Shown here: piece after piece, positions 1 through 64,000 of the stretch
How positions within the stretch are numbered: position 1 is the stretch's first letter
Layout: each line of letters starts with the position of its first letter
Source of the DNA: Halobacterium sp. DL1
Lineage (GTDB): Archaea; Halobacteriota; Halobacteria; Halobacteriales; Halobacteriaceae
DNA: 64,000 nt
Assembly (NCBI GenBank): GCA_000230955.3
Contig: CP007060.1
Location: 868,001-932,000 of the forward strand
Reading direction: 5' to 3'
Translations under genes and position numbers: made by a program
Notes under the pieces: generated by a model
Databases searched by the model: none
Seen by the model: the letters and a program-made list of their open reading frames with translations, nothing else
Told to the model about the DNA's origin: nothing

Positions 1-2
1 AC

Positions 3-464
3 ATCGGGGTGTTCGCCGTCATCTACGCCATCGCCATCTTGCTGACGGTCACGTCGACTGAGACGGCGTCGAACACGGCGGCCACCACCGCGCTCCAGCA
101 CCCAGAGATCATCCCCTACCTCATCGTGCTCCAGTTGCTGCTCATCGGCCCGGGCGAGGAACTCCTCTTCCGGGGCGTCATCCAGGGGTCGCTGCGCGAG
201 CACTTCGGCGCGGCGGCGGCCATCCTGCTCGCGTCGCTGACGTTCGCCCCGCTGCACATCACCGCGCTGGTCGGCGGCCTGCAGGCCGTCGCCGTCTCCA
301 TTGCCATCCTCTTCGTCCCGAGCATCTTCTTCGGCTACGTCTACGAGAAGACGGAGAACATCGTCGCGCCCGCGCTGGCTCACGGCCTCTACAACGCGAC
401 GTTGTTCGTGCTCATGTGGGCCGCCGTCCAGGCCGGCGTCGAACCGGAACTTCTCGTCCTGTAG
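3..464 (+). CDS. CPBP-family intramembrane metalloprotease (5' end missing)
   Basis: The reading frame is open to the left edge, so the N-terminus lies outside the window; a GTG at 9 is probably internal. The visible part is hydrophobic with several membrane helices and carries the three CPBP (CAAX protease / ABI) motifs in order: EELLFRG (the EExxxR glutamate pair and arginine), FAPLHI, and HGLYN near the C-terminus (HxxxN). Family members cleave substrates within the membrane or process prenylated proteins; the substrate here is unknown. The gene ends at a TAG, one base before the stop codon of a small gene on the other strand. Confidence 0.85.
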   Translation: MGVFAVIYAIAILLTVTSTETASNTAATTALQHPEIIPYLIVLQLLLIGPGEELLFRGVIQGSLREHFGAAAAILLASLTFAPLHITALVGGLQAVAVSIAILFVPSIFFGYVYEKTENIVAPALAHGLYNATLFVLMWAAVQAGVEPELLVL

Positions 465-465
465 C

Positions 466-594
466 TCACGCCGCATCCAGATTCGCGAAAGCATCGTGGA
501 CGTGCTCGACGGTCGCCTCGTGGTCCATCTCCAGGACTGCCTGCGCCTCGCCGTACTCCGCCGGGTCGACGTCGCTCGGGTCGAACGGTAGCAT
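466..594 (-). CDS. Small acidic haloarchaeal protein, 42 aa
   Basis: An ATG at 594 opens 42 codons ending in TGA. The protein starts MLPFDPSDVDPAEYGEAQAV and is strongly acidic, with a helical second half rich in Ala, Glu, Val and His. Codon use (GAC, GAG, GCG, GTC) matches the neighbouring genes, which argues for a real gene in an otherwise empty gap. It converges tail to tail with the CPBP gene. I recognise no domain. It could be a small conserved haloarchaeal protein of unknown role. Confidence 0.55.
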   Translation of the reverse strand: MLPFDPSDVDPAEYGEAQAVLEMDHEATVEHVHDAFANLDAA

Positions 595-670
595 ATCCGG
601 CCCTCCGGGGAACAAGAATACACTCGGTCAGGCGGTCCACTTCGCCGGGGCAGAATGCCGCGTCGACGCG

Positions 671-964
671 TTACTCCGTCTGGACCGGCCCGATGCCGAC
701 CGCGTCCTCGAGGGCCTGCACGAACTCCCGGCGGGTCTCGAAGTACGTGATGTCGACGTCAGCGAGCACGCTCTCGATGGTCTGTGGCCCGTCGGGCGTC
801 CTGACGACCGTGTCGCCCTCCCGCCGAACGATCTCGCTCTTCTGGAGCGCCCACGTCAGCCGGGACGCGACTCGCGCTATCGGGGCGCCCTCGACGGACT
901 CGCCCTCTCCGAGTTCGACGGCGGGCGCGTCCTCCTCCTCCTCCTCGTCGTTCTCGTCAGCCAT
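671..964 (-). CDS. Acidic haloarchaeal protein, DUF5789-like, 97 aa
   Basis: The chosen start is the ATG at 964, giving MADENDEEEEED; a longer frame upstream would add an Arg/Pro-rich stretch that does not look coding. The first 30 residues are almost pure acid. The rest is a compact domain (VASRLTWALQKSEIVRREGD, then TYFETRREF) that resembles the small haloarchaeal family I know as DUF5789; that assignment is from memory. No catalytic motif is visible. Repeat element A lies about 230 bases upstream and points toward this gene. Confidence 0.7.
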   Translation of the reverse strand: MADENDEEEEEDAPAVELGEGESVEGAPIARVASRLTWALQKSEIVRREGDTVVRTPDGPQTIESVLADVDITYFETRREFVQALEDAVGIGPVQTE

Positions 965-1171
965 GTCCGCGGCTTCGAGCGGCCGTGGATTCAACCTTTC
1001 GAAGCACTCCGCCCCGTGAACTGATGGATTGCTCCGGATGGTACCCGGTAAGCGAGTCACCGTTTCTGCTACTGACCGCTAGATGGAGACTACCCAGAAC
1101 GCCCCGGCACGCTCGCGCCCGCTCGCCGGCACATCCGCTCGCTCGGCTCGCTCACGGACAGGGGCCGCCGA

Positions 1172-1211
1172 GGCGACCACGCAAGCGCGGGCGTGTCGCC
1201 CCTTTCAGTCC
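1172..1211 (-). repeat. Repeat element A: core GGACTGAAAGGGGCG followed by an imperfect stem
   Basis: Read on the minus strand, the 15-base core (1211 to 1197) is identical to that of element B at 5174-5188 and close to that of element C. It runs straight into an imperfect inverted repeat spanning 1200-1172 whose arms differ by one base. The element points toward the gene that starts at 964. Confidence 0.5.
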
Positions 1212-1299
1212 CACCCGTGGTCGGCTGGCCAACTGCCGTCAATGGCGCCCTGTTGCTGGCCAGCTCTTGGCGTGAAACTCTCCAACGTCTGACGTAGTG

Positions 1300-1306
1300 T
1301 TTTTAG
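1300..1306 (+). promoter_or_regulatory. TATA-like box of the 1329 gene
   Basis: The run TTTTTAG is centred 26 bases before the ATG at 1329, the spacing expected for a haloarchaeal leaderless transcript. Confidence 0.55.
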
Positions 1307-1328
1307 GGTGGCCGCACAATGACCGCCC

Positions 1329-2252
1329 ATGACTAGCCTGGGGGAAACCTACGACCGCCGCGCGGGCGAGGCGAGCCAGCGCCACGTCTACCTGGGTACC
1401 GGCCTCTTCGCCGCAGGGGCGCTGCTCGTTGTCGGAGGGATTCTCGCGGGCGCGACCGGTCTGCTCATCGAGAACGGGTTCGGTCAGTACGAGAGCCGCG
1501 AGATAGCCGGCATTCTCGCCGGCCTCGGCGTGCCGGCTGTGTTCTTCGGTATCTTCGCCGTGCTGCCCGCGAACCGCGTCCAGCGCGCCGCCGCGGCAAT
1601 CGGCGCCGGACTGACGGTGCTCGGCGTAATGCTGTTCCGCGCGACCTACCCCTACCTCTACGTCCCCGAGTCGGGCGGCGTGCCGACGACGCAGACGCTG
1701 GCGTTCATCCTCGTGTACGCCGCCGGCATCATCACGACGTTCTGGTGTCTGTTCACCGCTGTCGCGACGTTCAAGACGCGAAACGACCCCGGCGGGACGG
1801 TCACGCTCACCGTCACGAAGGACGGCGAGACGCACACCGTCGAGGTGCCAGCGGACAACGTCGAGAGCGCACGCGAAGCGCTCTCCTCCGGGGGTTTCGG
1901 CGGCGTCGGCGTCTTCGGCGGCGTCGAGGACCCCGAGGAGCAGACGCGGGCCAACGCCTCCGAACCGGAACCTGAGACCACCACGACGACCAAGCGACCG
2001 CCGTCCACGAAGCCAGACCCGACGCCCGGCCCGGCAGCGTCCGTCTCCGACGGAGGCGCGGCGAGCCAGGAGCTCTCCTCACCGCTTGACGAGCAGGGCG
2101 CCGACGACGGGCCGGGACCGGACCGGTACTGCGGGAACTGCGCGCACTTCGACTACCAGAACGCCGGCAACGGCATGCAGCCCTACTGCGGCCTCTACGA
2201 GGAGGAGATGGACGACATGGAGGCCTGCAACTGGTGGGAGCGAAACGGCTGA
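1329..2252 (+). CDS. Four-helix membrane protein with C-terminal cysteine cluster
   Basis: The 307-residue protein has four predicted membrane segments at about residues 20-45, 57-77, 82-105 and 113-140. A soluble part follows with a short beta-rich segment, then a Thr/Pro/Ser-rich linker (about 210-255). It ends in a 42-residue module, CGNCAHF...YCGLYEE...ACNWWE, whose cysteines could bind zinc. I know this architecture as an uncharacterised haloarchaeal family and cannot assign a function. The start is supported by the TATA-like box 26 bases upstream. It converges with the Mut7-C gene, with only 13 bases between the two stops. Confidence 0.75.
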   Translation: MTSLGETYDRRAGEASQRHVYLGTGLFAAGALLVVGGILAGATGLLIENGFGQYESREIAGILAGLGVPAVFFGIFAVLPANRVQRAAAAIGAGLTVLGVMLFRATYPYLYVPESGGVPTTQTLAFILVYAAGIITTFWCLFTAVATFKTRNDPGGTVTLTVTKDGETHTVEVPADNVESAREALSSGGFGGVGVFGGVEDPEEQTRANASEPEPETTTTTKRPPSTKPDPTPGPAASVSDGGAASQELSSPLDEQGADDGPGPDRYCGNCAHFDYQNAGNGMQPYCGLYEEEMDDMEACNWWERNG

Positions 2253-2265
2253 CCGGTCGCTTGCT

Positions 2266-2703
2266 TCAGATTTCTTCTAACCGCCGCTCGAGGTTCGTCC
2301 AGTGGCTCCCGCGCCAGAAGTACTGCCCGCAGTCCCGACACCGCCAGACGGTGTCGGCGTCGTCGGACACGTAGTCAGGCCGTGCTGCCTCCTGGGGGAC
2401 GCTTTCGAGTTCGCCGTTGCAGGCGCCACAGCGCTCGCCCGCCGCGGGTTTCAGGGTGACGCCCGCGACGGCGAGTTCCCGCAACTGTTCGTCCGTGTCC
2501 TTTGCCGTGAGAAGGAGGCTGTCCGGCGTCCGCGCCGCGAGGTCGCGGTCGCGTGTGACGAGCGTTCTTCTCTCGTCGAGCGCGAGGCGCTTGACCGCGT
2601 TGTCGTCCTCGATTCCGCGGTCGAGCACGTACACTGCGTCGTGGCCACACATCCTGAGAATTCGCGCGACGTCGCCGCCCATCGCGTCGACGAGGAACGC
2701 CAT
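2266..2703 (-). CDS. Mut7-C family RNase-like protein
   Basis: The 145-residue protein begins MAFLVDAMGGDVARILRMCG, typical of Mut7-C (DUF82) proteins, which combine a PIN-like fold with a C-terminal zinc ribbon. Acidic residues at the expected places (LVDAMGGD, TRDRDLA) would bind metal. The zinc ribbon is visible as CGACNGE and CRDCGQYF. The family is predicted to be RNases and is the C-terminal module of the animal exonuclease Mut-7; the bacterial and archaeal target is not known. The ATG overlaps the TGA of polX (ATGA), so translation is probably coupled to the repair polymerase. Confidence 0.85.
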   Translation of the reverse strand: MAFLVDAMGGDVARILRMCGHDAVYVLDRGIEDDNAVKRLALDERRTLVTRDRDLAARTPDSLLLTAKDTDEQLRELAVAGVTLKPAAGERCGACNGELESVPQEAARPDYVSDDADTVWRCRDCGQYFWRGSHWTNLERRLEEI

Positions 2704-4451
2704 CAGCCGAGGAACTCGCGCACGCCGTCGGCGTCCCGCGCGTTCAGCACGTCGCCGGTCTCGGCCCACCCGCGGCGGGCGGTGTGGACGCCGTACTCGA
2801 CGTAGGCGAACTCGCCGACGGAGTGGGCGTCGGTGTCGATGGCGACCGTCGCGCCCGCCTCGACGGCGCTCTTGACGGCGCTCCCCCAGAGGTCGAGGCG
2901 GTGGGGGTTGCTGTTCACCTCGAGGGCGGTGCCCGCGTCGGCGGCCGCCGCGCCGAGCGCGCCGGCGTCGAACTCCATCGCCGGGCGGTTGTTGAGGAGG
3001 CGCCCGGAGGGGTGACCGATAACGTCCACCTCCGGGTGTTCGACCGCGCGAATCAGCCGCTCGGTCTGGTCCTCGCCGTTGCCGAGGCCCGAGTGCGGAC
3101 TCGCGATGACGAGGTCGAGGTCCGCGAGCACGTCGTCGCTCACGCTCCCCACGTCCCCGTCGGCGTCGATGTTCGCTTCCGTCCCGTGGAACACCTCGAT
3201 GTCGGCTTCCGCACGTACGGACGCTATCTCGTCGGCCTGCTCGCGGAGTTCCGCCCCGGAGAGGCCGCTGTCCGCGACGACGCCCGGCCCCTCGGCGTGG
3301 TCCGAGATGCAGACGTAGTCGTGGCCGAACTCGGCGGCGCCCGCCACCAGGTCCTCGATCGGGAGCGCGCCGTCGGACCACCCGGTGTGGGTGTGAAGGT
3401 CACCGCGGACGTCCTCGAGGGCGACGAGGTCCGGGAGGTCGCCGTTCGCCGCGGCCTCGATCTCACCGCGGTCCTCGCGGAGTTCCGGCGGCATCCACGG
3501 GAGTCCGACCGCCTCGTAGACATCTTCCTCGGTCTCGCTGGCGAGCAGTTCGCCGACGCGCTGGCCCGCGTCCTCGTCCGCGACCCCGGAGACGTCGAAG
3601 ACACCGTACTCGTTGACCTTCAGGTCGCGGCCGATGGCGCGGTTGCGCAGCGTCAGGTTGTGCCCCTTGTTCCCCGTGAAGTACTGGAGCGCCGCGCCGT
3701 ACTCGGCGTCCTCGACCACACGGAGGTCGACGCGCACGCCGTTCATCCTCACGCTCGTCTTCGTCGGCCCGAAGTCGATGGTGTCGCCGACGCGCTTCCA
3801 CTCGGTGAGCGCGCGCCCCACGGCCTCCCCGTCGTCGCTCGCCGCGAGCACGTCCACGTCGCCGATGGTCGGCTTCCAGCGCCGCAGCGACCCGCCGACG
3901 TCCGCGCGCTCGACCGCGTCGTGGCTCCGGACGAACTCCAGGACCGACTCCCCGACCGGTCGCGCGTTCCCGAGCAGTTCGCGCTCCTGGGCCTCCCGGG
4001 CGAAGGCGATCCCCGAGAGGATGTTCTGCTCGGTCGTCTCGCCGAACCCCGACACCTCCCGGATTTCGCCGGCCTCCGCCGCGGCTTCGAGGTCGTCGAG
4101 GCTCTGGATGCCCAGCGCCTCGTACAGCGCACCGACGGTCTTCGGGCCGACCCCTTCGACGGCGGTCAGTTCCTCGATGTCGACGGGGAGTTTCTCGCGC
4201 TCCTCCTCGAGTTCCGCTATCTCACCGGTCTCGACGTACTCGACGATCTTCGCCGCGATGGCCTCGCCGACGCCGTCGATGCGCTGGACGGCCTCGACTC
4301 CCTCGCTCGCGAGGTCCTCGACTGGCTCGGGGTGGTCCCGGACGTTGTCCGCCGCGCGGCGGTAGGTGTTGGGCTTGTAGCTCACGTCCCGGGCCTCCAG
4401 GCGGGCCGCGTACTCCTCGAGCAGCGACGCCACCTCGTCGTTCCGGCTCAC
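2703..4451 (-). CDS. polX: Family X DNA polymerase / 3'-5' exonuclease PolX
   Basis: The 582-residue enzyme fills gaps in base-excision repair. From the N-terminus it has a helix-hairpin-helix lyase-like domain (about 1-150, with IDGVGEAIAAKI and VEGVGPKTVGAL) and a polymerase palm (about 150-320, with GGSLRRWKPTIGDVDVL supplying the metal-binding Asp pair). A C-terminal PHP phosphoesterase follows from about 340, with DLHTHTGWSDG, SDHAEGPG, GHPSGR and DTDAHS. Length and order match bacterial and archaeal PolX. The start is GTG at 4451; GTGA overlaps the stop of the upstream gene, and the 3' end overlaps the Mut7-C start, so three genes form one tightly coupled operon. Confidence 0.95.
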   Translation of the reverse strand: MSRNDEVASLLEEYAARLEARDVSYKPNTYRRAADNVRDHPEPVEDLASEGVEAVQRIDGVGEAIAAKIVEYVETGEIAELEEEREKLPVDIEELTAVEGVGPKTVGALYEALGIQSLDDLEAAAEAGEIREVSGFGETTEQNILSGIAFAREAQERELLGNARPVGESVLEFVRSHDAVERADVGGSLRRWKPTIGDVDVLAASDDGEAVGRALTEWKRVGDTIDFGPTKTSVRMNGVRVDLRVVEDAEYGAALQYFTGNKGHNLTLRNRAIGRDLKVNEYGVFDVSGVADEDAGQRVGELLASETEEDVYEAVGLPWMPPELREDRGEIEAAANGDLPDLVALEDVRGDLHTHTGWSDGALPIEDLVAGAAEFGHDYVCISDHAEGPGVVADSGLSGAELREQADEIASVRAEADIEVFHGTEANIDADGDVGSVSDDVLADLDLVIASPHSGLGNGEDQTERLIRAVEHPEVDVIGHPSGRLLNNRPAMEFDAGALGAAAADAGTALEVNSNPHRLDLWGSAVKSAVEAGATVAIDTDAHSVGEFAYVEYGVHTARRGWAETGDVLNARDADGVREFLG

Positions 4452-4882
4452 CGCCGGATCCCCTCGTTGTCGTCCTCGCCGAGGGCTTCCTTCAGGAACG
4501 AGTACCAGCGCTTCTGGTCGGCGCGCTCGCTGGCCGTCGCCTCCGCCTCGATGCTCGTCGTCCCGAGAGACTCGAGGGCGTTCAGCGCGCGGTCGATGCC
4601 CACCAGCACGGCCACGATATCCTCGCCCTCCTCTCGCGTGATTTCGGCCTCTTCGAGGCGCTCGCGGCGTTCGAGACGCTCCCGGCGCAGGAGCTTCTTC
4701 GTCTCCTCGACCTCCTCGCGGAGCTCCGCCGGCACGCTGTCGTGTTTCTTCACCTCGAAGACGAACGGCTGGAGCGCGAACGACTCCCCCTGCAGGTCTA
4801 TCTCCCCGGGAATCGACGCGCCGATGGTCGCCCCCTCGCGGTCGACCCGTTCGAGGAGTTGCTTGCGCTCGTACTCGCGCAT
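4448..4882 (-). CDS. DUF5788-like haloarchaeal protein, 144 aa
   Basis: Start chosen at the ATG at 4882 (MREYERKQLLERVDREGA). The N-terminal third is beta-rich and the remainder is a charged helical region (REEVEETKKLLRRERLER), ending with ADQKRWYSFLKEAL. I recall this as the haloarchaeal family DUF5788; no function is established. It heads the operon with polX and Mut7-C and overlaps polX by four bases, which suggests a role beside the repair polymerase, but that is inference. Repeat element C lies about 190 bases upstream and points toward it. Confidence 0.75.
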   Translation of the reverse strand: MREYERKQLLERVDREGATIGASIPGEIDLQGESFALQPFVFEVKKHDSVPAELREEVEETKKLLRRERLERRERLEEAEITREEGEDIVAVLVGIDRALNALESLGTTSIEAEATASERADQKRWYSFLKEALGEDDNEGIRR

Positions 4883-5008
4883 ACGTCCACCTACCGGCGG
4901 GGCCAGCAAAAGCCCCGTGGCTGCTAGTTGCTTCCAGAACGTGTGGATGGGGCTCGGTCGACTTGAACACCCGAAAGCCCTCGCGCGGCTCGCGCACGCT
5001 CACCGACA

Positions 5009-5086
5009 TATCGCTCACTGCGTTCGCGATAGTGGCCGCTGAGCGCACACGGGCTTCGCCCGCGAGCCGGCTCGCCCTTTCAATCC
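5009..5086 (-). repeat. Repeat element C: core GGATTGAAAGGGCG plus palindromes
   Basis: On the minus strand the core occupies 5086-5073. It runs into a perfect 14-base palindrome (GCGAGCCGGCTCGC, 5062-5075), a 5-bp stem with a 3-base loop (5050-5062) and a 6-bp stem (5009-5014 with 5026-5031). The core differs from elements A and B by one C/T change and one missing G. Confidence 0.5.
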
Positions 5087-5113
5087 GCCAGGAATCGGAG
5101 CTCCCTGAGGTCT

Positions 5114-5274
5114 TGGGAGAGCAGAGCTCTCCCAGCGACCGCCAGGTGCCGGTTGCCCAACCGGCCATCGGGAGGACTGAAAGGGGCGGGCAGTTCGACG
5201 AACCCGGACGAAGCAAGCACCGAGGGACCGTTGCGACCGAGTCGCGCAGCGAGTCCCGGGAGTCGAACTGCCCG
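5114..5274 (+). repeat. Repeat element B: hairpins flanking core GGACTGAAAGGGGCG
   Basis: Directly readable inverted repeats are a 9-bp perfect stem with a 3-base loop (5114-5122 with 5126-5134), a 7-bp stem CCGGTTG/CAACCGG (5149-5155 with 5158-5164), and a 13-bp perfect inverted repeat CGGGCAGTTCGAC / GTCGAACTGCCCG (5187-5199 with 5262-5274). The core is at 5174-5188. This density of perfect stems suggests a folded RNA or a binding platform. Confidence 0.55.
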
Positions 5275-5383
5275 GGGCTTTCGAAGACATCCTTCCGACT
5301 GCATCGACAGAGTCCACGCAATCGAACACCGTCGGTGTACGTCGACCCAAAACAATTTCCACAGCCCTCCCTAATTCCCGGCA

Positions 5384-6346
5384 ATGGCGACGTGTGACCG
5401 GTGTGGCGCCCAGGAATCGATGCCATACCAGTGTCGGCTCTGCGGCGGCACGTACTGCTCGGAGCATCGACTCCCCGAGAACCACAACTGCCCCGGGCTG
5501 GACAGCTGGGGCGACCCGGACAGCGTCTTCGACAGCGGGTTCGACGAAAGCGTGGACAATCCCGGCGGGAGCCAGGGCAGCTTCGCGGACCGCCTCTCCA
5601 TCGACACGGGACGCGGCGGCGTACTCGCGTACTTCCGGGGGAACTTCACCTACCTCTTCCTCGGCCTGATGTGGCTGACCTTCCTCCTCCAGTTCGTCGT
5701 CGCGCCCGCGTTCGGCATCGAGGCGTTCCGTCCGGAATGGTACGGTCTGTTCACGGTTACGACCGAGCATCCGCTGTACGTCTGGACGTGGATCACGTCC
5801 GTGTTCTCCCACGGCGGTTTCACCCACATCCTGCTGAACAGCATCGTGCTGTACTTCTTCGGCCCCGTGGTCGAGCAGCGCATCGGCTCCAAGAAATTCG
5901 CCGCGCTGTTCATCGCCGCTGGCGTGCTCGCGGGGCTCGCGCAGGTCGGCGCCTCGCTGATTATGAACCCCTCGTGGTGGGGTCAGCCGCTGAGCCCCGC
6001 GCTGAACGTCGGCTCCGCGGTGCTCGGCGCGAGCGGCGCTATCGCCTCGCTGCTCGGCGTGCTCACCGTGCTGAACCCGAACCTCCGCATCTACCTCTAC
6101 TTCATCATCCCGATGCCGCTGTGGATCGCCACGGCGCTGTTCGCGGGCTACTCCATCTTCGTCTCCAGCGCCGGCGGCATCGGCGCAGGCGGCGTCGCAC
6201 AGGTCGCGCACCTCGCCGGCCTCGGACTCGGCCTGGCGTACGGCGCGAAACTGAAGCGGGAGGGCGAGCGCGCACCCCAGCAACTCCAGTTCGGCGGTGG
6301 CGGGCGCGGCCCCGGTGGCCCCGGCGGCCCGGGCCGTCGCCGCTGA
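5384..6346 (+). CDS. Rhomboid intramembrane serine protease with AN1-type zinc finger
   Basis: The 320-residue protein starts with a zinc finger (CDRCGAQ...CRLCGGTYCSEH...HNC, about residues 4-37) of the AN1 type. An acidic linker follows, then a six-helix rhomboid domain from about residue 85. The catalytic serine sits in GASGAIA (about residue 217) and the histidine in QVAHLAGL (about 276); the family cuts transmembrane substrates inside the membrane. The last 25 residues are Gly/Pro/Arg-rich. The fused cytosolic finger could select substrates. The gene is followed after one base by the endonuclease V gene, so the two are probably co-transcribed. Confidence 0.93.
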   Translation: MATCDRCGAQESMPYQCRLCGGTYCSEHRLPENHNCPGLDSWGDPDSVFDSGFDESVDNPGGSQGSFADRLSIDTGRGGVLAYFRGNFTYLFLGLMWLTFLLQFVVAPAFGIEAFRPEWYGLFTVTTEHPLYVWTWITSVFSHGGFTHILLNSIVLYFFGPVVEQRIGSKKFAALFIAAGVLAGLAQVGASLIMNPSWWGQPLSPALNVGSAVLGASGAIASLLGVLTVLNPNLRIYLYFIIPMPLWIATALFAGYSIFVSSAGGIGAGGVAQVAHLAGLGLGLAYGAKLKREGERAPQQLQFGGGGRGPGGPGGPGRRR

Positions 6347-6347
6347 G

Positions 6348-7136
6348 ATGCGCGTCGTCCGCCCCGAGTTTCTCCCCGACCCCGCGCTCGCCCGCCAGGA
6401 GATGGAGGCCCTCCAGCGCGACCTCGCGGCCGAGGCGACGTTCGAGGACGACGTCGACTTCGACCCCGCTGACGCCGCCATCTCGGAGACGCCCGACGAG
6501 CAGGCGGGCCTCGACGCCCGCGACGCGCCGGTGGTCGTCGGCGTCGACCAGGCGTTCCTCGACGACGAATCGGTGAGCGCCGCGGTCGCGATTCAGGACG
6601 GCGCCGTCGTCGAGCGCGCGGCGGGCCGGGCGCCCCTCGAAATCCCCTACATTCCGGGACTGCTCTCGTTCCGGGAGGGCGGCGCCATCGTCGACGCTCT
6701 GGAATCGCTGTCCATCGATCCCGACGTGCTCGTCCTCGACGGGAGCGGCCGCATCCACTTCCGGCAGGCCGGCATCGCCACGCACGTCGGCGTCCTCTTC
6801 GACGCTCCCGCCGTCGGCGTGGCGAAGAACCTGCTCTGCGGGACGCCACGGAGCACCCTCGACGACCCGTTGCCTGAGGGCGCCCGCGTCGCCATCGAGG
6901 CCGACGGCTCGATGGACGCGCCCACGGGGACAGTGGTCGGCTACGCCTACCAGTCCCGCCAGTACCCGAACCCCGAGAAGCGACACGTCAATCCTCTCAT
7001 CGTGAGCCCCGGCCACCGCGTGAACGCGGAGACCGCGGTGGACGTCGTCGAAGCGACCTGCGCGGGCTACAAGCTCCCGGAGCCGACGCGACTCGCGGAC
7101 GCCTACGCCGACGAACTGAAGTCCGGGTCGGTGTGA
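6348..7136 (+). CDS. nfi: Endonuclease V (deoxyinosine endonuclease)
   Basis: The 262-residue enzyme nicks DNA near deoxyinosine to start repair of deaminated adenine. The ATG at 6348 lies one base after the rhomboid stop. Family landmarks are GVDQAF (catalytic Asp, about residue 64), IPYIPGLLSFREG (the wedge region and catalytic Glu), VLDGSGRIHFRQAGIATHVG (catalytic Asp) and GVAKNLLCG. The N-terminal 60 residues are more acidic than in bacterial members, as is usual in haloarchaea. Confidence 0.93.
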   Translation: MRVVRPEFLPDPALARQEMEALQRDLAAEATFEDDVDFDPADAAISETPDEQAGLDARDAPVVVGVDQAFLDDESVSAAVAIQDGAVVERAAGRAPLEIPYIPGLLSFREGGAIVDALESLSIDPDVLVLDGSGRIHFRQAGIATHVGVLFDAPAVGVAKNLLCGTPRSTLDDPLPEGARVAIEADGSMDAPTGTVVGYAYQSRQYPNPEKRHVNPLIVSPGHRVNAETAVDVVEATCAGYKLPEPTRLADAYADELKSGSV

Positions 7137-7261
7137 GTCGCTTTTGCTGCTTCACCTACCGTGACCGGGGCTTTCTATGTCCTGTTGACGGCGAAGTGTC
7201 GGGGTACGAATGCGAAATCTGGGCCATCTACTCCGAGCGCCACGCCAACCGATAGGTGAAC

Positions 7262-7268
7262 CGTTAAC
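7262..7268 (+). promoter_or_regulatory. TATA-like box of the SDR gene
   Basis: CGTTAAC is centred about 27 bases before the ATG at 7293, the usual haloarchaeal leaderless spacing. Confidence 0.45.
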
Positions 7269-7292
7269 TTCGGGGCGCCCGACACGTCTGCC

Positions 7293-8111
7293 ATGGAGAA
7301 GGTCGCGCTCATCACTGGTTGTTCCTCGGGAATCGGCGACGCGACGGCGCGTTCGCTGCTGAACGAGGAGTGGACGGTCGTCGCCACCGCGCGCGACACC
7401 GAGGACATCGCGGCGCTCGCGGAAGCCGGCTGCGACACGGCCGAACTCGACGTGACGAAGCCGGCCCAGTGCGAGAACGTCGTCGAGGACACCGTCGACC
7501 AGCACGGCCGGCTGGACTGCCTCGTGAACAACGCGGGGTACGCACAGCTCGGACCGCTGGAGGACGTGCCGACGCGGGCGCTCCACCGCCAGTTCGACGT
7601 GAATGTCTACGGGCCGCACCGACTCGTCCGGGCGGCGCTCCCGCACATGCGGAACCGCGGGGATGGGACCATCGTGAACGTCTCCAGCGTCTCCGGCCGG
7701 GTCGCCACGCCGGGGATGGGCGCGTACAACGGCTCGAAGTTCGCCCTCGAGGGGATGAGCGACGCGCTCAGGAGTGAGGTGTCCCAGTTCGGCGTGGACG
7801 TCGCGCTCGTCGAACCCGGGCCGGTCGAAACGTCGTTCGGCGACCGCGCAGAGAGCCACGTCGACGACCTGGACCCGAGCGGCGTCTACGAGACCATCTA
7901 CGAGTTCTTCGAGGACGCGAGTGCGGTCAACGGCGCGGGCGCCGTGCCCCCCGAGCGCGTCGCCGAGGTCATCACCGAGGCGGCGGTCAGCCCGAACCCG
8001 AAGGCCCGCTATCCCGTCGCACGCGCTGGACGGTACGGCGTCGCCGCGCGATTCCTCCCCGACAGCTGGCGGGACGCGATGTACGGCCTCGCGCTGAAGT
8101 ACTTGCACTGA
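7293..8111 (+). CDS. SDR-family oxidoreductase
   Basis: The 272-residue protein is a classical short-chain dehydrogenase. It has the nucleotide-binding TGCSSGIG at residues 8-15, NNAG near 75, a catalytic serine in NVSSVSGR and the YNGSK catalytic Tyr/Lys pair near 147. Family members reduce or oxidise ketones and alcohols with NAD(P)H. The C-terminal 80 residues resemble the group that acts on lipids or retinoid-like substrates, but the substrate cannot be read from the sequence. The gene stands alone, with its own TATA-like box. Confidence 0.9.
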   Translation: MEKVALITGCSSGIGDATARSLLNEEWTVVATARDTEDIAALAEAGCDTAELDVTKPAQCENVVEDTVDQHGRLDCLVNNAGYAQLGPLEDVPTRALHRQFDVNVYGPHRLVRAALPHMRNRGDGTIVNVSSVSGRVATPGMGAYNGSKFALEGMSDALRSEVSQFGVDVALVEPGPVETSFGDRAESHVDDLDPSGVYETIYEFFEDASAVNGAGAVPPERVAEVITEAAVSPNPKARYPVARAGRYGVAARFLPDSWRDAMYGLALKYLH

Positions 8112-8187
8112 CCAGGCGGGCTGTTCGCCCCCGCTGACGGCAGTTCAGGGGTAACTGGTCACCGAACACCGTATCCGTGCAAACAGC

Positions 8188-8195
8188 GTTAATCG
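8188..8195 (+). promoter_or_regulatory. TATA-like box of the small lipoprotein gene
   Basis: GTTAATCG is centred 26-27 bases before the ATG at 8218. Confidence 0.45.
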
Positions 8196-8217
8196 GGCGG
8201 ATTCCGTCGAGTCGACC

Positions 8218-8406
8218 ATGCACCGAAGACGGCTGCTCGCAGCGACAGGGACCGTCGTCACAGCGCTGATCGCCGGCTGTGGGTCGCCCGGCGAGGAGGG
8301 TGAAGAGGGCGGAGAGGGCGACGGAGGCGGTGGTGAGGGCGAGTCCGGTGGAGAGGGCGGTGAGGACCGGGCCGAACCCGGCCAGTTCGGTCCGCGGGAC
8401 GCCTGA
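8218..8406 (+). CDS. Small Tat-exported lipoprotein, 62 aa
   Basis: The N-terminus MHRRRLLAATGTVVTALIAGC has twin arginines, a hydrophobic stretch and a lipobox (LIAGC), so the cysteine is the likely lipidated residue after Tat export. The mature part is only about 42 residues of Gly/Glu/Ser low complexity (GEEGGEGDGGGGEGESGGEG) with no folded domain. It may be a surface tether, or a decayed lipoprotein. The TATA-like box at correct spacing argues that it is expressed. Confidence 0.65.
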   Translation: MHRRRLLAATGTVVTALIAGCGSPGEEGEEGGEGDGGGGEGESGGEGGEDRAEPGQFGPRDA

Positions 8407-8520
8407 CAGCGACGAACGTTCTCACTTGTGTCCTGGCCTCGGTGCTTCGCAGTCGAGGCGTGGGGCCTCGTTCTGCAATAAATAACTGACCGCCGGGTTT
8501 CCCTGGCATCCGGGCCCGAC

Positions 8521-9879
8521 TTACGGGCCGGGCCGGGTCGGGAAGTCCTGGAGCGCGCTACTCGCGGCGCCGTAGGCGGGCGCGCCGCCGTGGATGTCGG
8601 TCGGCTGGCTCATCGGCTGCTGCTGTTCGAACCCCTGCCCCTGGGGTGGCTGGACCGAGCCCTGCTGCTGTGGTGGAATCTGAGACTGCTGCTGTGGCGG
8701 GAGGGAGCCCTGCTGCTCTGACGGAAAGGGTCGCTGCTGCTGTCGTGGCGGCGACTGCTGGTGCTGAGGAGATTGAAACGAACCCTGCTGTCGACGCGGC
8801 TGCTGGGAGCCCTGCTGCTGTCGAGGCTGTTGCTGCCGGGGCTGCTGCTGGCCCCGCTGCTGTGGCGGCATCGAGCCCTGGGACTGCTGCGGTGGCTGGC
8901 TCGGGCTCTGCTGCTGTGGCGGGAGCGAGCCCTGACCCTGCTGTGACTGACCGGAGCTCTGTTGCTGTGGCGGGAGCGGGCCCTGGGCCTGCTGTGGCGG
9001 AATCGAGCCCTGCTGCTGTGGCCGGAACGACTGCGGCTGCTGGCGGAACTGCCCGGAGCCACCCTGGAGCGAACCCTGGGTGGACTGGATGGGCTGCGCG
9101 ACGTCCTGGGGAAGACCCTGGGGTGCGCTGATCGGCGACGAGACGTCCTGCGGGATTCCCTGGGACTGCCCCATTCCCTGGGTCGGGGCCATCGCCTGGG
9201 GAGCACCTCCCTGGATCTCTATCTGTGACCTGCCGCTCTCGGAGCCCGACATCGACCGGCTGCCGCCCTGCTGGCCGCCGATCATCTGTCCCGCGCCCTG
9301 GGACTGCGACCCCTGGGGCTGGCTCATCGTCGCCGGAACCTGGTTCCGGACCTCGGTCTGGAGGTGGGACTCGAGGAAGTAGAGCTGGGTGTCCACCTCA
9401 CGAGAGATCTCGGTGAACAGGTCGGCGGTGTCCTCGTCGCCGAGCTTGGCTGCCTGTTCGATGGCGTCCCGGAGGAAACTCGCGTGGTGGCCGACGTGGT
9501 CGGCCAGCCACTCGATGTACTCGACGTCGTCGACAGCCTCGACCGGCGGCTCGGGGATGCGGCTGGTCTTCGCGGCGATGCGCGTCGTCCCCATCGCCTG
9601 CCCGCCGAGCGCGGTGACGCGTTCGGCGAGCAGGTCGACGTGCTCGGAGAGCGTCTCCGCGATCTCGTCGAACAGGAGGTGGAGCTGGAAGAACTCCCGG
9701 CCCTTGACGTTCCAGTGGGCGAACTTGGCCTGCGACTGCAGGTCGGTGGTGTCGGCGAGCGCCTGGTTCAGCGTCTGGATCACCGGCACGCGGCTCTCCT
9801 CGGAGAGGTTGACGGCTGTCGAGTAGAGGTTCGTTTGCGGCGCCTTGCTACGCGAATTTCGCTGTTGTTGTTGTGACAT
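8521..9879 (-). CDS. dps: Dps-type ferritin with a ~267-residue Gln/Pro/Ser-rich tail
   Basis: Residues 1 to about 183 are a complete Dps, the miniferritin that oxidises and stores iron and protects DNA. The ferroxidase residues are in place: His55 (AHWNVKG), His67, Asp71, then Asp82 and Glu86 in HVDLLAERVTALGG. From about 185 to 452 the protein turns into a low-complexity tail built on QGS(L/I/M)PPQQQ-like repeats with many QQQ runs. The tail has no Lys, scattered Arg and few acids, which is opposite to the acidic proteome around it. Usual Dps length is 160-185 residues. Start chosen at ATG 9879, preceded by GGAGGT; the upstream MPIEER frame is the leader. The tail is translated in frame with no break. 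Confidence 0.93.
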   Translation of the reverse strand: MSQQQQRNSRSKAPQTNLYSTAVNLSEESRVPVIQTLNQALADTTDLQSQAKFAHWNVKGREFFQLHLLFDEIAETLSEHVDLLAERVTALGGQAMGTTRIAAKTSRIPEPPVEAVDDVEYIEWLADHVGHHASFLRDAIEQAAKLGDEDTADLFTEISREVDTQLYFLESHLQTEVRNQVPATMSQPQGSQSQGAGQMIGGQQGGSRSMSGSESGRSQIEIQGGAPQAMAPTQGMGQSQGIPQDVSSPISAPQGLPQDVAQPIQSTQGSLQGGSGQFRQQPQSFRPQQQGSIPPQQAQGPLPPQQQSSGQSQQGQGSLPPQQQSPSQPPQQSQGSMPPQQRGQQQPRQQQPRQQQGSQQPRRQQGSFQSPQHQQSPPRQQQRPFPSEQQGSLPPQQQSQIPPQQQGSVQPPQGQGFEQQQPMSQPTDIHGGAPAYGAASSALQDFPTRPGP

Positions 9880-9896
9880 GTGGAGCAGACCTCCAC
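9880..9896 (-). promoter_or_regulatory. Shine-Dalgarno hairpin directly before the dps start codon
   Basis: In the minus-strand transcript, GTGGAG-GTCTG-CTCCAC forms a perfect 6-bp stem with a 5-base loop ending exactly at the ATG. The stem contains most of the Shine-Dalgarno motif GGAGGT (9894-9889), so folding would hide the ribosome-binding site. Confidence 0.55.
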
Positions 9897-9962
9897 GCTC
9901 TTCTATCGGCAATTGCAGGGAAAACTGTACTCGGCAAGTAGTTATCAGCTACTCCCCAGTCG

Positions 9963-10008
9963 GGAACTGCGTCGGTTAGCGTCCCCTTTCTGTTGACAGG
10001 AACTGCGT
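9963..10008. repeat. Direct repeat GGAACTGCGT upstream of dps
   Basis: The 10-mer GGAACTGCGT occurs at 9963-9972 and again at 9999-10008, 36 bases apart, in the gap between dps and the ATPase gene. It could be a paired operator for dps, whose start is 84 bases away; the second copy touches the stop region of the ATPase gene. Confidence 0.35.
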
Positions 10009-10009
10009 T

Positions 10010-11041
10010 CTAGTCGAGACAGGCGGCGACGACGCGCAGCGGGCGCTCGCCGCGGACCTCCTCGGCGAGCAGCGGGACGCGTTTCACGTCCGGCCCGCGG
10101 AAGAGGTCCTGGGCCCGCGCGAGCGCCCCCTGCTGGACCTCCCAGCGGCGGGCGCAGAACTCGCAGTCCTCGTGGTTCGGCGCGACGAACGCTTCCGTCG
10201 GGACGTCCGCGACGTCCGCCAGCGGCTCCATCACGCGGTTCACGACGACGGTGCCGACCGGCACGCCGTACTCGTCGAGGCGGGCGACGAGTCGCTCGGA
10301 CTCCATGACGCTCATCTCCTCGGGCACCAGCACCACGCGGAAGTCCGTGCGGGCGGGGTCCGTGAGGACTGCTCGCAGACGCTCGACGCGCTCCTTGACG
10401 GCGTCCAGGTCGCCGAAGCCCTGTTCGTCCTCTCCCTCGCCCTGCCCGAACATCCCCTTCAGGCCGTCCATCATCCCGCCCAGCCGCTCGCGGACCTGCA
10501 TCATCCGCCCGACCATCGAGTCCAGCACCTCCGGGAGTTCCAGCAGGCGGAGCGTGTGGCCGGTGGGCGCGGTGTCGACGACGACGCGGTCGAAGCGCTC
10601 GTCGTCCATGTACTCCAGCAGCAACTGCATCGCCGCTGCCTCGTCCGCGCCGGGCATCATCGCCGCGTCGTCGGCGCTGTCGCCCGCTGTCCCGCCGAGG
10701 AGCGCGTCCATCCCGCCGGCGAAGCCGCCGTCCTGCCCGAACATCCCCGCCTGCGAGAGCGCGTCGTCCGGGTCTATCTCGACCGCCCACAGCGGCCTGT
10801 CGTCGAACACCTGCGCGGGTCGGGCCGGCACCTCGACGCCGAGCGTGTCCGACAGCGAGTGCGCGGGGTCGGTGGAGACGACCAGAGTCGCCGTCCCTTC
10901 GTTCGCGCTGGCGAGCGCCGTCGCCGCCGCCATCGTCGTCTTCCCGACGCCGCCCTTCCCGCCGTACAGCACGTACTCCGCGGTGCCCGCAGTCACGCCG
11001 GGGTCGAGCGAGTCGACCGCCTCGACCTCGAGTTCGTCCAT
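10010..11041 (-). CDS. Get3/ArsA-like ATPase (TRC40 family)
   Basis: The 343-residue protein has the deviant Walker A loop GGKGGVGKTT (about residues 27-36), switch regions STDPAHSLSD and VVDTAPTGHTLRLLELP, and a CEFC pair near residue 300 that matches the zinc-binding cysteines of Get3 dimers. Get3 targets tail-anchored membrane proteins; ArsA drives arsenite export. Lack of an arsB/arsD neighbourhood and the CxxC pair favour the Get3-like role. The Met/Gly-rich insert (about 165-215: GGMMDGLKGMFGQGEGEDE) could be the client-binding part. Start is ATG 11041. Confidence 0.9.
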   Translation of the reverse strand: MDELEVEAVDSLDPGVTAGTAEYVLYGGKGGVGKTTMAAATALASANEGTATLVVSTDPAHSLSDTLGVEVPARPAQVFDDRPLWAVEIDPDDALSQAGMFGQDGGFAGGMDALLGGTAGDSADDAAMMPGADEAAAMQLLLEYMDDERFDRVVVDTAPTGHTLRLLELPEVLDSMVGRMMQVRERLGGMMDGLKGMFGQGEGEDEQGFGDLDAVKERVERLRAVLTDPARTDFRVVLVPEEMSVMESERLVARLDEYGVPVGTVVVNRVMEPLADVADVPTEAFVAPNHEDCEFCARRWEVQQGALARAQDLFRGPDVKRVPLLAEEVRGERPLRVVAACLD

Positions 11042-11122
11042 GCCCCGGGATGAGCGACCCAGCGGGGTCAATCCGTCGGTCGAACGAGGCTCAGCCAGGC
11101 GCGGGCCGACGGCGCCCCGCGC

Positions 11123-12223
11123 TCAGCCGAAGTAGTCCGCGAGTCGGTCGGCGGCTTCCTCGACGCGCGGGGAGACGAGCGCGAAGCGGAGCCAGTCGTC
11201 GCGGGTTGACCCGAACCCCGAACCGGGCATCCCCGCGACGCCCGCCTCGTCGATGAGTTCGAACGTGTTCTCCAGGCTCCCGGGGAAGTCGGGGAACCGC
11301 GCCAGCACGTAGAACGCGCCGTCCGGCGTCGTGTACTCGGCGCCCGCGTCGTCCAGCGCGTCGGTGAACGTCGCCACGCGCTCGCGCAGCAGGTCCCGGC
11401 TCTCCCGGTAGTAGTCGGGGTCCGTCTCCCGGAGCGCGTGCAAGACGGCGGCCTGTGGGGGGCGACTCGACGTCACGTTCGTCAGCATGTGCCGGGACTT
11501 CATCGGCTCCGTGTGCTGCTCGTGGGCGATGGTGTAGCCCACGCGGAACCCCGTCATGGCGAGCGACTTCGAGAAGGAGTTCGTGACGATGCGGTGCTCC
11601 GAGTCGAACTCGAGTGCGCTCGTGAACTCCCCGGAGAAGTCGAAGTGGTCGTACACCTCGTCGCTCACCAGGATGGCGTCGTTCTCCTCCGCGATGGCGA
11701 CGAGCTCCGTCATCGTCGCCTCGTCGTACACCGCGCCAGTCGGGTTGTTCGGCGTGTTCACGATGATGCACGCGGTGTCCTCGCCGACCACGTCGCGGAC
11801 CGCCGCGGGGTCGAGGCTGCCGTCGGTCTCGGTCTCGACGAACCGCTGGGTGCCGCCGAGCATCGTCGTCTTCCCGGGGTAGTAGGGGTAGACAGGGTCG
11901 GCCATCACCACCTCGTCGCCGGCGTCGCGCTCCAGCGCGCGCGCCATCGCGAGGTAGTTCGCGCCGCCGCCGCCGTTCGTGATAACGACCTGCTCCACCG
12001 GAACCTGGCGGCGCGAGGCGATCTCCTCGCGGAGTTCCCGCAGGCCGTCGCTGGGCGGGTACTGGAACGCCGCGCCGCCCTGGTCGGCGTACTCGTGGAG
12101 GCCCTCGGCGACCGCGGGGGGTGACCCCCAGTCCGGGTTGCCCGAGACCATGTCGATGACGTCGCCGTCCGCGCGGGCCGCGTACTGCATCACGCGGAAG
12201 AACAGCGGCTCCTCGTACTCCAT
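11123..12223 (-). CDS. PLP-dependent class I/II aminotransferase
   Basis: The 366-residue protein has the fold-type I pattern: NTPNNPTGAVYD, SDEVYDHF and the PLP-lysine region TNSFSKSLAMTGFRVGY (Lys at about residue 225), with the substrate-carboxylate Arg toward the C-terminus (WLRFALV). It transfers amino groups between an amino acid and a 2-oxoacid. The closest groups by eye are aspartate/aromatic aminotransferase-like proteins; the substrate is uncertain. Start ATG 12223 gives MEYEEPLFFRVMQYA. Confidence 0.88.
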   Translation of the reverse strand: MEYEEPLFFRVMQYAARADGDVIDMVSGNPDWGSPPAVAEGLHEYADQGGAAFQYPPSDGLRELREEIASRRQVPVEQVVITNGGGGANYLAMARALERDAGDEVVMADPVYPYYPGKTTMLGGTQRFVETETDGSLDPAAVRDVVGEDTACIIVNTPNNPTGAVYDEATMTELVAIAEENDAILVSDEVYDHFDFSGEFTSALEFDSEHRIVTNSFSKSLAMTGFRVGYTIAHEQHTEPMKSRHMLTNVTSSRPPQAAVLHALRETDPDYYRESRDLLRERVATFTDALDDAGAEYTTPDGAFYVLARFPDFPGSLENTFELIDEAGVAGMPGSGFGSTRDDWLRFALVSPRVEEAADRLADYFG

Positions 12224-12319
12224 ACGGGAGAGTCCGTGCCGGAGTACGTGTGTCTTTCGCCAGACAGTGGTCGTCCGGGCGCCCGTAGCTTCTTGTCCCA
12301 TCCCGCGGTAATTCGTGGT

Positions 12320-12835
12320 ATGCGCGAGTTCGCCGCCGACCCGCCGGTCGAGGAGACGCTCGGCGACGCCCTCCGGGAGGCCGGCCACACCCTCGCCACC
12401 GCGGAGTCCTGCACCGGTGGCCTCGCCGGGTCGCTGCTCACAGACGTGCCCGGCTCGAGCGACTACTTCGACCGCGGCGTCGTCACGTACACGTACGACG
12501 CCAAACTCGCTCTCGGCGTCGCCCGCGAGGCGCTCGACGAACACGGCGCCGTCAGCGAACCGGTCGCCCGCCAGATGGCGCGGGCCGTCCGCGACAGCGC
12601 TGGCACGACGTGGGGGGTCTCCACGACCGGCATCGCCGGGCCGTCCGGCGGAACCGACGAGAAACCCGTCGGCAGCGTCTACGTCGGCGTCGCCTACGCA
12701 GGCGACTGGGGGACCCAGTCCTCGTACGCCACCGTCGAACAGCACGTATTCGACGGCGACCGGCGTGAAATCAAGGAGCAAATCGCCCGCCGGGCGCTCG
12801 ATGCGGTGGCGGACGAACTCGAAACCGTCACGTAG
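12320..12835 (+). CDS. CinA C-terminal domain amidase (PncC-like)
   Basis: The 171-residue protein is a stand-alone CinA C-terminal domain, a nicotinamide-nucleotide amidase that deamidates NMN to NaMN and recycles pyridine nucleotides. Landmarks are ATAESCTGGLAGSLLTDVPG (nucleophile Ser in ESCTGG), RGVVTYTYDAK and TTGIAGPSGGT. The N-terminal molybdopterin-binding-like domain of full CinA is absent, as in E. coli YgaD/PncC. It is divergent from the aminotransferase gene. Confidence 0.88.
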   Translation: MREFAADPPVEETLGDALREAGHTLATAESCTGGLAGSLLTDVPGSSDYFDRGVVTYTYDAKLALGVAREALDEHGAVSEPVARQMARAVRDSAGTTWGVSTTGIAGPSGGTDEKPVGSVYVGVAYAGDWGTQSSYATVEQHVFDGDRREIKEQIARRALDAVADELETVT

Positions 12836-12855
12836 CCCCGGGGTCAGTTTTCGCT

Positions 12856-13356
12856 GTGAACAAGGGAGACCACGTCCTTAACGGCGCGTTGCTGGCCGTC
12901 GGACTCGGCTACGTTCTCTACCCGTCGGGGGGCGTCGAGACGCTCCGGACCATCGCGGCCGTGCTCATCCCGGTCGTGCTCGGCGCGCTGTTTCCGGACG
13001 TGGACACGGACTTCGGGAAACACCGCAAGACGCTGCACAACCTCCCTGTGCTGGCGCTGCTCTACGCGTTCCCGCTCTACTTCGGCAACCTCCAGTACGT
13101 CTGGGTCGGCGTGCTCACCCACTACGTGCTCGACGTGGTCGGGAGCAAGCGCGGCATCGCGCTGTTCTACCCGTTCTCCCCGTTGGAGTACGGCCTCCCG
13201 GTCGGCGTCGCCACGGTCTCGAACTACGCCACGTTCGTCACCGTCGTCATCACGGCGGTCGAACTCGTCGTCGTCGCAGTCGTCGTCCACGTCGCGCCAG
13301 ACGTTCTCCCGAGCGAGGCGGTGAACGTGCTGATGCGGCTCACGAACGTCCTCTGA
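12856..13356 (+). CDS. YdjM/DUF457-type membrane-bound metal-dependent hydrolase
   Basis: Start GTG at 12856. The 166-residue protein has four or five membrane segments and the family pattern of histidines and aspartates near the membrane face: GDHVLNG at the N-terminus, LFPDVDTDFGKHRKTLHNL in the middle and LTHYVLDVVGSKRGIALFYPFSP. These match the YdjM group (LexA-regulated membrane hydrolases in bacteria), whose substrate is unknown. It lies 20 bases after the CinA-type gene and may share its transcript. Confidence 0.82.
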   Translation: MNKGDHVLNGALLAVGLGYVLYPSGGVETLRTIAAVLIPVVLGALFPDVDTDFGKHRKTLHNLPVLALLYAFPLYFGNLQYVWVGVLTHYVLDVVGSKRGIALFYPFSPLEYGLPVGVATVSNYATFVTVVITAVELVVVAVVVHVAPDVLPSEAVNVLMRLTNVL

Positions 13357-13378
13357 CCGCCTGAACAGCCCTCCAGCC

Positions 13379-13690
13379 TCAGCTCTCACCGTCCTCTTCT
13401 TCGGCGTGTCGCATCTTGAGCTGGGCGACGAGGTTGAGGTGCATGATGTGGAGGTGCATTCCGATGCCGTAGAGGAGCAACCCCATCCCGACGAAGATGG
13501 TCGGCATGAGTACGGCGTCGACGGCGCTCGGGACGCTGTCGAGGTTGTACGGCAGTCGCCCGACGACGGCGAGCAGGAAGGCGAACAGGATGACGCCGAG
13601 ACCAGCCCTGACGAACCGGGAGAACCGTCCCAGTTGCTGGATTCGTTCTTCGATTTCTGCGGTGCTGAGTTGGGCCTGGTTGTCTGGCAC
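13379..13690 (-). CDS. Small two-helix membrane protein, 103 aa
   Basis: An N-terminal helical segment (STAEIEERIQQLGRFSRFVR) is followed by two membrane helices (about residues 30-45 and 62-80) and a histidine-rich GIGMHLHIMHLNLVAQLKMRH, then an acidic end. No known domain. It converges with the YdjM-like gene. The His/Met cluster beside the second helix could bind metal, but nothing further supports this. Confidence 0.7.
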   Translation of the reverse strand: MPDNQAQLSTAEIEERIQQLGRFSRFVRAGLGVILFAFLLAVVGRLPYNLDSVPSAVDAVLMPTIFVGMGLLLYGIGMHLHIMHLNLVAQLKMRHAEEEDGES

Positions 13691-13709
13691 TGGCGGTCAC
13701 TCTCGACTG

Positions 13710-13811
13710 TCACTCGCTCGCCGACGCGAACGCCTCGCAGACCGCGTCGAGGTCGTCCGGGTCGAGAGCAGTGCCGACGCCGTCTAGGTCCTGCTGGGAT
13801 GTCCCGCTCAT
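13710..13811 (-). CDS. Possible small acidic protein, 33 aa
   Basis: ATG at 13811 opens 33 codons: MSGTSQQDLDGVGTALDPDD followed by an Ala/Glu-rich end with one Cys. Composition and codon choice fit the host, but the length is short and no ribosome site or TATA box is obvious. It may be a real micro-protein transcribed with the 13379-13690 gene just downstream, or chance. Confidence 0.35.
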   Translation of the reverse strand: MSGTSQQDLDGVGTALDPDDLDAVCEAFASASE

Positions 13812-13887
13812 CGACACAATCTTCGCCTGGTGGACGGACAAGGCGCGGGCTTGCAACCGCAAGAGCATACCGACAAACGAGAGTGAC

Positions 13888-14643
13888 TCAGTACACCGCG
13901 ACGTCGTCGAACTCGCCGCCGTAGGCGATGTGGCGCGGATGTGTCGGCTCCATCCCGGAGAGCAGCAGCCTGTCCACCTTCTCCCACGTGTTCTCGTAGA
14001 CGAGGTGGAGTTTCTCGACGAGACGGCGCCGGCGGTGGGTCAGGCCGTCGCGGTGTTCCGTCCACCGGTCCACGCCGGACTTGAGCGCGTCGACCAGGGC
14101 CCGTTCGCTGTCGATGTCCGCGTCGAACTCCGTCCACACCTCGCCGATCGTGGACGGGCGGTGGGCGTACGAGGAGGCGAACGTGGGGATGGCGTGTGCG
14201 TCGGCGAGCGTCGCCGCGCGTTGGTTGTGGTGGGAGAGGTGTTTCGGGTTGTACGTCTCCACGGCGTCGATGCGGTCGCGCAGTTCGCAGATGTCGGTGG
14301 CCGTGAGGCTCACCGTCAGGAACTCGGGGTGGGGGGCGAGCACCGCGGCGTCCTGCCACTGGCACTCCGCGAGCGCGCCGTCGAGTGTCACGAAGTCGGG
14401 GACGCCCTCCGAGAGGCCGACCGCGAGCACGTGCTTGCGGTCGCGGTACGAGCCGGTGAACACCTCGCGGCCCGGCACGACGAGCAGGTCCTCGTCGGAG
14501 AACTCCCGCGCGCGGTCCCGGATGTCGGGAAGTCGCGTGAAGTGCGGGGCGTACACCAGGACCTCGACGCCCGCTGCTTTCGCTCGACGCACGACTGCGT
14601 CGTCGAGCACCTTCACGTGGAGGTCGACCCGAGTCGTCGGCAC
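13888..14643 (-). CDS. PHP-like phosphoesterase family protein
   Basis: The 251-residue protein has a PHP-type barrel layout: RVDLHVKVLDD at the N-terminus, VYAPHFTRLP, VVPGREVFTG, VLAPHPEFLTV, VETYNPKHLSHHNQRA and FASSYAHRPSTIG. PHP enzymes hydrolyse phosphoesters or nucleic-acid ends using a trinuclear metal site. Here the first HxH is DLHVKV, so one metal ligand is missing, and the site may hold fewer metals. The C-terminal third (HRRRRLVEKLHLVYENTWEKVD) resembles the PHP-associated helical region. Substrate unknown. Confidence 0.75.
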   Translation of the reverse strand: MPTTRVDLHVKVLDDAVVRRAKAAGVEVLVYAPHFTRLPDIRDRAREFSDEDLLVVPGREVFTGSYRDRKHVLAVGLSEGVPDFVTLDGALAECQWQDAAVLAPHPEFLTVSLTATDICELRDRIDAVETYNPKHLSHHNQRAATLADAHAIPTFASSYAHRPSTIGEVWTEFDADIDSERALVDALKSGVDRWTEHRDGLTHRRRRLVEKLHLVYENTWEKVDRLLLSGMEPTHPRHIAYGGEFDDVAVY

Positions 14644-14725
14644 ACCGACCCGTTCGAACGCCCCTGATTAGCGATTTACGGTTCGCGCGTGAACCCCGTC
14701 CCCGTTGTCCCGGGTTCTGAGGCGA

Positions 14726-14732
14726 TTTATCC
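14726..14732 (+). promoter_or_regulatory. TATA-like box of the acyl-CoA dehydrogenase gene
   Basis: TTTATCC is centred 26 bases before the ATG at 14755, which also decides that start over an upstream in-frame ATG at 14689. Confidence 0.55.
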
Positions 14733-14754
14733 GGCTGGCGACCCACGCTACTGT

Positions 14755-15915
14755 ATGGGCCTGACTCTGCTCTCCGAGGACATCGTCCCCGAGCACGCGC
14801 GGGACGTCAAACGCGACGCTCGGGAGTTCGCGGCCGAGCACATCGCGCCGAACGCCGAGGAGTACTATCGCACCGGCGACTACCCCTGGGAGATCCTCGA
14901 AGCCGGGATGGACGCCGGGCTCGTCGCCCAGGACATCAGCGAGGAGTACGGCGGCCGCGGCCTCGACCTGACGCAGGTGCTGGCCATCGCCGAGGAGTTC
15001 TACCGCGCGGACGCCGGCATCGCGCTGACGCTCCAGCTCGCGAGCTTCGGCGCGGAGATGCTCGGCGAGTACGGCACCGACGAGCAGAAAGAGCGGTTCC
15101 TCCGGCCGGTCGCCGAGAACGACCAGATCACGGGCCTCGCGGTCTCCGAACCCGACGTCGGGTCGGACCTCGCGGGGATGCAGACGACCGCCGAGAAGGA
15201 TGGCGACGGGTACGTCCTCAACGGCGAGAAGTACTGGATCGGCAACGGCGTGGAGGCGGACTGGCTGACGGTGTACGCGAAGACGGCGGACACTGACGAC
15301 CGCTACATGAACTACTCCGTGTTCGCGGTGCCGACGGACGCGGACGGCTACGAGGCCGAACACATCCCCGAGAAGATGGGGATGCGCGCGTCCAAACAAG
15401 CCCACGTCGTCTTCGACGACTGCCGGATTCCCGAGGAGAACCTCGTCGGCAGCGAGGGGGCCGGGTTCATGATGCTCGCGGACTTCTTCAACCACGGCCG
15501 CGTCGTCGTCGGCGGGCACGGTCTCGGCCTCGCCGCCGCGGCGCTCGAGGAGGCGTGGTCGTTCGTCCACGACCGCGAGCAGTTCGGGCGCACCATCTCG
15601 GACTTCCAGGCCGTCCAGCACGGTCTCGCGGACATGCGCATGGAATTCGAGGCCGCACGCGCGCTGAACTACCGGGCCGCCCGGAAGGTCGAGGCCTACG
15701 AGAACCCGGGACTGTGGGCCGCGATGGCGAAGACGAAGTCCACCGAGGTCGCCACGGCGAACGCCGAGCAGGGGATGCAGTTCCACGGCGGCCGCTCGAA
15801 CTTCACCGACCGCCGCATCGCCCGCGTCTACCGCGACGTCCGCATCCCGGTCATCTACGAGGGCGCCAACGAGATCCAGCGCAACCTGATCTACAGGCAG
15901 AGTGGCGAACAGTAG
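14755..15915 (+). CDS. Acyl-CoA dehydrogenase
   Basis: The 386-residue FAD enzyme performs the first step of fatty-acid or branched-chain acyl-CoA oxidation, passing electrons to electron-transfer flavoprotein. Typical motifs are LAVSEPDVGSDLAGMQTTAE (FAD and substrate contacts), YVLNGEKYWIGNG, MGMRASKQAHVVFDDCRIPE, REQFGRTISDFQAVQ and the C-terminal YEGANEIQRNLIYRQ, where the Glu is the likely catalytic base. Start MGLTLLSED at 14755 fits the TATA spacing. No beta-oxidation partner gene is adjacent, so chain-length preference is open. Confidence 0.93.
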   Translation: MGLTLLSEDIVPEHARDVKRDAREFAAEHIAPNAEEYYRTGDYPWEILEAGMDAGLVAQDISEEYGGRGLDLTQVLAIAEEFYRADAGIALTLQLASFGAEMLGEYGTDEQKERFLRPVAENDQITGLAVSEPDVGSDLAGMQTTAEKDGDGYVLNGEKYWIGNGVEADWLTVYAKTADTDDRYMNYSVFAVPTDADGYEAEHIPEKMGMRASKQAHVVFDDCRIPEENLVGSEGAGFMMLADFFNHGRVVVGGHGLGLAAAALEEAWSFVHDREQFGRTISDFQAVQHGLADMRMEFEAARALNYRAARKVEAYENPGLWAAMAKTKSTEVATANAEQGMQFHGGRSNFTDRRIARVYRDVRIPVIYEGANEIQRNLIYRQSGEQ

Positions 15916-16038
15916 CGAGCCACTCGCCGAACATCCCCGATTTTCGGATGGCCGGCGAGCAGTAGGGAACCAACCCCGGGAGTGTAGTCGGTGAGAACGA
16001 GCGAAATAGCCAACTGATTACTGGGCACCCTCCCGGGT

Positions 16039-16518
16039 ATGCATCCGTACGCACTGCTCGGTCTGGTGATTCTCTCGGAACTACTGGAGACGACGGCGCT
16101 CGAACTCTCCGAGGGGTTCTCCCGCCTCCTCCCGAGAGTCGGCGTTGTGGCCGGCTACGGGGCGGCCTTCTACCTCGTCTCGCTCACGCTCGAAGAACTC
16201 CCTCTCACCGTCGTCTACGGGACGTGGGCCGCGCTCAGTGTGGTCGGCGTCGCGGCTATCGGCGTCCTCGTATTCGACGAACCTGTCGACACAGCGGGTG
16301 TTACCGGACTGGCACTCATCGTCGCGGGTGTTTACTGCGTCAACGTCGTCTCCGAATGGGCGCCCACTGAGCCGGCGTTCTGGAGCGTCGAGAACCCGAT
16401 TCAGGGGGTCGTTTCCCCGTTTTCGCTCGTGATACTCTGTCAGACGGGCGACAGACAAACGGCAGACGGCGCGGGTTGCGTGGCCCCGGGGGCGACACAA
16501 AGTTTATCTGCGCGCTAA
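16039..16518 (+). CDS. SMR-family small multidrug transporter with run-on C-terminus
   Basis: Residues 1 to about 108 are a complete four-helix SMR protein: the key TM1 glutamate is in ILSELLETTALELSEGF and the TM3 region is YGTWAALSVVG. These proton-coupled dimers export cations such as guanidinium or quaternary ammonium. Members are normally 105-115 residues; this one runs to 159. The extra 50 residues (after VVSEWAPTE) have a composition unlike the host (Cys, Gln, few acids) and end inside the promoter of the next gene. Loss of the original stop codon by mutation or frameshift is the simplest reading. Confidence 0.8.
   Translation: MHPYALLGLVILSELLETTALELSEGFSRLLPRVGVVAGYGAAFYLVSLTLEELPLTVVYGTWAALSVVGVAAIGVLVFDEPVDTAGVTGLALIVAGVYCVNVVSEWAPTEPAFWSVENPIQGVVSPFSLVILCQTGDRQTADGAGCVAPGATQSLSAR
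16503..16508 (+). promoter_or_regulatory. TATA-like box of the 16533 zinc-finger gene
   Basis: TTTATC lies about 27 bases before the ATG at 16533, inside the last codons of the SMR gene's run-on end. Confidence 0.5.
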
Positions 16519-16532
16519 GGATACACCCAGGC

Positions 16533-16874
16533 ATGTCCGGGTGGGAATGTGCGATAACCGGTTGCGGGTCGGCGTTCGACACCGTCGAGGCGCTCCTCGC
16601 GCACCAGGTGACCGACCACGACGACCACGACTGCGAGATCTGTGGCGAAACCGTGCCGGAGGGCTACTTCGCCGTCAAGCACGGGTTAGAAGAGCACACG
16701 CGCGCGGAATACGTACGCTTCTACGACGGCGACGCCGCCGCAATCCGAGAGCGCGAAGCCGTCCTCGAGGACGTCGTCGCCGCCCTCGACGTCGAACTAT
16801 TGGAGGACCTGTTGACCGACGAGACGGCCGACGCCCTCGACACGTCCGACCCCGCGACGGCGACGACTAGCTGA
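16533..16874 (+). CDS. C2H2-type zinc-finger protein, 113 aa
   Basis: The start MSGWECAITGCGSAFDTVEA leads into two zinc-finger-like units: CAITGCGSAF...HQVTDHDDH and CEICGETVPEGYFAVKHGLEEH. Both have a Cys pair followed by a His pair, the first in the TFIIIA spacing. The remainder is an acidic helical tail. Small haloarchaeal C2H2 proteins are abundant, and some act in regulation or biofilm behaviour, but no target can be read here. A leaderless promoter sits just upstream. Confidence 0.82.
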   Translation: MSGWECAITGCGSAFDTVEALLAHQVTDHDDHDCEICGETVPEGYFAVKHGLEEHTRAEYVRFYDGDAAAIREREAVLEDVVAALDVELLEDLLTDETADALDTSDPATATTS

Positions 16875-16891
16875 CGGCGTTCTCCGAGGCT

Positions 16892-16920
16892 CCCACCCCA
16901 CCCACCACCCACTCACCCAC
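16892..16920 (-). other. G-rich run able to form a G-quadruplex
   Basis: The plus strand reads as repeated CCCAC units; the minus strand therefore has five closely spaced runs of three or four G with loops of 1-5 bases. It lies between the convergent zinc-finger and nusG genes. Confidence 0.5.
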
Positions 16921-17052
16921 CGTTCTCCCCTCCACTGACTGGGTTCGCCGACAGTGACGACAGTCGATACTGTGCGCTACGAAGTCTGAGTCGCAAGGAA
17001 ACTCGGCGGATAGTCGTCCGTACTGCCGCGCGTTCAGCGCTCGGCGTACAGG

Positions 17053-17490
17053 CTACCGTTCGTCGGAGTCCAGCACGCGGATCTGGTCGCCGCGCACCGT
17101 CACCGGAATCGGGACGGTCGCCTCGTACAGTTCGACGGTGACCTGGTCCTTGCCCTCGTCGATGCGCTGGACCTGGGCCTTCTCGCCCTTGAACGGGCCG
17201 GCGATGAGTTCGACGATGTCGTTCTCCGCGATGCCCTCGACGTCCGGCTTCGGGGAGAGGAAGTGCTCGACCTCCGTGATGGAGGACTTCCCCGGGACCA
17301 GGCTGCGGGCGTGGGGAATCTCGTCCATCACGCGCTGGATGATGCTGGAGTCGTCGGCCTCGACCATCACGTAGCTCGTGAGCGCGTCCGGCGCCAGCAC
17401 TGCGTGGATGTCGTCCTCCTCGCGGTTGGCAATCATGCTCGCGACGGTCTGCTCCTGGCTCGCGGTCGTCTTGACGGCGAACACCGGCAT
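17053..17490 (-). CDS. nusG: Transcription elongation factor Spt5/NusG
   Basis: The 145-residue protein has the NGN domain (about 1-88: [19 protein letters not shown], with [11 protein letters not shown]) that clamps RNA polymerase. The KOW domain follows (about 90-145: [19 protein letters not shown]), ending [13 protein letters not shown]. It is the universal processivity factor, working with Spt4. The ATG at 17490 lies one base after the secE stop, so both come from one transcript, as is usual in archaea. Confidence 0.95.
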
Positions 17491-17491
17491 C

Positions 17492-17665
17492 TCAGATCAC
17501 CGACGTGACGACGCTCATCAGTAGGAAGATGAGGAAGCCGAGCAGGCCGATGAGGAAGATGCCCGCTGCGGCGATCTTGGCGATCTGGGAGAACTCTTCC
17601 CACGATGGCGTGCTGGCGAGCCGCAGCACGCGGGTGTACGCGGAAAGCTCTAGGGGAACGTCCAT
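17492..17665 (-). CDS. secE: Preprotein translocase subunit SecE (Sec61 gamma)
   Basis: The 57-residue protein [20 protein letters not shown]... has the amphipathic N-terminal helix ([12 protein letters not shown]) and a single membrane helix (about 31-55) typical of archaeal SecE, which braces SecY in the export channel. The stop is one base before the nusG start. An A/T-rich box at 17689-17697, about 27 bases upstream, can drive secE-nusG on its own, independent of ftsZ1. Confidence 0.93.
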
Positions 17666-17891
17666 AGTATGGGGATTGTTGCGCTCGCTTTTCTATCTAT
17701 TGATGCTGCGCCGTGTTCCCCGGCGGAACTTCGGGGGTGCGTCGTCTCGCAGAACCGATGGTCGAAGCAGTGCGGGCCGCTATCGGCGGCCAGCGATCGC
17801 GTGATGACAGTTAACTGACAGAGTACGGCCGTCTTACTGCCCTCACGTGGGGTATTACAATCCGTGGCTATCGAGTGTGTTCGATTCGAGT
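17666..17891. other. Divergent promoter region between secE and the methyltransferase
   Basis: The 226 bases hold the secE TATA-like box (TTTTCTATC, 17689-17697) and a perfect GGCCGC/GCGGCC hairpin with a 5-base loop (17775-17791). A GTG at 17847 could be an alternative methyltransferase start. No separate gene is credible. Confidence 0.45.
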
Positions 17892-18656
17892 ATGACCGAG
17901 AACCGTCCAGAGACTATTGATAGTAGGTCCCTTCTCCGAGACCAGTACGACGGCTCGAACGACGACGTGTACACGTCGCCGGAAGCCGTGGAGAAGTACG
18001 CGGAGGAGGTGTACCGGGAGGGATTGTTCGATGGCGAGGAACTCGTCCTCGACAAGTACTTCCTCGACGAGGGAGCGACGGTTCTCGACCTGGGCTGTGG
18101 AGCAGGCCGGACGACGAAGCCGCTGGCCGAACGTGGATTCGACGTCGTCGGTGTGGACAAGAGCGAAGAGATGGTGGCGGCCGCGCGCGAGATCCACACC
18201 GAACTCGACTTCCGCGTCGGCGACGCGACGGCCCTCTCGTTCCCGGACGAGTCGTTCGACTACGTGCTGTTCTCCAACAACGGCATCGACTGCATCTATC
18301 CGGAGTCCAAGCGCACGCAGGCGCTTCGGGAGGTACGCCGGGTGCTCCGCCCGGGCGGCCTGTTCGGGTTCAGTTCGCACAACAGACTGTTCTTCCTCCC
18401 CTCGTTGCTCACGAAATTCGAGCTAGTCAGGGGGAACTATCTGTCGAACGGGAACCGCCAACGAATCGGGTCGCCGTACAAGACGGACTCCGACGAGTTC
18501 GGTCTCGACATCTACTGGGGCCTCCCGTGGCGGACCAAGGCCCAGATAGACGACGCCGGGTTCGAACTCGTGGAGTGGATTACGAAACGAGAGAGCCCGC
18601 TCAAGTACTTCGAGAAACTCCACCGGTACGTCGCGATGAAACCGGGGCGCCGGTAG
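17892..18656 (+). CDS. Class I SAM-dependent methyltransferase
   Basis: The 254-residue protein has motif I VLDLGCGAGRTTKPLAERGF (about residues 62-81), an acidic residue ending motif II (VVGVDKSEEM), FRVGDATALSFPDESFDYVL and the post-motif LREVRRVLRPGGLFGFSSHN. It resembles the UbiE/Methyltransf_11 group; the substrate is unknown. The first 30 codons use ATT, AGT, AGG, CTT and GAT more than neighbouring genes. It lies on the opposite strand between ftsZ1 and secE, genes that are adjacent in the haloarchaea I know, which suggests it was inserted. An in-frame GTG start at 17847 is possible. Confidence 0.88.
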   Translation: MTENRPETIDSRSLLRDQYDGSNDDVYTSPEAVEKYAEEVYREGLFDGEELVLDKYFLDEGATVLDLGCGAGRTTKPLAERGFDVVGVDKSEEMVAAAREIHTELDFRVGDATALSFPDESFDYVLFSNNGIDCIYPESKRTQALREVRRVLRPGGLFGFSSHNRLFFLPSLLTKFELVRGNYLSNGNRQRIGSPYKTDSDEFGLDIYWGLPWRTKAQIDDAGFELVEWITKRESPLKYFEKLHRYVAMKPGRR

Positions 18657-18665
18657 CGCAGCGCG

Positions 18666-19829
18666 CTACTCGACGTAGTCGATGTCCTCGATGTCGCTGG
18701 CGCCGCCGTCGGGTTCCGGTTCGGGTTCGGGAGCGTCGTTGCGGCCGTAGATCTGCGGGGAGTCGACGCCGGTGACGACCACCATCGTGCGCATCTCGCC
18801 GTCGAGGTCGTCGTCGATGCTGGTGCCCCAGATGATGCGGGCGTCCGGGTCGATGCGGTCGTAGAGCTGTTCGACGACGCCCTCGGCCTCCTCGATGCTC
18901 ATGTCCGGGCCGCCGGTTACGTTGACGAGCGCGGAGTTCGCCGAGGAGATGTCGACGTCGAGCAGCGGGGAGCGCAGCGCGGACTTCACGGAGTCCGCGG
19001 CCTTCGCATCGGAGTCGGCTTCGCCCAGACCGATCATGGCGACGCCGCCCTTCTCCATGACCGTGCGAACGTCGGCGAAGTCCAGATTGACGAGGCCGGG
19101 CTTCGTGATGAGTTCGGTGATGCCCTTCACCGAGCGCATCAGCACCTCGTCGGAGACCTTGAAGGCCTCGCGGACGGGGAGCTTGCCGACGGAGTCGAGC
19201 AGGCGGTCGTTCGGCACGACGATGACGGTGTCGGCGACGTCGCGGAGCCGTTCGAGACCCGCTTCGGCGTTCGTGCGCCGGACCTCGCCCTCGGCGGTGA
19301 ACGGCGTGGTGACGATGGCGATGGTGAGCGCGCCCTGTTCGCGAGCGGCTTTCGCGACGACGGGCGCGGAGCCAGTGCCGGTGCCGCCGCCGAGACCGGC
19401 GGTGACGAACACCATGTCCGAGCCCTCGATGGAGTCGCGAATCTCGTCCTGGGACTCGAGAGCGGCCTCCTCGCCGACCTGCGGGAGCGAGCCTGCGCCC
19501 CGCCCCTGGGTCTTCTGCTGGCCCATGAGAATCTTCGTGTCGGCGTCGATCTCGACGAGGTGCTGGACGTCGGTGTTGGCGGCGACGAGGTCGGCACCGT
19601 GGATGCCTTCCTTCGCCATGCGGTCGACCGTGTTCGAACCGGCCCCGCCGCAGCCGACCACCGTGATGCTCGTCTGGAGTTCCTGGAGGACGTCCTCGAG
19701 TTCGTCGTCGGTCATCTCCCCCGTGGGGACGGTGGAGGATGTGTCCTCCACCCGGACGTCACCCGAGTCCGAGGCCGGTTCCTCGCCGTCCTCGGCCTCG
19801 TCGATGGCGTCCTGTACAATCGAGTCCAT
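18666..19829 (-). CDS. ftsZ1: Cell division protein FtsZ1
   Basis: The 387-residue tubulin homologue polymerises with GTP to form the division ring. Landmarks are [25 protein letters not shown], the tubulin signature [22 protein letters not shown] and [15 protein letters not shown] (T7 loop). The N-terminal extension of about 45 acidic residues and the acidic tail ending IDYVE are typical of haloarchaeal FtsZ1. An A/T-rich TTAATTACC at 19856-19864 sits about 30 bases before the start and overlaps the 3' end of dtdA. Confidence 0.96.
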
Positions 19830-19856
19830 TGTTGGCTAACGGGTAGCGTGTGAGGC

Positions 19857-21215
19857 TTAATTACCTTTCCCCTCCGCGTCGGACGGGCGTCGCACGCGTC
19901 CGCGAGCGCGGTAGCCGAAACCTACCGGAACCGAGAGCGTCTCGTTCCGGGCGACGTCCGCCGGTCGGACCTCGCGTCCCTCCACCTCCACGACCTCCCC
20001 GTTCGCCAGTCGTCCGAACGCCGGCCCCTCTGGGACGCCCAGGTTGCTGGCTGCGGCGGGGTCGAACGCCTCCCGGGTCGCCGTCAGCGTCTCGCTGTCG
20101 ACCGCCACGTCGTCGTAGTCAGTCTTGAGGACGTCGGCGACTCGTTCGAGGAACGCCTCGTAGGTGGTCTCGTCGGGGAACGCCGCGGCGCCGGTCAGAC
20201 GGTTACCGTTCTCCTCGGTCGCGACAGCGAGTGCCGTCGAGCCCCCGGCCTCGACAGTGGCCTGCGCGTCCGCGGCGTGGGCCGCGTCGAGCAGTTCCGT
20301 CGGGAGGTCGACGACCACGTAGTCGCCCGCGTGGTCCTCGGACGGGTCGCCGAAGCGCAGGCCCTCGTCAACTGGCCCGAGGTCCCCTTCGATGGACGCG
20401 GCCAGCGCCAGCGGGACGCCGCTGGTCTCCCGGACCCACGTCTCGCTGACGACGCGGTAGCCGAGGTCAGCGACGACTGACTCGACGTCGGGCTTGTCGC
20501 CGTCCACGACCGCGCGCGTCGCGCCGCTAGCTGCGAACATCCGGTCGACAACGTCGGCGTGCTCGCGGGGGTCGCCCAGGTCGTCGAGGCACCAGTCGGC
20601 GGCGACGTGACCGACTGCCCACTCCGTCTCGCGGACGATGCGCTCGGGGCGGGGGGCGTAGTGGCTGCCGCCGAACGCGACGAGCGAGCGCTCCGTCCGC
20701 GGCGCGACGCCACGGAGGTCGAGTACGGCTTTCGCTACTGCCCGCGCACCCTCGGAGTCGCTCCACTCCTCTTCGCCACTGCCGAGTTCGACGAACATCG
20801 ACGGCGCACCGACCTCCGTCGGGCCGTGGTGGGTGCACTCCACGCCGACGTCGTAGCCCTCGGGGGCGTGGGCGTCCAGCGCGGTGACCACCTCGCGGTG
20901 AGCGTTCGGGCAGGCCGGAGCGAGCGACCGGTCCGCTCCGCCGTACTCCGCCGCCCCAAAGTTGCCTGTGAAGTGCGCGGTGAGTAGCGGTCCCGTGTCG
21001 CCGGCGTGCCGGGAGACGAACACGACGAAGTCGGGGTCGTCGAAGGCGGCGGCGACGCCGTCGAGGTCGAGGTGGAGGTCGTCGAACTCCCGGAGTTCGA
21101 AGCCGTCGGCACTGTAGACGCCGTCGTCGGTGCGCTGGAAGTCGCCGAGGTCGAGCAGGTGGTCGCCGATGTGCGCCGAGGCGCTGTCGGCCCTGCTCAC
21201 GACGATGCCAATCAC
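19857..21215 (-). CDS. dtdA: D-aminoacyl-tRNA deacylase (archaeal/plant type)
   Basis: The 452-residue protein removes D-amino acids wrongly attached to tRNA. It belongs to the archaeal DtdA / plant GEK1 family: N-terminal MIGIVVSRADSASAHIGDHL, FVSRHAGDTGPLLTAHFTGN, VECTHHGPTEV and VAFGGSHYAPR (zinc ligands). The N-terminal domain (to about 270) is catalytic. The C-terminal half (about 300-452) is the extra domain seen in several haloarchaeal members. A TATA-like GTTTTACCG lies at 21235-21243. Confidence 0.92.
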   Translation of the reverse strand: MIGIVVSRADSASAHIGDHLLDLGDFQRTDDGVYSADGFELREFDDLHLDLDGVAAAFDDPDFVVFVSRHAGDTGPLLTAHFTGNFGAAEYGGADRSLAPACPNAHREVVTALDAHAPEGYDVGVECTHHGPTEVGAPSMFVELGSGEEEWSDSEGARAVAKAVLDLRGVAPRTERSLVAFGGSHYAPRPERIVRETEWAVGHVAADWCLDDLGDPREHADVVDRMFAASGATRAVVDGDKPDVESVVADLGYRVVSETWVRETSGVPLALAASIEGDLGPVDEGLRFGDPSEDHAGDYVVVDLPTELLDAAHAADAQATVEAGGSTALAVATEENGNRLTGAAAFPDETTYEAFLERVADVLKTDYDDVAVDSETLTATREAFDPAAASNLGVPEGPAFGRLANGEVVEVEGREVRPADVARNETLSVPVGFGYRARGRVRRPSDAEGKGN

Positions 21216-21252
21216 GACCCGCGGTAGGACGCGAACGGTAAAACGGCTGGCG

Positions 21253-22605
21253 TTAGTCGTCGGTCTCCGCGGCGGACGTCCGCCCGAAGGCGGAGCTGGC
21301 GTTCCGCACGGTCTTTCGGAAGAGGAAGACGACCTCCTGGCGCCGTGCCGCGAACAGGTAGAGCGCGAGCACGAGGTAGACGACGGTGTAGGCGTCGAGG
21401 AGTAGGATGCTGAGTTCGGTCGCCCGCGCTTCGCTGGCGACCGTCTGGATGATGGCGAACTCCGTGACGACCTGTGAGACGAACAGCACGAACAGCGTGA
21501 GCGCCTCCCGGAGGCTGATGTTGAAGTTCGTGAGGATGGCGATGGCGAAGAGGCTCTGGGCGGCCGTGATCCAGATCTCGGCCTGCTGCTTCTCGTCGAA
21601 CGGGAGCGTGCCGATCTGGCCCGCTGCGATGCTGTAGACGACGGCGAGGGTCCCGATGAGCAGCGTCCACTGGTTCAGCTTCGAGGAGATGAGCGCGTTG
21701 AACCCCGCCGTCGAGCGGGCCTTGTTCACGAGGTAGGCGACGACGATGAGTTCGGGGCTCTCGGAGGCCAGCGGCGCGATCCACTGGATCATGAAGAACG
21801 GCGGGATGCCGGCAGCCTCCCCGATTGACTCGAGGCCGTGGGCGAACGGATGGACCGCGGTCGCGATCATCAGCCCGGAGTACAAGAACAGCAGGATGAC
21901 GATGGGTATCCGGTAGCGCCGCACGAACCCCTGGAGGTAGGCGGGGACGCCCACCTGGTCGTCGTGGACGACGACGTCGCCGCGGATGATGATGCCGATG
22001 TACGCGACGTAAAGGCCGACCAGAACGAGGGTGTCGAGGATGCCGATGCCGCCGTTCAGCGGCACGAAGAAGGCGTAGGCGGTGGCGACCAGCAGGAACG
22101 ATATCTCGGTGCTGATGTTCCGGTCGAGCTGGACGCGGCTCGCGAGGAAGCCGTCACGGCGCTCGACGGCGGTGTCGCGGGAGGTGGTCGCCCGGTACAC
22201 GGTGAACATCGCGATGCCGGACCAGCCGAGACCGATGAGGATGCGGTTGGCGCCGGTCATGTTCGCGACGGCGAGGTTGGCGGCCTCCATGCCGCGGGGC
22301 GTGCCGACGTTCGCGCCGGCGGTCCACGCGTACAGCGCGTCGACGGCGTACTCGGGAGCGACGGCGAGGACGGCGAGGACGGCGATGGCGAACGCCCGCG
22401 GGACGTCTTTCTCTGCTGTCTCGGCACCCCACGCGAGCAGGAACGATGCGCCGAGCACCGCCACCCCGCTGACGGTCACCGTGAGGAGATCCGAGAAGCC
22501 GTTGGCCCCGGGGCCGCCGGTCAACTCGACTGCCACCCACGGGAGGGTGAGCAGCGCTGCGAACGCGAGCGCCGCTCCCGGATGTTTGAGCCGGTCGACG
22601 AGCAT
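21253..22605 (-). CDS. CaCA-type cation exchanger, divergent
   Basis: The 450-residue protein has about eleven or twelve membrane helices. Two alpha-repeat-like segments mark it as a member of the Ca2+/cation antiporter superfamily: LAVAPEYAVDALY...NLAVANMTGANRILIG and APLASESPELIVVAYLVNKA. Compared with the usual ATSxPE...GNxxGSN pattern the repeats are altered, so ion choice (Ca2+, Na+ or H+) cannot be set. A positively charged loop is followed by DVVVHDDQVGVPAYLQG in the middle. TATA-like GTTACTTTC lies at 22628-22636. It lies downstream of a second exchanger on the same strand. Confidence 0.78.
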   Translation of the reverse strand: MLVDRLKHPGAALAFAALLTLPWVAVELTGGPGANGFSDLLTVTVSGVAVLGASFLLAWGAETAEKDVPRAFAIAVLAVLAVAPEYAVDALYAWTAGANVGTPRGMEAANLAVANMTGANRILIGLGWSGIAMFTVYRATTSRDTAVERRDGFLASRVQLDRNISTEISFLLVATAYAFFVPLNGGIGILDTLVLVGLYVAYIGIIIRGDVVVHDDQVGVPAYLQGFVRRYRIPIVILLFLYSGLMIATAVHPFAHGLESIGEAAGIPPFFMIQWIAPLASESPELIVVAYLVNKARSTAGFNALISSKLNQWTLLIGTLAVVYSIAAGQIGTLPFDEKQQAEIWITAAQSLFAIAILTNFNISLREALTLFVLFVSQVVTEFAIIQTVASEARATELSILLLDAYTVVYLVLALYLFAARRQEVVFLFRKTVRNASSAFGRTSAAETDD

Positions 22606-22647
22606 GTACGAACACAGTCCGCTTCGGCGAAAGTAACGCTTTGTGGT

Positions 22648-23601
22648 TCAGGGAAGCAGGAAGTAGATGAAGCCGGCGTAGCCCGCGATGAGGCCGACGC
22701 CCTCGATGCGGGTGACGCGTTCGCCGACGCCCATGATGCCGAGCGCGACGAACGTGAACCCGAGCATCACGGGGAGTTCGTAGGCCATCGTGCTCGCTTC
22801 GACGGTGATGGGGACGAGGAGGGCGACGATGCCGATGACCGCGAGCACGTTGTAGATGTTCGACCCGACGACGTTGCCGATGGAGAAGTCGGCCTCGTCG
22901 CGGAGCGCGCTCACCACCGAGGTAGCGAGTTCCGGGACGGAGGTGCCGAACGCGATGATGGTGAGTCCGATGACGAGGTCGCTGAATCCCCAGGCGGTGA
23001 GCACGCCGCGGCCGCCGAGGATGAGACTCCGGGAGCCGACGAGCAACAGGAGGATGCCGCCGAGCAGGGTGAGGTACTCCCGGGCACCCGCGGTCGAGTT
23101 CTCGGCCTCCATCTCGACGTCCTCGGGGAGTTTCACCGACCCCTGCTTCGACTGGTAGTAGAGGTAGCCGGTGAACCCCGCGAGCAGCGCGAGGAGGAGC
23201 GCGCCGTCTAGCTTCGTGAGCGTCCCGTCGAGGGAGAGCACGACGAGCGCGACGGCGGCGGCGAGCATGAACGGCCCGTGCTGGTAGAGGATGTCCTCGT
23301 CGACGGCCATCGGGCGGAGGAACGCCGCTGTCCCGAGGACGAGACCGATGTTCGCGATGTTCGACCCGACGATGTTGCCGAGGGCGATGCTGTCGGAGGC
23401 GGTGAGGCCGCCGATGGAACTGACGAACAGTTCGGGAGCGGTGGTGGCGAACGCGACGACGGTGACCCCGACCGTGGCGGCTCGCAGACCGTGGGACAGC
23501 GCGAGGGCGGAGGCCGCAGAGACGAGGAGTTCGGCACCGAGATAGAGCAGCACGACACCCGCGAGGAGTATCGCGCCGTCGACGAGTAGCGGTTCGACCA
23601 T
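22648..23601 (-). CDS. Calcium/sodium antiporter, YrbG-like
   Basis: The 317-residue protein is a classical ten-helix CaCA exchanger with both alpha repeats intact: [17 protein letters not shown]...[13 protein letters not shown] and [17 protein letters not shown]...[15 protein letters not shown]. The paired Glu residues in PEL coordinate Ca2+ and Na+. Members use the Na+ gradient to expel Ca2+, which suits a cell living in molar salt. A TATA-like CTTTTTGCT lies at 23624-23632. The stop is 43 bases before the start of the divergent exchanger, so the pair may be co-transcribed. Confidence 0.93.
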
Positions 23602-23680
23602 GTCCGCCGGGATTCGGTTCGTAGCAAAAAGCGATTCGGTGTGGGTACCAGTTATGAGAACGCCGGTACTGGGTGGGTGT

Positions 23681-24478
23681 ATGCAGGTATTCGGTCTCGT
23701 CGGCTCGCCGGTCGAGCACTCGCTGTCGCCGCCGATGCACGAGGCGGCCTACGAGGAACTGGGGATGGACGCCCGCTACGTCACCTTCGAACCGGCCCGC
23801 GCGGACCTCGAAGCCGCGCTCGCGGGCGCCGAGGCGCTCGGCATCGACGGGCTCAACGTCACGATTCCGTTCAAGCAGGCGGTCCGCGACCTCGTCGACG
23901 TCGACGACCTCGCGGCGCGCGTCGGGGCCGTGAACACGGTGGACTTCTCGGGAACGGATCCCACCGGCCACAACACCGACGTGGCCGGCGTCCAGCGCGC
24001 GTTCGGCCACCACGACGTCGAACTGGCTGGCCGGGACGCGGTGGTCGTCGGGGCGGGCGGAGCGGGCCGCGCGGCGGTGTTCGCGCTCGCCGACGCCGGC
24101 GCCGACGTCAGTATCGCCAACCGCACCGTCGCCACCGCGGAGGAACTGGCGGCCGAGGTGTACGGCTCGGGCCACCCACTCGACGACCTCTCCACGTTAC
24201 TCGCGGACGCCGACGTGCTCGTGAACGCGACGAGCGTCGGGATGGAGGAAGACGAGTCGCCGGTCCCTGCCGACGCGCTCCACGCGGACCTCGCAGTACT
24301 CGACGCCGTCTACACGCCACTCCGGACGCGCCTGCTCCAGGATGCGGCGGGCGCGGGCGCGACGACGGTGGACGGCGCCTGGATGTTGCTCTACCAGGGC
24401 GTCGCTGCGTTCGAACTGTGGACCGGGCGGGACGCGCCGGTCGACGCGATGAACCGGGCGCTTCGGGCACGGCTTTAA
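23681..24478 (+). CDS. aroE: Shikimate dehydrogenase (NADP+)
   Basis: The 265-residue enzyme reduces 3-dehydroshikimate in the chorismate pathway. Landmarks are [20 protein letters not shown] (substrate contacts), the catalytic Lys in [26 protein letters not shown], the NADP-binding loop [15 protein letters not shown] with NRT, NATSVGM and [16 protein letters not shown]. Start MQVFGLV at 23681 matches family length. Chorismate is the substrate of the pab-like operon just downstream. Confidence 0.94.
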
Positions 24479-24504
24479 GTGCGGGCAGTTGAAATGGGCT
24501 CCCA

Positions 24505-25080
24505 ATGGGACTACTCTCGAAACTGAAGTCGCTGCTCGGCGCGGGCGACGGCGACCGCTCCGCGGGCAGCGGCGTCGACGTGACCGTAGAGCGCGACTCG
24601 TCCGCGGACGCCGAGGAGGCGGGCGACGTGACGACCATGGCCGACGAGACCGCCGAGGCGGACGCGGACACCGCTTCCGAGACACCGGCGGAGGAACAGC
24701 CCGCCGACCCGGCCGAGGCCGACGAGGAGCCACAGGTCGAGGAGGCCGAACTCGAGCCGGAGACGGAGACCGAATCCGAGCCGGAAGTCGATGTCGAAGA
24801 GGCCGAACCGGCAGTCGAGGAAGCCGAGGCCGAGACGGACGCCGACGAAGCGGAGTCGGCCGAGGAGGAAGCCGAACCCGCCCCGGAGACGGAGACCGAA
24901 TCCGAACACGTCACCGTGCTCGACGGCATCGGGCCGGCGTACGGTGAGCGCCTCGAGGACGCGGGCGTCTCGACGGTCGCAGAGCTCGCGGACGCGGATC
25001 CCGAGGAGCTCGCGGACCAGATTGACCTCTCCGCGAAGCGCGTCGGGCGCTGGGTCGACAGCGCGAACGACCGAAGCTGA
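24505..25080 (+). CDS. Acidic linker protein with C-terminal helix-hairpin-helix
   Basis: The 191-residue protein has three parts. The first is a short amphipathic helix MGLLSKLKSLLGAGDG that could lie on a membrane or bind a partner. The second is about 120 residues of extreme Glu/Asp/Ala low complexity, including two copies of ETETESE. The third is a helix-hairpin-helix pair (VLDGIGPAYGERLEDAGV...ELADADPEELADQIDL) of the kind that binds DNA backbones. Its leaderless TATA box (CTTTAAG, 24474-24480) overlaps the aroE stop. Function unknown; a DNA- or protein-tethering role is inference. Confidence 0.8.
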   Translation: MGLLSKLKSLLGAGDGDRSAGSGVDVTVERDSSADAEEAGDVTTMADETAEADADTASETPAEEQPADPAEADEEPQVEEAELEPETETESEPEVDVEEAEPAVEEAEAETDADEAESAEEEAEPAPETETESEHVTVLDGIGPAYGERLEDAGVSTVAELADADPEELADQIDLSAKRVGRWVDSANDRS

Positions 25081-25095
25081 TGACGCCGCCGAGGG

Positions 25096-26574
25096 ATGCG
25101 TGACGAACGGGCGGCGGTCGTCTCCGACCGCGACGCCCTCCGCACGGCAACCGCGGACGCGCCAGACGACAGTCGCGTCGTCGTCGAGGCCCACGTCCCG
25201 GTCGAGGACTCCTTTGTAGCGTACCGTCGCGCCCGGGGCGACGAACCGGGATTCTACTACGAGACGACCGGCGGCAGCGACGGCTGGGGCTACTTCGGCG
25301 TCTCGCCAGCGGCGTTCCTGACTGTCGGCCCCGGCGAGGACGGCGCGCTCGACGCGCTGACCGAGCGAATCGGCGAAACGGTCGTCCGGGGGGACTGCGA
25401 GATACCCCACCCCGGCGGGCTGTTCGGCTGGCTCTCCTACGACGTCGCCCGCGAACTGGAGGACCTGCCCACGAACGCGACCGACGACCGGGGGCTGCCG
25501 CGCGTGCAGTTCGGCGTCTACCCGGTCGTCGCGGCCTGGCGCGAACCGTTCGAGGCCGGTGACCCTCTCCGCCTCGTCGCGAGCGTTCCCGTGAACGACT
25601 TCGACGACGCATTCGACGAGGGTCGCGAGCAGGTTCTCGCGCTCGCCGACCGTCTGCAATCGGGCGACCCCGTCGTCGGCTCGCCGCCGACGAATGAGAG
25701 AGCCCCCTTCGAGAGCGCTTGCGGACGGACTGCGTTCGAGGACCGGGTGCGCGCCATCACGACGTACATTCGCAACGGCGACACGTTCCAGACGAACGTG
25801 AGTCACCGTCTCGAGGCGCCCGCGAGCGTCCACCCTGTCGAGGTGTTCGCGGCGCTCCGCGAGGCCAACCCGGCGCCCTACTCCGCGCTCGTGGAGTTCC
25901 CGGGCGTCGACCTGGTCTCCGCGAGCCCGGAGCTCCTGCTCGAACGCCGCGGCCGCGACCTCGTCACGGAACCCATAGCGGGGACGCGGCCGCGCGGCGA
26001 CACCGAGGCCGCGGACGCCACGCTGGAGGACGACCTCACCAGCAACGAGAAGGAGCGCGCCGAGCACGCGATGCTCGTCGACCTCGAGCGAAACGACCTC
26101 GGGAAGGTCAGCGAGTACGGCAGCGTCGAGGTGAGCGAGTACCGCCGCGTCGACAGATACAGCGAGGTGATGCACCTCGTCAGCGAGGTGCGGGGGCGAA
26201 TCCGCGGGGACTGCGACCTCGCGGACGCCATCGCTGCGGTGTTTCCCGGTGGAACTATCACTGGGGCGCCCAAGCCCCGGACGATGGCGCTCGTCGACGA
26301 GGTTGAGGCGACCCGCCGCGGCCCCTACACGGGCAGCATCGGCGCCGTCGGCTTCGACGGCGACGCGACGCTGAACATCGTCATCCGAACGCTCGTCCGG
26401 CACGCGGCGGCGTACCACCTCCGCGTCGGCGCCGGAATCGTCCACGACTCGGACCCTGGAGCGGAGTACGAGGAGACCCTCGACAAGGCTCGCGCGCTCG
26501 TCGACGCCATCGACGCGGCGCTCGACGCCGGCCCCGCGGAGGAGTTGGCGCTCAGCGAGGGTGGTCCGAGGTGA
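25096..26574 (+). CDS. pabB: Chorismate-binding synthase: aminodeoxychorismate synthase I (PabB) or anthranilate synthase I
   Basis: The 492-residue protein has the full chorismate-binding domain: [76 protein letters not shown] and the C-terminal [22 protein letters not shown]. Operon partners (an amidotransferase, then a class IV PLP lyase-like enzyme) point to p-aminobenzoate made for folate. The tryptophan-sensing LLES motif of TrpE is absent. However, PIAGT carries Ala where E. coli PabB has the nucleophilic Lys (PIKGT), so an anthranilate-type reaction is not excluded. The stop overlaps the next start (GTGA). Confidence 0.82.
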
Positions 26575-27158
26575 CCCGCGTCCTCGTCGTGGACAACTAC
26601 GACTCCTTCGCGTACAACCTCGTGCAGTACCTGGGGGAGCACGCCGAGGAGGTACTCGTACGGCGCAACGACGAGATCGACGTCGCGGGCGTCCGTGACC
26701 TCGACCCGGACGGCGTCGTCGTCAGTCCAGGGCCGGGTACGCCCGACGACGCGGGGGTCTCGGTCCCCGTCTTCCGGGACCTCGACTACCCGACGCTGGG
26801 GGTCTGCCTCGGCCACCAGGCCCTGTGCGCGGCCAACGGCGCGGACGTGGGCCACGCGCCGTCGGTCGTCCACGGCAAACCGTCGACTGTGCGCCACGAC
26901 GGCCAGGGCCTCTTCACGGGGCTTCCGGAGCGCGTCCAGACCGGGCGCTACCACTCGCTGTCGGTGCTCGAAGCCGACCTCCCCGACTGCCTCGAGCCAA
27001 CCGCGTGGACGGACACGCGGGACGCCGAAGGCGTCGTGATGGCGGTCCGTCACCGCGAGCGGCCCCACGCAGGTGTACAGTTCCACCCGGAGAGCATCCT
27101 CACGCCCCGGGGCAAACAGATGACTAGCGCATTCCTCGACGCATGCAATACCACGTAA
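26571..27158 (+). CDS. pabA: Glutamine amidotransferase subunit (PabA/TrpG)
   Basis: The 195-residue class I glutamine amidotransferase supplies ammonia to the chorismate synthase. It shows [29 protein letters not shown] (oxyanion region), the nucleophile in [14 protein letters not shown] (Cys near residue 82), RYHSLSV and the His-Glu pair in [15 protein letters not shown] start at 26571 overlaps the stop of the upstream gene by four bases, and the 3' end overlaps the next gene by 16 bases, so the three subunits are translated together. Confidence 0.92.
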
Positions 27159-27997
27159 ACGGCGAACTCGTGGACGACGCGGACGCCACGGTGAGCGTCC
27201 GCGACCGCGGGTTCCAGTACGGCGACGCCGCCTTCGAGACAATCCGCGCGTACGGTGGACAGACGTTCGCGTGGGCCGCCCACGAGAAGCGCCTGGACGC
27301 CACCTGCGAGGCGCTCGACATCGACCACGGGCTCTCCGGCAGCGACCTCCGGAGCCGCGTCCACGAGACGCTCGCTGCGAACGACCTGTCGGACGCTTAC
27401 GTCCGCCTCTCCGTCTCACGAGGGGTCCAGTCCGGCCGTCTCGCGCCGGACGACGACGCGGACCCGACGGTGGTCGTCGTCGTCGAATCACTCCCCCGTG
27501 GTGGCGTCGACGGCGAGCGCGTCTGGAACGCGCCGGTGACGGCAAGAACGGTCGACGTCCAGCGCGTTCCCGACGAGTGTATCCCCTCCGTCGCGAAGAC
27601 CCACAACTACCTCGGCGGCGTACTCGCCCGCATCGACGCTGGCGACGCCGACGAGGCGCTACTGGTCGACGCAGAGGGCCGGGTGACCGAGGGCGCTTCG
27701 AGCAACGTCTTCTTCGTCGCTGACGGCGTGCTCCGCACGCCGAGTCTCGACCTGCCGGTGCTTCCCGGCATCACCCGCTGGGCGGTCATCCAGCTGGCCG
27801 AGGACGTCGGCATCCCCGTCGAGGAGGGCCACTACACGCCCGCGGACCTCCACGACGCCGACGAGGTGTTCTTCACGAACACCACCTGGGAGGTCCGTCC
27901 AGTCGCCCGCCTCGACGACGCCTCCTACTCGACGTGCAAAGTCGGCGCCGGCCTCGCCCGCGCGTTCGCGGAGGAGGTCCAACGGCGTCACTACTGA
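27143..27997 (+). CDS. pabC: Class IV PLP enzyme: aminodeoxychorismate lyase-like (PabC) or branched-chain aminotransferase-like
   Basis: The 284-residue fold-type IV PLP protein has VSVRDRGFQYGDAAFETIRA, the PLP lysine in SVAKTHNYLGG (about residue 151), EALLVDAEGRVTEGASSNVF and VLPGITRWAVIQLA. This fold serves aminodeoxychorismate lyase, branched-chain and D-amino acid aminotransferases, which are hard to separate by eye. Overlap with the amidotransferase gene and the chorismate context favour the lyase that releases p-aminobenzoate. Confidence 0.85.
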   Translation: MQYHVNGELVDDADATVSVRDRGFQYGDAAFETIRAYGGQTFAWAAHEKRLDATCEALDIDHGLSGSDLRSRVHETLAANDLSDAYVRLSVSRGVQSGRLAPDDDADPTVVVVVESLPRGGVDGERVWNAPVTARTVDVQRVPDECIPSVAKTHNYLGGVLARIDAGDADEALLVDAEGRVTEGASSNVFFVADGVLRTPSLDLPVLPGITRWAVIQLAEDVGIPVEEGHYTPADLHDADEVFFTNTTWEVRPVARLDDASYSTCKVGAGLARAFAEEVQRRHY

Positions 27998-28021
27998 CGG
28001 ACCACCACTGGCGAGCGCGCC

Positions 28022-28582
28022 TCAGAGCGTCGGGACGTCCTCCGGCGTGTCGAAGTCGTGGAAGTGCTCACCCTCTTCCTTCGAGAGGACGTTCAGCGCC
28101 GCCGCGCCGCCGTCGCCCGCGGAGATGATGGCCTCGTATTCGCCGTTTCGCACCATCGCGCCCGTCGCGTAAACGTCCTCGACGCTAGTCTCCATCGTCA
28201 CGTCCACGTCCACCACGTCGCCGTCGAACGCACAGCCCAGTTGCTCGGCAAATGTCGTATCGTCACCCGTCGCCAGCACGACGTAGTCGGCGTCGTACTC
28301 GCGGTCCTCGGTCGCGACGTGGAAGCCGGCGTCGGTCGATTCGACCGACTCGACGCTCTCGCCCTGGTTCAGGGTGACGCCGCGGTCCCGTACCTGCCCG
28401 CGGGCGACTTCCATGAACTCGTCGCCCGAGATGCTCCTGATGCCGAGGTAGTTGAACAGGTGGGCGTGGTGCATCCACGTCTCGTCCGTGTCGAAGACGA
28501 CCGTGTCGAGTCCGTTCTTCTCCGTGAACAGTGCCGCGCTCAAGCCGGCGGGGCCGCCGCCGACGACTGCTACGTCTGACAT
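28022..28582 (-). CDS. Small FAD-binding oxidoreductase (thioredoxin-reductase-like half)
   Basis: The 186-residue protein has the FAD-binding VAVVGGGPAGLSAALFTEKN and the second FAD contact ATGAMVRNGEYEAIISAGDG, so it is close to the FAD domain of thioredoxin reductase. The NADPH-binding domain and the redox CxxC are both missing; only one Cys (EQLGCAFDGD) is present. It may act on a carrier protein or bind FAD for a different redox partner. It is divergent from a Rieske protein gene. Stand-alone FAD halves of this type occur in other haloarchaea. Confidence 0.82.
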   Translation of the reverse strand: MSDVAVVGGGPAGLSAALFTEKNGLDTVVFDTDETWMHHAHLFNYLGIRSISGDEFMEVARGQVRDRGVTLNQGESVESVESTDAGFHVATEDREYDADYVVLATGDDTTFAEQLGCAFDGDVVDVDVTMETSVEDVYATGAMVRNGEYEAIISAGDGGAAALNVLSKEEGEHFHDFDTPEDVPTL

Positions 28583-28720
28583 GTGGCTCCTCGTTGTGGG
28601 CCGTCAGTGAAAAGCAGTCTCGAAAAGCAGTTACAGTTGGGAATCCGATAGTACTCCCTCCCGTCGCAACTGTCGACTGTTCCGGTGCGTTCAAACCCCA
28701 CCGCCGGGTAGGCCGATTCG

Positions 28721-29137
28721 ATGGGTGAGGCACGTATCGCCGGCGTCGACGAGGTGCCCACCGAGGGCAGTCTCCTGTTCACGGTCGCCGAAGACGGCGA
28801 GGAGAAGGAGGCGTTCCTGGTGAAACTCTCGGACGGCACGGTCGTCGGCTGGCGCAACTACTGCATGCACTGGACGGACGTGAAACTGGACACCGGCGAC
28901 GGCGCCGTCAGGAACGGCGAGGTGGTCTGCCGGAAGCACGCCGCCACCTTCGAGAAGGATTCGGGCGTCTGCACGCACGGCCCCTGCGAGGGCGCGGAAC
29001 TCGACCCCGTCGAGGTGGCCGTAGAGGACGGCGACGTCGTGCTGGCGGACCCGGACTACGAGTTCGTTCAGACCGGCGTGGAGGACGGCGACCCCGCCGA
29101 CCTCTCGACGTCGCCCGGAGCGCGCCTCGGGTTCTAG
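28721..29137 (+). CDS. Rieske [2Fe-2S] protein
   Basis: The 138-residue protein has the Rieske ligand pattern: CMHW in GWRNYCMHWTDV and CRKHAATF, giving two Cys and two His for a 2Fe-2S cluster. No signal peptide or membrane helix is present, so it is a soluble ferredoxin-like electron carrier. The C-terminal third is acidic. A redox link with the divergent small flavoprotein is suggested only by position. It shares the last four bases with the convergent regulator gene. Confidence 0.88.
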   Translation: MGEARIAGVDEVPTEGSLLFTVAEDGEEKEAFLVKLSDGTVVGWRNYCMHWTDVKLDTGDGAVRNGEVVCRKHAATFEKDSGVCTHGPCEGAELDPVEVAVEDGDVVLADPDYEFVQTGVEDGDPADLSTSPGARLGF

Positions 29138-29424
29138 GGCGACTCCACGACGAACGCTGGTTCCTCGATCGCCTCGCTCTTGCACTCGGGACACCGCGAG
29201 GGGACGTTCACGGGGTCGTCGAAGCCGTCGAAGCCGCAGTCCCGGCACGCCGGCGGCCGCACGAGCAGTTCCTCGTCGGTGCCGTCGAGCGTCTCCGAGA
29301 GGTGGCGGACGTGGGTCAGCGCGGTCCCGCGGGCGATGGTGAACTTCTCCGCGAGTCCGCTCGGGGTCTGTGGCTGCTCGCGGAGCGCGTCGAGTATCCG
29401 TTCGCGGGTCGTTCTGTCGTCCAT
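29134..29424 (-). CDS. Winged-helix regulator with zinc ribbon (COG3357-like)
   Basis: The 96-residue protein has an N-terminal winged helix (TRERILDALREQPQTPSGLA...IARGTALTHVRHLSETLDG), then a zinc ribbon CRDCGFDGF...CPECKSEAI. This pairing is typical of a small archaeal family of predicted transcription regulators; the DNA target is unknown. It converges with the Rieske gene, sharing four bases, and is divergent from the nucleotidyltransferase. Confidence 0.85.
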   Translation of the reverse strand: MDDRTTRERILDALREQPQTPSGLAEKFTIARGTALTHVRHLSETLDGTDEELLVRPPACRDCGFDGFDDPVNVPSRCPECKSEAIEEPAFVVESP

Positions 29425-29454
29425 ACGTACACGTCGGAACCCGGATGAAAAAGG

Positions 29455-29462
29455 ACTTATCG
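29455..29462 (+). promoter_or_regulatory. TATA-like box of the nucleotidyltransferase gene
   Basis: ACTTATCG lies about 26 bases before the ATG at 29484 and supports that start over the in-frame ATG at 29445. Confidence 0.5.
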
Positions 29463-29483
29463 GACGCCGTGGACGATTACACC

Positions 29484-30452
29484 ATGAAGGCAGTCGTTCT
29501 CGCCGGCGGATACGCGACCCGGTTGTGGCCGATAACGAAACATCGGCCGAAGATGTTCCTGCCGGTCGGTGACTCGACAGTCATCGACCGCATCTTCGCG
29601 GAACTGGAGTCCGACGACCGCATCGACGAGGTGTTCGTCTCGACGAACGAGCGCTTTGCCGACGACTTCGAGGCCTACCTCGCGGACAGCGAGTTCGAGA
29701 AGCCGACACTCACGGTCGAGGACACGACTGAGGAGGACGAGAAGTTCGGCGTCGTCGGCGCGCTCGCCCAGCTCGTCGACCGGGAGAACGTCGACGACGA
29801 CCTCATCGTCATCGCCGGGGACAACCTCATCAGCTTCGACATCTCCGAGTTCGTCGACTTCTTCGAGGAGAAGGGGACGCCGACGCTGGCGGCCTACGAC
29901 GTCGGGAGCCTCGACCGCGCGCAGTCCTACGGCGTCGTGGACCTCGACGGCACGGAGGTCGTGGACCTCCAGGAGAAACCCGACGAACCGAAGAGCACGC
30001 TCGTCTCCATCGCCTGCTACGCGTTCACCCGGGACGCCGTCCCGATGCTCCGGACCTACCTCGACGAGGGCGAGAACCCCGACGAACCCGGCTGGTTCGT
30101 CCAGTGGCTCCAGGACCGCTGCACGGTCCACGCGTTCAGCTTCGAGGACGCCTGGTTCGACATCGGGACGCCGGCGTCCTACCTCGACGCCGTCGCGTGG
30201 ACCCTCGACGGCGACAACCTCGTCAGCGACGACGCCACTGTAGAGGACTCCACGCTCGGCGAGAACGTCCACGTGATGGCGGGCGCGGAGGTCGTCAACT
30301 CCAACCTGGACAACTCGGTCGTCTTCCCGAACGCCTCCATCTACGACTGCGACGTGCGCAACTCCATCGTCGACGAGGAGACCCACCTCGAACAGATCGA
30401 CTTCTCCGGCGCGCTCATCGGCGCCCACACCACCATCTCGAACCAGAACTGA
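29484..30452 (+). CDS. NDP-sugar pyrophosphorylase (sugar nucleotidyltransferase)
   Basis: The 322-residue enzyme joins a sugar phosphate to a nucleotide. The N-terminal nucleotidyltransferase domain starts MKAVVLAGGYATRLWPITKHRPKMFLPVGD (nucleotide-binding GGxxTRLxP), with VIAGDNLISFD, EKPDEPKS and WFDIGTPASYLDAV. From about residue 260 come hexapeptide-like repeats (VEDSTLGENVHVMAGAEVVN...SIYDCDVRNSIVDEE) forming a left-handed helix end. It resembles glucose-1-phosphate thymidylyl- or uridylyltransferases; the sugar is not fixed. It may feed S-layer glycan synthesis. Confidence 0.9.
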   Translation: MKAVVLAGGYATRLWPITKHRPKMFLPVGDSTVIDRIFAELESDDRIDEVFVSTNERFADDFEAYLADSEFEKPTLTVEDTTEEDEKFGVVGALAQLVDRENVDDDLIVIAGDNLISFDISEFVDFFEEKGTPTLAAYDVGSLDRAQSYGVVDLDGTEVVDLQEKPDEPKSTLVSIACYAFTRDAVPMLRTYLDEGENPDEPGWFVQWLQDRCTVHAFSFEDAWFDIGTPASYLDAVAWTLDGDNLVSDDATVEDSTLGENVHVMAGAEVVNSNLDNSVVFPNASIYDCDVRNSIVDEETHLEQIDFSGALIGAHTTISNQN

Positions 30453-30625
30453 CGAGGGTTCAAGTACGAAGCCGGGACCAACCCTGGCCGTGACCTGAGA
30501 ACCTGCCGCGAGGCGTGGGGTGCGATGCACCCATCGGAGCGAGCGGTGGAAACCGCGAGCCGAATAATAGCGTGTCGCCCGCCTCGCGGACGACCCCGTC
30601 TCGACACCTGTTCGCCCAGATACCG

Positions 30626-31351
30626 CTATCCGTCGCCGAGCCAGGCGTCCGCGATCTCGACGTGGCCGCGGTCTCCCTCCCACACCGTCTCGTAGTCGAG
30701 TTCGATGGATTGGGCCATGTGCGGGCCGTCGGTGACGAGCGTCTCGAACTCGCCGCCCTCGCCGAGCACGTGCACCCCGTACTCGTCGTTGAGCGCCGCC
30801 AGTTCGTCGAACGCGGTGGCGTCGAGCGTGCGGCCCAGCCACGACTCGTCGAGGCCGTACGCCGCCACCTGGATGACACGAATCTCGAACCCGGCGTCGA
30901 GCATCTCGTCGGCGAGTTTCCGGGGGTCCCGTTGCCACAGCGGCGCGAACAGCTCGCAGCCGAGGCGCTCGCACATCGCCTCGATGCGACTGGTCTGGAA
31001 CTCGCTCTCGACAGCGCCCGCGGTGACGCCCGCTAGTCCGCCGTCGAGGTCGGCGGCGAGTTCGGAGAGCGCGGCTTCGAGCGGCTCGAGTTCGGTGTCG
31101 CCCTGCTCGCCCGAATCGGTCGCGTCCGCCGCCGCGAAGTCGTCGGGTTCCACGCTCACTAGCGGGATGCCGATGCTCTCGGCGGCGAGGTCCGCCAGTC
31201 GCGTCGCTGGCACGTGGTACATGTAGGAGTCGCCCTCCGGGTGGACCGTCACGAGGCGGCCCACGTCGAGTCCCTCCTCCAGGGCGCGGTAGAGCGCCCA
31301 CGAGGAGTCCTTCCCGCCGGAGAACAGGCTCACCCACTGGCCGTCGTTCAT
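30626..31351 (-). CDS. dph6: Diphthine-ammonia ligase (Dph6)
   Basis: The 241-residue protein has the ATP-binding PP-loop SLFSGGKDSSWALYRALEEG and the family core (GAVESEFQTSRIEAMCERLG, LFAPLWQRDP, EGGEFETLVTDGPHM). It catalyses the final amidation that completes diphthamide on translation factor aEF2. Length and motifs match archaeal Dph6. A TATA-like box (about 31374-31383) lies 27 bases upstream. The other dph genes are not in the window. Confidence 0.92.
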   Translation of the reverse strand: MNDGQWVSLFSGGKDSSWALYRALEEGLDVGRLVTVHPEGDSYMYHVPATRLADLAAESIGIPLVSVEPDDFAAADATDSGEQGDTELEPLEAALSELAADLDGGLAGVTAGAVESEFQTSRIEAMCERLGCELFAPLWQRDPRKLADEMLDAGFEIRVIQVAAYGLDESWLGRTLDATAFDELAALNDEYGVHVLGEGGEFETLVTDGPHMAQSIELDYETVWEGDRGHVEIADAWLGDG

Positions 31352-31390
31352 ACTTCGGATTGCGCGCCGGTGTTGAAATGTCTCGCCTTT

Positions 31391-32542
31391 CTACTGGCGT
31401 TCGGGCGCCTCCTCTACGTCCTCGAGGTCGACGCCGCTGAAGTGCGTCGCGATGCGGATGCCGACGACGCTGAGGAGCACGCCGAGCACGACGAACACCG
31501 CGAGACGCTGCTCAGGCGTGAACGCGAACTCCCGGACCGCAAGCGGGCCAAAGCGCGTCGACGGGACCTCGATGGGGCCGAGGCGACCGGCCCGCTCCAT
31601 GAAGTACGCCGAGAAGCCGCGCACGACCAGTCCGACCGCAAGCACGCCGAACGGGAGGTTGAGGAACGACGTGCGGACGCCGCCCTGTCGGATGAGTTCG
31701 TCGAACAGGCGGCCCGCGCTCGCGGTGAGCGCACCGAGGGCCACCCACGGGATGCTGTAGTAGGTGAACGCCATCGCGGACAGCAACAGGGCCGTCTCCG
31801 CGGGGAGATCCGAGACGCCGAGTGCGCCCGCGAAGACGCCGACGAGCGCCAGTCCCGCCGCCACGACGTACGTGACGATGGAGACGCGGCCGGAGTACAG
31901 CGCGTCCCGCGCCTGGCCGGGGACCGCCGCGAGGTAGTCGTCGATACTCAGGCCCTTGTACAGCAGGAACAGTCCGATGACGGCGGTGATGCTGGCAGCG
32001 GCGACAGCGAGACTCCCGGTCGCGAGCATCAGCGCCGGGAAGACGAGCATCACGATGCCCAGCGGGACGAGGACGGTCTGTCGGAGTTCCTCGTCGGCGA
32101 GGAACTGCTTCAGCAGGTAGTACGTGGACTCCAGGTCGCGGGCCTGCCGGACGACGACGCGGTCGACGGCGTCGACCTGCAGGCGACTCTCGATGATTGG
32201 GACGAGTCGTTCGTCCTCGGCGCTGTCGATGACGACGACGGCGGAGTCCGGGTCGTAACGCTCGACAAGGTCGTCCAGTTGTTCGGCGACCGAGCGGTCC
32301 GCGCTGACGCCGTCGCCGTCGCCCGAGACGGCCGCGACCACGGCATCGTCGTCCTCGTCGCGGAGATCTCTCGTGACCCGGAGCGCCTCCAGGAGGCAGT
32401 TGACGCCGGAATCCTCGGGGTCCGCGATGCCCATCTCCGTGACGAGGGACTGCACCGCTTCCCAGCCGGCGACCGGCGTGCGTAGCCCGGTCTTGCGGGG
32501 GATGTCACCCGTCCGGTCTACGGAGACGACCAGCGTTCGCAT
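31391..32542 (-). CDS. DUF373 membrane protein
   Basis: The 383-residue protein starts with a soluble domain (about 1-140: MRTLVVSVDRTGDIPRKTGL, VNCLLEALRVTRDL, VVVIDSAEDERLVPII) and continues with six or seven membrane helices. This is the archaeal DUF373 layout; function is not established. The N-terminal domain has an acid-rich nucleotide-fold look. Its leaderless TATA box is ATAAAAAC (32571-32578, read on the minus strand), about 30 bases before the start. It is followed by dph6 on the same strand after 39 bases. Confidence 0.85.
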   Translation of the reverse strand: MRTLVVSVDRTGDIPRKTGLRTPVAGWEAVQSLVTEMGIADPEDSGVNCLLEALRVTRDLRDEDDDAVVAAVSGDGDGVSADRSVAEQLDDLVERYDPDSAVVVIDSAEDERLVPIIESRLQVDAVDRVVVRQARDLESTYYLLKQFLADEELRQTVLVPLGIVMLVFPALMLATGSLAVAAASITAVIGLFLLYKGLSIDDYLAAVPGQARDALYSGRVSIVTYVVAAGLALVGVFAGALGVSDLPAETALLLSAMAFTYYSIPWVALGALTASAGRLFDELIRQGGVRTSFLNLPFGVLAVGLVVRGFSAYFMERAGRLGPIEVPSTRFGPLAVREFAFTPEQRLAVFVVLGVLLSVVGIRIATHFSGVDLEDVEEAPERQ

Positions 32543-32704
32543 CAGTCAGTCGGACGGTCACGCCGCCGGGATAAAAACCCCGCGCTGACGGCGCTACTGG
32601 CGAGCACTCCGCCACAGTCGCTCCGGCCGCCCGACCGTGCAGAACGGCCCAGAGCGGCCGCTACGCGGCGGGAAATACAGAGAATCGAATCGCGTCGATA
32701 GGGG

Positions 32705-33607
32705 TTACAGGTGGCCGGACTTCTGGAGCTTCCGGAGGTCCTCGGTGTCGAGGGTCTCGCCCTCCTTGAACCGCTCGTAGATCTCCTCGGCTTCCTCGCG
32801 GGCCTCCTCCTGTTCGGCGGCGCGCTCGTCCTTGCGGGACTCCTCCTCCTGCTTGTCGAGTTCGCGGAGGCGCTTCTGGACGCGCACGAACGCCTCGTGG
32901 TGGGCGTCTGCGGCTTCCTGGGCCTCGACGAACTTCTCGTGCATCTCGTCGGCCTCGTCCCGGATGTCGTCGGCCTCGCGGTAGGCCTCGATCATCTGGT
33001 TGTGGTGTTCCTGGGCCTTGTCCGCGAGCTCCGTCACCTTCTCGTGGTGCTCGGAGGCTTCCGCGCGGACTTCCTCGGCCTCCTCGACGAGCTCCTCGAG
33101 ATTGCCGGACTCGTCGAGTTTCTCCTTTCGGTCCTGGTACTCCTCGCGCTTCTCCTCGATCTTCTCGATGAGTTCGCGCTCGTCCTCGGTCGAGAGGACC
33201 TCGGTCTGCTGTTTGAACTCGAGTTGCTCGATCTCCTCTTTGAGCTCCTCGAGGTCCTTGCCCTCGTCGAGTTCGAGGTCCTCCTTGCGCTGCTCGACTT
33301 CGTCGAACAGCTCGTTGGCCTCCGCGTTCAGCTCGTTGCGGACCTCCTTGTGCTCCTGGACTTGCTCGTTGAGCTCGTCGCGCTGTTCGCGGTGTTCCTG
33401 GGCCTCGTCGACCTTCTCGCGGGTCGCGGCGTTGAGCTCGTCGCGCTCGGAGGCTCGGGAGCTCGCGAGCTGGTTCAGTTCGTTCCGTCGGTCGCGGAAC
33501 TGACCGGCGTTCTTGATGAGCTGCCCCTTGGATTTCTCCTGGAGTTCCTCGTCAGTAATGAGTTCTTCTGCGGTCGATACTTCGATAGTTTGTTCTTCCT
33601 CAGCCAT
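32705..33607 (-). CDS. Long coiled-coil protein, 300 aa
   Basis: Almost the whole protein is charged heptad-repeat helix: from about residue 30 to 285 it alternates Glu/Lys/Arg with Leu/Ala at coiled-coil spacing (RDRRNELNQLASSRASERDE, ELKEEIEQLEFKQQTEVL, EERRK-type ends). There is no catalytic motif, signal or membrane helix. It resembles archaeal COG1340-type coiled-coil proteins of unknown role. It likely forms long rods. Its promoter is about 160 bases upstream, which leaves an unusually long untranslated leader. Confidence 0.82.
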   Translation of the reverse strand: MAEEEQTIEVSTAEELITDEELQEKSKGQLIKNAGQFRDRRNELNQLASSRASERDELNAATREKVDEAQEHREQRDELNEQVQEHKEVRNELNAEANELFDEVEQRKEDLELDEGKDLEELKEEIEQLEFKQQTEVLSTEDERELIEKIEEKREEYQDRKEKLDESGNLEELVEEAEEVRAEASEHHEKVTELADKAQEHHNQMIEAYREADDIRDEADEMHEKFVEAQEAADAHHEAFVRVQKRLRELDKQEEESRKDERAAEQEEAREEAEEIYERFKEGETLDTEDLRKLQKSGHL

Positions 33608-33966
33608 TGTTCAAACCTCTATGCCATACTGCTGGAGCCCATCGCACAGCGGCCGCTCGGAGAGCAGTACTGTCCGGTCGGAAGGAGAACGTCCTGTCAT
33701 TCTCTCTGAGCTGTGCGTGAACGCTCGCAGCGTTCTGGTGACAGATAGTAGACTACCGCACTACTTAAAATTTGCGTGTGGTACGTGCCCGCAAACAGCT
33801 AGCAGACCCGCTCAGACTCGTGGCAACGGCTCACACGGTGTCGTGGTGGGCACATAAAGGGGGCGAGGGATGCCGGGACCGGACACGGTTCGTCCACTGT
33901 GCTCTCCGCTCGACTTCGCTCGTGGAGAACGCTGTGCACAAGTACACACACCACTTCGCCGCTGGC
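33608..33966. other. Divergent intergenic region with a long leader for the coiled-coil gene
   Basis: No coding frame is credible. On the minus strand a strong TATA-like TTTTAA (33765-33771) predicts a transcript that begins about 135 bases before the coiled-coil ATG. A perfect 7-bp hairpin GAACGCT/AGCGTTC (33719-33725 with 33729-33735) lies just inside the leader. On the plus strand ACATAAAG (33851-33858) could serve the DUF371 gene with a leader of about 90 bases. Confidence 0.5.
33719..33735 (-). promoter_or_regulatory. Hairpin near the 5' end of the predicted coiled-coil leader RNA
   Basis: A 7-bp perfect stem with a 3-base loop falls a few bases after the start predicted from the TATA box at 33765-33771. 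Confidence 0.4.
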
Positions 33967-34380
33967 ATGGAAGAAGTCGTGCAGGCACACGGCCACGAAC
34001 ACGTCGCCGGCGCCCACGCGAGCACGCTCGAACTGACGACGGACGACTACCTGACTCCGGCGGGGGACTGCATCCTCGGCATCGAAGCAGACCGGACGCC
34101 GGCGGACTTCGACAGCGAGTTCGTGGGAGCCTGCCGCGACGAGACGGCCGAAATCACGCTCGTCCTCGAGGCCGACGGCCACTCCGACACCGTGACGGGG
34201 CAGGGACACTTGGACCTCGAGTTCACGAACGAGCGAAGTTTCGTCGCCCGCACGAGCACGTACGTCGACGACCGTACCGTGCTCGTGGACGCCGACAAGG
34301 CCGCAGCGGACGTGGACCGGGACCTGGTCGACGCGCTGGCGGCGGGCGCCGACCTGACGGCGACGTTCCGCGTCGAGTAG
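33967..34380 (+). CDS. DUF371 family protein
   Basis: Start MEEVVQAHGHEHVAGAHASTLELTTDDY at 33967; the open frame upstream is Arg/His/Thr-rich and not coding-like. The 137-residue protein is the conserved archaeal DUF371 beta-barrel-like domain, seen in many archaea with no assigned role. Conserved features are the N-terminal GHEHV and LTPAGDCILGIEADRTP. It lies 32 bases before endonuclease III on the same strand. Confidence 0.83.
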   Translation: MEEVVQAHGHEHVAGAHASTLELTTDDYLTPAGDCILGIEADRTPADFDSEFVGACRDETAEITLVLEADGHSDTVTGQGHLDLEFTNERSFVARTSTYVDDRTVLVDADKAAADVDRDLVDALAAGADLTATFRVE

Positions 34381-34412
34381 CCTTTTTGCGCCCGGGCCAC
34401 GGAGTTCCGCGC

Positions 34413-35222
34413 ATGGACGACGAACCCGCCGAGAACATCTCCGGCGGCTACGGCGGCGCCGGCCGCTTCGCTGCGTTCGACCTCGGCGAAGCCGACACCC
34501 GCGCCGCGGCCGTCGTCGCGGAACTCGGTGACATCTACTGGCAGAAGACGTACGGTGGGAGCGACGCCTTCGAGTGTCTCGTGCGCACCGTCCTCAGCCA
34601 GAACACGAGCGACGTGGCGAGCCAGCCCGCTCACGACGCGCTGCTGGAGCGGTACGCGCCGGGCGAGGAGACCGACCTCGCGCGAGCGCTCGCCGACGCC
34701 CACCAGGACGAACTCGCCGAGACCATCTCGTCGGCGGGGCTGTACAACCAGAAGTCCGAGACGCTGATCCGGCTCGCCGGGCAGATCTGCGAGGAGTACG
34801 GTGGCGAGGCGGGCTTCGACGAGTTCGTCCGGACCGAGGACCCCGACGCGGTACGCGACGCGCTCCTCGACATGAAGGGCGTCGGCCCCAAGACGGCGGA
34901 CTGCGTCCTGCTCTTCTCGGGAGGTCGAGCTGGCGTTTTCCCCGTGGACACGCACGTCCACCGCATCGCGCGCCGGATGGGGCTGGCGCCCCCCGACGCC
35001 GACCACGAGGGCGTCCGGGAGGCGCTGGAAGCGGCGGTGCCCGCAGAGGCCTGCGGGTTCGGGCACACGGCGATGATCCAGTTCGGTCGGGAGTACTGTA
35101 CGGCGCGCAAGCCGGCGTGCCTGGACGGCCCGGAGGCCTGCCCGCTGTACGACTACTGTGACAGGGTCGGCGTGGACGAACTCGGGGAGGAGGTCGTCGA
35201 CCCGGCGGCCGCTCGGGAGTGA
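34413..35222 (+). CDS. nth: Endonuclease III (DNA glycosylase / AP lyase)
   Basis: The 269-residue enzyme removes oxidised pyrimidines and nicks abasic sites. It has LVRTVLSQNTSDVA, the helix-hairpin-helix LLDMKGVGPKTADCVLLF holding the catalytic Lys, the catalytic Asp in VFPVDTHVHRIARRMG, and a 4Fe-4S cluster motif CTARKPACLDGPEACPLYDYC. Acidic N- and C-terminal extensions are typical of haloarchaea. A TATA-like CTTTTTG (34382-34388) sits about 28 bases upstream. Confidence 0.94.
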   Translation: MDDEPAENISGGYGGAGRFAAFDLGEADTRAAAVVAELGDIYWQKTYGGSDAFECLVRTVLSQNTSDVASQPAHDALLERYAPGEETDLARALADAHQDELAETISSAGLYNQKSETLIRLAGQICEEYGGEAGFDEFVRTEDPDAVRDALLDMKGVGPKTADCVLLFSGGRAGVFPVDTHVHRIARRMGLAPPDADHEGVREALEAAVPAEACGFGHTAMIQFGREYCTARKPACLDGPEACPLYDYCDRVGVDELGEEVVDPAAARE

Positions 35223-35249
35223 CGGCGACCGGCGCCACGGGGGTTGCGG

Positions 35250-35609
35250 TCAGCGGTGTCGCCAGCAGGTGTCGGTGAACGACTTCAGCGAGAGGTCCGC
35301 CCCGGAGTCGATGCTGACGAAGAGGCCGCGGTACTCCGCATCGGCGAAGTGGAACGCCGTCACCTCCTCGAAGCGGAGCATCGAGCAGCGGAGGTCCCCC
35401 GCGGCGAAGAGGTCCTCAAGGTGGTCGCGGCTGATTCCCTCGAGGACGAGGTTCCGGTGGATGCCGTCCGCGCGTTCGCGGAGGCGCGTGTCCACGTTCT
35501 CGCGGACGTAGCGGACGTCGTAGCCGGTGCGGTCGTACTCGGCGACGACGCGGAGCGCGTCACCGGCTTCGGCCTGCAACGCTTCGACGAGCGTGTTCTC
35601 CCCAGGCAT
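35250..35609 (-). CDS. Haloarchaeal hypothetical protein, 119 aa
   Basis: Start MPGENTLVEALQAEAGDAL at 35609. The protein is alpha/beta in character (DALRVVAEYDRTGYDVRYV...FHFADAEYRGLFVSIDSG), acidic, with no membrane helix or metal motif. It looks like one of the small conserved haloarchaeal families that share the ALRVVAEYDRxxYxVRYVRxDV pattern, but I cannot give its role. It converges with nth. Confidence 0.72.
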   Translation of the reverse strand: MPGENTLVEALQAEAGDALRVVAEYDRTGYDVRYVRENVDTRLRERADGIHRNLVLEGISRDHLEDLFAAGDLRCSMLRFEEVTAFHFADAEYRGLFVSIDSGADLSLKSFTDTCWRHR

Positions 35610-35700
35610 GACTATTGGTAACGAGGGGTACGTGATGAAGGCTTGGGCAGAATTGGCCGGTTCTCGGTGCGCACCCACGTTGGCGGTGTCTCTCCCGGCG

Positions 35701-36150
35701 CTACCGGGCGCTCCCGTTTATCGTCCGGTTGTCCCGGTAGTTGAAGTCCTCGCCGGCGGCCGGTCCGGTCGCGAGGAACGGGAGGTTGAGCTCCCACTCC
35801 GCGGTGACGGAGAACCGCGACAGCGGGTCCGAGAGGAAGTCGCCGAGCGGGCCGACGCCGCCGAAGCGCAACTGGAGGTCGACGACGACGATGCGGGTGT
35901 CCATCGCCGTGCCGACACCGCTGAAGCCGAAGTCGCCGGCGGCGCCGAGGTTCGTCAGGAGGTCGAAGTGCAGCCAGAACGTGATGTGGGGGCTCTCGTC
36001 GCCGATGTCGAAGCGGTGGCCGCCGTCGCCCTCGACCGGCGGAGCGGCGGCCGCGCCACCGACGAACGTCGACAACACCACCATCGTCGCGAGGACCACG
36101 CCGACGCTGCGTGTGCGATTCACGGCCCGTGGTACAGCCAGCCAGAACAT
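35701..36150 (-). CDS. Secreted haloarchaeal hypothetical protein
   Basis: The N-terminus (RTRSVGVVLATMVVLSTFVG followed by GAAAAPP) is a signal peptide with a clear Ala-rich cleavage region, so the mature part (about residues 37-149) is outside the cell. It is beta-rich (ITFWLHFDLLTNLGAAGDFG, RIVVVDLQLRFGGVG) with many aromatic residues and one NxS glycosylation site near the end (NGSAR). No known domain. The start may be ATG 36150 or GTG 36123. Confidence 0.65.
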   Translation of the reverse strand: MFWLAVPRAVNRTRSVGVVLATMVVLSTFVGGAAAAPPVEGDGGHRFDIGDESPHITFWLHFDLLTNLGAAGDFGFSGVGTAMDTRIVVVDLQLRFGGVGPLGDFLSDPLSRFSVTAEWELNLPFLATGPAAGEDFNYRDNRTINGSAR

Positions 36151-36183
36151 AGTAGTACCGCCTGCAGCGAGCGGGTGGGCCCG

Positions 36184-38109
36184 TCAGATGAAGCGGAACG
36201 TCTCGAGGTTCTTCGGCGCGAACGTCCGCATGTTGAACTCGTGGTAGAGCGCGCTGGAGAGGTCCTGCGTCGAACTCTCGTCGCCGTGGACGCAGAGCAC
36301 CTTCTCCGGGCGGGGGTTCATCGTGCGGACGAAGTCCTCGAGGCCCTGCCGGTCGGCGTGGCCGGAGAAGCCGTCGACGGTCTCGACCTCCATGTTCAGC
36401 TGGAGGCGGTCGGTGCGGCCGTTGTCGCGGCTGTCGGGCATCGGAATCTCGTCCCAGCCGGACTGGATGCGGCGGCCGAGGGTCCCCTGGGCCTGGTAGC
36501 CGACGAACGTCATCGTGGAGTCCGGGTCTGGACCGATGTGCTGGATCCAGGACATGATGGGGCCGCCCTCGACCATCCCGGACGTCGAGAGGATGATGCA
36601 CTGGTCGTCGTCGGCGACCGCCTGGCGCTCCTCCTCGCCGCCGTCGATGTGGTTGAACTGGGGCGCGAGGAACGGGTTCTTGTCCTCGTGGAAGATGCGG
36701 TCCCGGAGGTCGTCACGGAGGTACTCGGGGTAGGTCGTGTGGATGGCGGTCGCCTCCCAGATCATCCCGTCGAGGTGGATGGGCATTTCGGGAATCTCGC
36801 CCTTCCGCATCGCCTCCTCGAGGACGAGCATCATCTCCTGGGAGCGCCCGACGGCGAACGCCGGAATGAGGACCTTCCCACCGCGCTCGTACGTCTCGTT
36901 GATGACGCGTTTGAGTTTCCGTTCGGAGTCCTCCTGGTCGGTCTGGTAGTCGTTGCGGCCGCCGTAGGTGGACTCAAGGACGAGCGTCTCGACGCGCGGG
37001 AAGTCGTTGACGGCGCCGTTGAACAGGCGCGTGTCGTCGTAGTGGATGTCGCCGGAGAACGCGACGTTGTAGAGGCCGTCGCCGATGTGGAAGTGAGTGA
37101 CGGCGCTCCCGAGGATGTGGCCGGCGTTGTGGAACGTGAGCTTCACGTCCGGCGCGATGTCCGTCACGTCGCCGTACTCCAGGGGGATGGTGTGCTTGAT
37201 GGCCTCCCGGACCATCTCGGACTCGTACGGCGGCGCACGCCCCTCCTTCGCGGCGACATCGAGGTAGTCGAGCGTGAGCAGCCCCATGAGGTCGCGGGTC
37301 GGCTCCGTGGTGTAGATGGGACCGTCGTAGCCGTACTTGAACAGTATCGGGATGAGCGCGGAGTGGTCGAGGTGGGCGTGGGTCAGGACGACCGCGTCGA
37401 TGGTCGCCGCGCCCGCGCCGAGGGCCTCCTGGACCTGGAGGTAGGGGACCTCGTCCTCGCTGCCGGGCTTGTCGCCGCAGTCGATGAGGATGCGCGTCTC
37501 GGGCGTCGAGAGGATGAAGCTCGCGCGACCGACCTCCCGGCAGCAGCCCAGCGTGGTGATGCGGACGTACTCGTCGTCGGACATCTGCTCGCGGTGGATC
37601 TGGCGGCCCACCTTCTCGAGGATGTCCCGGCGGTCGTCGCGTTCCTGCTTGAGGAAGTTCCGGACGTTCGACACGGTCGAGGACTCGATGGGCGGCGTGC
37701 GCACGACTTCGGGCGTCCAGCCGGCTGCCTCCGTGATATCGCGAAGGGTCGAGCCGTGGCGGCCGATGACCATGCCCGGCTTCTGAGCCTCGATGACGAC
37801 CTCGCCGGTGTCCTCGTGGAAGTCGAGGTTGGTGACGCCGGCGTCCTCGGGGATGACGTCCATGATCTTCTGTCGGGCGCGCTCCGGGTTCGAGAGGACG
37901 TCGGGGTCTGGGCGCACGGTGATGCGCTTGCGGAGCTGGCTCGCCAGCTGGCGGATGAGGTTGCCGTCCTGGGCGAACTGCTTGGGGTCCCGGGTGTAGA
38001 CGACGAGCTCCGGGCCTTCGTACTTGACGTCGGTCACCGAGATATCCGGCGGAATCTCGTTCGCAATCTGCTCCTGTAACTCCTCTAGCTGCTTGTCTAC
38101 AGTGCTCAT
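36184..38109 (-). CDS. fttA: Transcription termination factor FttA (aCPSF1), beta-CASP ribonuclease
   Basis: The 641-residue protein cuts nascent RNA at U-rich 3' ends and terminates transcription. Residues 1 to about 170 form the KH-like RNA-binding region (MVIGRHGSTLRDITEA). A metallo-beta-lactamase domain follows from about 180 with VVLTHAHLDHSALIP, then FHNAGHILGSA, FSGDIHYDD and the beta-CASP insert (LESTYGGRND, IPAFAVGRSQEMM). It ends with DGFSGHADRQGL and CVHGDESS. Start ATG 38109; there is no TATA box at leaderless spacing. Confidence 0.96.
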   Translation of the reverse strand: MSTVDKQLEELQEQIANEIPPDISVTDVKYEGPELVVYTRDPKQFAQDGNLIRQLASQLRKRITVRPDPDVLSNPERARQKIMDVIPEDAGVTNLDFHEDTGEVVIEAQKPGMVIGRHGSTLRDITEAAGWTPEVVRTPPIESSTVSNVRNFLKQERDDRRDILEKVGRQIHREQMSDDEYVRITTLGCCREVGRASFILSTPETRILIDCGDKPGSEDEVPYLQVQEALGAGAATIDAVVLTHAHLDHSALIPILFKYGYDGPIYTTEPTRDLMGLLTLDYLDVAAKEGRAPPYESEMVREAIKHTIPLEYGDVTDIAPDVKLTFHNAGHILGSAVTHFHIGDGLYNVAFSGDIHYDDTRLFNGAVNDFPRVETLVLESTYGGRNDYQTDQEDSERKLKRVINETYERGGKVLIPAFAVGRSQEMMLVLEEAMRKGEIPEMPIHLDGMIWEATAIHTTYPEYLRDDLRDRIFHEDKNPFLAPQFNHIDGGEEERQAVADDDQCIILSTSGMVEGGPIMSWIQHIGPDPDSTMTFVGYQAQGTLGRRIQSGWDEIPMPDSRDNGRTDRLQLNMEVETVDGFSGHADRQGLEDFVRTMNPRPEKVLCVHGDESSTQDLSSALYHEFNMRTFAPKNLETFRFI

Positions 38110-38369
38110 AGTCGGTAGGTGTGCGTTCGGGAGTCCGCGAATCCCTGGCTACTGCCGTCCCTCACTGGCCGGCACGCGCCGGCGAGCGAGCGGTCCGAAA
38201 AACGTGGTGTTCGAGCCCACAGTGTCGGCATATCAGTAGTGCGGCAGTCCCGGCCAAACGGGGCCGGGCCGCGGGGATCAGGTCACGAAAACCCGCTTAC
38301 TCGGGGGTATACGCCCGGGATTATAAAAGCCTTCGCAAAGTTGGTAGGTGTCCAGACACCATCGGACGT
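38110..38369. other. Divergent 260-base region between fttA and the 38370 gene
   Basis: It holds a GTTTTTCGG (minus strand, near 38195-38203) that could start an fttA leader of about 65 bases and a perfect GCCGGC/GCCGGC hairpin with 4-base loop (38168-38173 with 38178-38183) inside that leader. It also holds a strong TTATAAAA box for the plus-strand gene at 38320-38327. No gene is visible. Confidence 0.45.
38320..38327 (+). promoter_or_regulatory. Strong TATA box of the 38370 gene
   Basis: ATTATAAA is the best TATA match in the region; it lies about 47 bases before the ATG, predicting a leader of about 20 bases. Confidence 0.55.
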
Positions 38370-38852
38370 ATGGAACTCACGCCAGCGCGCGTCGTCCACG
38401 AGGCCGAGTGGGTCCACGACCGGGCCGACAGCGTCGTCCCACTGGTCAACGACGTGCGCGCGTCGCTCGGTGACGCCTTCGACACCGACGTGGCCCGCAT
38501 CACCGAGGAGCAGTACCACCAGGCTGTCGACGACGTCTTCGCCGACGGCGACCGCGGTGTGAACGCCGCGGCCCTCGTCGCCATTCTCCGTGACCTCGAC
38601 GTAGAGGGCGACTATCCGGGTTTCGTCGTCGACGAACTACTCGGCCGGGAACTCGCCGCGGTTCTCGCCGGCGAACAGCCCCGGCGACTCCTCGCCGAGG
38701 CGACGTTCCACTTCGCGGACGTCACCACGGACGTCCCGGGCGAGGCGGGCCGCGACGACCTGGACGCCGCGCTCGCGGCGGGGTTCCAGACGAGACTCCC
38801 CGGCTGGTCGTGGACAGAGTCCGAGAGTCCGTTTTCCGTCCCGCGGGAGTGA
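38370..38852 (+). CDS. Haloarchaeal hypothetical protein, 160 aa
   Basis: Start MELTPARVVHEAEWVHDRAD at 38370, giving an acidic, mostly helical protein (VNDVRASLGDAFDTDVARIT, VNAAALVAILRDLDVEGDYP). It ends in a Trp/Pro-rich LPGWSWTESESPF. No motif known to me and no signal peptide. It is divergent from fttA and has the strongest TATA box in the region, so it is probably well expressed. Role unknown. Confidence 0.7.
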   Translation: MELTPARVVHEAEWVHDRADSVVPLVNDVRASLGDAFDTDVARITEEQYHQAVDDVFADGDRGVNAAALVAILRDLDVEGDYPGFVVDELLGRELAAVLAGEQPRRLLAEATFHFADVTTDVPGEAGRDDLDAALAAGFQTRLPGWSWTESESPFSVPRE

Positions 38853-38908
38853 CAGCGCCGACAGACTGGTGGGAGTAGACCTTTGGTCACGGAGCCGCGG
38901 GTTCCGGC

Positions 38909-39391
38909 ATGGAGAAAGTCACCGTCGACGACGTGGAGAACCGACCGAACCCGCTCGGCGTGCACGGCGTCCGCCTCCCAGTCTCCCAGGCGCTCGACAC
39001 CGAGGACGTGGCGCTCGTGGTGTACGAACTGGAGCCCGGCGAGCAGTTCTCCGGCGGCCTCCACACCCACCACGACCAGGAGGAGATATTCTACGTGCTG
39101 TCGGGGACCGCCACCTTCGAGGTGGGGACGGAGCGCGAGGAGGTGACCGTCGACGGTGGCGAGGTGATCCGATTCCCGCCGGGCGAGTTCCAGAGCGGGC
39201 ACAACCACTCCGACGAACCGGTTCGCGCGCTCGTCGTCGGTGCGCCGGGCGCGCGCCACGAGTGGGACGCGCTCGAGTCGATGGCGCCCTGCGCGGACTG
39301 CGGCGAGGAGACGAGCCACGCCGTCCGCCCGCCCAACGACGAGGGCGTGATGCAACTGGTCTGCAACGAGTGTGGCGCCGAGATGTTCTGA
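38909..39391 (+). CDS. Cupin domain protein with C-terminal zinc ribbon
   Basis: The 160-residue protein has a cupin beta-barrel with metal-binding histidines: GGLHTHHDQEEIFYVLSG (HxH then Glu), with the second motif EVIRFPPGEFQSGHNHSDEP. A C-terminal zinc ribbon follows (CADCGEETSHA...CNECGAEMF). Cupins bind a metal and often act on small molecules or sense them. The fused ribbon suggests nucleic-acid or protein contact, which is inference. Confidence 0.85.
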   Translation: MEKVTVDDVENRPNPLGVHGVRLPVSQALDTEDVALVVYELEPGEQFSGGLHTHHDQEEIFYVLSGTATFEVGTEREEVTVDGGEVIRFPPGEFQSGHNHSDEPVRALVVGAPGARHEWDALESMAPCADCGEETSHAVRPPNDEGVMQLVCNECGAEMF

Positions 39392-39447
39392 CGCTGTCGC
39401 TGGGGGTCGCGGTGCTTCGAAGAATGGTGGGTCGGGGTCGAGAGGGG

Positions 39448-39597
39448 TTATTCGCCGAACTCGATCTCTTCGTCGGGGAGTTCAGGGGCTTCCGCCGGTT
39501 CGTCGGTGGCCTCGAGGGTGCGCTCTACTTCCCGCTCGCGCAGTTGTTCGCGTTTTTTCTGGCCTTTCCGCTCGCGGCCACGCTTCGTGTCACCCAT
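39448..39597 (-). CDS. Small charged protein, 49 aa, MGDTK family
   Basis: Start MGDTKRGRERKGQKKREQLR at 39597 (an MPHG start four codons upstream is possible). The first half is very basic; the second half (EATDEPAEAPELPDEEIEF) is very acidic, giving a dipole-like peptide. Its N-terminal MGDTKxGR is repeated in the gene just upstream (39711-40292, same strand). It may bind nucleic acid with its basic half. Function unknown. Confidence 0.7.
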   Translation of the reverse strand: MGDTKRGRERKGQKKREQLREREVERTLEATDEPAEAPELPDEEIEFGE

Positions 39598-39710
39598 ACC
39601 GTGGGGCATGTTCCCACGACACTTAGTTCCCCCGCCGGTATCGTTATGTGACCACCCGGGGAATGGGTCGGGAGTTCGCGAGGCCACGCTCTGTTATCCC
39701 GTGGCCGGCG

Positions 39711-40292
39711 CTACGCGCCCAGCCAGTCGTCGTTCCGGACCTCGTAGCCGTTGCTCCGGCAGAACTTCGCGGCGCGCTTGCGGACCTTCCGGGACTTCGG
39801 GAGGCGCTCGTTCTCTCGCATCTCGTCGATTAGCCACGCGGTGACGAACGCGATACCCTCGTCCTCGTCGTCGGCGTCTACGTCCTCGAGCGCGCGCAGC
39901 GTCTTCTTGTAGGCGTCCCGGCGTTCGCGGAACTGCTCGCGGAGTCCCGTCTCTCTGCTGACCGTCTCCAGGCGGCGCAGCGACGCGGCAACGGACGGCC
40001 GCTGGAGCTTCTGGCGTGCGTCCTCGGGGGACTCGTACTCGTCGCGCGCGGACTCCTCGACGACCTCAGCCACGGGAATTGCGTCGTCCTCGGTCTGCAC
40101 CTCGTACTCCCCGGCGGCCTCGACCACCTGGTCGGCCGGCGCGGGGTACTCCAGTTCCTCGAGCGCGTCGTCCAGTTCCCGCGGCGGTTCGGTCTCGTGG
40201 TACCGCGTGAGTTCCTCCTTCGTGGCGCGTTCGATCTGGCGCCGCCGTTCGTCCTGGGCCTGCTTATCGCGTCCGTCTTTCGTGTCTCCCAT
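39711..40292 (-). CDS. Haloarchaeal protein with MGDTK N-terminus, 193 aa
   Basis: Start MGDTKDGRDKQAQDERRRQI at 40292. A charged helix leads to an acidic middle and a C-terminal helical part (RRDAYKKTLRALEDVD, FVTAWLIDEMRENERLPKSR) ending in a basic, aromatic segment (RKRAAKFCRSNGYEVRNDDW). The first residues match the small protein at 39448-39597, which suggests a shared ancestral module. No known function. It is divergent from proS. Confidence 0.72.
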   Translation of the reverse strand: MGDTKDGRDKQAQDERRRQIERATKEELTRYHETEPPRELDDALEELEYPAPADQVVEAAGEYEVQTEDDAIPVAEVVEESARDEYESPEDARQKLQRPSVAASLRRLETVSRETGLREQFRERRDAYKKTLRALEDVDADDEDEGIAFVTAWLIDEMRENERLPKSRKVRKRAAKFCRSNGYEVRNDDWLGA

Positions 40293-40366
40293 GAGGACAC
40301 ATTGGGCCGGGACGCGGATAACCTGCGGGGGCGACCCACGCCCGCCGGCGAGTGACGCTTCACGGG

Positions 40367-40374
40367 ATTTAAGA
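40367..40374 (+). promoter_or_regulatory. TATA-like box of proS
   Basis: ATTTAAGA is about 28 bases before the proS ATG at 40399 and decides that start over longer upstream frames. Confidence 0.55.
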
Positions 40375-40398
40375 GCGCATCGGGCCGTTGTACACCTA

Positions 40399-41901
40399 AT
40401 GAGCGACGAACAGGAACTCGGCATCACCGAGTCCAAGGAGCACAACCCCGGCGACTGGTACGCCGAGGTGGTGCAGAAGGCGGAGCTCGCGGACTACGCG
40501 CCGATGGGCGGTTTCATCGTCACGCGCCCGCGCGGGTACGCTCTCTGGGAGGCCATCCAGGACAACCTCGACAGCTGGTTCAAGCAGACGGGCGTGGACA
40601 ACGCCTACTTCCCGCTGTTCATCCCCGAGTCGTACCTCGAACGCGAGAAGGACATCGTCGAAGGGTTCGACCCGGAGGTGGCGTGGGTCACGCAGGGCGG
40701 CCACGAGGAACTCGAGGAGCGCCTCGCCGTGCGCCCCACCTCGGAGTCCATCATCGCGCCGTACATGGCCCAGTGGGTACGCTCGCACCGCGACCTCCCG
40801 CTGCGACTCAACCAGTGGAACTCCGTGGTGCGCTGGGAAGCGACGGACACGAAGCCGTTCTTCCGCACCAAGGAGTTCCTCTGGCAGGAGGGCCACACCG
40901 CACACGCCACCGACGAGGGCGCGTGGGCCGAGACGACGATGCGCCTCGACCAGTACCAGCGGCTCTACGAGGACGTCCTCGGCATCCCGGTGCTGCGCGG
41001 CCAGAAGCCCGACCACGACAAGTTCCCGGGCGCGGACACCACCACGACGGTGGAGGCGTTGATGCCCGACGGGAAGTCCGTGCAGGGCGGCACCAGCCAC
41101 CACCTCGGGCAGTCGTTCGCGGAGGCGTTCGACATCACGTACTCCGACGAGGACGAGGAGGACCGCACCGCCTACACCACGTCGTGGGGGCTCTCGTGGC
41201 GCGCCATCGGCGCGCTCGTCATGTCCCACAGCGACGACCAGGGCCTCGTGCTGCCGCCGACCGTCGCGCCCAAGCAGGTCGTCATCGTCCCCATCTGGCA
41301 GGAGGACACCCAGGACGAGGTGCTCCAGTACGCCACGGAACTCGCGGCGGAACTGGAGGGTGCGGGCGTGCGCGTCCACCTCGACGACCGCGACGAGCGC
41401 AACCCCGGCTTCAAGTACAACGAGTGGGAGCTCAAGGGCGTCCCGGTGCGCTTCGAGGTCGGGCCGAACGAGGTCGAGGACGGTGAAGTCACCGTGGTCC
41501 ACCGGCCCGACGGCGAGGACACCGTCGAGGACCGCGCGGATATCACCACCTCCGTCTTCGAGCACCTCGATACGGTCTACGACAAACTGTACGACGCGGC
41601 CGCCGAGCGTCTCGACGAGAACGTCCGCGAGGCCAGCGACCGCAACGAGATTCTCGGCACCATCGGCCAGCACGGCGGCTACGTGAAGGCGCCGTGGTGT
41701 GGCGACGAGGAGTGCGAGGCCGAAATCAAGGAGCAGATCCACGCCGAGATCGTGATGGTCCCCCTGGGTGAGGAGTCCGCGGCCCGCGCGGCCTCCGAGT
41801 TCGAGGGCGAGCGCGTCCCCGAACCCGACCACGAGGGCGAGACCTGTGCGGTCTGTGGCGAGGACGCAGAGCAGACGGCCTACTTCGCGAAGTCGTACTG
41901 A
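40399..41901 (+). CDS. proS: Prolyl-tRNA synthetase
   Basis: The 500-residue class II synthetase charges tRNA-Pro. Motifs in order are motif 1 region YAPMGGFIVTRPRGYALWEA, motif 2 (RWEATDTKPFFRTKEFLWQEGHTAH), GGTSHHLGQSFAEAFDI and motif 3 (TTSWGLSWRAIGALVMSHSD). The anticodon-binding domain (IVPIWQEDT...YNEWELKGVPVRFEVGPNE) follows, then the archaeal-type C-terminal zinc domain (WCGDEECE...CAVCGEDAEQTAYFAKSY). The C-terminal Tyr is typical of this archaeal/eukaryotic type. Confidence 0.96.
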   Translation: MSDEQELGITESKEHNPGDWYAEVVQKAELADYAPMGGFIVTRPRGYALWEAIQDNLDSWFKQTGVDNAYFPLFIPESYLEREKDIVEGFDPEVAWVTQGGHEELEERLAVRPTSESIIAPYMAQWVRSHRDLPLRLNQWNSVVRWEATDTKPFFRTKEFLWQEGHTAHATDEGAWAETTMRLDQYQRLYEDVLGIPVLRGQKPDHDKFPGADTTTTVEALMPDGKSVQGGTSHHLGQSFAEAFDITYSDEDEEDRTAYTTSWGLSWRAIGALVMSHSDDQGLVLPPTVAPKQVVIVPIWQEDTQDEVLQYATELAAELEGAGVRVHLDDRDERNPGFKYNEWELKGVPVRFEVGPNEVEDGEVTVVHRPDGEDTVEDRADITTSVFEHLDTVYDKLYDAAAERLDENVREASDRNEILGTIGQHGGYVKAPWCGDEECEAEIKEQIHAEIVMVPLGEESAARAASEFEGERVPEPDHEGETCAVCGEDAEQTAYFAKSY

Positions 41902-41971
41902 CACAGTCCGGCGTCCCAGTCGCCTCGTTTTCTCCAACACTGGACGATCGCAACCACTGTTAGTACGTCCT

Positions 41972-42004
41972 TATACTACCTTTATTGTGTATATATTACC
42001 CTTA
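41972..42004 (+). promoter_or_regulatory. AT-rich gltB promoter with a tandem 13-base repeat
   Basis: TATACTACCTTTA (41972-41984) and TATATTACCCTTA (41992-42004) match at 11 of 13 bases, 20 bases apart, about two helical turns. The second copy contains the best TATA box. This is one of the most AT-rich stretches in the window. Confidence 0.5.
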
Positions 42005-42050
42005 GCCATTCAGGGTCAGTGTTATGCGCTACGGAGCGCCCCGTGCGAAC

Positions 42051-45000
42051 ATGAATCAAGGCACGAACGACAGTTCTCTTCTCGCGGACCCGGACGACGC
42101 CCGGTCGAACTGCGGCGTCGGCGTCGTCGTCGACCTCGACGGCGGCCAGTCTCACCGCGTACTGGCGGACGCACTGACGGTCCTCGAGAACCTCGACCAC
42201 CGTGGCACGACGGGGGCCGAGGAGAACACCGGCGACGGCGCCGGCGCACTCATCCAGACGCCAGACGAGTTCCTCGCAGCCGAGTTCGGCGGTCTACCGG
42301 AGACGTACGCCGTCGGCTCGCTGTTCCTCCCGCAGGACGCCGACGAGCGCGCCGCCGTCCGTGAGACCATCGAATCCACGCTCGCGGGTCGCGGACTCGC
42401 CGTCGTCGACTGGCGCGACGTCCCGACCGACAACGCCGACCTCGGCCAGACTGCCCGCGACTCGGAACCGCACGTCGCGCAGTGTCTCGTCCGACCCGAC
42501 GGTTGTGCGGACTTCGAGAAGGCGCTCTACGTCGGGCGGAACGACGTCGAGGCCGCCGTCGACCACGACCAGTGTTACGTCTGCTCGCTGGACGCCGACA
42601 CGCTCGTCTACAAGGGGCTGCTGAAGGGCGACCAGGTCGGCGACTACTATCCGGACCTCCGCGACGAGCGCGTCGAGACCGGGTTCGCGCTCGTCCACGC
42701 GCGCTTCTCGACGAACACGCTCGGCGCCTGGCACCTCGCCCACCCCTACCGCAATATCGTCCACAACGGCGAGTTCAACACCATTCAGGGGAACGTGAAC
42801 TGGATGCGCGCACGCGAGGCCGACCTCGACAGCGCGGGCTTCACCGACGACGAACTCGAGGCGGTCCTCCCTGTCGTCGACGACCCCGAGCAGTCCGACA
42901 CCGCGAGCGTCGACAACGCCCTCGAACTCCTGATGCAGACCGGCCGCTCGCTCCCGCACGCCCTCAGGATGCTCGTCCCCGAGGCGTGGCAGCGCGACGA
43001 CCGCATGAGCGACGCCCGCCGCGAGTTCTACGACTACCACGCGAGCCTCGTCGAACCGTGGGACGGCCCCGCGCTCGTCATCGGCACAGACGGCGACCGC
43101 GTCGGCGGCGTCCTCGACCGCAACGGCCTCCGCCCCTGCCGCTACGAGGTGCGCGCCGACGGCACGCTCGTGATGGCCTCCGAGCAGGGCGCACTCGACG
43201 GCGACGCGAGCGAGGTGACCGAGCGCGGCCGCCTCGCGCCCGGCCAGCTGTTCCTCGCGGAACCCGGCCGCGGCGTCGTCGACGACGACGCTGTCTTCGA
43301 CGAACTCACTGACGAGCAGTACGGCGAGTGGGTCGACGACCAGCAGCTCCGCCCGGAGACGGGCGGCGACTCGCTGCCGAGCGACCCCACCGACGACCTG
43401 CGCGCGACGCAGGCGCTGTTCGGCTACACGGAGGACGAACTGAACGAACTCGTCGCGCCGATGGTCGCCGACGGCAAGGACCCGGTCGGCTCGATGGGTG
43501 ACGACACGCCGCTGCCCGGGCTCTCCTCGTTCAACCACCCGCTCGCGTCGTACTTCCGCCAGCTGTTCGCGCAGGTGACGAACCCGCCCATCGACTACAT
43601 CCGCGAGGACCTCGTGACGAGCGTGGAGACGCGCCTCGGCCGCCAGCGCAACCTCCTCGAGGAGTCCCCGGAACACGCACGGCAGGCGGTCCTCGACAGC
43701 CCCGTGCTGGCGGACGCCGACCTCGCGACGCTCCGGGACACCGACCTCCGGAGCGCCACCATCGACCTCGCGTTCGACGCGGACGCGGACCTCGAGAGCG
43801 GCGTCGAGGCCGTCCAGCGGGCCGCCGCGGACGCCGTCGAGGACGGCGCGGAGCTGCTGGTGCTCTCGGACCGCGCCGCCGGCGAGGGGTCGCTCCCGAT
43901 TCCGTCGCTACTGGCTACGGGCGCGGTCCACCACCATCTCGTTCGCGAAGGACTGCGGGCTCGCGTCGGTCTCGTCGTCGAAGCAGGCGACGTGCGCACC
44001 GTCCACCAGCTCTGCGCCACGGTCGGCTACGGCGCGGGCGCGGTCAACCCGTACCTCGCCGTCGAGTCCGCCTGCGACATCGTCGCGGGCCCGGACGGCG
44101 CGGCCCCCGAGGACGCCGTCTCCTCGTACCTCGGCGCGCTCGAGGACGGCCTGCTGAAGGTGATGTCGAAGATGGGCATCTCCACGGTCGCCTCCTACCA
44201 GGGCGCACAGATATTCGAAGCCGTCGGGCTCGACAGTTCGGTGGTCGACCGATTCTTCGAGGGGACCGCGAACCGGACGGAGGGCATCGACCTCGACGGA
44301 CTGGAGACTCACATCCGGGACCGCCACGCGGCGGCGTTCGAGGACGGTGACCCGGCCCTCGACCGCATCGGCGAGTTCGAGAATCGCACCTCGGGTCGGT
44401 TCCACCAGTGGAACCCGAAGACGGTCCACAGCCTCCAGGAGGCCGTCGAGAACGGCGACTACGGGTCGTTCGAGGAGTACGCTGTACAGGTGAACGACCA
44501 GACCGAACAGCTCCAGACGCTGCGCGGCCTCCTCGACATCGAGACGGAGGACCGCGAGTCCATACCCGTAGAAGACGTCGAACCGGTCTCCTCGATCGTC
44601 GAGCGGTTCTCGACGGCGGCGATGAGCCTCGGCAGCCTCAGCCCGGAGGCTCACGAGACGAACGCCCAGGCCGCCAACGGCCTCGGCGCGAAGGCGAACA
44701 CGGGCGAGGGCGGCGAACCGCCCGAGCGCTTCGGCACCGACCGCGAGTGCAAGATCAAGCAGGTGGCGTCCGGGCGCTTCGGCGTCACCTCCGAGTACCT
44801 CGCCTCCGCCGAGGACCTCCAGATCAAGATGGCTCAGGGGTCGAAACCCGGAGAAGGTGGCCACCTCCCGGGGAAGAAGGTCAACGAGATGATAGCGGAC
44901 GTGCGCTGCTCGACGCCGGGCGTCGGCCTCATCAGCCCGCCGCCACAGCACGACATCTACAGCATCGAGGACCTCAAGCAGCTCATCCACGACCTGCGCG

Positions 45001-46508
45001 CCGCGAACCCCGAGGCGCGCGTCCACGTCAAACTCGTCTCCGAGGCGGGCATCGGCACTGTGGCAGCCGGCTGCGCGAAGGCGGGTGCGGACTGCATCCA
45101 CATCTCGGGGCACTCCGGCGGGACGGGCGCCTCCCCGAAGACGAGCATCAAGCACGCGGGTCTGCCGTGGGAACTCGGCCTCGCTGAGGCGAACCAGTTG
45201 CTCCGCGAGACGGGGCTGCGCTCCCGGGTCACGCTCCGCGTCGACGGCGGCCTCAAGACCGGCCGCGACGTCGCCGTCGGCGCGCTGTTGGGCGCCGAGG
45301 AGTTCGCGTTCGGCACCGCGTCGCTCGTCAGCGCGGGCTGCGTGATGGCCCGCATCTGCGAGACCAACAACTGTCCGACGGGCGTCGCCACCCAGGACCC
45401 CGACATGCGCGACCGGTTCCGCGGCACCCCGACGATGGTGGCCAACTACCTCACCTTCGTCGCGCGCGAACTCCGCGAACTCGCCGCGGAACTCGGCTAC
45501 GAGAGCGTCGAAGCGATGGTCGGGCGGGTCGAACACCTCTCACAGCCGGAGACCGACCACCCGACTGGCCGCAACTTCGACCTCTCCCGGGTCCTCGCGG
45601 AGCCGTCGGGCGACTCCCGCACGCACACGCGAGCCCAGGACGACGCCGACGTCAGCCTTGACGAAGACCTCATCGACGCCGCGGAACCGGCGCTCACCGG
45701 GGGCAGCGACGTCGACCTGGTCCGCGAGATAGCGACCAGCGACCGGTCGGTGGGTGCGCGGCTCTCCCACGCGGTCAGTAGCGAGCGCGGCGGCGCTGGT
45801 CTCCCCGAGGACAGCGTCAGCGTCTCCCTCGAGGGGAGCGCGGGCCAGTCCTTCGGCGCGTTCCTCGCGCCCGGCGTCACGCTCTCGCTGACCGGTGCGG
45901 CCAACGACTACGTCGGGAAGGGGCTCTCCGGTGGGACCGTCGCGGTGCGCACGCCGCCGGAGGCGGGCTTCGACCCGGCGGAGAACACGCTGGTCGGGAA
46001 CGTCGCGCTGTACGGCGCGACCGACGGCGAGTGCTACGTCAACGGCGTCGCCGGCGAGCGGTTCGCGGTCCGGAACTCGGGCGCGAACGCGGTCGTCGAG
46101 GGCGTCGGTGACCACGGCTGCGAGTACATGACCGGCGGCATCGTCGTCGTGCTCGGGGACGTCGGCCGCAACTTCGCGGCCGGGATGTCCGGCGGCGTCG
46201 CCTACGTCCACGACCCCGAGGGTACGTTCGAGGAGCGCTGCAACACCGGGATGGTGGACGTCTCCCGCGACCTCTCGGAGCCCGACGAGGCCGCCGTCCG
46301 CCGCCTCGTGGAGAACCACGTGGCGCGCACGGCCAGCGACCGCGCGGCCGCGCTGCTCGACGACTGGGACGCCGCCATCGAGGAGTTCGCGGCCGTGATG
46401 CCCGAGGCCTACCGGGACGCAATCGCCGACCGGCCGGAGGCGGACGCGCGCCGCTCCCTCCCCGAGCGCGCCGGCTGTGGCCGCTCACTCGCCGGGAGCG
46501 CGGACTGA
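42051..46508 (+). CDS. gltB: Glutamate synthase, large subunit
   Basis: The 1485-residue enzyme makes two glutamates from glutamine and 2-oxoglutarate. Start ATG 42051 (an in-frame ATG at 42024 is possible) gives a 20-residue propeptide before the catalytic Cys21 of SNCGVGVVVDLDG, which must be cleaved. Domains are class II amidotransferase (about 21-410, ending with GLRPCRYEV), a central domain, and an FMN domain (about 770-1140: LSPEAHETNAQAANGLGAKA, KMAQGSKPGEGGHLPGKKV). A 3Fe-4S loop (about 1093-1106: CVMARICETNNCPTG) follows, then the GXGXG beta-helix (about 1200-1440: VGKGLSGGTVAVR). No small subunit is adjacent, as in ferredoxin-type enzymes. Confidence 0.95.
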   Translation: MNQGTNDSSLLADPDDARSNCGVGVVVDLDGGQSHRVLADALTVLENLDHRGTTGAEENTGDGAGALIQTPDEFLAAEFGGLPETYAVGSLFLPQDADERAAVRETIESTLAGRGLAVVDWRDVPTDNADLGQTARDSEPHVAQCLVRPDGCADFEKALYVGRNDVEAAVDHDQCYVCSLDADTLVYKGLLKGDQVGDYYPDLRDERVETGFALVHARFSTNTLGAWHLAHPYRNIVHNGEFNTIQGNVNWMRAREADLDSAGFTDDELEAVLPVVDDPEQSDTASVDNALELLMQTGRSLPHALRMLVPEAWQRDDRMSDARREFYDYHASLVEPWDGPALVIGTDGDRVGGVLDRNGLRPCRYEVRADGTLVMASEQGALDGDASEVTERGRLAPGQLFLAEPGRGVVDDDAVFDELTDEQYGEWVDDQQLRPETGGDSLPSDPTDDLRATQALFGYTEDELNELVAPMVADGKDPVGSMGDDTPLPGLSSFNHPLASYFRQLFAQVTNPPIDYIREDLVTSVETRLGRQRNLLEESPEHARQAVLDSPVLADADLATLRDTDLRSATIDLAFDADADLESGVEAVQRAAADAVEDGAELLVLSDRAAGEGSLPIPSLLATGAVHHHLVREGLRARVGLVVEAGDVRTVHQLCATVGYGAGAVNPYLAVESACDIVAGPDGAAPEDAVSSYLGALEDGLLKVMSKMGISTVASYQGAQIFEAVGLDSSVVDRFFEGTANRTEGIDLDGLETHIRDRHAAAFEDGDPALDRIGEFENRTSGRFHQWNPKTVHSLQEAVENGDYGSFEEYAVQVNDQTEQLQTLRGLLDIETEDRESIPVEDVEPVSSIVERFSTAAMSLGSLSPEAHETNAQAANGLGAKANTGEGGEPPERFGTDRECKIKQVASGRFGVTSEYLASAEDLQIKMAQGSKPGEGGHLPGKKVNEMIADVRCSTPGVGLISPPPQHDIYSIEDLKQLIHDLRAANPEARVHVKLVSEAGIGTVAAGCAKAGADCIHISGHSGGTGASPKTSIKHAGLPWELGLAEANQLLRETGLRSRVTLRVDGGLKTGRDVAVGALLGAEEFAFGTASLVSAGCVMARICETNNCPTGVATQDPDMRDRFRGTPTMVANYLTFVARELRELAAELGYESVEAMVGRVEHLSQPETDHPTGRNFDLSRVLAEPSGDSRTHTRAQDDADVSLDEDLIDAAEPALTGGSDVDLVREIATSDRSVGARLSHAVSSERGGAGLPEDSVSVSLEGSAGQSFGAFLAPGVTLSLTGAANDYVGKGLSGGTVAVRTPPEAGFDPAENTLVGNVALYGATDGECYVNGVAGERFAVRNSGANAVVEGVGDHGCEYMTGGIVVVLGDVGRNFAAGMSGGVAYVHDPEGTFEERCNTGMVDVSRDLSEPDEAAVRRLVENHVARTASDRAAALLDDWDAAIEEFAAVMPEAYRDAIADRPEADARRSLPERAGCGRSLAGSAD

Positions 46509-46574
46509 GCCCAGCGCTCAAACGAGAGTTTTAGTCTACCCAACAGTTTTCCCCCGGCCGGACGACAGTCCGAC

Positions 46575-47063
46575 GTGACTCGAACGTACAGCCGCCGCGC
46601 ACTGCTCGGCGTCCTCGCCACGAGTCTCGCGGCGCTCACCGGCGCGACCGCACGCCCCTCCTGCGCGCCGATCACCGGGTCGGCGGACGTGGAGTGTGGG
46701 GGACCGCTGTCGCTGTCCGGGCCGGCGGCCGTCCAGCAGAACGGTTCAGCCCCCCGGTTCGTCTGCCGGAACGAGGGCGACGGGGCCGTCCGCATCGCGG
46801 CGGGGCGGTGGGAACTGTACCGGTACGGGGACGGCTGGCTCCGCCTCGCGTCGGGACAGACGACCGACCGAGAGACGCTCGCCCCCGGCGAGGAGACGGC
46901 GTGGGTCCTCCTCACCGACGACGGAAGCGGGGGGTCCCTGAGCACGATGTCGACGACCACGCGGTACGTCGGCCCCGTCTCGGTCCGAGCGGGCCGCTAC
47001 GCGTTCGCCGTGCGCGGCGGGCAGCCCGGCACCCAGTACGAGGCGACCGCCACGTTCAGGTAG
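46575..47063 (+). CDS. Tat-exported hypothetical protein, 162 aa
   Basis: The GTG start at 46575 gives MTRTYSRRALLGVLATSLAA, a twin-arginine signal followed by a hydrophobic core and Ala-rich cleavage region, with no lipobox. The mature part has four Cys (PSCAP, DVECGG, FVCRN) and is beta-rich, resembling an immunoglobulin-like fold (AVRIAAGRWELYRYGDGWLR, GRYAFAVRGG). It is a secreted protein of unknown role. A TATA-like AGTTTTCCC (46544-46552) is about 27 bases upstream. Confidence 0.72.
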   Translation: MTRTYSRRALLGVLATSLAALTGATARPSCAPITGSADVECGGPLSLSGPAAVQQNGSAPRFVCRNEGDGAVRIAAGRWELYRYGDGWLRLASGQTTDRETLAPGEETAWVLLTDDGSGGSLSTMSTTTRYVGPVSVRAGRYAFAVRGGQPGTQYEATATFR

Positions 47064-47103
47064 AATAGCCACCGCTTTTGTCGCGCCGAACCGACTGTGC
47101 GGT

Positions 47104-48093
47104 ATGGATTCGGCGCTCGTGGTCGGCGGCACGCGGTTCATCGGCCGCCACCTCGTGGAGGAACTGCTCGCTCACGACTACCGCGTCACGACGTTCACGC
47201 GCGGCAACCACGACGATCCGTTCGCCGAGGACGACCGCGTGGCCCACGTCGAGGGCGACCGCACCGACCGGAAGGACCTGCTCGCCGCGAAGCGTGAGGT
47301 CGACCCCGACGCCGTCTTCGACAACGTGGCCTACAAACCCCGGGACGTGGAGTCCGCGACCGACATCTTCGCCGACGTGGACGCCTACGTCTACGTCTCC
47401 AGCGGCGCGGCCTACGGCGACGAAGCGGTCCCCAAGCGCGAGGGCGAGACGGCCCTCGAGACGTGCACGGCCGAGCAGGCTACCGACGACTCCCCGGCGA
47501 GCTACGGCGCCCGCAAGGCCGCGGGCGACCGCATCGTCTTCGAGGCCGCCGAGCGTGGTGTGAACGCGATGGCAGTCCGTCCGCCCGTCGTCTACGGCCC
47601 CCACGACCACACCGAGCGACTCGCCTACTGGGTCGACCGCGTCGCCGAGCACGACGAACTCGTCGTCCCGGGCGACGGGACGAACCTCTGGCAGCGCGTC
47701 TACGTCGAGGACGTCGCGCAGGGACTCCGACTCGTCGCCGAGGAGGGCGACCCGGGCGAGGCGTACAACGTCGGCGACCGGAACGCGGTCACGCTCGACC
47801 GCCTGCTCGACCTGATTGCGGACGCGTTGGGCACCGACGTCGAGCGGGCGTACACCAGTCCCCGCGAACTGTCGATAGTCGACCTCTCGCCCGACGATTT
47901 CCCGCTCTACCGCGACTACCCCCACATGCTGAGTACGGCGAAGGTCGCGGAACTCGGCTACGAGTCGACGCCCCTCGACGAGGCGATGGAGCGCACCGTC
48001 GAGGCCCACCGCGCGAACGGCCGCACCGGCGACGACCAGGGCCCGGACAGGGAGGCCGAGGAGCGCCTGCTCGACGTGCTCGGCACGGTCTGA
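47104..48093 (+). CDS. NAD-dependent epimerase/dehydratase family protein
   Basis: The 329-residue extended SDR begins MDSALVVGGTRFIGRHLVEE (NAD-binding GGTRFIG). It continues with NVAYKPRDVESATDIF, YVSSGAAYGD, the YGARKAAGD catalytic Tyr/Lys pair near residue 138, VRPPVVYGPHD and LWQRVYVEDVAQG. Family members modify nucleotide sugars or act as reductases. It resembles the haloarchaeal isoflavone-reductase/NAD-epimerase subgroup; the substrate is unknown. TATA-like CTTTTG lies at 47075-47080. Confidence 0.88.
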   Translation: MDSALVVGGTRFIGRHLVEELLAHDYRVTTFTRGNHDDPFAEDDRVAHVEGDRTDRKDLLAAKREVDPDAVFDNVAYKPRDVESATDIFADVDAYVYVSSGAAYGDEAVPKREGETALETCTAEQATDDSPASYGARKAAGDRIVFEAAERGVNAMAVRPPVVYGPHDHTERLAYWVDRVAEHDELVVPGDGTNLWQRVYVEDVAQGLRLVAEEGDPGEAYNVGDRNAVTLDRLLDLIADALGTDVERAYTSPRELSIVDLSPDDFPLYRDYPHMLSTAKVAELGYESTPLDEAMERTVEAHRANGRTGDDQGPDREAEERLLDVLGTV

Positions 48094-48240
48094 GGTTCCG
48101 TGACACACCCCCCGAACAGTTTTCACCGGGCTCCACGAACCTCCGGTAGAGCTGACCGATGACCTGGCTTCTCCTCCACTGACGGCGTTCGCGCCGTCGC
48201 TGGCCGCGCACCGAATTCGACCAGCAGCAGCCACACCACC

Positions 48241-48768
48241 ATGGAGATACGAGAAGCCACACCGGAGGACGCACCGACAACGAACGACGAACTACTCCAC
48301 CCCGGGTTCCGGGAGACCGCTGCCGTCGACCCCGAGTTCTCGGAACTCGACGAGGACGGGGTCGCGGACGCCGGCATCGACCGCTGGCTCGACGACGACG
48401 ACCGCGTCGTCTTCGTCGCGGAGCGCGAGGGCGTCTCAGAGGGCCGTAGCGAGTCTGACGCTCGTCACGAGCGAAGGCCGAGTGACGGCGACCTCGTCGG
48501 CTACATCGCCGGCGTCCGCAACGACAGCCCGCCCATCTACACGCGGGGGCCGCACACCCACGTCGACGGCCTCTACGTGAAACCCGAGTTCCGCCGCGAG
48601 GGGGTCGCCTCCGCGCTGTTCGAGCGCATCGAGGCGTGGGCCCGCGAGCGTGACTGCGAGTACCTCGGCGTCTCCGCGCACGTCGACAACGAGGCCGCCG
48701 TCGAGATGTACGACGACGCCTTCGAGCGGAAGTACGTCAGCTACCGACGGCCTGTTGGGGACGAGTAG
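48241..48768 (+). CDS. GNAT acetyltransferase with a 19-residue repeat-like insertion
   Basis: The 175-residue protein has the GNAT acetyl-CoA-binding core (VDGLYVKPEFRREGVASALF, with RxxGxA) and the late strand YLGVSAHVDNEAAVEMYDDA. It resembles RimI-type N-acetyltransferases; substrate unknown. Residues 64-82 (GVSEGRSESDARHERRPSD, 48430-48486) interrupt a strand-turn where the family reads EREGDLVGY. The insert is Ser/Arg-rich, uses rare codons and contains a perfect hairpin, yet keeps the frame. The stop lies within the promoter of egsA. Confidence 0.85.
   Translation: MEIREATPEDAPTTNDELLHPGFRETAAVDPEFSELDEDGVADAGIDRWLDDDDRVVFVAEREGVSEGRSESDARHERRPSDGDLVGYIAGVRNDSPPIYTRGPHTHVDGLYVKPEFRREGVASALFERIEAWARERDCEYLGVSAHVDNEAAVEMYDDAFERKYVSYRRPVGDE
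48459..48473 (+). repeat. Hairpin CGCTCGT-C-ACGAGCG inside the acetyltransferase insertion
   Basis: Perfect 7-bp inverted repeat with a 1-base spacer in the centre of the 57-base in-frame insertion. Confidence 0.55.
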
Positions 48769-48770
48769 AC

Positions 48771-48777
48771 TTTTACT
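48771..48777 (+). promoter_or_regulatory. TATA-like box of egsA
   Basis: TTTTACT is 26 bases before the ATG at 48800 and starts two bases after the stop codon of the preceding acetyltransferase gene. Confidence 0.5.
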
Positions 48778-48799
48778 CGCGCCCCGGCGACGTACCCCC

Positions 48800-49858
48800 A
48801 TGTTCGAGAAGTCGAAGTGGATCAGCCTCCCGCGGAACGTCGTCGTCGGGCACGGCGTGCTCGACCAGACGCGGGAGGTCGTCGCCGACACCCACCTCAC
48901 GGGGCGGCCGCTCGTGGTGACGAGCCCCACTCCGAAGGAGGTGGCCGCCGACCGCATCGTCGCGCAGTTCGCCGAGGCGGGCGACGACCCCGAACTTGTT
49001 GTCGTCGAGGAGGCGACCTTCGACGCCGTCGAGGATGTCCTCGAGGTCGCTCGCGGCTGTGACGCGGGCTACCTCGTCGGCGTCGGCGGCGGCAAACCCA
49101 TCGACATCGCGAAGATGGCGAGTGACCACCTCGGCACCGCGTTCGTCAGCGTGCCCACGGCGGCGAGTCACGACGGCATCGTCTCCGGGCGGGGCTCCGT
49201 TCCGGAGGGCGACACCCGCCACTCCGTCGCCGCCGCGCCGCCCGTCGCCGTCGTCGCGGACACGGGCGTCATCGCGGACGCACCCTGGGCGCTCACCACC
49301 GCGGGCTGTGCGGACATAATCTCCAACTACACCGCGGTGAAGGACTGGCGGCTCGCGAACCGCCTCCAGAACGTCCCCTACAGTGAGTACGCGGGGTCGC
49401 TCAGCCAGATGACGGCAGAGATGCTCGTCGACAACGCCGACGCCATCAAGCCGGAACTGGAGGAGTCCGCGTGGGTGGTCGTGAAGGCGCTGGTCTCCTC
49501 GGGCGTCGCGATGTCCATCGCCGGCTCCTCCCGGCCCGCATCGGGAAGCGAGCACCTGTTCAGCCACCAGCTCGACCGCATCGCGCCGGGGAAGGCCCTC
49601 CACGGACACCAGGTCGGCGTCGGCTCCATCCTCGCGGAGTACCTCCACTCCGGCGAGCAGGGCGAGTGGCGCGCGGTCCGGGACGCGCTCGCCAGCCTCG
49701 ACGCACCGACGACCGCAGACGGCCTCGGCGTCACCGACGAGGAGGTCCTGGAGGCGCTCACCTCCGCCCACGAGATACGGGACCGCTACACGATTCTCGG
49801 CGGCGGCATCAGCGAACCCGCCGCCCGCGAAGTGGCCCGGAAGACCGGCGTCATCTGA
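48800..49858 (+). CDS. egsA: sn-Glycerol-1-phosphate dehydrogenase
   Basis: The 352-residue enzyme reduces dihydroxyacetone phosphate to sn-glycerol-1-phosphate, the backbone of all archaeal ether lipids. Landmarks are RPLVVTSPTPKEV, the NAD(P)-binding VGVGGGKPIDIAKM, PTAASHDGIVSGRGS (metal and substrate region), GCADIISNYTAVKDW, GSEHLFSHQLD and HGHQVGVGSILAEYL (zinc ligands). It converges with the flippase-like gene; the coding ends overlap by eight bases. Confidence 0.95.
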   Translation: MFEKSKWISLPRNVVVGHGVLDQTREVVADTHLTGRPLVVTSPTPKEVAADRIVAQFAEAGDDPELVVVEEATFDAVEDVLEVARGCDAGYLVGVGGGKPIDIAKMASDHLGTAFVSVPTAASHDGIVSGRGSVPEGDTRHSVAAAPPVAVVADTGVIADAPWALTTAGCADIISNYTAVKDWRLANRLQNVPYSEYAGSLSQMTAEMLVDNADAIKPELEESAWVVVKALVSSGVAMSIAGSSRPASGSEHLFSHQLDRIAPGKALHGHQVGVGSILAEYLHSGEQGEWRAVRDALASLDAPTTADGLGVTDEEVLEALTSAHEIRDRYTILGGGISEPAAREVARKTGVI

Positions 49859-50870
49859 CCGTCTCGTCGAGCGTGGTCAGCGCGAGGCCGCCGAAGACGA
49901 CACGCGGGCCGAACGCGGCCACGCGGAAGAGGACGAGGGCCGACGCAAGCGCCCCGAGCGGGTAGCCCGTGAACAACGCGATGAGTCCCCCGAGCGCGAC
50001 GTCGAGTGTCCCGAGGCCGCCCGGAATCGGGAGCGCGAGCGCGAACCCGGCCACCGGCATCACCACCATCACCACGTACACCGACACTGGGAGGCCCACC
50101 GCGTGGAGCGAGAAGAACAGCGGGAAGACGTTGAGTATCCAGCCGAGCGTGGCGGCGCCGACGGCGAGCGCGAGGCGGCGGCGGTCCGCGAGCAGCGCCT
50201 CGACGCTCTCGAAGAAGCCGTCGAGGACGCCGCGGACCTGGGACCGCGAGAGGCGGTCGTTCAGCCGGGGAACGACGCGCCCGAACGTCCGGCGCAGGAG
50301 CGCCGACAGCCACAGCAGAACGTCGACGACGCGGCCCCGGCGGCGGGCGATGGCGACGAGCAGGCCGACCGAGAGTACGAGCATCGCGGCGAACGCCACC
50401 AGCACGACCAGCAGGTTCTCGGTCTCTCCGCCGGCAGCGGCGACGCCGACGACGCCCGCTGTCGCGACGACGGCCGACGCCACCATGGTGAGGAACTCCC
50501 AGCTCGCCGCCGCGGCGACCCCGGAGCTAACGGTCACGTCGTCGTCGTGGCTGACGCTGTACGCGATGAACGCGCTGCCGCCGACGGTGCCCGCGGGGAT
50601 GATGCTCCGGACGAACGTCGACGCTAGCCAGGTGCGGCGGGCGAGCGACGCGCCCGGCCCCCGGGCCGGGAGGTCGAGGACGACCCGGAGCCCCTCGCCG
50701 TTGACGAGCATGCCGAGCACCGAGACGGCGACCGCCGCCGCGAAGATGCCGAGGTCCGCCCCCTGGAGGTTCCGCACGACCCGTTCCCAGCCGACGCCGG
50801 CGACCAGGGCGGCGACGATTGCGGCGCCGACGAGGAACCGGAACGCGACGCCGCGTCGGTCGTATTCCAC
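49851..50870 (-). CDS. Flippase-like / lysylphosphatidylglycerol synthase TM-domain family protein
   Basis: The 339-residue protein has about eight membrane helices and the family signatures TWLASTFVRSIIPAGTVGGS and PIPGGLGTLDVALGGLIALF. The start is GTG 50870 (MEYDRRGVAFRFLVGAA). This UPF0104/AglD-like family includes proteins that move or attach lipid-linked groups; in haloarchaea some relatives affect glycosylation, but the substrate here is unknown. It lies downstream of an M48 protease gene on the same strand (22-base gap). Confidence 0.85.
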   Translation of the reverse strand: MEYDRRGVAFRFLVGAAIVAALVAGVGWERVVRNLQGADLGIFAAAVAVSVLGMLVNGEGLRVVLDLPARGPGASLARRTWLASTFVRSIIPAGTVGGSAFIAYSVSHDDDVTVSSGVAAAASWEFLTMVASAVVATAGVVGVAAAGGETENLLVVLVAFAAMLVLSVGLLVAIARRRGRVVDVLLWLSALLRRTFGRVVPRLNDRLSRSQVRGVLDGFFESVEALLADRRRLALAVGAATLGWILNVFPLFFSLHAVGLPVSVYVVMVVMPVAGFALALPIPGGLGTLDVALGGLIALFTGYPLGALASALVLFRVAAFGPRVVFGGLALTTLDETVR

Positions 50871-50892
50871 ACGCCCACCAACTCTCGACCGC

Positions 50893-51969
50893 TCAAAAAC
50901 GGTTGGGGTCGCGGAGCCGGTCGAGGCGCCGCGAGACCGACGGATGCAGCGACAGCAGGCCGACCAGCGGCGGGCGCTCGGTCGGCACGAGCCCCCGGTC
51001 GGCGAGCGTCGCGAGCGCGCTGTCCATCGCGCAGGCGCCGACGCGCCTCGCGGCGTAGGCGTCGGCGTCGAACTCCGTCCAGCGAACCACGGGTCCGGCG
51101 GCCAGGAGCAGTCCGAACGAGGCCACGACGGCGGGCGCGAACTCGACGACGACACCGCTGGCCGCGAGGAACAGCGGCACGAGCGCGAGGCCGGTGGCGA
51201 GGAACCGGGCGAGGACGTGCCCGCGGCGGTGGTGGCCCGCCTCGTGGGCGACGACGGCGGCGGCCGCCTCGGCGTCCAGTGTCTCGAGGAGCGCGTCCGT
51301 CACGAAGACGTAGCGGAACCCGGGGAGGAGGCCGGCGGCGACGGCGTTCGCCACGGGGTTGCGGTCGGTCACGACGACGCGGACGCGCAGGCCGCGCGCG
51401 CAGTTCGGCAGGACGGCGCGTTCGCCCGCCGTGAGTTCGCGCACCGGGCCGAAGGCTGCGGCCGCGACCGGGAGTCCGGCGACGACGGCGAGCGCGGCGC
51501 CGCCGACGTACGCGACCCCAACGATGCCCGACGGGGCGACCAGCCACGCCGCGACGACGACGAACGCGGGCACCGTGAGCAGCCCCGCGATGGCGAGATA
51601 CCGCCGGATTGTGGCGGGGTAGTCGGGGGACTGGTCGGCGACTGACGCCCACGCGGGCCGCGACCCGAGATGGACCGCCAGCGTGGGTAGGACGCCCCCG
51701 ACGACGACGGTGCTCGCCAATCCCGCGAGCAGGCCGAGCGTGAGCGGGCCCGGTATCGCAGCCGCGACGACGTCGTCGAGCGGCGAGGCGGTGGCGAGGA
51801 CGACGCCGCCGATGCCGACGAGCGCCTGCAGGAGGCGGTTGAGGCGCCGGAGACGGGTCGCTGCGGCTGTCGGCGTGTTGCCGGTCCGGACCGCGGCCGT
51901 GGCGACGAGCCAGCTGACTGCGTACGCGCCAGGGGGGAGCGCGAGGAGGGCGGCCGCGTGCATACCCAC
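50893..51969 (-). CDS. M48-family membrane zinc metalloprotease
   Basis: The 358-residue protein has four N-terminal membrane helices and a cytoplasmic protease domain. The zinc motif HEAGHHRRGH lies at about residue 237 and a third ligand in FDADAYAARR, as in HtpX/Ste24-type proteases. The fit to BlaR1/M56 proteins is poorer. These enzymes degrade misfolded membrane proteins or process substrates. Start may be ATG 51969 or 51963. Grouping with the flippase-like gene hints at membrane quality control, which is inference. Confidence 0.87.
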   Translation of the reverse strand: MGMHAAALLALPPGAYAVSWLVATAAVRTGNTPTAAATRLRRLNRLLQALVGIGGVVLATASPLDDVVAAAIPGPLTLGLLAGLASTVVVGGVLPTLAVHLGSRPAWASVADQSPDYPATIRRYLAIAGLLTVPAFVVVAAWLVAPSGIVGVAYVGGAALAVVAGLPVAAAAFGPVRELTAGERAVLPNCARGLRVRVVVTDRNPVANAVAAGLLPGFRYVFVTDALLETLDAEAAAAVVAHEAGHHRRGHVLARFLATGLALVPLFLAASGVVVEFAPAVVASFGLLLAAGPVVRWTEFDADAYAARRVGACAMDSALATLADRGLVPTERPPLVGLLSLHPSVSRRLDRLRDPNRF

Positions 51970-52012
51970 TCGTACGGGACCGTGGCACTAAGCCGCGACG
52001 GTCGGGGGTAGT

Positions 52013-53806
52013 TCAGACGTGCTCGCCGAGGAACTCGACGACCGTCTGGTAGGCCGTGATCCTGTTCTCCAGTTTGGCGAAGCCGTGCCCCTCGTCCTCG
52101 AAGACGAGTTTCTCGACGGGGACGTGTTCGCTCGCCTGCTCGGCGATCTGTTCGGCCTCGCCGACCGGCACCCGGGGGTCGTTGGCGCCGTGCAGGACGA
52201 GCAGCGGCGAGCGGATCTTCTCGGCGTTGTTCGTCGGGCTGATGGACTCGAGGAACTCGCGGTCCTCGGCGAGGCTGCCGTACTCGGCCTCGCGGTGCTC
52301 GCGGCGCCAGTCGCCCGTGTTCTCGAGGAACGTCACGAAGTTCGCGATGCCGACGATGTCGACGCCCGCGGCGAACGTCTCGGGGTACTCAGTGAGCGAC
52401 GCGAGCACCATGAACCCGCCGTAAGAGCCGCCGTAGGCGACGATTCGGTCGTCGTCGACGTCGTCGCGGGCGCCGAGCCAGTCGACGCCCGCCTTCCCGT
52501 CCTTCACCGAGTCCATCCGGTTGCGCACGTTGTCGAGGTTCATGTACCGCTTCCCGTAGCCCGAGGAGCCCCGGACGTTCGGCTCGAAGACGGCGTAGCC
52601 GTTGTCGACGAAGTACTGCCGGAGGGACATGAAGAACGGGCGGCGCTGGGCCTCCGGGCCGCCGTGGAAGTCGACGATGACGGGGTGGGGGCCGTCGCCG
52701 TCTGGGAGCGCGAGGAACGCGGGAATCTCCAGGCCGTCGAAGCTCTCGTAGTGGACGAGTTCGACGTCGCGGAACGTCTCGCGTGGGATGCCGGCCGTCG
52801 AGGCGTTCGTCCACCGGCGGCACGCGCCCGTCTCGACGTCGACCACGTGGACGTTCGTGTTGTCCGTCGGCGAGGACAGCGAGACGGCGACGCGCTCGGC
52901 GTCCGGCCCGAAGCTCAGGCCGAACACGACGCCATCCGGGAGTTCCGGGACGGGGTACTCGTCGAGGGTCGTCCCGTCCGCCTCGGCGAGCGTGAGTTCG
53001 CTGTAGCCGTCGACGTTCCGGACGTACGCCAGGCGGCCCGAGCCGTGGTCCACGGAGACGGCCTCTATCGGCCAGTCGCCGCCGTCGACGACGCGCTCGA
53101 CCGTCCCTGTCTCGGGGTCGAGCAGGCCCAGGTATCGCACGTCGGCGTCGTGGTCGGTCGCGACGTAGATGCCGTCGCTGTCGGGCGTCCACGCCACCGA
53201 GGAGAAGCGCGTGTCGGCCTCGAACGGCGTGGCGTGTGTGACCTCGCCGCTGTCGAGGTCGAGGACGTGGAGGTCGTGGCTGAAGTTCGAGTGACCCTCG
53301 TGGAGCAGCAGTCGGTCGTCGCCGGGGCTCCACCCCGCCGCCGAGATTCGGCTGAACTGGTCGCCCTCCAGGACCAGTTCGGCGTCCTCGCCAGTTTCGT
53401 CGCGGTCCTGCACGTAGACGTCGAAGACCGCCTGGTCGCGGCGGTTCGCCGCGTACGCGAAGCGGTCGCCGTCGTGGCTCCAGCCGCCCCAGTTGTGTTT
53501 CGCGTCGGGGGCATCCGTGAGCGCGACGTCCTCGCTGCCGTCCGCGGAGAGGCGATGGAGCTGGACGAACTCGTCGCCGCCCTCGTCCATCCCGTAGACG
53601 AGTTCCTCGCGTGTCGGCGAGAACGACGCGTAGACCACGCGCTCGTCGTGGAACGTCAACTGCTCGGGCCACGCCTCCGGTTCGTCGAGTTGCCACACCT
53701 GGTTCGACCCGGTCGTGTCGAGCATGAACGCGAGTTCGCCAGACGGCCCTACCGTGGGACCGCCGGCCCCGCGGATGTTGAGGTACCGCTCGATGTCGTA
53801 GGCCAT
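52013..53806 (-). CDS. S9-family serine peptidase (prolyl oligopeptidase type)
   Basis: The 597-residue protein has an N-terminal beta-propeller (about 1-350, with WD/TolB-like repeats such as WSHDGDRFAYAANRRDQ) and a C-terminal alpha/beta hydrolase. The catalytic Ser is in AYGGSYGGFMVL (about residue 448), the Asp in LHGANDPRVPVGEAE and the His in DEGHGFAKLEN. It cleaves short peptides in the cytoplasm; no signal peptide is seen. It resembles acylaminoacyl peptidase. It stands alone. Confidence 0.93.
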   Translation of the reverse strand: MAYDIERYLNIRGAGGPTVGPSGELAFMLDTTGSNQVWQLDEPEAWPEQLTFHDERVVYASFSPTREELVYGMDEGGDEFVQLHRLSADGSEDVALTDAPDAKHNWGGWSHDGDRFAYAANRRDQAVFDVYVQDRDETGEDAELVLEGDQFSRISAAGWSPGDDRLLLHEGHSNFSHDLHVLDLDSGEVTHATPFEADTRFSSVAWTPDSDGIYVATDHDADVRYLGLLDPETGTVERVVDGGDWPIEAVSVDHGSGRLAYVRNVDGYSELTLAEADGTTLDEYPVPELPDGVVFGLSFGPDAERVAVSLSSPTDNTNVHVVDVETGACRRWTNASTAGIPRETFRDVELVHYESFDGLEIPAFLALPDGDGPHPVIVDFHGGPEAQRRPFFMSLRQYFVDNGYAVFEPNVRGSSGYGKRYMNLDNVRNRMDSVKDGKAGVDWLGARDDVDDDRIVAYGGSYGGFMVLASLTEYPETFAAGVDIVGIANFVTFLENTGDWRREHREAEYGSLAEDREFLESISPTNNAEKIRSPLLVLHGANDPRVPVGEAEQIAEQASEHVPVEKLVFEDEGHGFAKLENRITAYQTVVEFLGEHV

Positions 53807-53884
53807 TGCCCTACGTCTGGGCCGGAACGACCGTTACCCTTCGGGTGCCGGAACTCCCTCTGCCCGCTCGTCGCCTCGCCGTCG

Positions 53885-54688
53885 TCAGCCGAACAGCACG
53901 CCGCGGGCCGTCTTCCCCAGGTAGGTGGCGACGGGTCGCCCCCGGGGGAGGGTGTAGAGGTCGCCGAGCTCCGCCTCGGAGAGCGTTTCCGGTTCGAACT
54001 CGTCGCGTTCGAGCCGGCGGGCGCCCTCGGCGAGCATCTCCTCGGAGGCGTCGAACAGTCGACACCGGACTGCGCCCCACGTCGGCGCGTCGGCAATGTC
54101 GACGCGCCTAGAGTGGACCACTTCCCCGCCGTCTAGCGTCTCGTTGATGCGCTGTAGCGTGACGCCGGCCTCTGGGCGGCCGTGGACGTACTCCCAGAAC
54201 CCCATCGGCTGACCCCGGTACTCCCGGAAGTCGCCGTGGTGGAAGCTCAAGACCCCCATCTCTGGCGCGGTCAGCGCGTCGCCGACCAGGAAGCCGAAGC
54301 CGAAGCGGACCGCCACGTCCGTCTCCGCAACCCGCTCGACGGCGTCCTCCGGGAGCGCGTTCTTCCAGCCGTCGACCGTCTCCGGTTCACACTCCACCCA
54401 CTCGGCGTCCGCGACGCCGTCGATGTCCCGAATCGGCACCGGTTCTAGGGGGTCGAGGTCGTCGGCGAACAGCTGCATCACGGCCGCGACGACCCCCCAC
54501 TCGCGGAGTTCGACGAGGCGGCGCACGGCGTCGGTCGTCGAGCGCTCGCTGTCCGAAGCGTCCTCGACGACGAGGCCGACCTCGGCGTTCGTCTCCGCGA
54601 CCATCCGCTGGACGGCCGCGGCCGCCCACGCGGGGAGGGTCTCGCTGTGGGCCAGCAGACAGACCTCGGTGGTGTCGTCCTCACCCAC
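53885..54688 (-). CDS. Formyltransferase-fold protein, probable sugar or glycan N-formyltransferase
   Basis: The 267-residue protein has the formyltransferase Rossmann core: LSFHHGDFREYRGQPMGFWE, then EAGVTLQRINETLDGGEVVH. In methionyl-tRNA and sugar formyltransferases the catalytic triad is Asn-His-Asp. Here the Asn position is Ser (LSFHHGD), with the His and the Asp of LDGGEVV kept. It lacks the tRNA-binding C-terminal domain of Fmt. An overlapping polysaccharide deacetylase gene precedes it, and a glycosyltransferase gene lies beyond, so a glycan role is inferred. Confidence 0.8.
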   Translation of the reverse strand: MGEDDTTEVCLLAHSETLPAWAAAAVQRMVAETNAEVGLVVEDASDSERSTTDAVRRLVELREWGVVAAVMQLFADDLDPLEPVPIRDIDGVADAEWVECEPETVDGWKNALPEDAVERVAETDVAVRFGFGFLVGDALTAPEMGVLSFHHGDFREYRGQPMGFWEYVHGRPEAGVTLQRINETLDGGEVVHSRRVDIADAPTWGAVRCRLFDASEEMLAEGARRLERDEFEPETLSEAELGDLYTLPRGRPVATYLGKTARGVLFG

Positions 54689-55631
54689 GCGTGCTCACCA
54701 CCTTCGGGTCGTCGCGGACCGCCTCGTTCAGTTCCGCCATCGTCCGGACCTCGAGTTCGCCCCGGTCGCGCCTCGTCGCGAGTTCCGCGAGAAACGCCCG
54801 CACCGCCGGCCACTGGGCCTCGTTCGAGAGGTCGTAGAGGTGACACCAGAGGTGACAGTCGCCCTCCCGCTCGACGGCCGCGTCGAGCGCCCGGCTGAGA
54901 TACTGCCGCTGGAGGCGCTGCCTGAGCCGGACCGGGAGCGTGCGGAACGGGGCGGGCGCCGGCCGCTGGCCCGACGGGAGCGCCGACGACGTCAGCGAGG
55001 GGTAGGAGGTGCAGTAGGTCTCGACGACGCCGTCGACCAGGTCCGGTTCGAACACCGGGTGAGGGCCGTACAGCAGTTCCTTCGCCCGGGCGACGCTTCC
55101 GCGGCCGCTCGTGTCCCGGCTCATCCGCATGCACTCGACGCCGGCCTCACGGAGCGGTTCCGCGGGCGGCCTGCTGTGTCGCGGCGGGACGATGGAGTCC
55201 GTCTTCGACCCGGTCGCCGAGCGGATCAGCGACTGGGCCGCCTCCAGTTCCCACGCGATGGTCTCTGGGGAGGCCTCCCCGCAGATGACGTGGGAGTACG
55301 TGTGCGTGCAGAGTTCGTGGCCGGTCGGCCGCTCGAGTATCTGTCGTACCATCTCCGGTGCGTAGAACAGCGGGTCGCGGGCCACGGCCGTTCCCGGGTC
55401 GTTCTGGAACCACCCCTCGCGGTGCGGGCCGTGGTGGTCCCGCTCGCAGTCCGGCTCGAAGAGGTGGCCCACGACGTCGAAGGAGATGGGGACGTCGACG
55501 GAGTCGCAGTGGTCCAGCAGGTGACCGAGACACGCCCGCTCTGCCGAGCCGTCGTCGCTCAGGTGCGGGTACTCGCCCACGTCGTGGACCCCCCAGCCGA
55601 GCTCTATTTCGATGCTGATCGTGACCGCCAT
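54681..55631 (-). CDS. Polysaccharide deacetylase (NodB-like) family protein
   Basis: The 316-residue protein has the NodB-type layout: VTISIEIELGW in place of the usual TFDDG first motif, GHELCTHTYSHVIC (metal-binding HTxxH), PPRHSRPPAE in the third motif position and HLWCHLYDL near the C-terminus. The metal-site acids are partly changed to Glu. These enzymes remove acetyl groups from N-acetyl sugars. The stop overlaps the formyltransferase start by eight bases, so the two are translationally coupled. No signal peptide, so it acts in the cytoplasm. Confidence 0.82.
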   Translation of the reverse strand: MAVTISIEIELGWGVHDVGEYPHLSDDGSAERACLGHLLDHCDSVDVPISFDVVGHLFEPDCERDHHGPHREGWFQNDPGTAVARDPLFYAPEMVRQILERPTGHELCTHTYSHVICGEASPETIAWELEAAQSLIRSATGSKTDSIVPPRHSRPPAEPLREAGVECMRMSRDTSGRGSVARAKELLYGPHPVFEPDLVDGVVETYCTSYPSLTSSALPSGQRPAPAPFRTLPVRLRQRLQRQYLSRALDAAVEREGDCHLWCHLYDLSNEAQWPAVRAFLAELATRRDRGELEVRTMAELNEAVRDDPKVVSTRG

Positions 55632-55743
55632 CTCCTCGAGTTTCAGGGAGCACCGGGATTAGTAGCCACTCGCTTACTGCGCCCGTTCGGCAGTGGAGTC
55701 GACGTTCGTCGCGGTGTCGTCCCGGGAACGCGGAACGGAACGG

Positions 55744-55750
55744 TTTTTAC
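55744..55750 (+). promoter_or_regulatory. TATA-like box of the glycosyltransferase gene
   Basis: TTTTTAC is 27 bases before the ATG at 55774 and selects that start over an upstream in-frame ATG. Confidence 0.55.
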
Positions 55751-55773
55751 CCGCGTGCTGCGTGCCGACGTGT

Positions 55774-56841
55774 ATGCGAGTGGCGTTCGTCTCCGAGACG
55801 ACCGCCCACCACGCCGACGGCGACGATCTCGACCGGCTCGACCTGCTCGCGGGACTGCTCGCCGAGCGGGGACACGAGGTCCACGTCTGCTGTGCGCAGT
55901 GGTGGGAGGGCCGGCCGGACACCTTCGACTACGAGGACGTGACCTACCACGCCATCACGGCCGACCCCGGCCGACGCTGGTTCTCCCCGAAAGCCGCCGC
56001 CACCCTCCGCGGCATCGACCCCGACGTCGTCCACGCGACCTCCCGCACGCCCGGCCACGTCTACGGCGCGCGCTGGGGCGGCCTGCTCGCCGGCGCCCCG
56101 GTCGTCTGCGAGTGGTACGACCCCCACGACACCGGGGACGGACTACGCGGCCGCGCCTACCGGTACGCCGCGCGCCGCCCGAGCGCGGTGGTGACGCCCT
56201 CCCGGACCGTGAAGACGAGCGTCCGCGAGTGCGGCCGGGACGGCGAGGACGTGCGCGTCGTCCCGACTGGCATCGACATGGACCGGATTCGCCGCGCGGT
56301 CCCGGGCGACGACGGCGACATCGTCGTCAGCCGGCGCCTAGACGAGAACGCCAACCTGGAGTCGCTGTTCCTCGCGCTCGCGGAGTTCCGGGAGTACGAC
56401 TGGAACTGCACGGTCGTCGGCGACGGTCCAGCACGCCGCGGCTACGAGCGCCAGGCCAGCGACCTCCGCATCGCCGACCGCGTGGACTTCGTCGGCGACT
56501 GCACCGTCGAGGAGCGCGTGGAGATATTCAAGAACGCCCACGTCTACGTCCACACCGCCGAACGCACGTCGTTCGCGTGCGACCTGCTGTGGGCGCTCGC
56601 CTGCGGCTGCGTCGGCATCGTCGAGTACCACGCCCAGTCCAGCGCCCACGAACTCGTCGAGACGTACGACCGGGGCTTCCGCGCGACCAGCGACGAGGAG
56701 ATCGTCGAGTGCCTGGTCGCGGCGGGCGACCTCGAACGCAAAGCCGTCGACGAGACGTTCGCCGACTACGACTACGACGCGTTCGTCTCCGCCTACCTCG
56801 ACACCTACAGCGACGCGCAGGCAGACGCCGGCCTGCTCTGA
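55774..56841 (+). CDS. GT4-family glycosyltransferase
   Basis: The 355-residue GT-B glycosyltransferase starts MRVAFVSETTAHHADGDDLD. The C-terminal donor-binding domain has DIVVSRRLDENANLESLF, VVGDGPARRGYERQASDL, VDFVGDCTVEERVEIFKNAH and the EXE-like region HTAERTSFACDLLWALACG. It builds a glycan on a lipid or protein acceptor; donor and acceptor are unknown. It is divergent from the deacetylase and formyltransferase genes. Confidence 0.88.
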   Translation: MRVAFVSETTAHHADGDDLDRLDLLAGLLAERGHEVHVCCAQWWEGRPDTFDYEDVTYHAITADPGRRWFSPKAAATLRGIDPDVVHATSRTPGHVYGARWGGLLAGAPVVCEWYDPHDTGDGLRGRAYRYAARRPSAVVTPSRTVKTSVRECGRDGEDVRVVPTGIDMDRIRRAVPGDDGDIVVSRRLDENANLESLFLALAEFREYDWNCTVVGDGPARRGYERQASDLRIADRVDFVGDCTVEERVEIFKNAHVYVHTAERTSFACDLLWALACGCVGIVEYHAQSSAHELVETYDRGFRATSDEEIVECLVAAGDLERKAVDETFADYDYDAFVSAYLDTYSDAQADAGLL

Positions 56842-56940
56842 CCTCTCGTTCTGTCCACCCTGGAGACGAGGCGGACGGACGTTCGGTACAGCGTGTCAAG
56901 GCACCAGCAGCTTTCTCTGGTAGGCCGAGAACGGGTAGGC

Positions 56941-57447
56941 ATGACAGACTGGTTGACCGAGTACACCGAGACGGACGACCTGAACGAGAAGTACGGGCTC
57001 CTCCGCGAAGAGATGACCAGACTCCGCGGGCAGCGCGACGACATCGAGTTCTTCGACGAGGACGCCGTCGGGAGCGACGTCCGCCGGCTGAACGAGACGG
57101 TCGACGGCGACCTGGTGGTGTTCCTCGCGAACGACTTCGGGCGTCCGCGGGCCTACCGGCCGAGCGGCGTCGAGAGGGAGGCCCAGGACGAGATTCGGCG
57201 GGCGCTGCTGGCGAACAAGTACGACGACACGAACGAGGACCTGAACGAGATTCGCCGGGAGTTGCTAGACGCACACCCCGCAATCCACAAAGTCCTCGTC
57301 GCAGTGTCCGCCGCGGACGGAATCCGGTACCACCTCCCCGAAGGTTCGAACGAGACGACGAACTTCCTCACGGTCCGCGAGATGGTCGGCCTCGTCGACT
57401 ACACGACGAACAGTTTCCAGAGCGACGGTCTCTCGCGCACGTACTGA
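56941..57447 (+). CDS. Haloarchaeal hypothetical protein, 168 aa
   Basis: Start MTDWLTEYTETDDLNEKYGL at 56941. The first half is charged helix, followed by an alpha/beta stretch (VDGDLVVFLANDFGRPRAYR...HKVLVAVSAADGIRYHLPEG). It is acidic, cytoplasmic, with no motif I recognise. It stands alone between the glycosyltransferase and folCP, and converges with the latter. Role unknown. Confidence 0.68.
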   Translation: MTDWLTEYTETDDLNEKYGLLREEMTRLRGQRDDIEFFDEDAVGSDVRRLNETVDGDLVVFLANDFGRPRAYRPSGVEREAQDEIRRALLANKYDDTNEDLNEIRRELLDAHPAIHKVLVAVSAADGIRYHLPEGSNETTNFLTVREMVGLVDYTTNSFQSDGLSRTY

Positions 57448-57474
57448 CGCGAGACACTGCCTCTCGGGCTACGC

Positions 57475-59913
57475 TTACCGGCCGTCCTCGTCGCGCATCT
57501 GCTCGGCGACGCGCACCGCAGCGACGTTCTCTTCGACGTCGTGGACGCGCACGATGTCGGCGCCGCGGTCGGTCGCGAGCGCCGTCGCCGCCGTCGTCGC
57601 GTAGCCGCCCTCGTCGGGGTAGCGGTCGACCGCGCCGAACATCGACTTCTGGGAGTGCCCAACCAGCACTGGACAGCCGAGCGCGTGGAACTCGTCGGTG
57701 CGGTCGAGGATATCGAAGCTCTCCGCCGCCGACTTCCCGAAGCCGACGCCCGGGTCGACGATGATCTTCTCCCGCGGGAGGCCCGCCTTCTCCGCGAGCA
57801 GCACGCGCTCGGTCAGTTCGTCGACGACGTCCTCGACGACGTCGTCGTAGTGGACGTCCTGGCCGGGTTCGACTGGCGCGTTGATGGAGTGCATCACGAC
57901 CAGCGGCGCGTCGTACTCGGCGGCGACGAAGCGCATCTCCGGGTCCTCGAGGCCCGTCACGTCGTTCAGGATGTCGGCGCCAGCGTCGAGGGCCTGCCGG
58001 CCGACTTCCGCCTTCCGGGTGTCGACGGAGACGAGCGCGTCGAGGTCCGCGAGTCGTTCGATCACCGGGAGCACGCGGTCGAGTTCCTCCTCGACGGGAA
58101 CGGGGTCGGCGCCCGGTCGGGTGGACTCCCCGCCGACGTCGACGATGTCGGCCCCGACCTCGACCATCTCCTCGGCGCGCGCGACGGCGTCCTCGACGCG
58201 CTCGTAGTCGCCGCCGTCGTGGAAGCTGTCCGGCGTGACGTTCAGGATGCCCATCACGGCGGTGCCGTCCTCCCACGGGTAGCCGTGTTCGGCCGGTTCC
58301 GTCCGGATGCCGAGGTCCGCACGGAGTTCCTCGGCGAACACCGAGAGCCCGTACGGCTGCCCGTCGAGTTTCTCGCAGAGGCGCTTGAACTGCGCGAGCG
58401 TCCCCATCAGCACCGCGTCGAGCGTGCCTCGGGGCTGTTCGTTCAGTCCCGACAGCGAGCACTCCGCGCCGAGGCTCAGCATCTCCTCCTTGAGGTACTG
58501 GGCCTGGCGCTTCCGGACGCGGGTCTTCACCACGCGGTGGACGCCCTTCCCGCGCATCCGCCAGACGCCCGGGGGCGTGACGTGGGCGCCCTCCAGCGTC
58601 TCGCGGGCCTCTTCGAGGTCCCGCACTCGCTTGGGAAGGTTCGTTCGCGTCCAGCGCGTCCGCGCCTCCGCGACGGTGAACAGCGACCCCGTGACGAGCA
58701 CCAGGTCGTCGTCGGCCGCCTCCTCGAGCGCGGCGTCGACGGCCGCCTCGACGGAGCGCCTGATCGTCGTCTCGCCGGCGCCAGCCTCCGAGAACACCGT
58801 CTCCAGAACTTCGGCGTCCTCCGCGCGGTCGGTGTCCGGTTCGCAGACCCACGCGCGGTCGGGCGTCGGCAGCGCGTCGGCCATTCCGCGGTGGTCCTTG
58901 TCGTGCATCGCGCCGAAGACGCAGAGCAGGCGGTCGTAGTCGAACTCTGCGACAGTGTCCGCGAGCGCCTCGCAGGCGCCGGTGTTGTGCGCGCCGTCGA
59001 GGGCCACGACGGGGTCGGCGCTCATCACCTCGAAGCGGCCCGGCCAGTACGCCTTCCGGAAGCCGCGCGCGATGGTCTCCGCGTCCACGTCCGCGACCTG
59101 CCGAGCGAGCACCGCCGCGACGCCCGCGTTCCGGGCCTGGTAGGCGCCGAGCAGCGGAATCCGTGTGTCGACGGACCAGCCGTCGCCCGCGAGCGAGACG
59201 GCGGCCTCGGTGTGGTTCGTGCGTCCCCCGTAGCGCACCGTCACGTCGACGCCAGCGCCGTCCTCCCCGACGGCGACGACGTCTCCGGCCTGCTCGCGGA
59301 CCGCCGCGAGCGCGTCGCCGGTGGTCGCCGTCACGAGCGGATTGTCGGCGGGCGCGACGTGGGCCTTGTCGCGCGCTATCTCCTCGACCGTGTCGCCGAG
59401 GACGCCCGTGTGTTCGAGCGTGACCGAGGTGACCGCGCTCGCCTCGGGGTCGACAACGCTCGTCGCGTCGTACCGGCCGCCGATGCCCACCTCCAGAACC
59501 GCGACGTCGACGTCCTGCCGGCCGAACTCCCAGAGCGCCATCGCGGTCACGACCTCGAAGAACGTGGGAGCGTCACCGTCCGCCGCGCGCTCGTTCACGC
59601 GCGGCCGGACCGCCTCGACGAACTCGGTGAGCGCGGACTTGGAGAGCTGACGGCCGTTGACGGTCGCGCGCTCGCGCACGTCGTCGAAGTGCGGGGAGGT
59701 GTACAGCCCGACGTCGAGGCCAGCCTCCCGGAGCGTGGACTCGACGAGTCGGGCGGTGCTACCCTTCCCGTTCGACCCCGCGACCTGCACGTACCGCGTC
59801 CCCTCGTGGGGGTCGCCGAGGGCCGCCAGGAGGTCTGCCGTCGAGTCCGTGCCGGGTTTCGGCCGGTAGCGACGGAGGTCGAGGAGGAAGTTCGCCGCCT
59901 CGTCGTATCGCAT
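57475..59913 (-). CDS. folCP: Fused folylpolyglutamate/dihydrofolate synthase and dihydropteroate synthase
   Basis: The 812-residue protein joins two folate enzymes. Residues 1 to about 423 are FolC, with the P-loop QVAGSNGKGSTARLVE near residue 47, VGIGGRYDATSVV and ALDGAHNTGACEAL. Residues from about 548 are FolP, with MGILNVTPDSFHDGGDY, DVGGESTRPGADPV, ILNDVTGLEDPEMR, DPGVGFGKSAAESF and VGHSQKSMFGAV. A middle part (about 424-547, MRGKGVHRVVKTRVRKRQAQ) belongs to neither enzyme as I know them. FolC-FolP fusions are known in haloarchaea. Start ATG 59913. Confidence 0.94.
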   Translation of the reverse strand: MRYDEAANFLLDLRRYRPKPGTDSTADLLAALGDPHEGTRYVQVAGSNGKGSTARLVESTLREAGLDVGLYTSPHFDDVRERATVNGRQLSKSALTEFVEAVRPRVNERAADGDAPTFFEVVTAMALWEFGRQDVDVAVLEVGIGGRYDATSVVDPEASAVTSVTLEHTGVLGDTVEEIARDKAHVAPADNPLVTATTGDALAAVREQAGDVVAVGEDGAGVDVTVRYGGRTNHTEAAVSLAGDGWSVDTRIPLLGAYQARNAGVAAVLARQVADVDAETIARGFRKAYWPGRFEVMSADPVVALDGAHNTGACEALADTVAEFDYDRLLCVFGAMHDKDHRGMADALPTPDRAWVCEPDTDRAEDAEVLETVFSEAGAGETTIRRSVEAAVDAALEEAADDDLVLVTGSLFTVAEARTRWTRTNLPKRVRDLEEARETLEGAHVTPPGVWRMRGKGVHRVVKTRVRKRQAQYLKEEMLSLGAECSLSGLNEQPRGTLDAVLMGTLAQFKRLCEKLDGQPYGLSVFAEELRADLGIRTEPAEHGYPWEDGTAVMGILNVTPDSFHDGGDYERVEDAVARAEEMVEVGADIVDVGGESTRPGADPVPVEEELDRVLPVIERLADLDALVSVDTRKAEVGRQALDAGADILNDVTGLEDPEMRFVAAEYDAPLVVMHSINAPVEPGQDVHYDDVVEDVVDELTERVLLAEKAGLPREKIIVDPGVGFGKSAAESFDILDRTDEFHALGCPVLVGHSQKSMFGAVDRYPDEGGYATTAATALATDRGADIVRVHDVEENVAAVRVAEQMRDEDGR

Positions 59914-60096
59914 GGTCGAATCGAACGCGCCGCCCCGCATTAGACTGTCGGACCCGTCGGAATCGCAGTCATTCCCCGAGGGCCGATGCCCGCCCGGTCG
60001 GTGAACTGGCCGTGCCGTGGTGCGTGCCAACGGGATACCTGAAACGGCCGTTTGTGTCTCCAGAACACATTTTCCACCCAGCCTCTATGGACGGGT

Positions 60097-60936
60097 ATGG
60101 AACGACGTAGGTTCCTCGCTGGCCTGTCTGCCACAGTTCCGCTCGCCCTCGCGGGCTGTCTCGGTGGCCAGGACGACGACACCTCCACCACGGCATCGAA
60201 CGACGAAACGACCACGCAGACTCCCGACGACACGACGACATCGACGACCGACTCCGGTCCGCTGTCGGTCGGGGAGAAGCTCAGTCTCGGCGACGACCGT
60301 GCCATCGGCGTCGTCGGCATGGACGCCACGGCGTTCGTCCTCACCCGAGAGGGGACCGACTATCAGGTCCATTCCGGCAACACCACGCGGTACGTGCTCG
60401 TGACCTTCGACATCGACGCCGTCAGCGACTACGAGTCCCTTGTCGCGGAGAACGTCACACTCACGCTGAACGACGAGCAGTCGTTCGGCGACCCGGTGTT
60501 CCCGCTGGGAGGCGGCGCCAACCAGTTCGTCGCTGCCTACCCCGTCCCGAACGACGTGACGCCGTACACCGGTTCCGTCGACCTCGACACTGGCGACCAG
60601 CCCGCGACGTGGGAGTTCGACGCCCGGGACATCGAGTCCATCACCCAGAACGTCGACTGGGAGGTGACGAGCGAGACCGTCCCGGACAGCGTCGCTCCGG
60701 AGGCGGAGTTCGGCGTCGACCTCGAGATCGAGAACAACGGCGACGCCTTCGAGTTCGTCACGACTGTCGCCGGGACAGCGTCGGCGCCCACTCGCGCAAC
60801 CTTCGACGTCCCGGCCAGCGACACGGTGACGAAGACCGTCGAACTCACGGCTCCGGCCGCGGACGGCGAGAGCGAGTTCCACGTGGAACTCGACTGGGGC
60901 GGCACCGGCATCATCGAAGTCATCCCGTTCGAGTAG
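60097..60936 (+). CDS. Tat-exported lipoprotein of unknown function, 279 aa
   Basis: The N-terminus MERRRFLAGLSATVPLALAG with LAGC gives a twin-arginine signal and a lipobox, so the protein is anchored outside by its Cys. A Thr/Asp/Ser-rich spacer (about residues 24-55) is likely glycosylated. The mature domain is beta-rich and contains two likely immunoglobulin-like folds (YVLVTFDIDAVSDYESLVAE; FGVDLEIENNGDAFEFVTTV), as found in haloarchaeal DUF4352-like lipoproteins. Role unknown. Confidence 0.82.
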   Translation: MERRRFLAGLSATVPLALAGCLGGQDDDTSTTASNDETTTQTPDDTTTSTTDSGPLSVGEKLSLGDDRAIGVVGMDATAFVLTREGTDYQVHSGNTTRYVLVTFDIDAVSDYESLVAENVTLTLNDEQSFGDPVFPLGGGANQFVAAYPVPNDVTPYTGSVDLDTGDQPATWEFDARDIESITQNVDWEVTSETVPDSVAPEAEFGVDLEIENNGDAFEFVTTVAGTASAPTRATFDVPASDTVTKTVELTAPAADGESEFHVELDWGGTGIIEVIPFE

Positions 60937-61331
60937 CGGATACGTCAAAGGGCTGTTTGTGCTTGCCCAGTCTCTTTGATACTACCCACACTCGGTCAGG
61001 ATGGAGCGCGTTCGGCCCTCCCAAACACCGCAGCTCTCCCCCGCTGCCCGGTGCGACAGCCCACTACTGTCATCCTCGCTGGCGCTCCACGTTTCCCTCC
61101 GTTCTTCCGGTTACCAGCGACGTGACTACGGTACTGTCGGAAGATTTACTACCATGAGGCGCGCGGTCGTCCATCGAGGCGGGCACAAATCGTGCCGGAT
61201 GCGCCGAACCACTCACTCACGGTGACGCGCTCGGGGCTCGAACGTGGTTTCCCCTGTCACCGCCAGCCAGAACATCCCTGTTGCTCTGTCAGTCCGTGGC
61301 TCTGTGCTCCACGCCAGGACCGCGAAAAGAC
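60937..61331. other. Gene-free stretch of 395 bases
   Basis: Only short Ser/Thr/Arg/Pro-rich frames exist, with composition unlike real genes here. The GC content falls locally and several stop codons appear in all frames. I see no RNA gene or inverted repeat of note. It may be decayed sequence. Confidence 0.5.
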
Positions 61332-61523
61332 CTATCGCTCACTGGGTGTTCGTGGGTGAGCCAACTGGGCTACTCCAAGCACAACCGCCACTGAAAACGC
61401 TACAAGAGCACCGATTGCCCAGCTACTGCCGTCGCCACGAACAACGCTAACCAGTTGGCTAGCTCCGGCTACAGCAAGTGCCGCAGTAGAGATCATAATT
61501 AGTCTAGTAGACGGTCGTCTCAT
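61332..61523 (-). CDS. Small two-helix membrane protein, up to 63 aa
   Basis: The product has two membrane helices (LIMISTAALAVAGASQLVSV and SWAIGALVAFSVAVVLGVAQ) joined by a short Arg/Asp loop, with a charged C-terminus. Start may be ATG 61523 or ATG 61496; a TATA-like GTTTTTAG at 61536-61543 favours the second, with a leader of about 18 bases. No known family. It lies in a gene-poor stretch, so it is either a genuine small membrane protein or a remnant. Confidence 0.55.
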   Translation of the reverse strand: MRRPSTRLIMISTAALAVAGASQLVSVVRGDGSSWAIGALVAFSVAVVLGVAQLAHPRTPSER

Positions 61524-61750
61524 AGCCGGTACTGTGTTTTTAGTCGTCTTACTACTATTGGTGATACGTACGCAGCTGGACTGAGCGGCTGATTTGTGGT
61601 GTCAGTAGCGAACAGAACTTGCTGGTGCCCCGCACCTGACCGAGGTCGACTCGCTCCGTTCGTCTATCGAGCTTCCGCCACTAATCGTGACGGAAACGCC
61701 GGAGCGCTCGTCCCTCGCGCTCCGAGCTTCAGACACGCCTTCGCTGGTGC
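61524..61750. other. Gene-free stretch with GC-rich, repeat-like sequence
   Basis: The 227 bases hold the promoter of the small membrane protein and a segment (about 61600-61750) with low-complexity, Ser/Arg-rich frames. No gene is credible; part of it lies just past the end of purNH. Confidence 0.4.
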
Positions 61751-63361
61751 TCAGTCGTGTCTGAAACACCGGTGGCCGGTGAACACCATCGCCATCCCGT
61801 GCTCGTCGGCAGCCTCGATGACGTCCTCGTCGTTGACAGAGCCACCCGGCTGCACGATGGCCTCAACGCCCGCCTCGGCCGCCAACTCGACGGCGTCCGG
61901 GAACGGGAAGAACGCGTCCGAGGCCATCACCGCGCCGTCCGCGCTCTTCTCCTCGGCGTCCCGCTCGGCCTTCTTCGCCGCGATCTCGACGGCGTCCACG
62001 CGACTCACCTGGCCGACGCCCAGTCCTACGGTCTCCGTGCCGTCGGCGAACAGGATGCCGTTGGACTTGACGTGCTTGAGCACGCGCCACGCGAACAGCA
62101 TCGTCTCCACCTCCTCGTCGGTCGGTTCGCGCTCGGTGACAACCTCGAGGTCGTCCGCCTCGGGCGCCCACTGGTCGCGCTCCTGGACGAGTCGACCGCC
62201 GACGATGGGCTTCTCGGTGAACCGTTCGGTGGCGTCACCGAAGGGCCCGGTGTCGAGGACGCGGAGGTTCTTCTTCTCGCGGAGGACGGCGAGTGCGTCG
62301 TCCGTGTAGCCGGGCGCGACCACGACCTCCTTGAACGACTCCGTGACGAGTTCGGCCGTCTCGGCGTCACAGGTCCGGTTCAGTGCGACGATGCCGCCGA
62401 ACGCGCTTTTGGCGTCCGTGGCGAGTGCGTCGGCGTACGCCTCCGCGAGCGTGTCGGCCGTCGCACAGCCAGCGGGGTTGGTGTGCTTGATGACCGCGGC
62501 CGCCGGGTCGTCGAACTCCTTGATGAGGTTCAGCGCGCCGTCGGCGTCGTTGTAGTTGTTGTACGACAGCGCCTTCGCGCCCTCGTTGCGCTGGTCGGCG
62601 GCGACGACGCTGGCCTCCTCGCAAGTGTCGTCGCGGTACACCGCGGCCTCCTGGTGGGGATTCTCCCCGTACCGGAGGTCCGCGGCGCGACTCTCGCCAG
62701 AGAGGCGGCGCACGGGGAAGTCGCCGCCCGTGTCGGCGCCGACGGTGACGCCGTCGTCGGTGCGTTCGACGCCTCCTTCGGCGACCCACCGGATTGCCCG
62801 CGGGTAGGCCGCGAACTCGGCGTCGTACAGCACCCGCTCTTTGAGCGAGTCGACGTCGTCGTCAGCGAAGACCGGGACCGGTTCCTGGGTGACGATGGGA
62901 CCGGCGTCGATGTCGTCCTCGCGGACGCTGCCGTCGTCGGCGACGGCGTTCGTCACGACGTGGACGGTGCAGCCAGTCACCGAGACCTCGGCATCGAGTA
63001 CCTGCTCGTGGGCGTCTGCGCCGGGGAACGACGGGAGGAGACTCGGGTGGACGTTGAGGGTGAGCGGGACCGAGTCGAGGAACGTCTCGGAGAGCACGCG
63101 CATGTAGCCGTCGAGGCAGACGAGGTCGACGTCGTACTCCGAGAGCGCGTCGACGACGCGCTGCTCGTGGTCTCGCCGGCTCTCGTCGTCGCTTCGTTCG
63201 ACGACCTCGGTCGGAATCCCGCGTTCTGCGGCGGCGTCGATGACGGGCGCGTCCGCGTGGTTCGAGAGCACGACGGCGAGTTCGGCGCCGCCCGGTCCGA
63301 CGTCGTCGACGTGCAGGAGGTTCCGGCCGCGGTTGCTGGCGAGCCCAGCGATTCGTGTCAT
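61751..63361 (-). CDS. purNH: Fused GAR transformylase (PurN) and AICAR transformylase
   Basis: The 536-residue protein performs two formyl transfers of purine synthesis. Residues 1 to about 205 are PurN: MTRIAGLASNRGRNLLHVDD, LNVHPSLLPSFPGADAHEQV (catalytic Asn-His region) and DDIDAGPIVTQEPV (catalytic Asp). Residues from about 225 are the AICAR-formyltransferase half of PurH: LRYGENPHQEAAVY, VIKHTNPAGCATADTL, AKSAFGGIVALNRTC and FTGHRCFRHD. The IMP-cyclohydrolase half of bacterial PurH is absent; archaea use another enzyme for that step. Start ATG 63361. Confidence 0.93.
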   Translation of the reverse strand: MTRIAGLASNRGRNLLHVDDVGPGGAELAVVLSNHADAPVIDAAAERGIPTEVVERSDDESRRDHEQRVVDALSEYDVDLVCLDGYMRVLSETFLDSVPLTLNVHPSLLPSFPGADAHEQVLDAEVSVTGCTVHVVTNAVADDGSVREDDIDAGPIVTQEPVPVFADDDVDSLKERVLYDAEFAAYPRAIRWVAEGGVERTDDGVTVGADTGGDFPVRRLSGESRAADLRYGENPHQEAAVYRDDTCEEASVVAADQRNEGAKALSYNNYNDADGALNLIKEFDDPAAAVIKHTNPAGCATADTLAEAYADALATDAKSAFGGIVALNRTCDAETAELVTESFKEVVVAPGYTDDALAVLREKKNLRVLDTGPFGDATERFTEKPIVGGRLVQERDQWAPEADDLEVVTEREPTDEEVETMLFAWRVLKHVKSNGILFADGTETVGLGVGQVSRVDAVEIAAKKAERDAEEKSADGAVMASDAFFPFPDAVELAAEAGVEAIVQPGGSVNDEDVIEAADEHGMAMVFTGHRCFRHD

Positions 63362-63530
63362 GTCTACACGAGCGGCCGCGACCTGCAAAGTGGTTGCGGT
63401 TCGTTCACGGGAAGTATACACAACCTCGTACAGGCTGGGCGATATAGTTCCGATTGGGCCGCTCTGTTACACACGTCCGTGCCTTTCGGCGACCGGCAGG
63501 CTTTTGGAGCGAGCGCGGCGATTCGGAGCC

Positions 63531-64000
63531 ATGACCGACGACCACGCTCTGTACGCGGTGACGCCGCTCGACGGCCGCTACGCCGGCCGCACCGCGCCGC
63601 TCGCGGAGTACGCCAGCGAGGCGGCGCTGATGCGGGCCCGGGTTCGCGTCGAGGTCGAGTACTTGCTCGCGCTCGCCGACCTCGACCCGGTGTCGCTGGA
63701 CCTCGCGGACGACGAGCGGGCCGACCTCCGGGCCGCCTACGAGGAGTTCGACTCAGCGGACGCACGGGTCGTCAAGCAGATCGAGACCGAGGGCGCCCTC
63801 GGCTACGACGCCACGAACCACGACGTGAAGGCCGTCGAGTACTTCGTCCGGGAGTCCGCGCCCGAACGCGCCCACTCCTGGATCCACTTCGCGCTCACCA
63901 GCGAGGACGTCAACAATCTCGCCCACCGCCTGCTCGCCAGGCCCGCGGTCGAGGACGTGCTCGTCCCCGAACTCCGCGAGGTGCGGGACGCGCTCGTCGA
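63531..64000 (+). CDS. purB: Adenylosuccinate lyase (3' end outside window)
   Basis: The first 156 codons are visible and run off the right edge. MTDDHALYAVTPLDGRYAGR is the conserved N-terminus (TPLDGRY), followed by VKQIETEGALGYDATNHDVK, which contains a substrate-binding part, and SWIHFALTSEDVNNLAHRLL. The enzyme makes AMP and also AICAR, the substrate of the divergent purNH product. A TATA-like CTTTTG (63501-63506) lies about 28 bases upstream. Confidence 0.94.
   Translation, partial: MTDDHALYAVTPLDGRYAGRTAPLAEYASEAALMRARVRVEVEYLLALADLDPVSLDLADDERADLRAAYEEFDSADARVVKQIETEGALGYDATNHDVKAVEYFVRESAPERAHSWIHFALTSEDVNNLAHRLLARPAVEDVLVPELREVRDALV

Follow-up and report, generated by a model that had tools for sequence, protein, structure and literature searches.

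The window analysed here, a stretch of 64,000 nucleotides from Halobacterium sp. DL1 (contig CP007060.1), encodes a protein that is, judging by its sequence, a real mini-ferritin of the bacterial Dps type, in which a complete ferritin core is followed in frame by a 276-residue, lysine-free tail rich in glutamine and proline. The protein belongs to a clade of tailed haloarchaeal Dps proteins, and in this species it probably does the work of the native DpsA, which has been lost. Neither the bacterial-type identity nor the stand-in role was part of the original prediction for this DNA, which had described a Dps ferritin with a prion-like tail and had left the strand unstated; the gene lies on the minus strand as a complete frame running from 9879 to 8521 (452 aa). 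The features discussed below, in window coordinates, are the following.

8521..9879, minus strand: gene for the tailed Dps of bacterial type (452 aa), from the ATG at 9879 to a stop codon that ends at 8521, matching Pfam Ferritin and an NCBIfam equivalog
9352..9879, minus strand: folded Dps core, residues 1-176, delimited by pLDDT, a TM score of 0.94 and conserved ferroxidase residues
8524..9351, minus strand: Q/P/S/G-rich tail, predicted to be disordered, residues 177-452, delimited by composition and pLDDT
9052..9351, minus strand: proximal tail, residues 177-276, alignable with the congener (SQIEIQ-x-G-x-PQAMAP, ISAPQ-x-x-PQDVAQPI; dN/dS 0.43)
8599..9051, minus strand: distal repeat region, residues 277-427, with QGS(I/L/M)PPQQQ units and QPR segments (TRF, motif count)
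8524..8598, minus strand: C-terminal segment with the motif HGGAPAYGAASSALQDFPT, common to Halosimplex (HGGAPAHQAASTPLQGTPS) by a shuffle test
8218..8406, plus strand: small predicted lipoprotein, 62 aa (RRR and lipobox LIAGC, Gly/Glu-rich, ending EPGQFGPRDA), in the same insertion and kept in the congener
8112..10009, no strand: insertion flanked by the SDR gene (ends at 8111) and the ArsA gene (ends at 10010), from a comparison of congener junctions

A GGAGGT lies immediately 5' of the ATG of the tailed dps gene. Farther 5', at about 9910-9932 on the minus strand, a GTACAGTTTTCC-TGCAAT stretch is also present in the congener, and CTGTTTTCC is found again ahead of the Halosimplex dps gene; this shared upstream stretch is a candidate promoter or regulator site.

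The assignment of the core is supported by both profile and structural comparisons. The window protein matches Pfam Ferritin over residues 35-175 (2e-24) and passes the NCBIfam equivalog for bacterial Dps (NF006975; 178.6 bits, cut-off 114), whereas it stays below the cut-off for haloarchaeal DpsA (NF041388; 76.8 bits, cut-off 170), and in the tree it falls outside the DpsA branch. DpsA (1moj) nonetheless belongs to the same superfamily and probably has the same job. The closest solved proteins, by sequence and by fold, are those of Brucella (3ge4) and Agrobacterium (1o9r), on which the predicted model superposes as a four-helix-bundle Dps fold (TM 0.94 normalised to target length, rmsd 1.1-1.2), with an AlphaFold pLDDT of 95-99 over most of the core. 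All five ferroxidase residues that had been named for a complete Dps core (His55, His67, Asp71, Asp82 and Glu86) are at those positions, and H55, H67, D82 and E86 are invariant in an alignment of 40 sequences. From the conserved residues and the fold, it is reasonable to assume that the core would assemble as a dodecamer with ferroxidase activity, oxidising and storing iron. Core fold and ferroxidase residues are thus alike in the window protein and in bacterial Dps of the E. coli, Agrobacterium and Brucella type; the difference is at the C-terminus, where the sampled bacterial homologues end no more than 6 residues after the core and the window protein adds 276.

This tail (residues 177-452) consists of 30.4% Q, 15.6% P, 13.4% S and 13.0% G and contains 7 aromatic residues, one Tyr and one Asn. 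The expectation of no lysine, about a dozen arginines and few acids is borne out by the count (K 0, R 13, D 4 and E 4 among 276 residues), and the tail thereby differs from the core, which is acidic (net charge -18). A length of about 267 residues is correct when counted from residue 186 and becomes 276 from residue 177. Repeats built on QGS(L/I/M)PPQQQ are indeed present (QGS(I/L/M)PPQQ four times and PPQQ seven times in the window protein, with repeats also found by TRF), but the long Q runs are not, since the longest in the tail is 3 and QQQQ occurs at the N-terminus of the protein only. Judged on composition, the label 'prion-like' in the amyloid sense is therefore unsupported: with its proline content, near-absence of Asn and short Q runs, the tail is unlikely to behave as an amyloid. 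The glutamine content is beyond what chance would give: the best 100-aa stretch holds 44 Gln, whereas none of the 41 other coding-like ORFs of the window reaches more than 10. GC3 is higher than GC1 and GC2 in tail and core alike. Beyond about residue 185, AlphaFold gives a pLDDT of approx. 42-63 and no secondary structure, which is a proxy for disorder; composition and pLDDT together support a Dps cage whose Gln/Pro-rich tail is long, low in charge and disordered. When the tail was searched for as a mobile module in its own genome and in 382 genomes of the order, it matched only itself; such low-complexity sequence is poorly searchable, and this insensitive search missed even the tail of the congener.

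The trait is wider than the original prediction knew. Sampling of the family, the order, three other families, Halosimplex and a Halobaculum plasmid yielded 34 distinct haloarchaeal Dps proteins of bacterial type, of which 33 are tailed, with start codons of the relatives picked by hand. Their extensions are Gln/Gly/Pro/Ser-rich, lie on the N side, the C side or both, and total 43-293 residues (median 81 over all 34); many are short (43-80 residues), some are chiefly N-side, and among the shorter ones a few contain little Gln. The repeat units vary by lineage, QQPQSG, QQPGMGG and QGS(L/I/M)PPQQQ being among them. Across the 34 proteins, the extensions contain 9 Lys vs. 294 Arg in 3298 residues and the cores 93 Lys vs. 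310 Arg, with a median net charge of +2.5 and -15, respectively. The Halobaculum member carries the annotation of a 366-aa Dps in its public record. Among the papers searched, none dealt with Gln-rich haloarchaeal Dps. The 33 tailed proteins group as a single clade nested in bacterial Dps and separate from the branch of DpsA (support values 97/90; recovered in 96% of bootstrap trees), and the result was unchanged in a tree from which L005, L080 and L186, whose rows were misplaced or long, had been dropped. The untailed protein (L107) branches outside this clade, a joint clade not being rejected (p-AU 0.31). By contrast, none of the 78 bacterial homologues extends more than 6 residues beyond the core; these were selected for similarity of their cores and so do not represent a random sample. 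The best explanation of these sequence relationships is that the bacterial type of Dps came into haloarchaea by gene transfer and bears long disordered tails there. A phage origin was rejected, as phages give weak core matches and none with a tail. Among previously described proteins, Deinococcus grandis Dps has a 52-residue, Lys-bearing N-tail, termed one of the lengthiest among mini-ferritins, and a cage shape that responds to salt (PMC9103930); what it has in common with the window protein is a tail, flexible and disordered, attached to a Dps cage, whereas the window tail is C-terminal, 276 residues long, Lys-free and Gln/Pro-rich.

The genome of Halobacterium sp. DL1 contains one tailed Dps. 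In a congener (G018), the same locus encodes a protein whose core is 87% identical and whose tail, of 233 residues (Q 29.5%, P 15.4%), has its repeats arranged differently from those of the window tail. Because the congener shares frame, locus and tail composition, an assembly error or frameshift is ruled out; the fear that relatives might all end near residue 183 was likewise unfounded, the tail being clade-wide and the frame kept in the congener. Compared with this congener, dN/dS is 0.29 in the core, 0.43 in the proximal tail and 0.47 in the distal tail, and synonymous changes are in excess in all three, with Fisher p = 0.002 for the proximal tail and p = 0.0007 for the distal tail, where the values hang on an uncertain alignment; selection against amino-acid change is thus detectable in the tail. 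In the comparison with Halosimplex, the C-terminal pieces score 61 and 0 of 2000 shuffles score as high; for whole tails, 10 of 2000 shuffles do. It is hard to credit that the tail is a functionless product of neutral repeat expansion. CAG-rich repeats are prone to expand, and the repeat order does differ between the two species, yet 33 of 33 clade members are tailed despite different repeat units, no interrupted member was found among the sequences of the clade, and neutrality would not account for the synonymous excess in either part of the tail.

The same observations bear on whether the tail might be a solubility brush or spacer that separates or shields cages and for which little more than flexibility and weak charge would matter. 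Repeats that diverge fast while composition is conserved, together with a length that varies across the clade, are what such a brush would allow; however, haloarchaeal proteins are usually soluble through acidity, of which this tail is the opposite, and the C-terminal motif common to Halosimplex, as well as the detectable selection against amino-acid change, would not be needed. We therefore regard a brush as fairly unlikely, albeit as an alternative to be taken seriously.

Several congeners have convergent SDR and ArsA genes separated by approx. 13 bp; in the window species and G018, the tailed dps gene and the 62-aa lipoprotein gene sit between the two. DpsA is present in 11 of 13 genomes of the genus, and the two without it are exactly the two with tailed Dps. 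Elsewhere, 30 of 33 tailed genomes retain DpsA, so tailed Dps appears to be an addition in those lineages and a replacement in this genus. Since the two species are close kin, the exchange of DpsA may have happened only once. The DpsA of one congener matches Halobacterium salinarum 1moj (1.7e-89), and DpsA of congeners has 6-10 residues after the core and no Gln-rich sequence. The window species also encodes a separate archaeal DPS-like protein (L003), above the NCBIfam Arch_DPS cut-offs; a further ferritin-family protein is found in both tailed-Dps species (L003, L148) and is seemingly uncommon in the genus. A functional operon was rejected, as the neighbouring genes for endonuclease V, SDR and ArsA are also conserved in congeners without dps, which argues against a functional link between dps and its neighbours. 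The junction of SDR and ArsA appears to be a hotspot for insertions. In two further congeners it holds approx. 3 kb each (L179 2040-5130 and L184 6337-9436), the frames in the former presumably encoding a glycerate kinase and a gluconate permease. G018 has an extra secreted or lipoprotein-like gene between dps and ArsA (L152 8140-10284), which we take to resemble a glycosyl hydrolase and which is absent from the window.

The lipoprotein of the congener has a Gly/Thr-rich stretch where the window copy is Gly/Glu-rich, and an identical QFGPRDA end. Its co-insertion with tailed dps in both species, together with the preservation of an HGGAP...AAS..LQ motif between Halosimplex and this genus, could mean that a partner docks at the C-terminal motif and the proximal motifs of the tail, with the repeats as mere linker. 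This is very unlikely, however, given that none of the other loci examined showed the motif at the end of the lipoprotein and that the tail motif was not seen in the remaining clade members.

What, then, might the tail do? In a dodecamer, twelve 276-residue tails would point outwards, with a summed length exceeding the cage, and they would place low-charge, Lys-free, Arg-bearing, Gln/Pro/Gly/Ser-rich chains on an acidic core. Molar KCl would screen charge attraction and non-ionic contacts would take over; in several-molar KCl, the tails should lie close to or past the limit of their solubility and attract one another, so that cages would gather as reversible clusters or as a condensate, with or without the nucleoid. 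We infer that a ferroxidase cage whose outward, sticky, Lys-free and Arg-bearing tails cluster cages in molar KCl is a reading with a little less than an even chance of being right. Physical precedents exist: FUS condenses again once KCl exceeds 1.5 M, PR25, a Pro-Arg peptide, does so at 2.7 M KCl and Arg-Arg contacts turn attractive in high salt (PMC7889641), and near 3 M salt Arg-rich protamine condenses whereas poly-lysine does not (PMC9705477). Condensation by salting-out would fit these tails because they are Lys-free, Arg-bearing and Gln/Pro-rich on an acidic cage. The earlier idea of a gel or condensate is thus physically plausible at haloarchaeal KCl concentrations. FUS, protamine and PR25 are low-complexity Gln/Gly/Ser or Pro/Arg chains that serve as a physical analogy only; they are not homologous, and the window tail has one Tyr and fewer Arg. 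Indeed, 7 aromatics and 13 Arg per 276 residues are far fewer stickers than in FUS or PR25, which speaks against clustering, as does the fact that an inert brush is equally possible for Gln/Pro-rich polymers. Low pLDDT, moreover, is no proof of disorder at molar KCl, and mutation may account for some of the Lys loss because high G+C favours CAG->CGG/CCG over CAG->AAG.

A role of the tails as DNA-binding arms, in which Arg and amide side chains would grip DNA in high salt (cf. the Lys-rich N-tails of E. coli Dps), also has to be weighed. Tails are the usual DNA-binding parts in Dps proteins (PMC9103930). Within the clade, one family (f17) has Arg-rich extensions, for instance with MTQRQSRRRRQFRR at the beginning and RRYGG close to the end. 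In the window protein, however, the 13 Arg are spread across 276 residues, and the nearest solved fold is that of Agrobacterium Dps, a protein that protects DNA but does not bind it. DNA-binding arms are thus distinctly unlikely, and the case for DNA gluing by the tails is weaker than that for a condensate.

The clustering of cages at high salt can be extended to the clade as a whole, although in this broader form it is doubtful. The clade might have evolved its tails, rich in Gln, free of Lys and with Arg retained, as a condensation module that is specific to halophiles and tuned for demixing at molar KCl, and that would turn iron-storing cages into a protective cluster or gel, possibly round the nucleoid, by salting-out and not by the charge attraction of other Dps proteins. 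The behaviour of disordered proteins in a cytosol of several-molar KCl is little explored, and it is in this range that FUS-like and Arg-rich chains have been shown to condense. Because these cages differ chiefly by tail length and composition, high-salt condensation could be tested directly in living cells, where bacterial homologues without tails and the native DpsA would provide natural controls. In this genus, an acquired bacterial Dps is seen, in all probability, standing in for the native haloarchaeal one.
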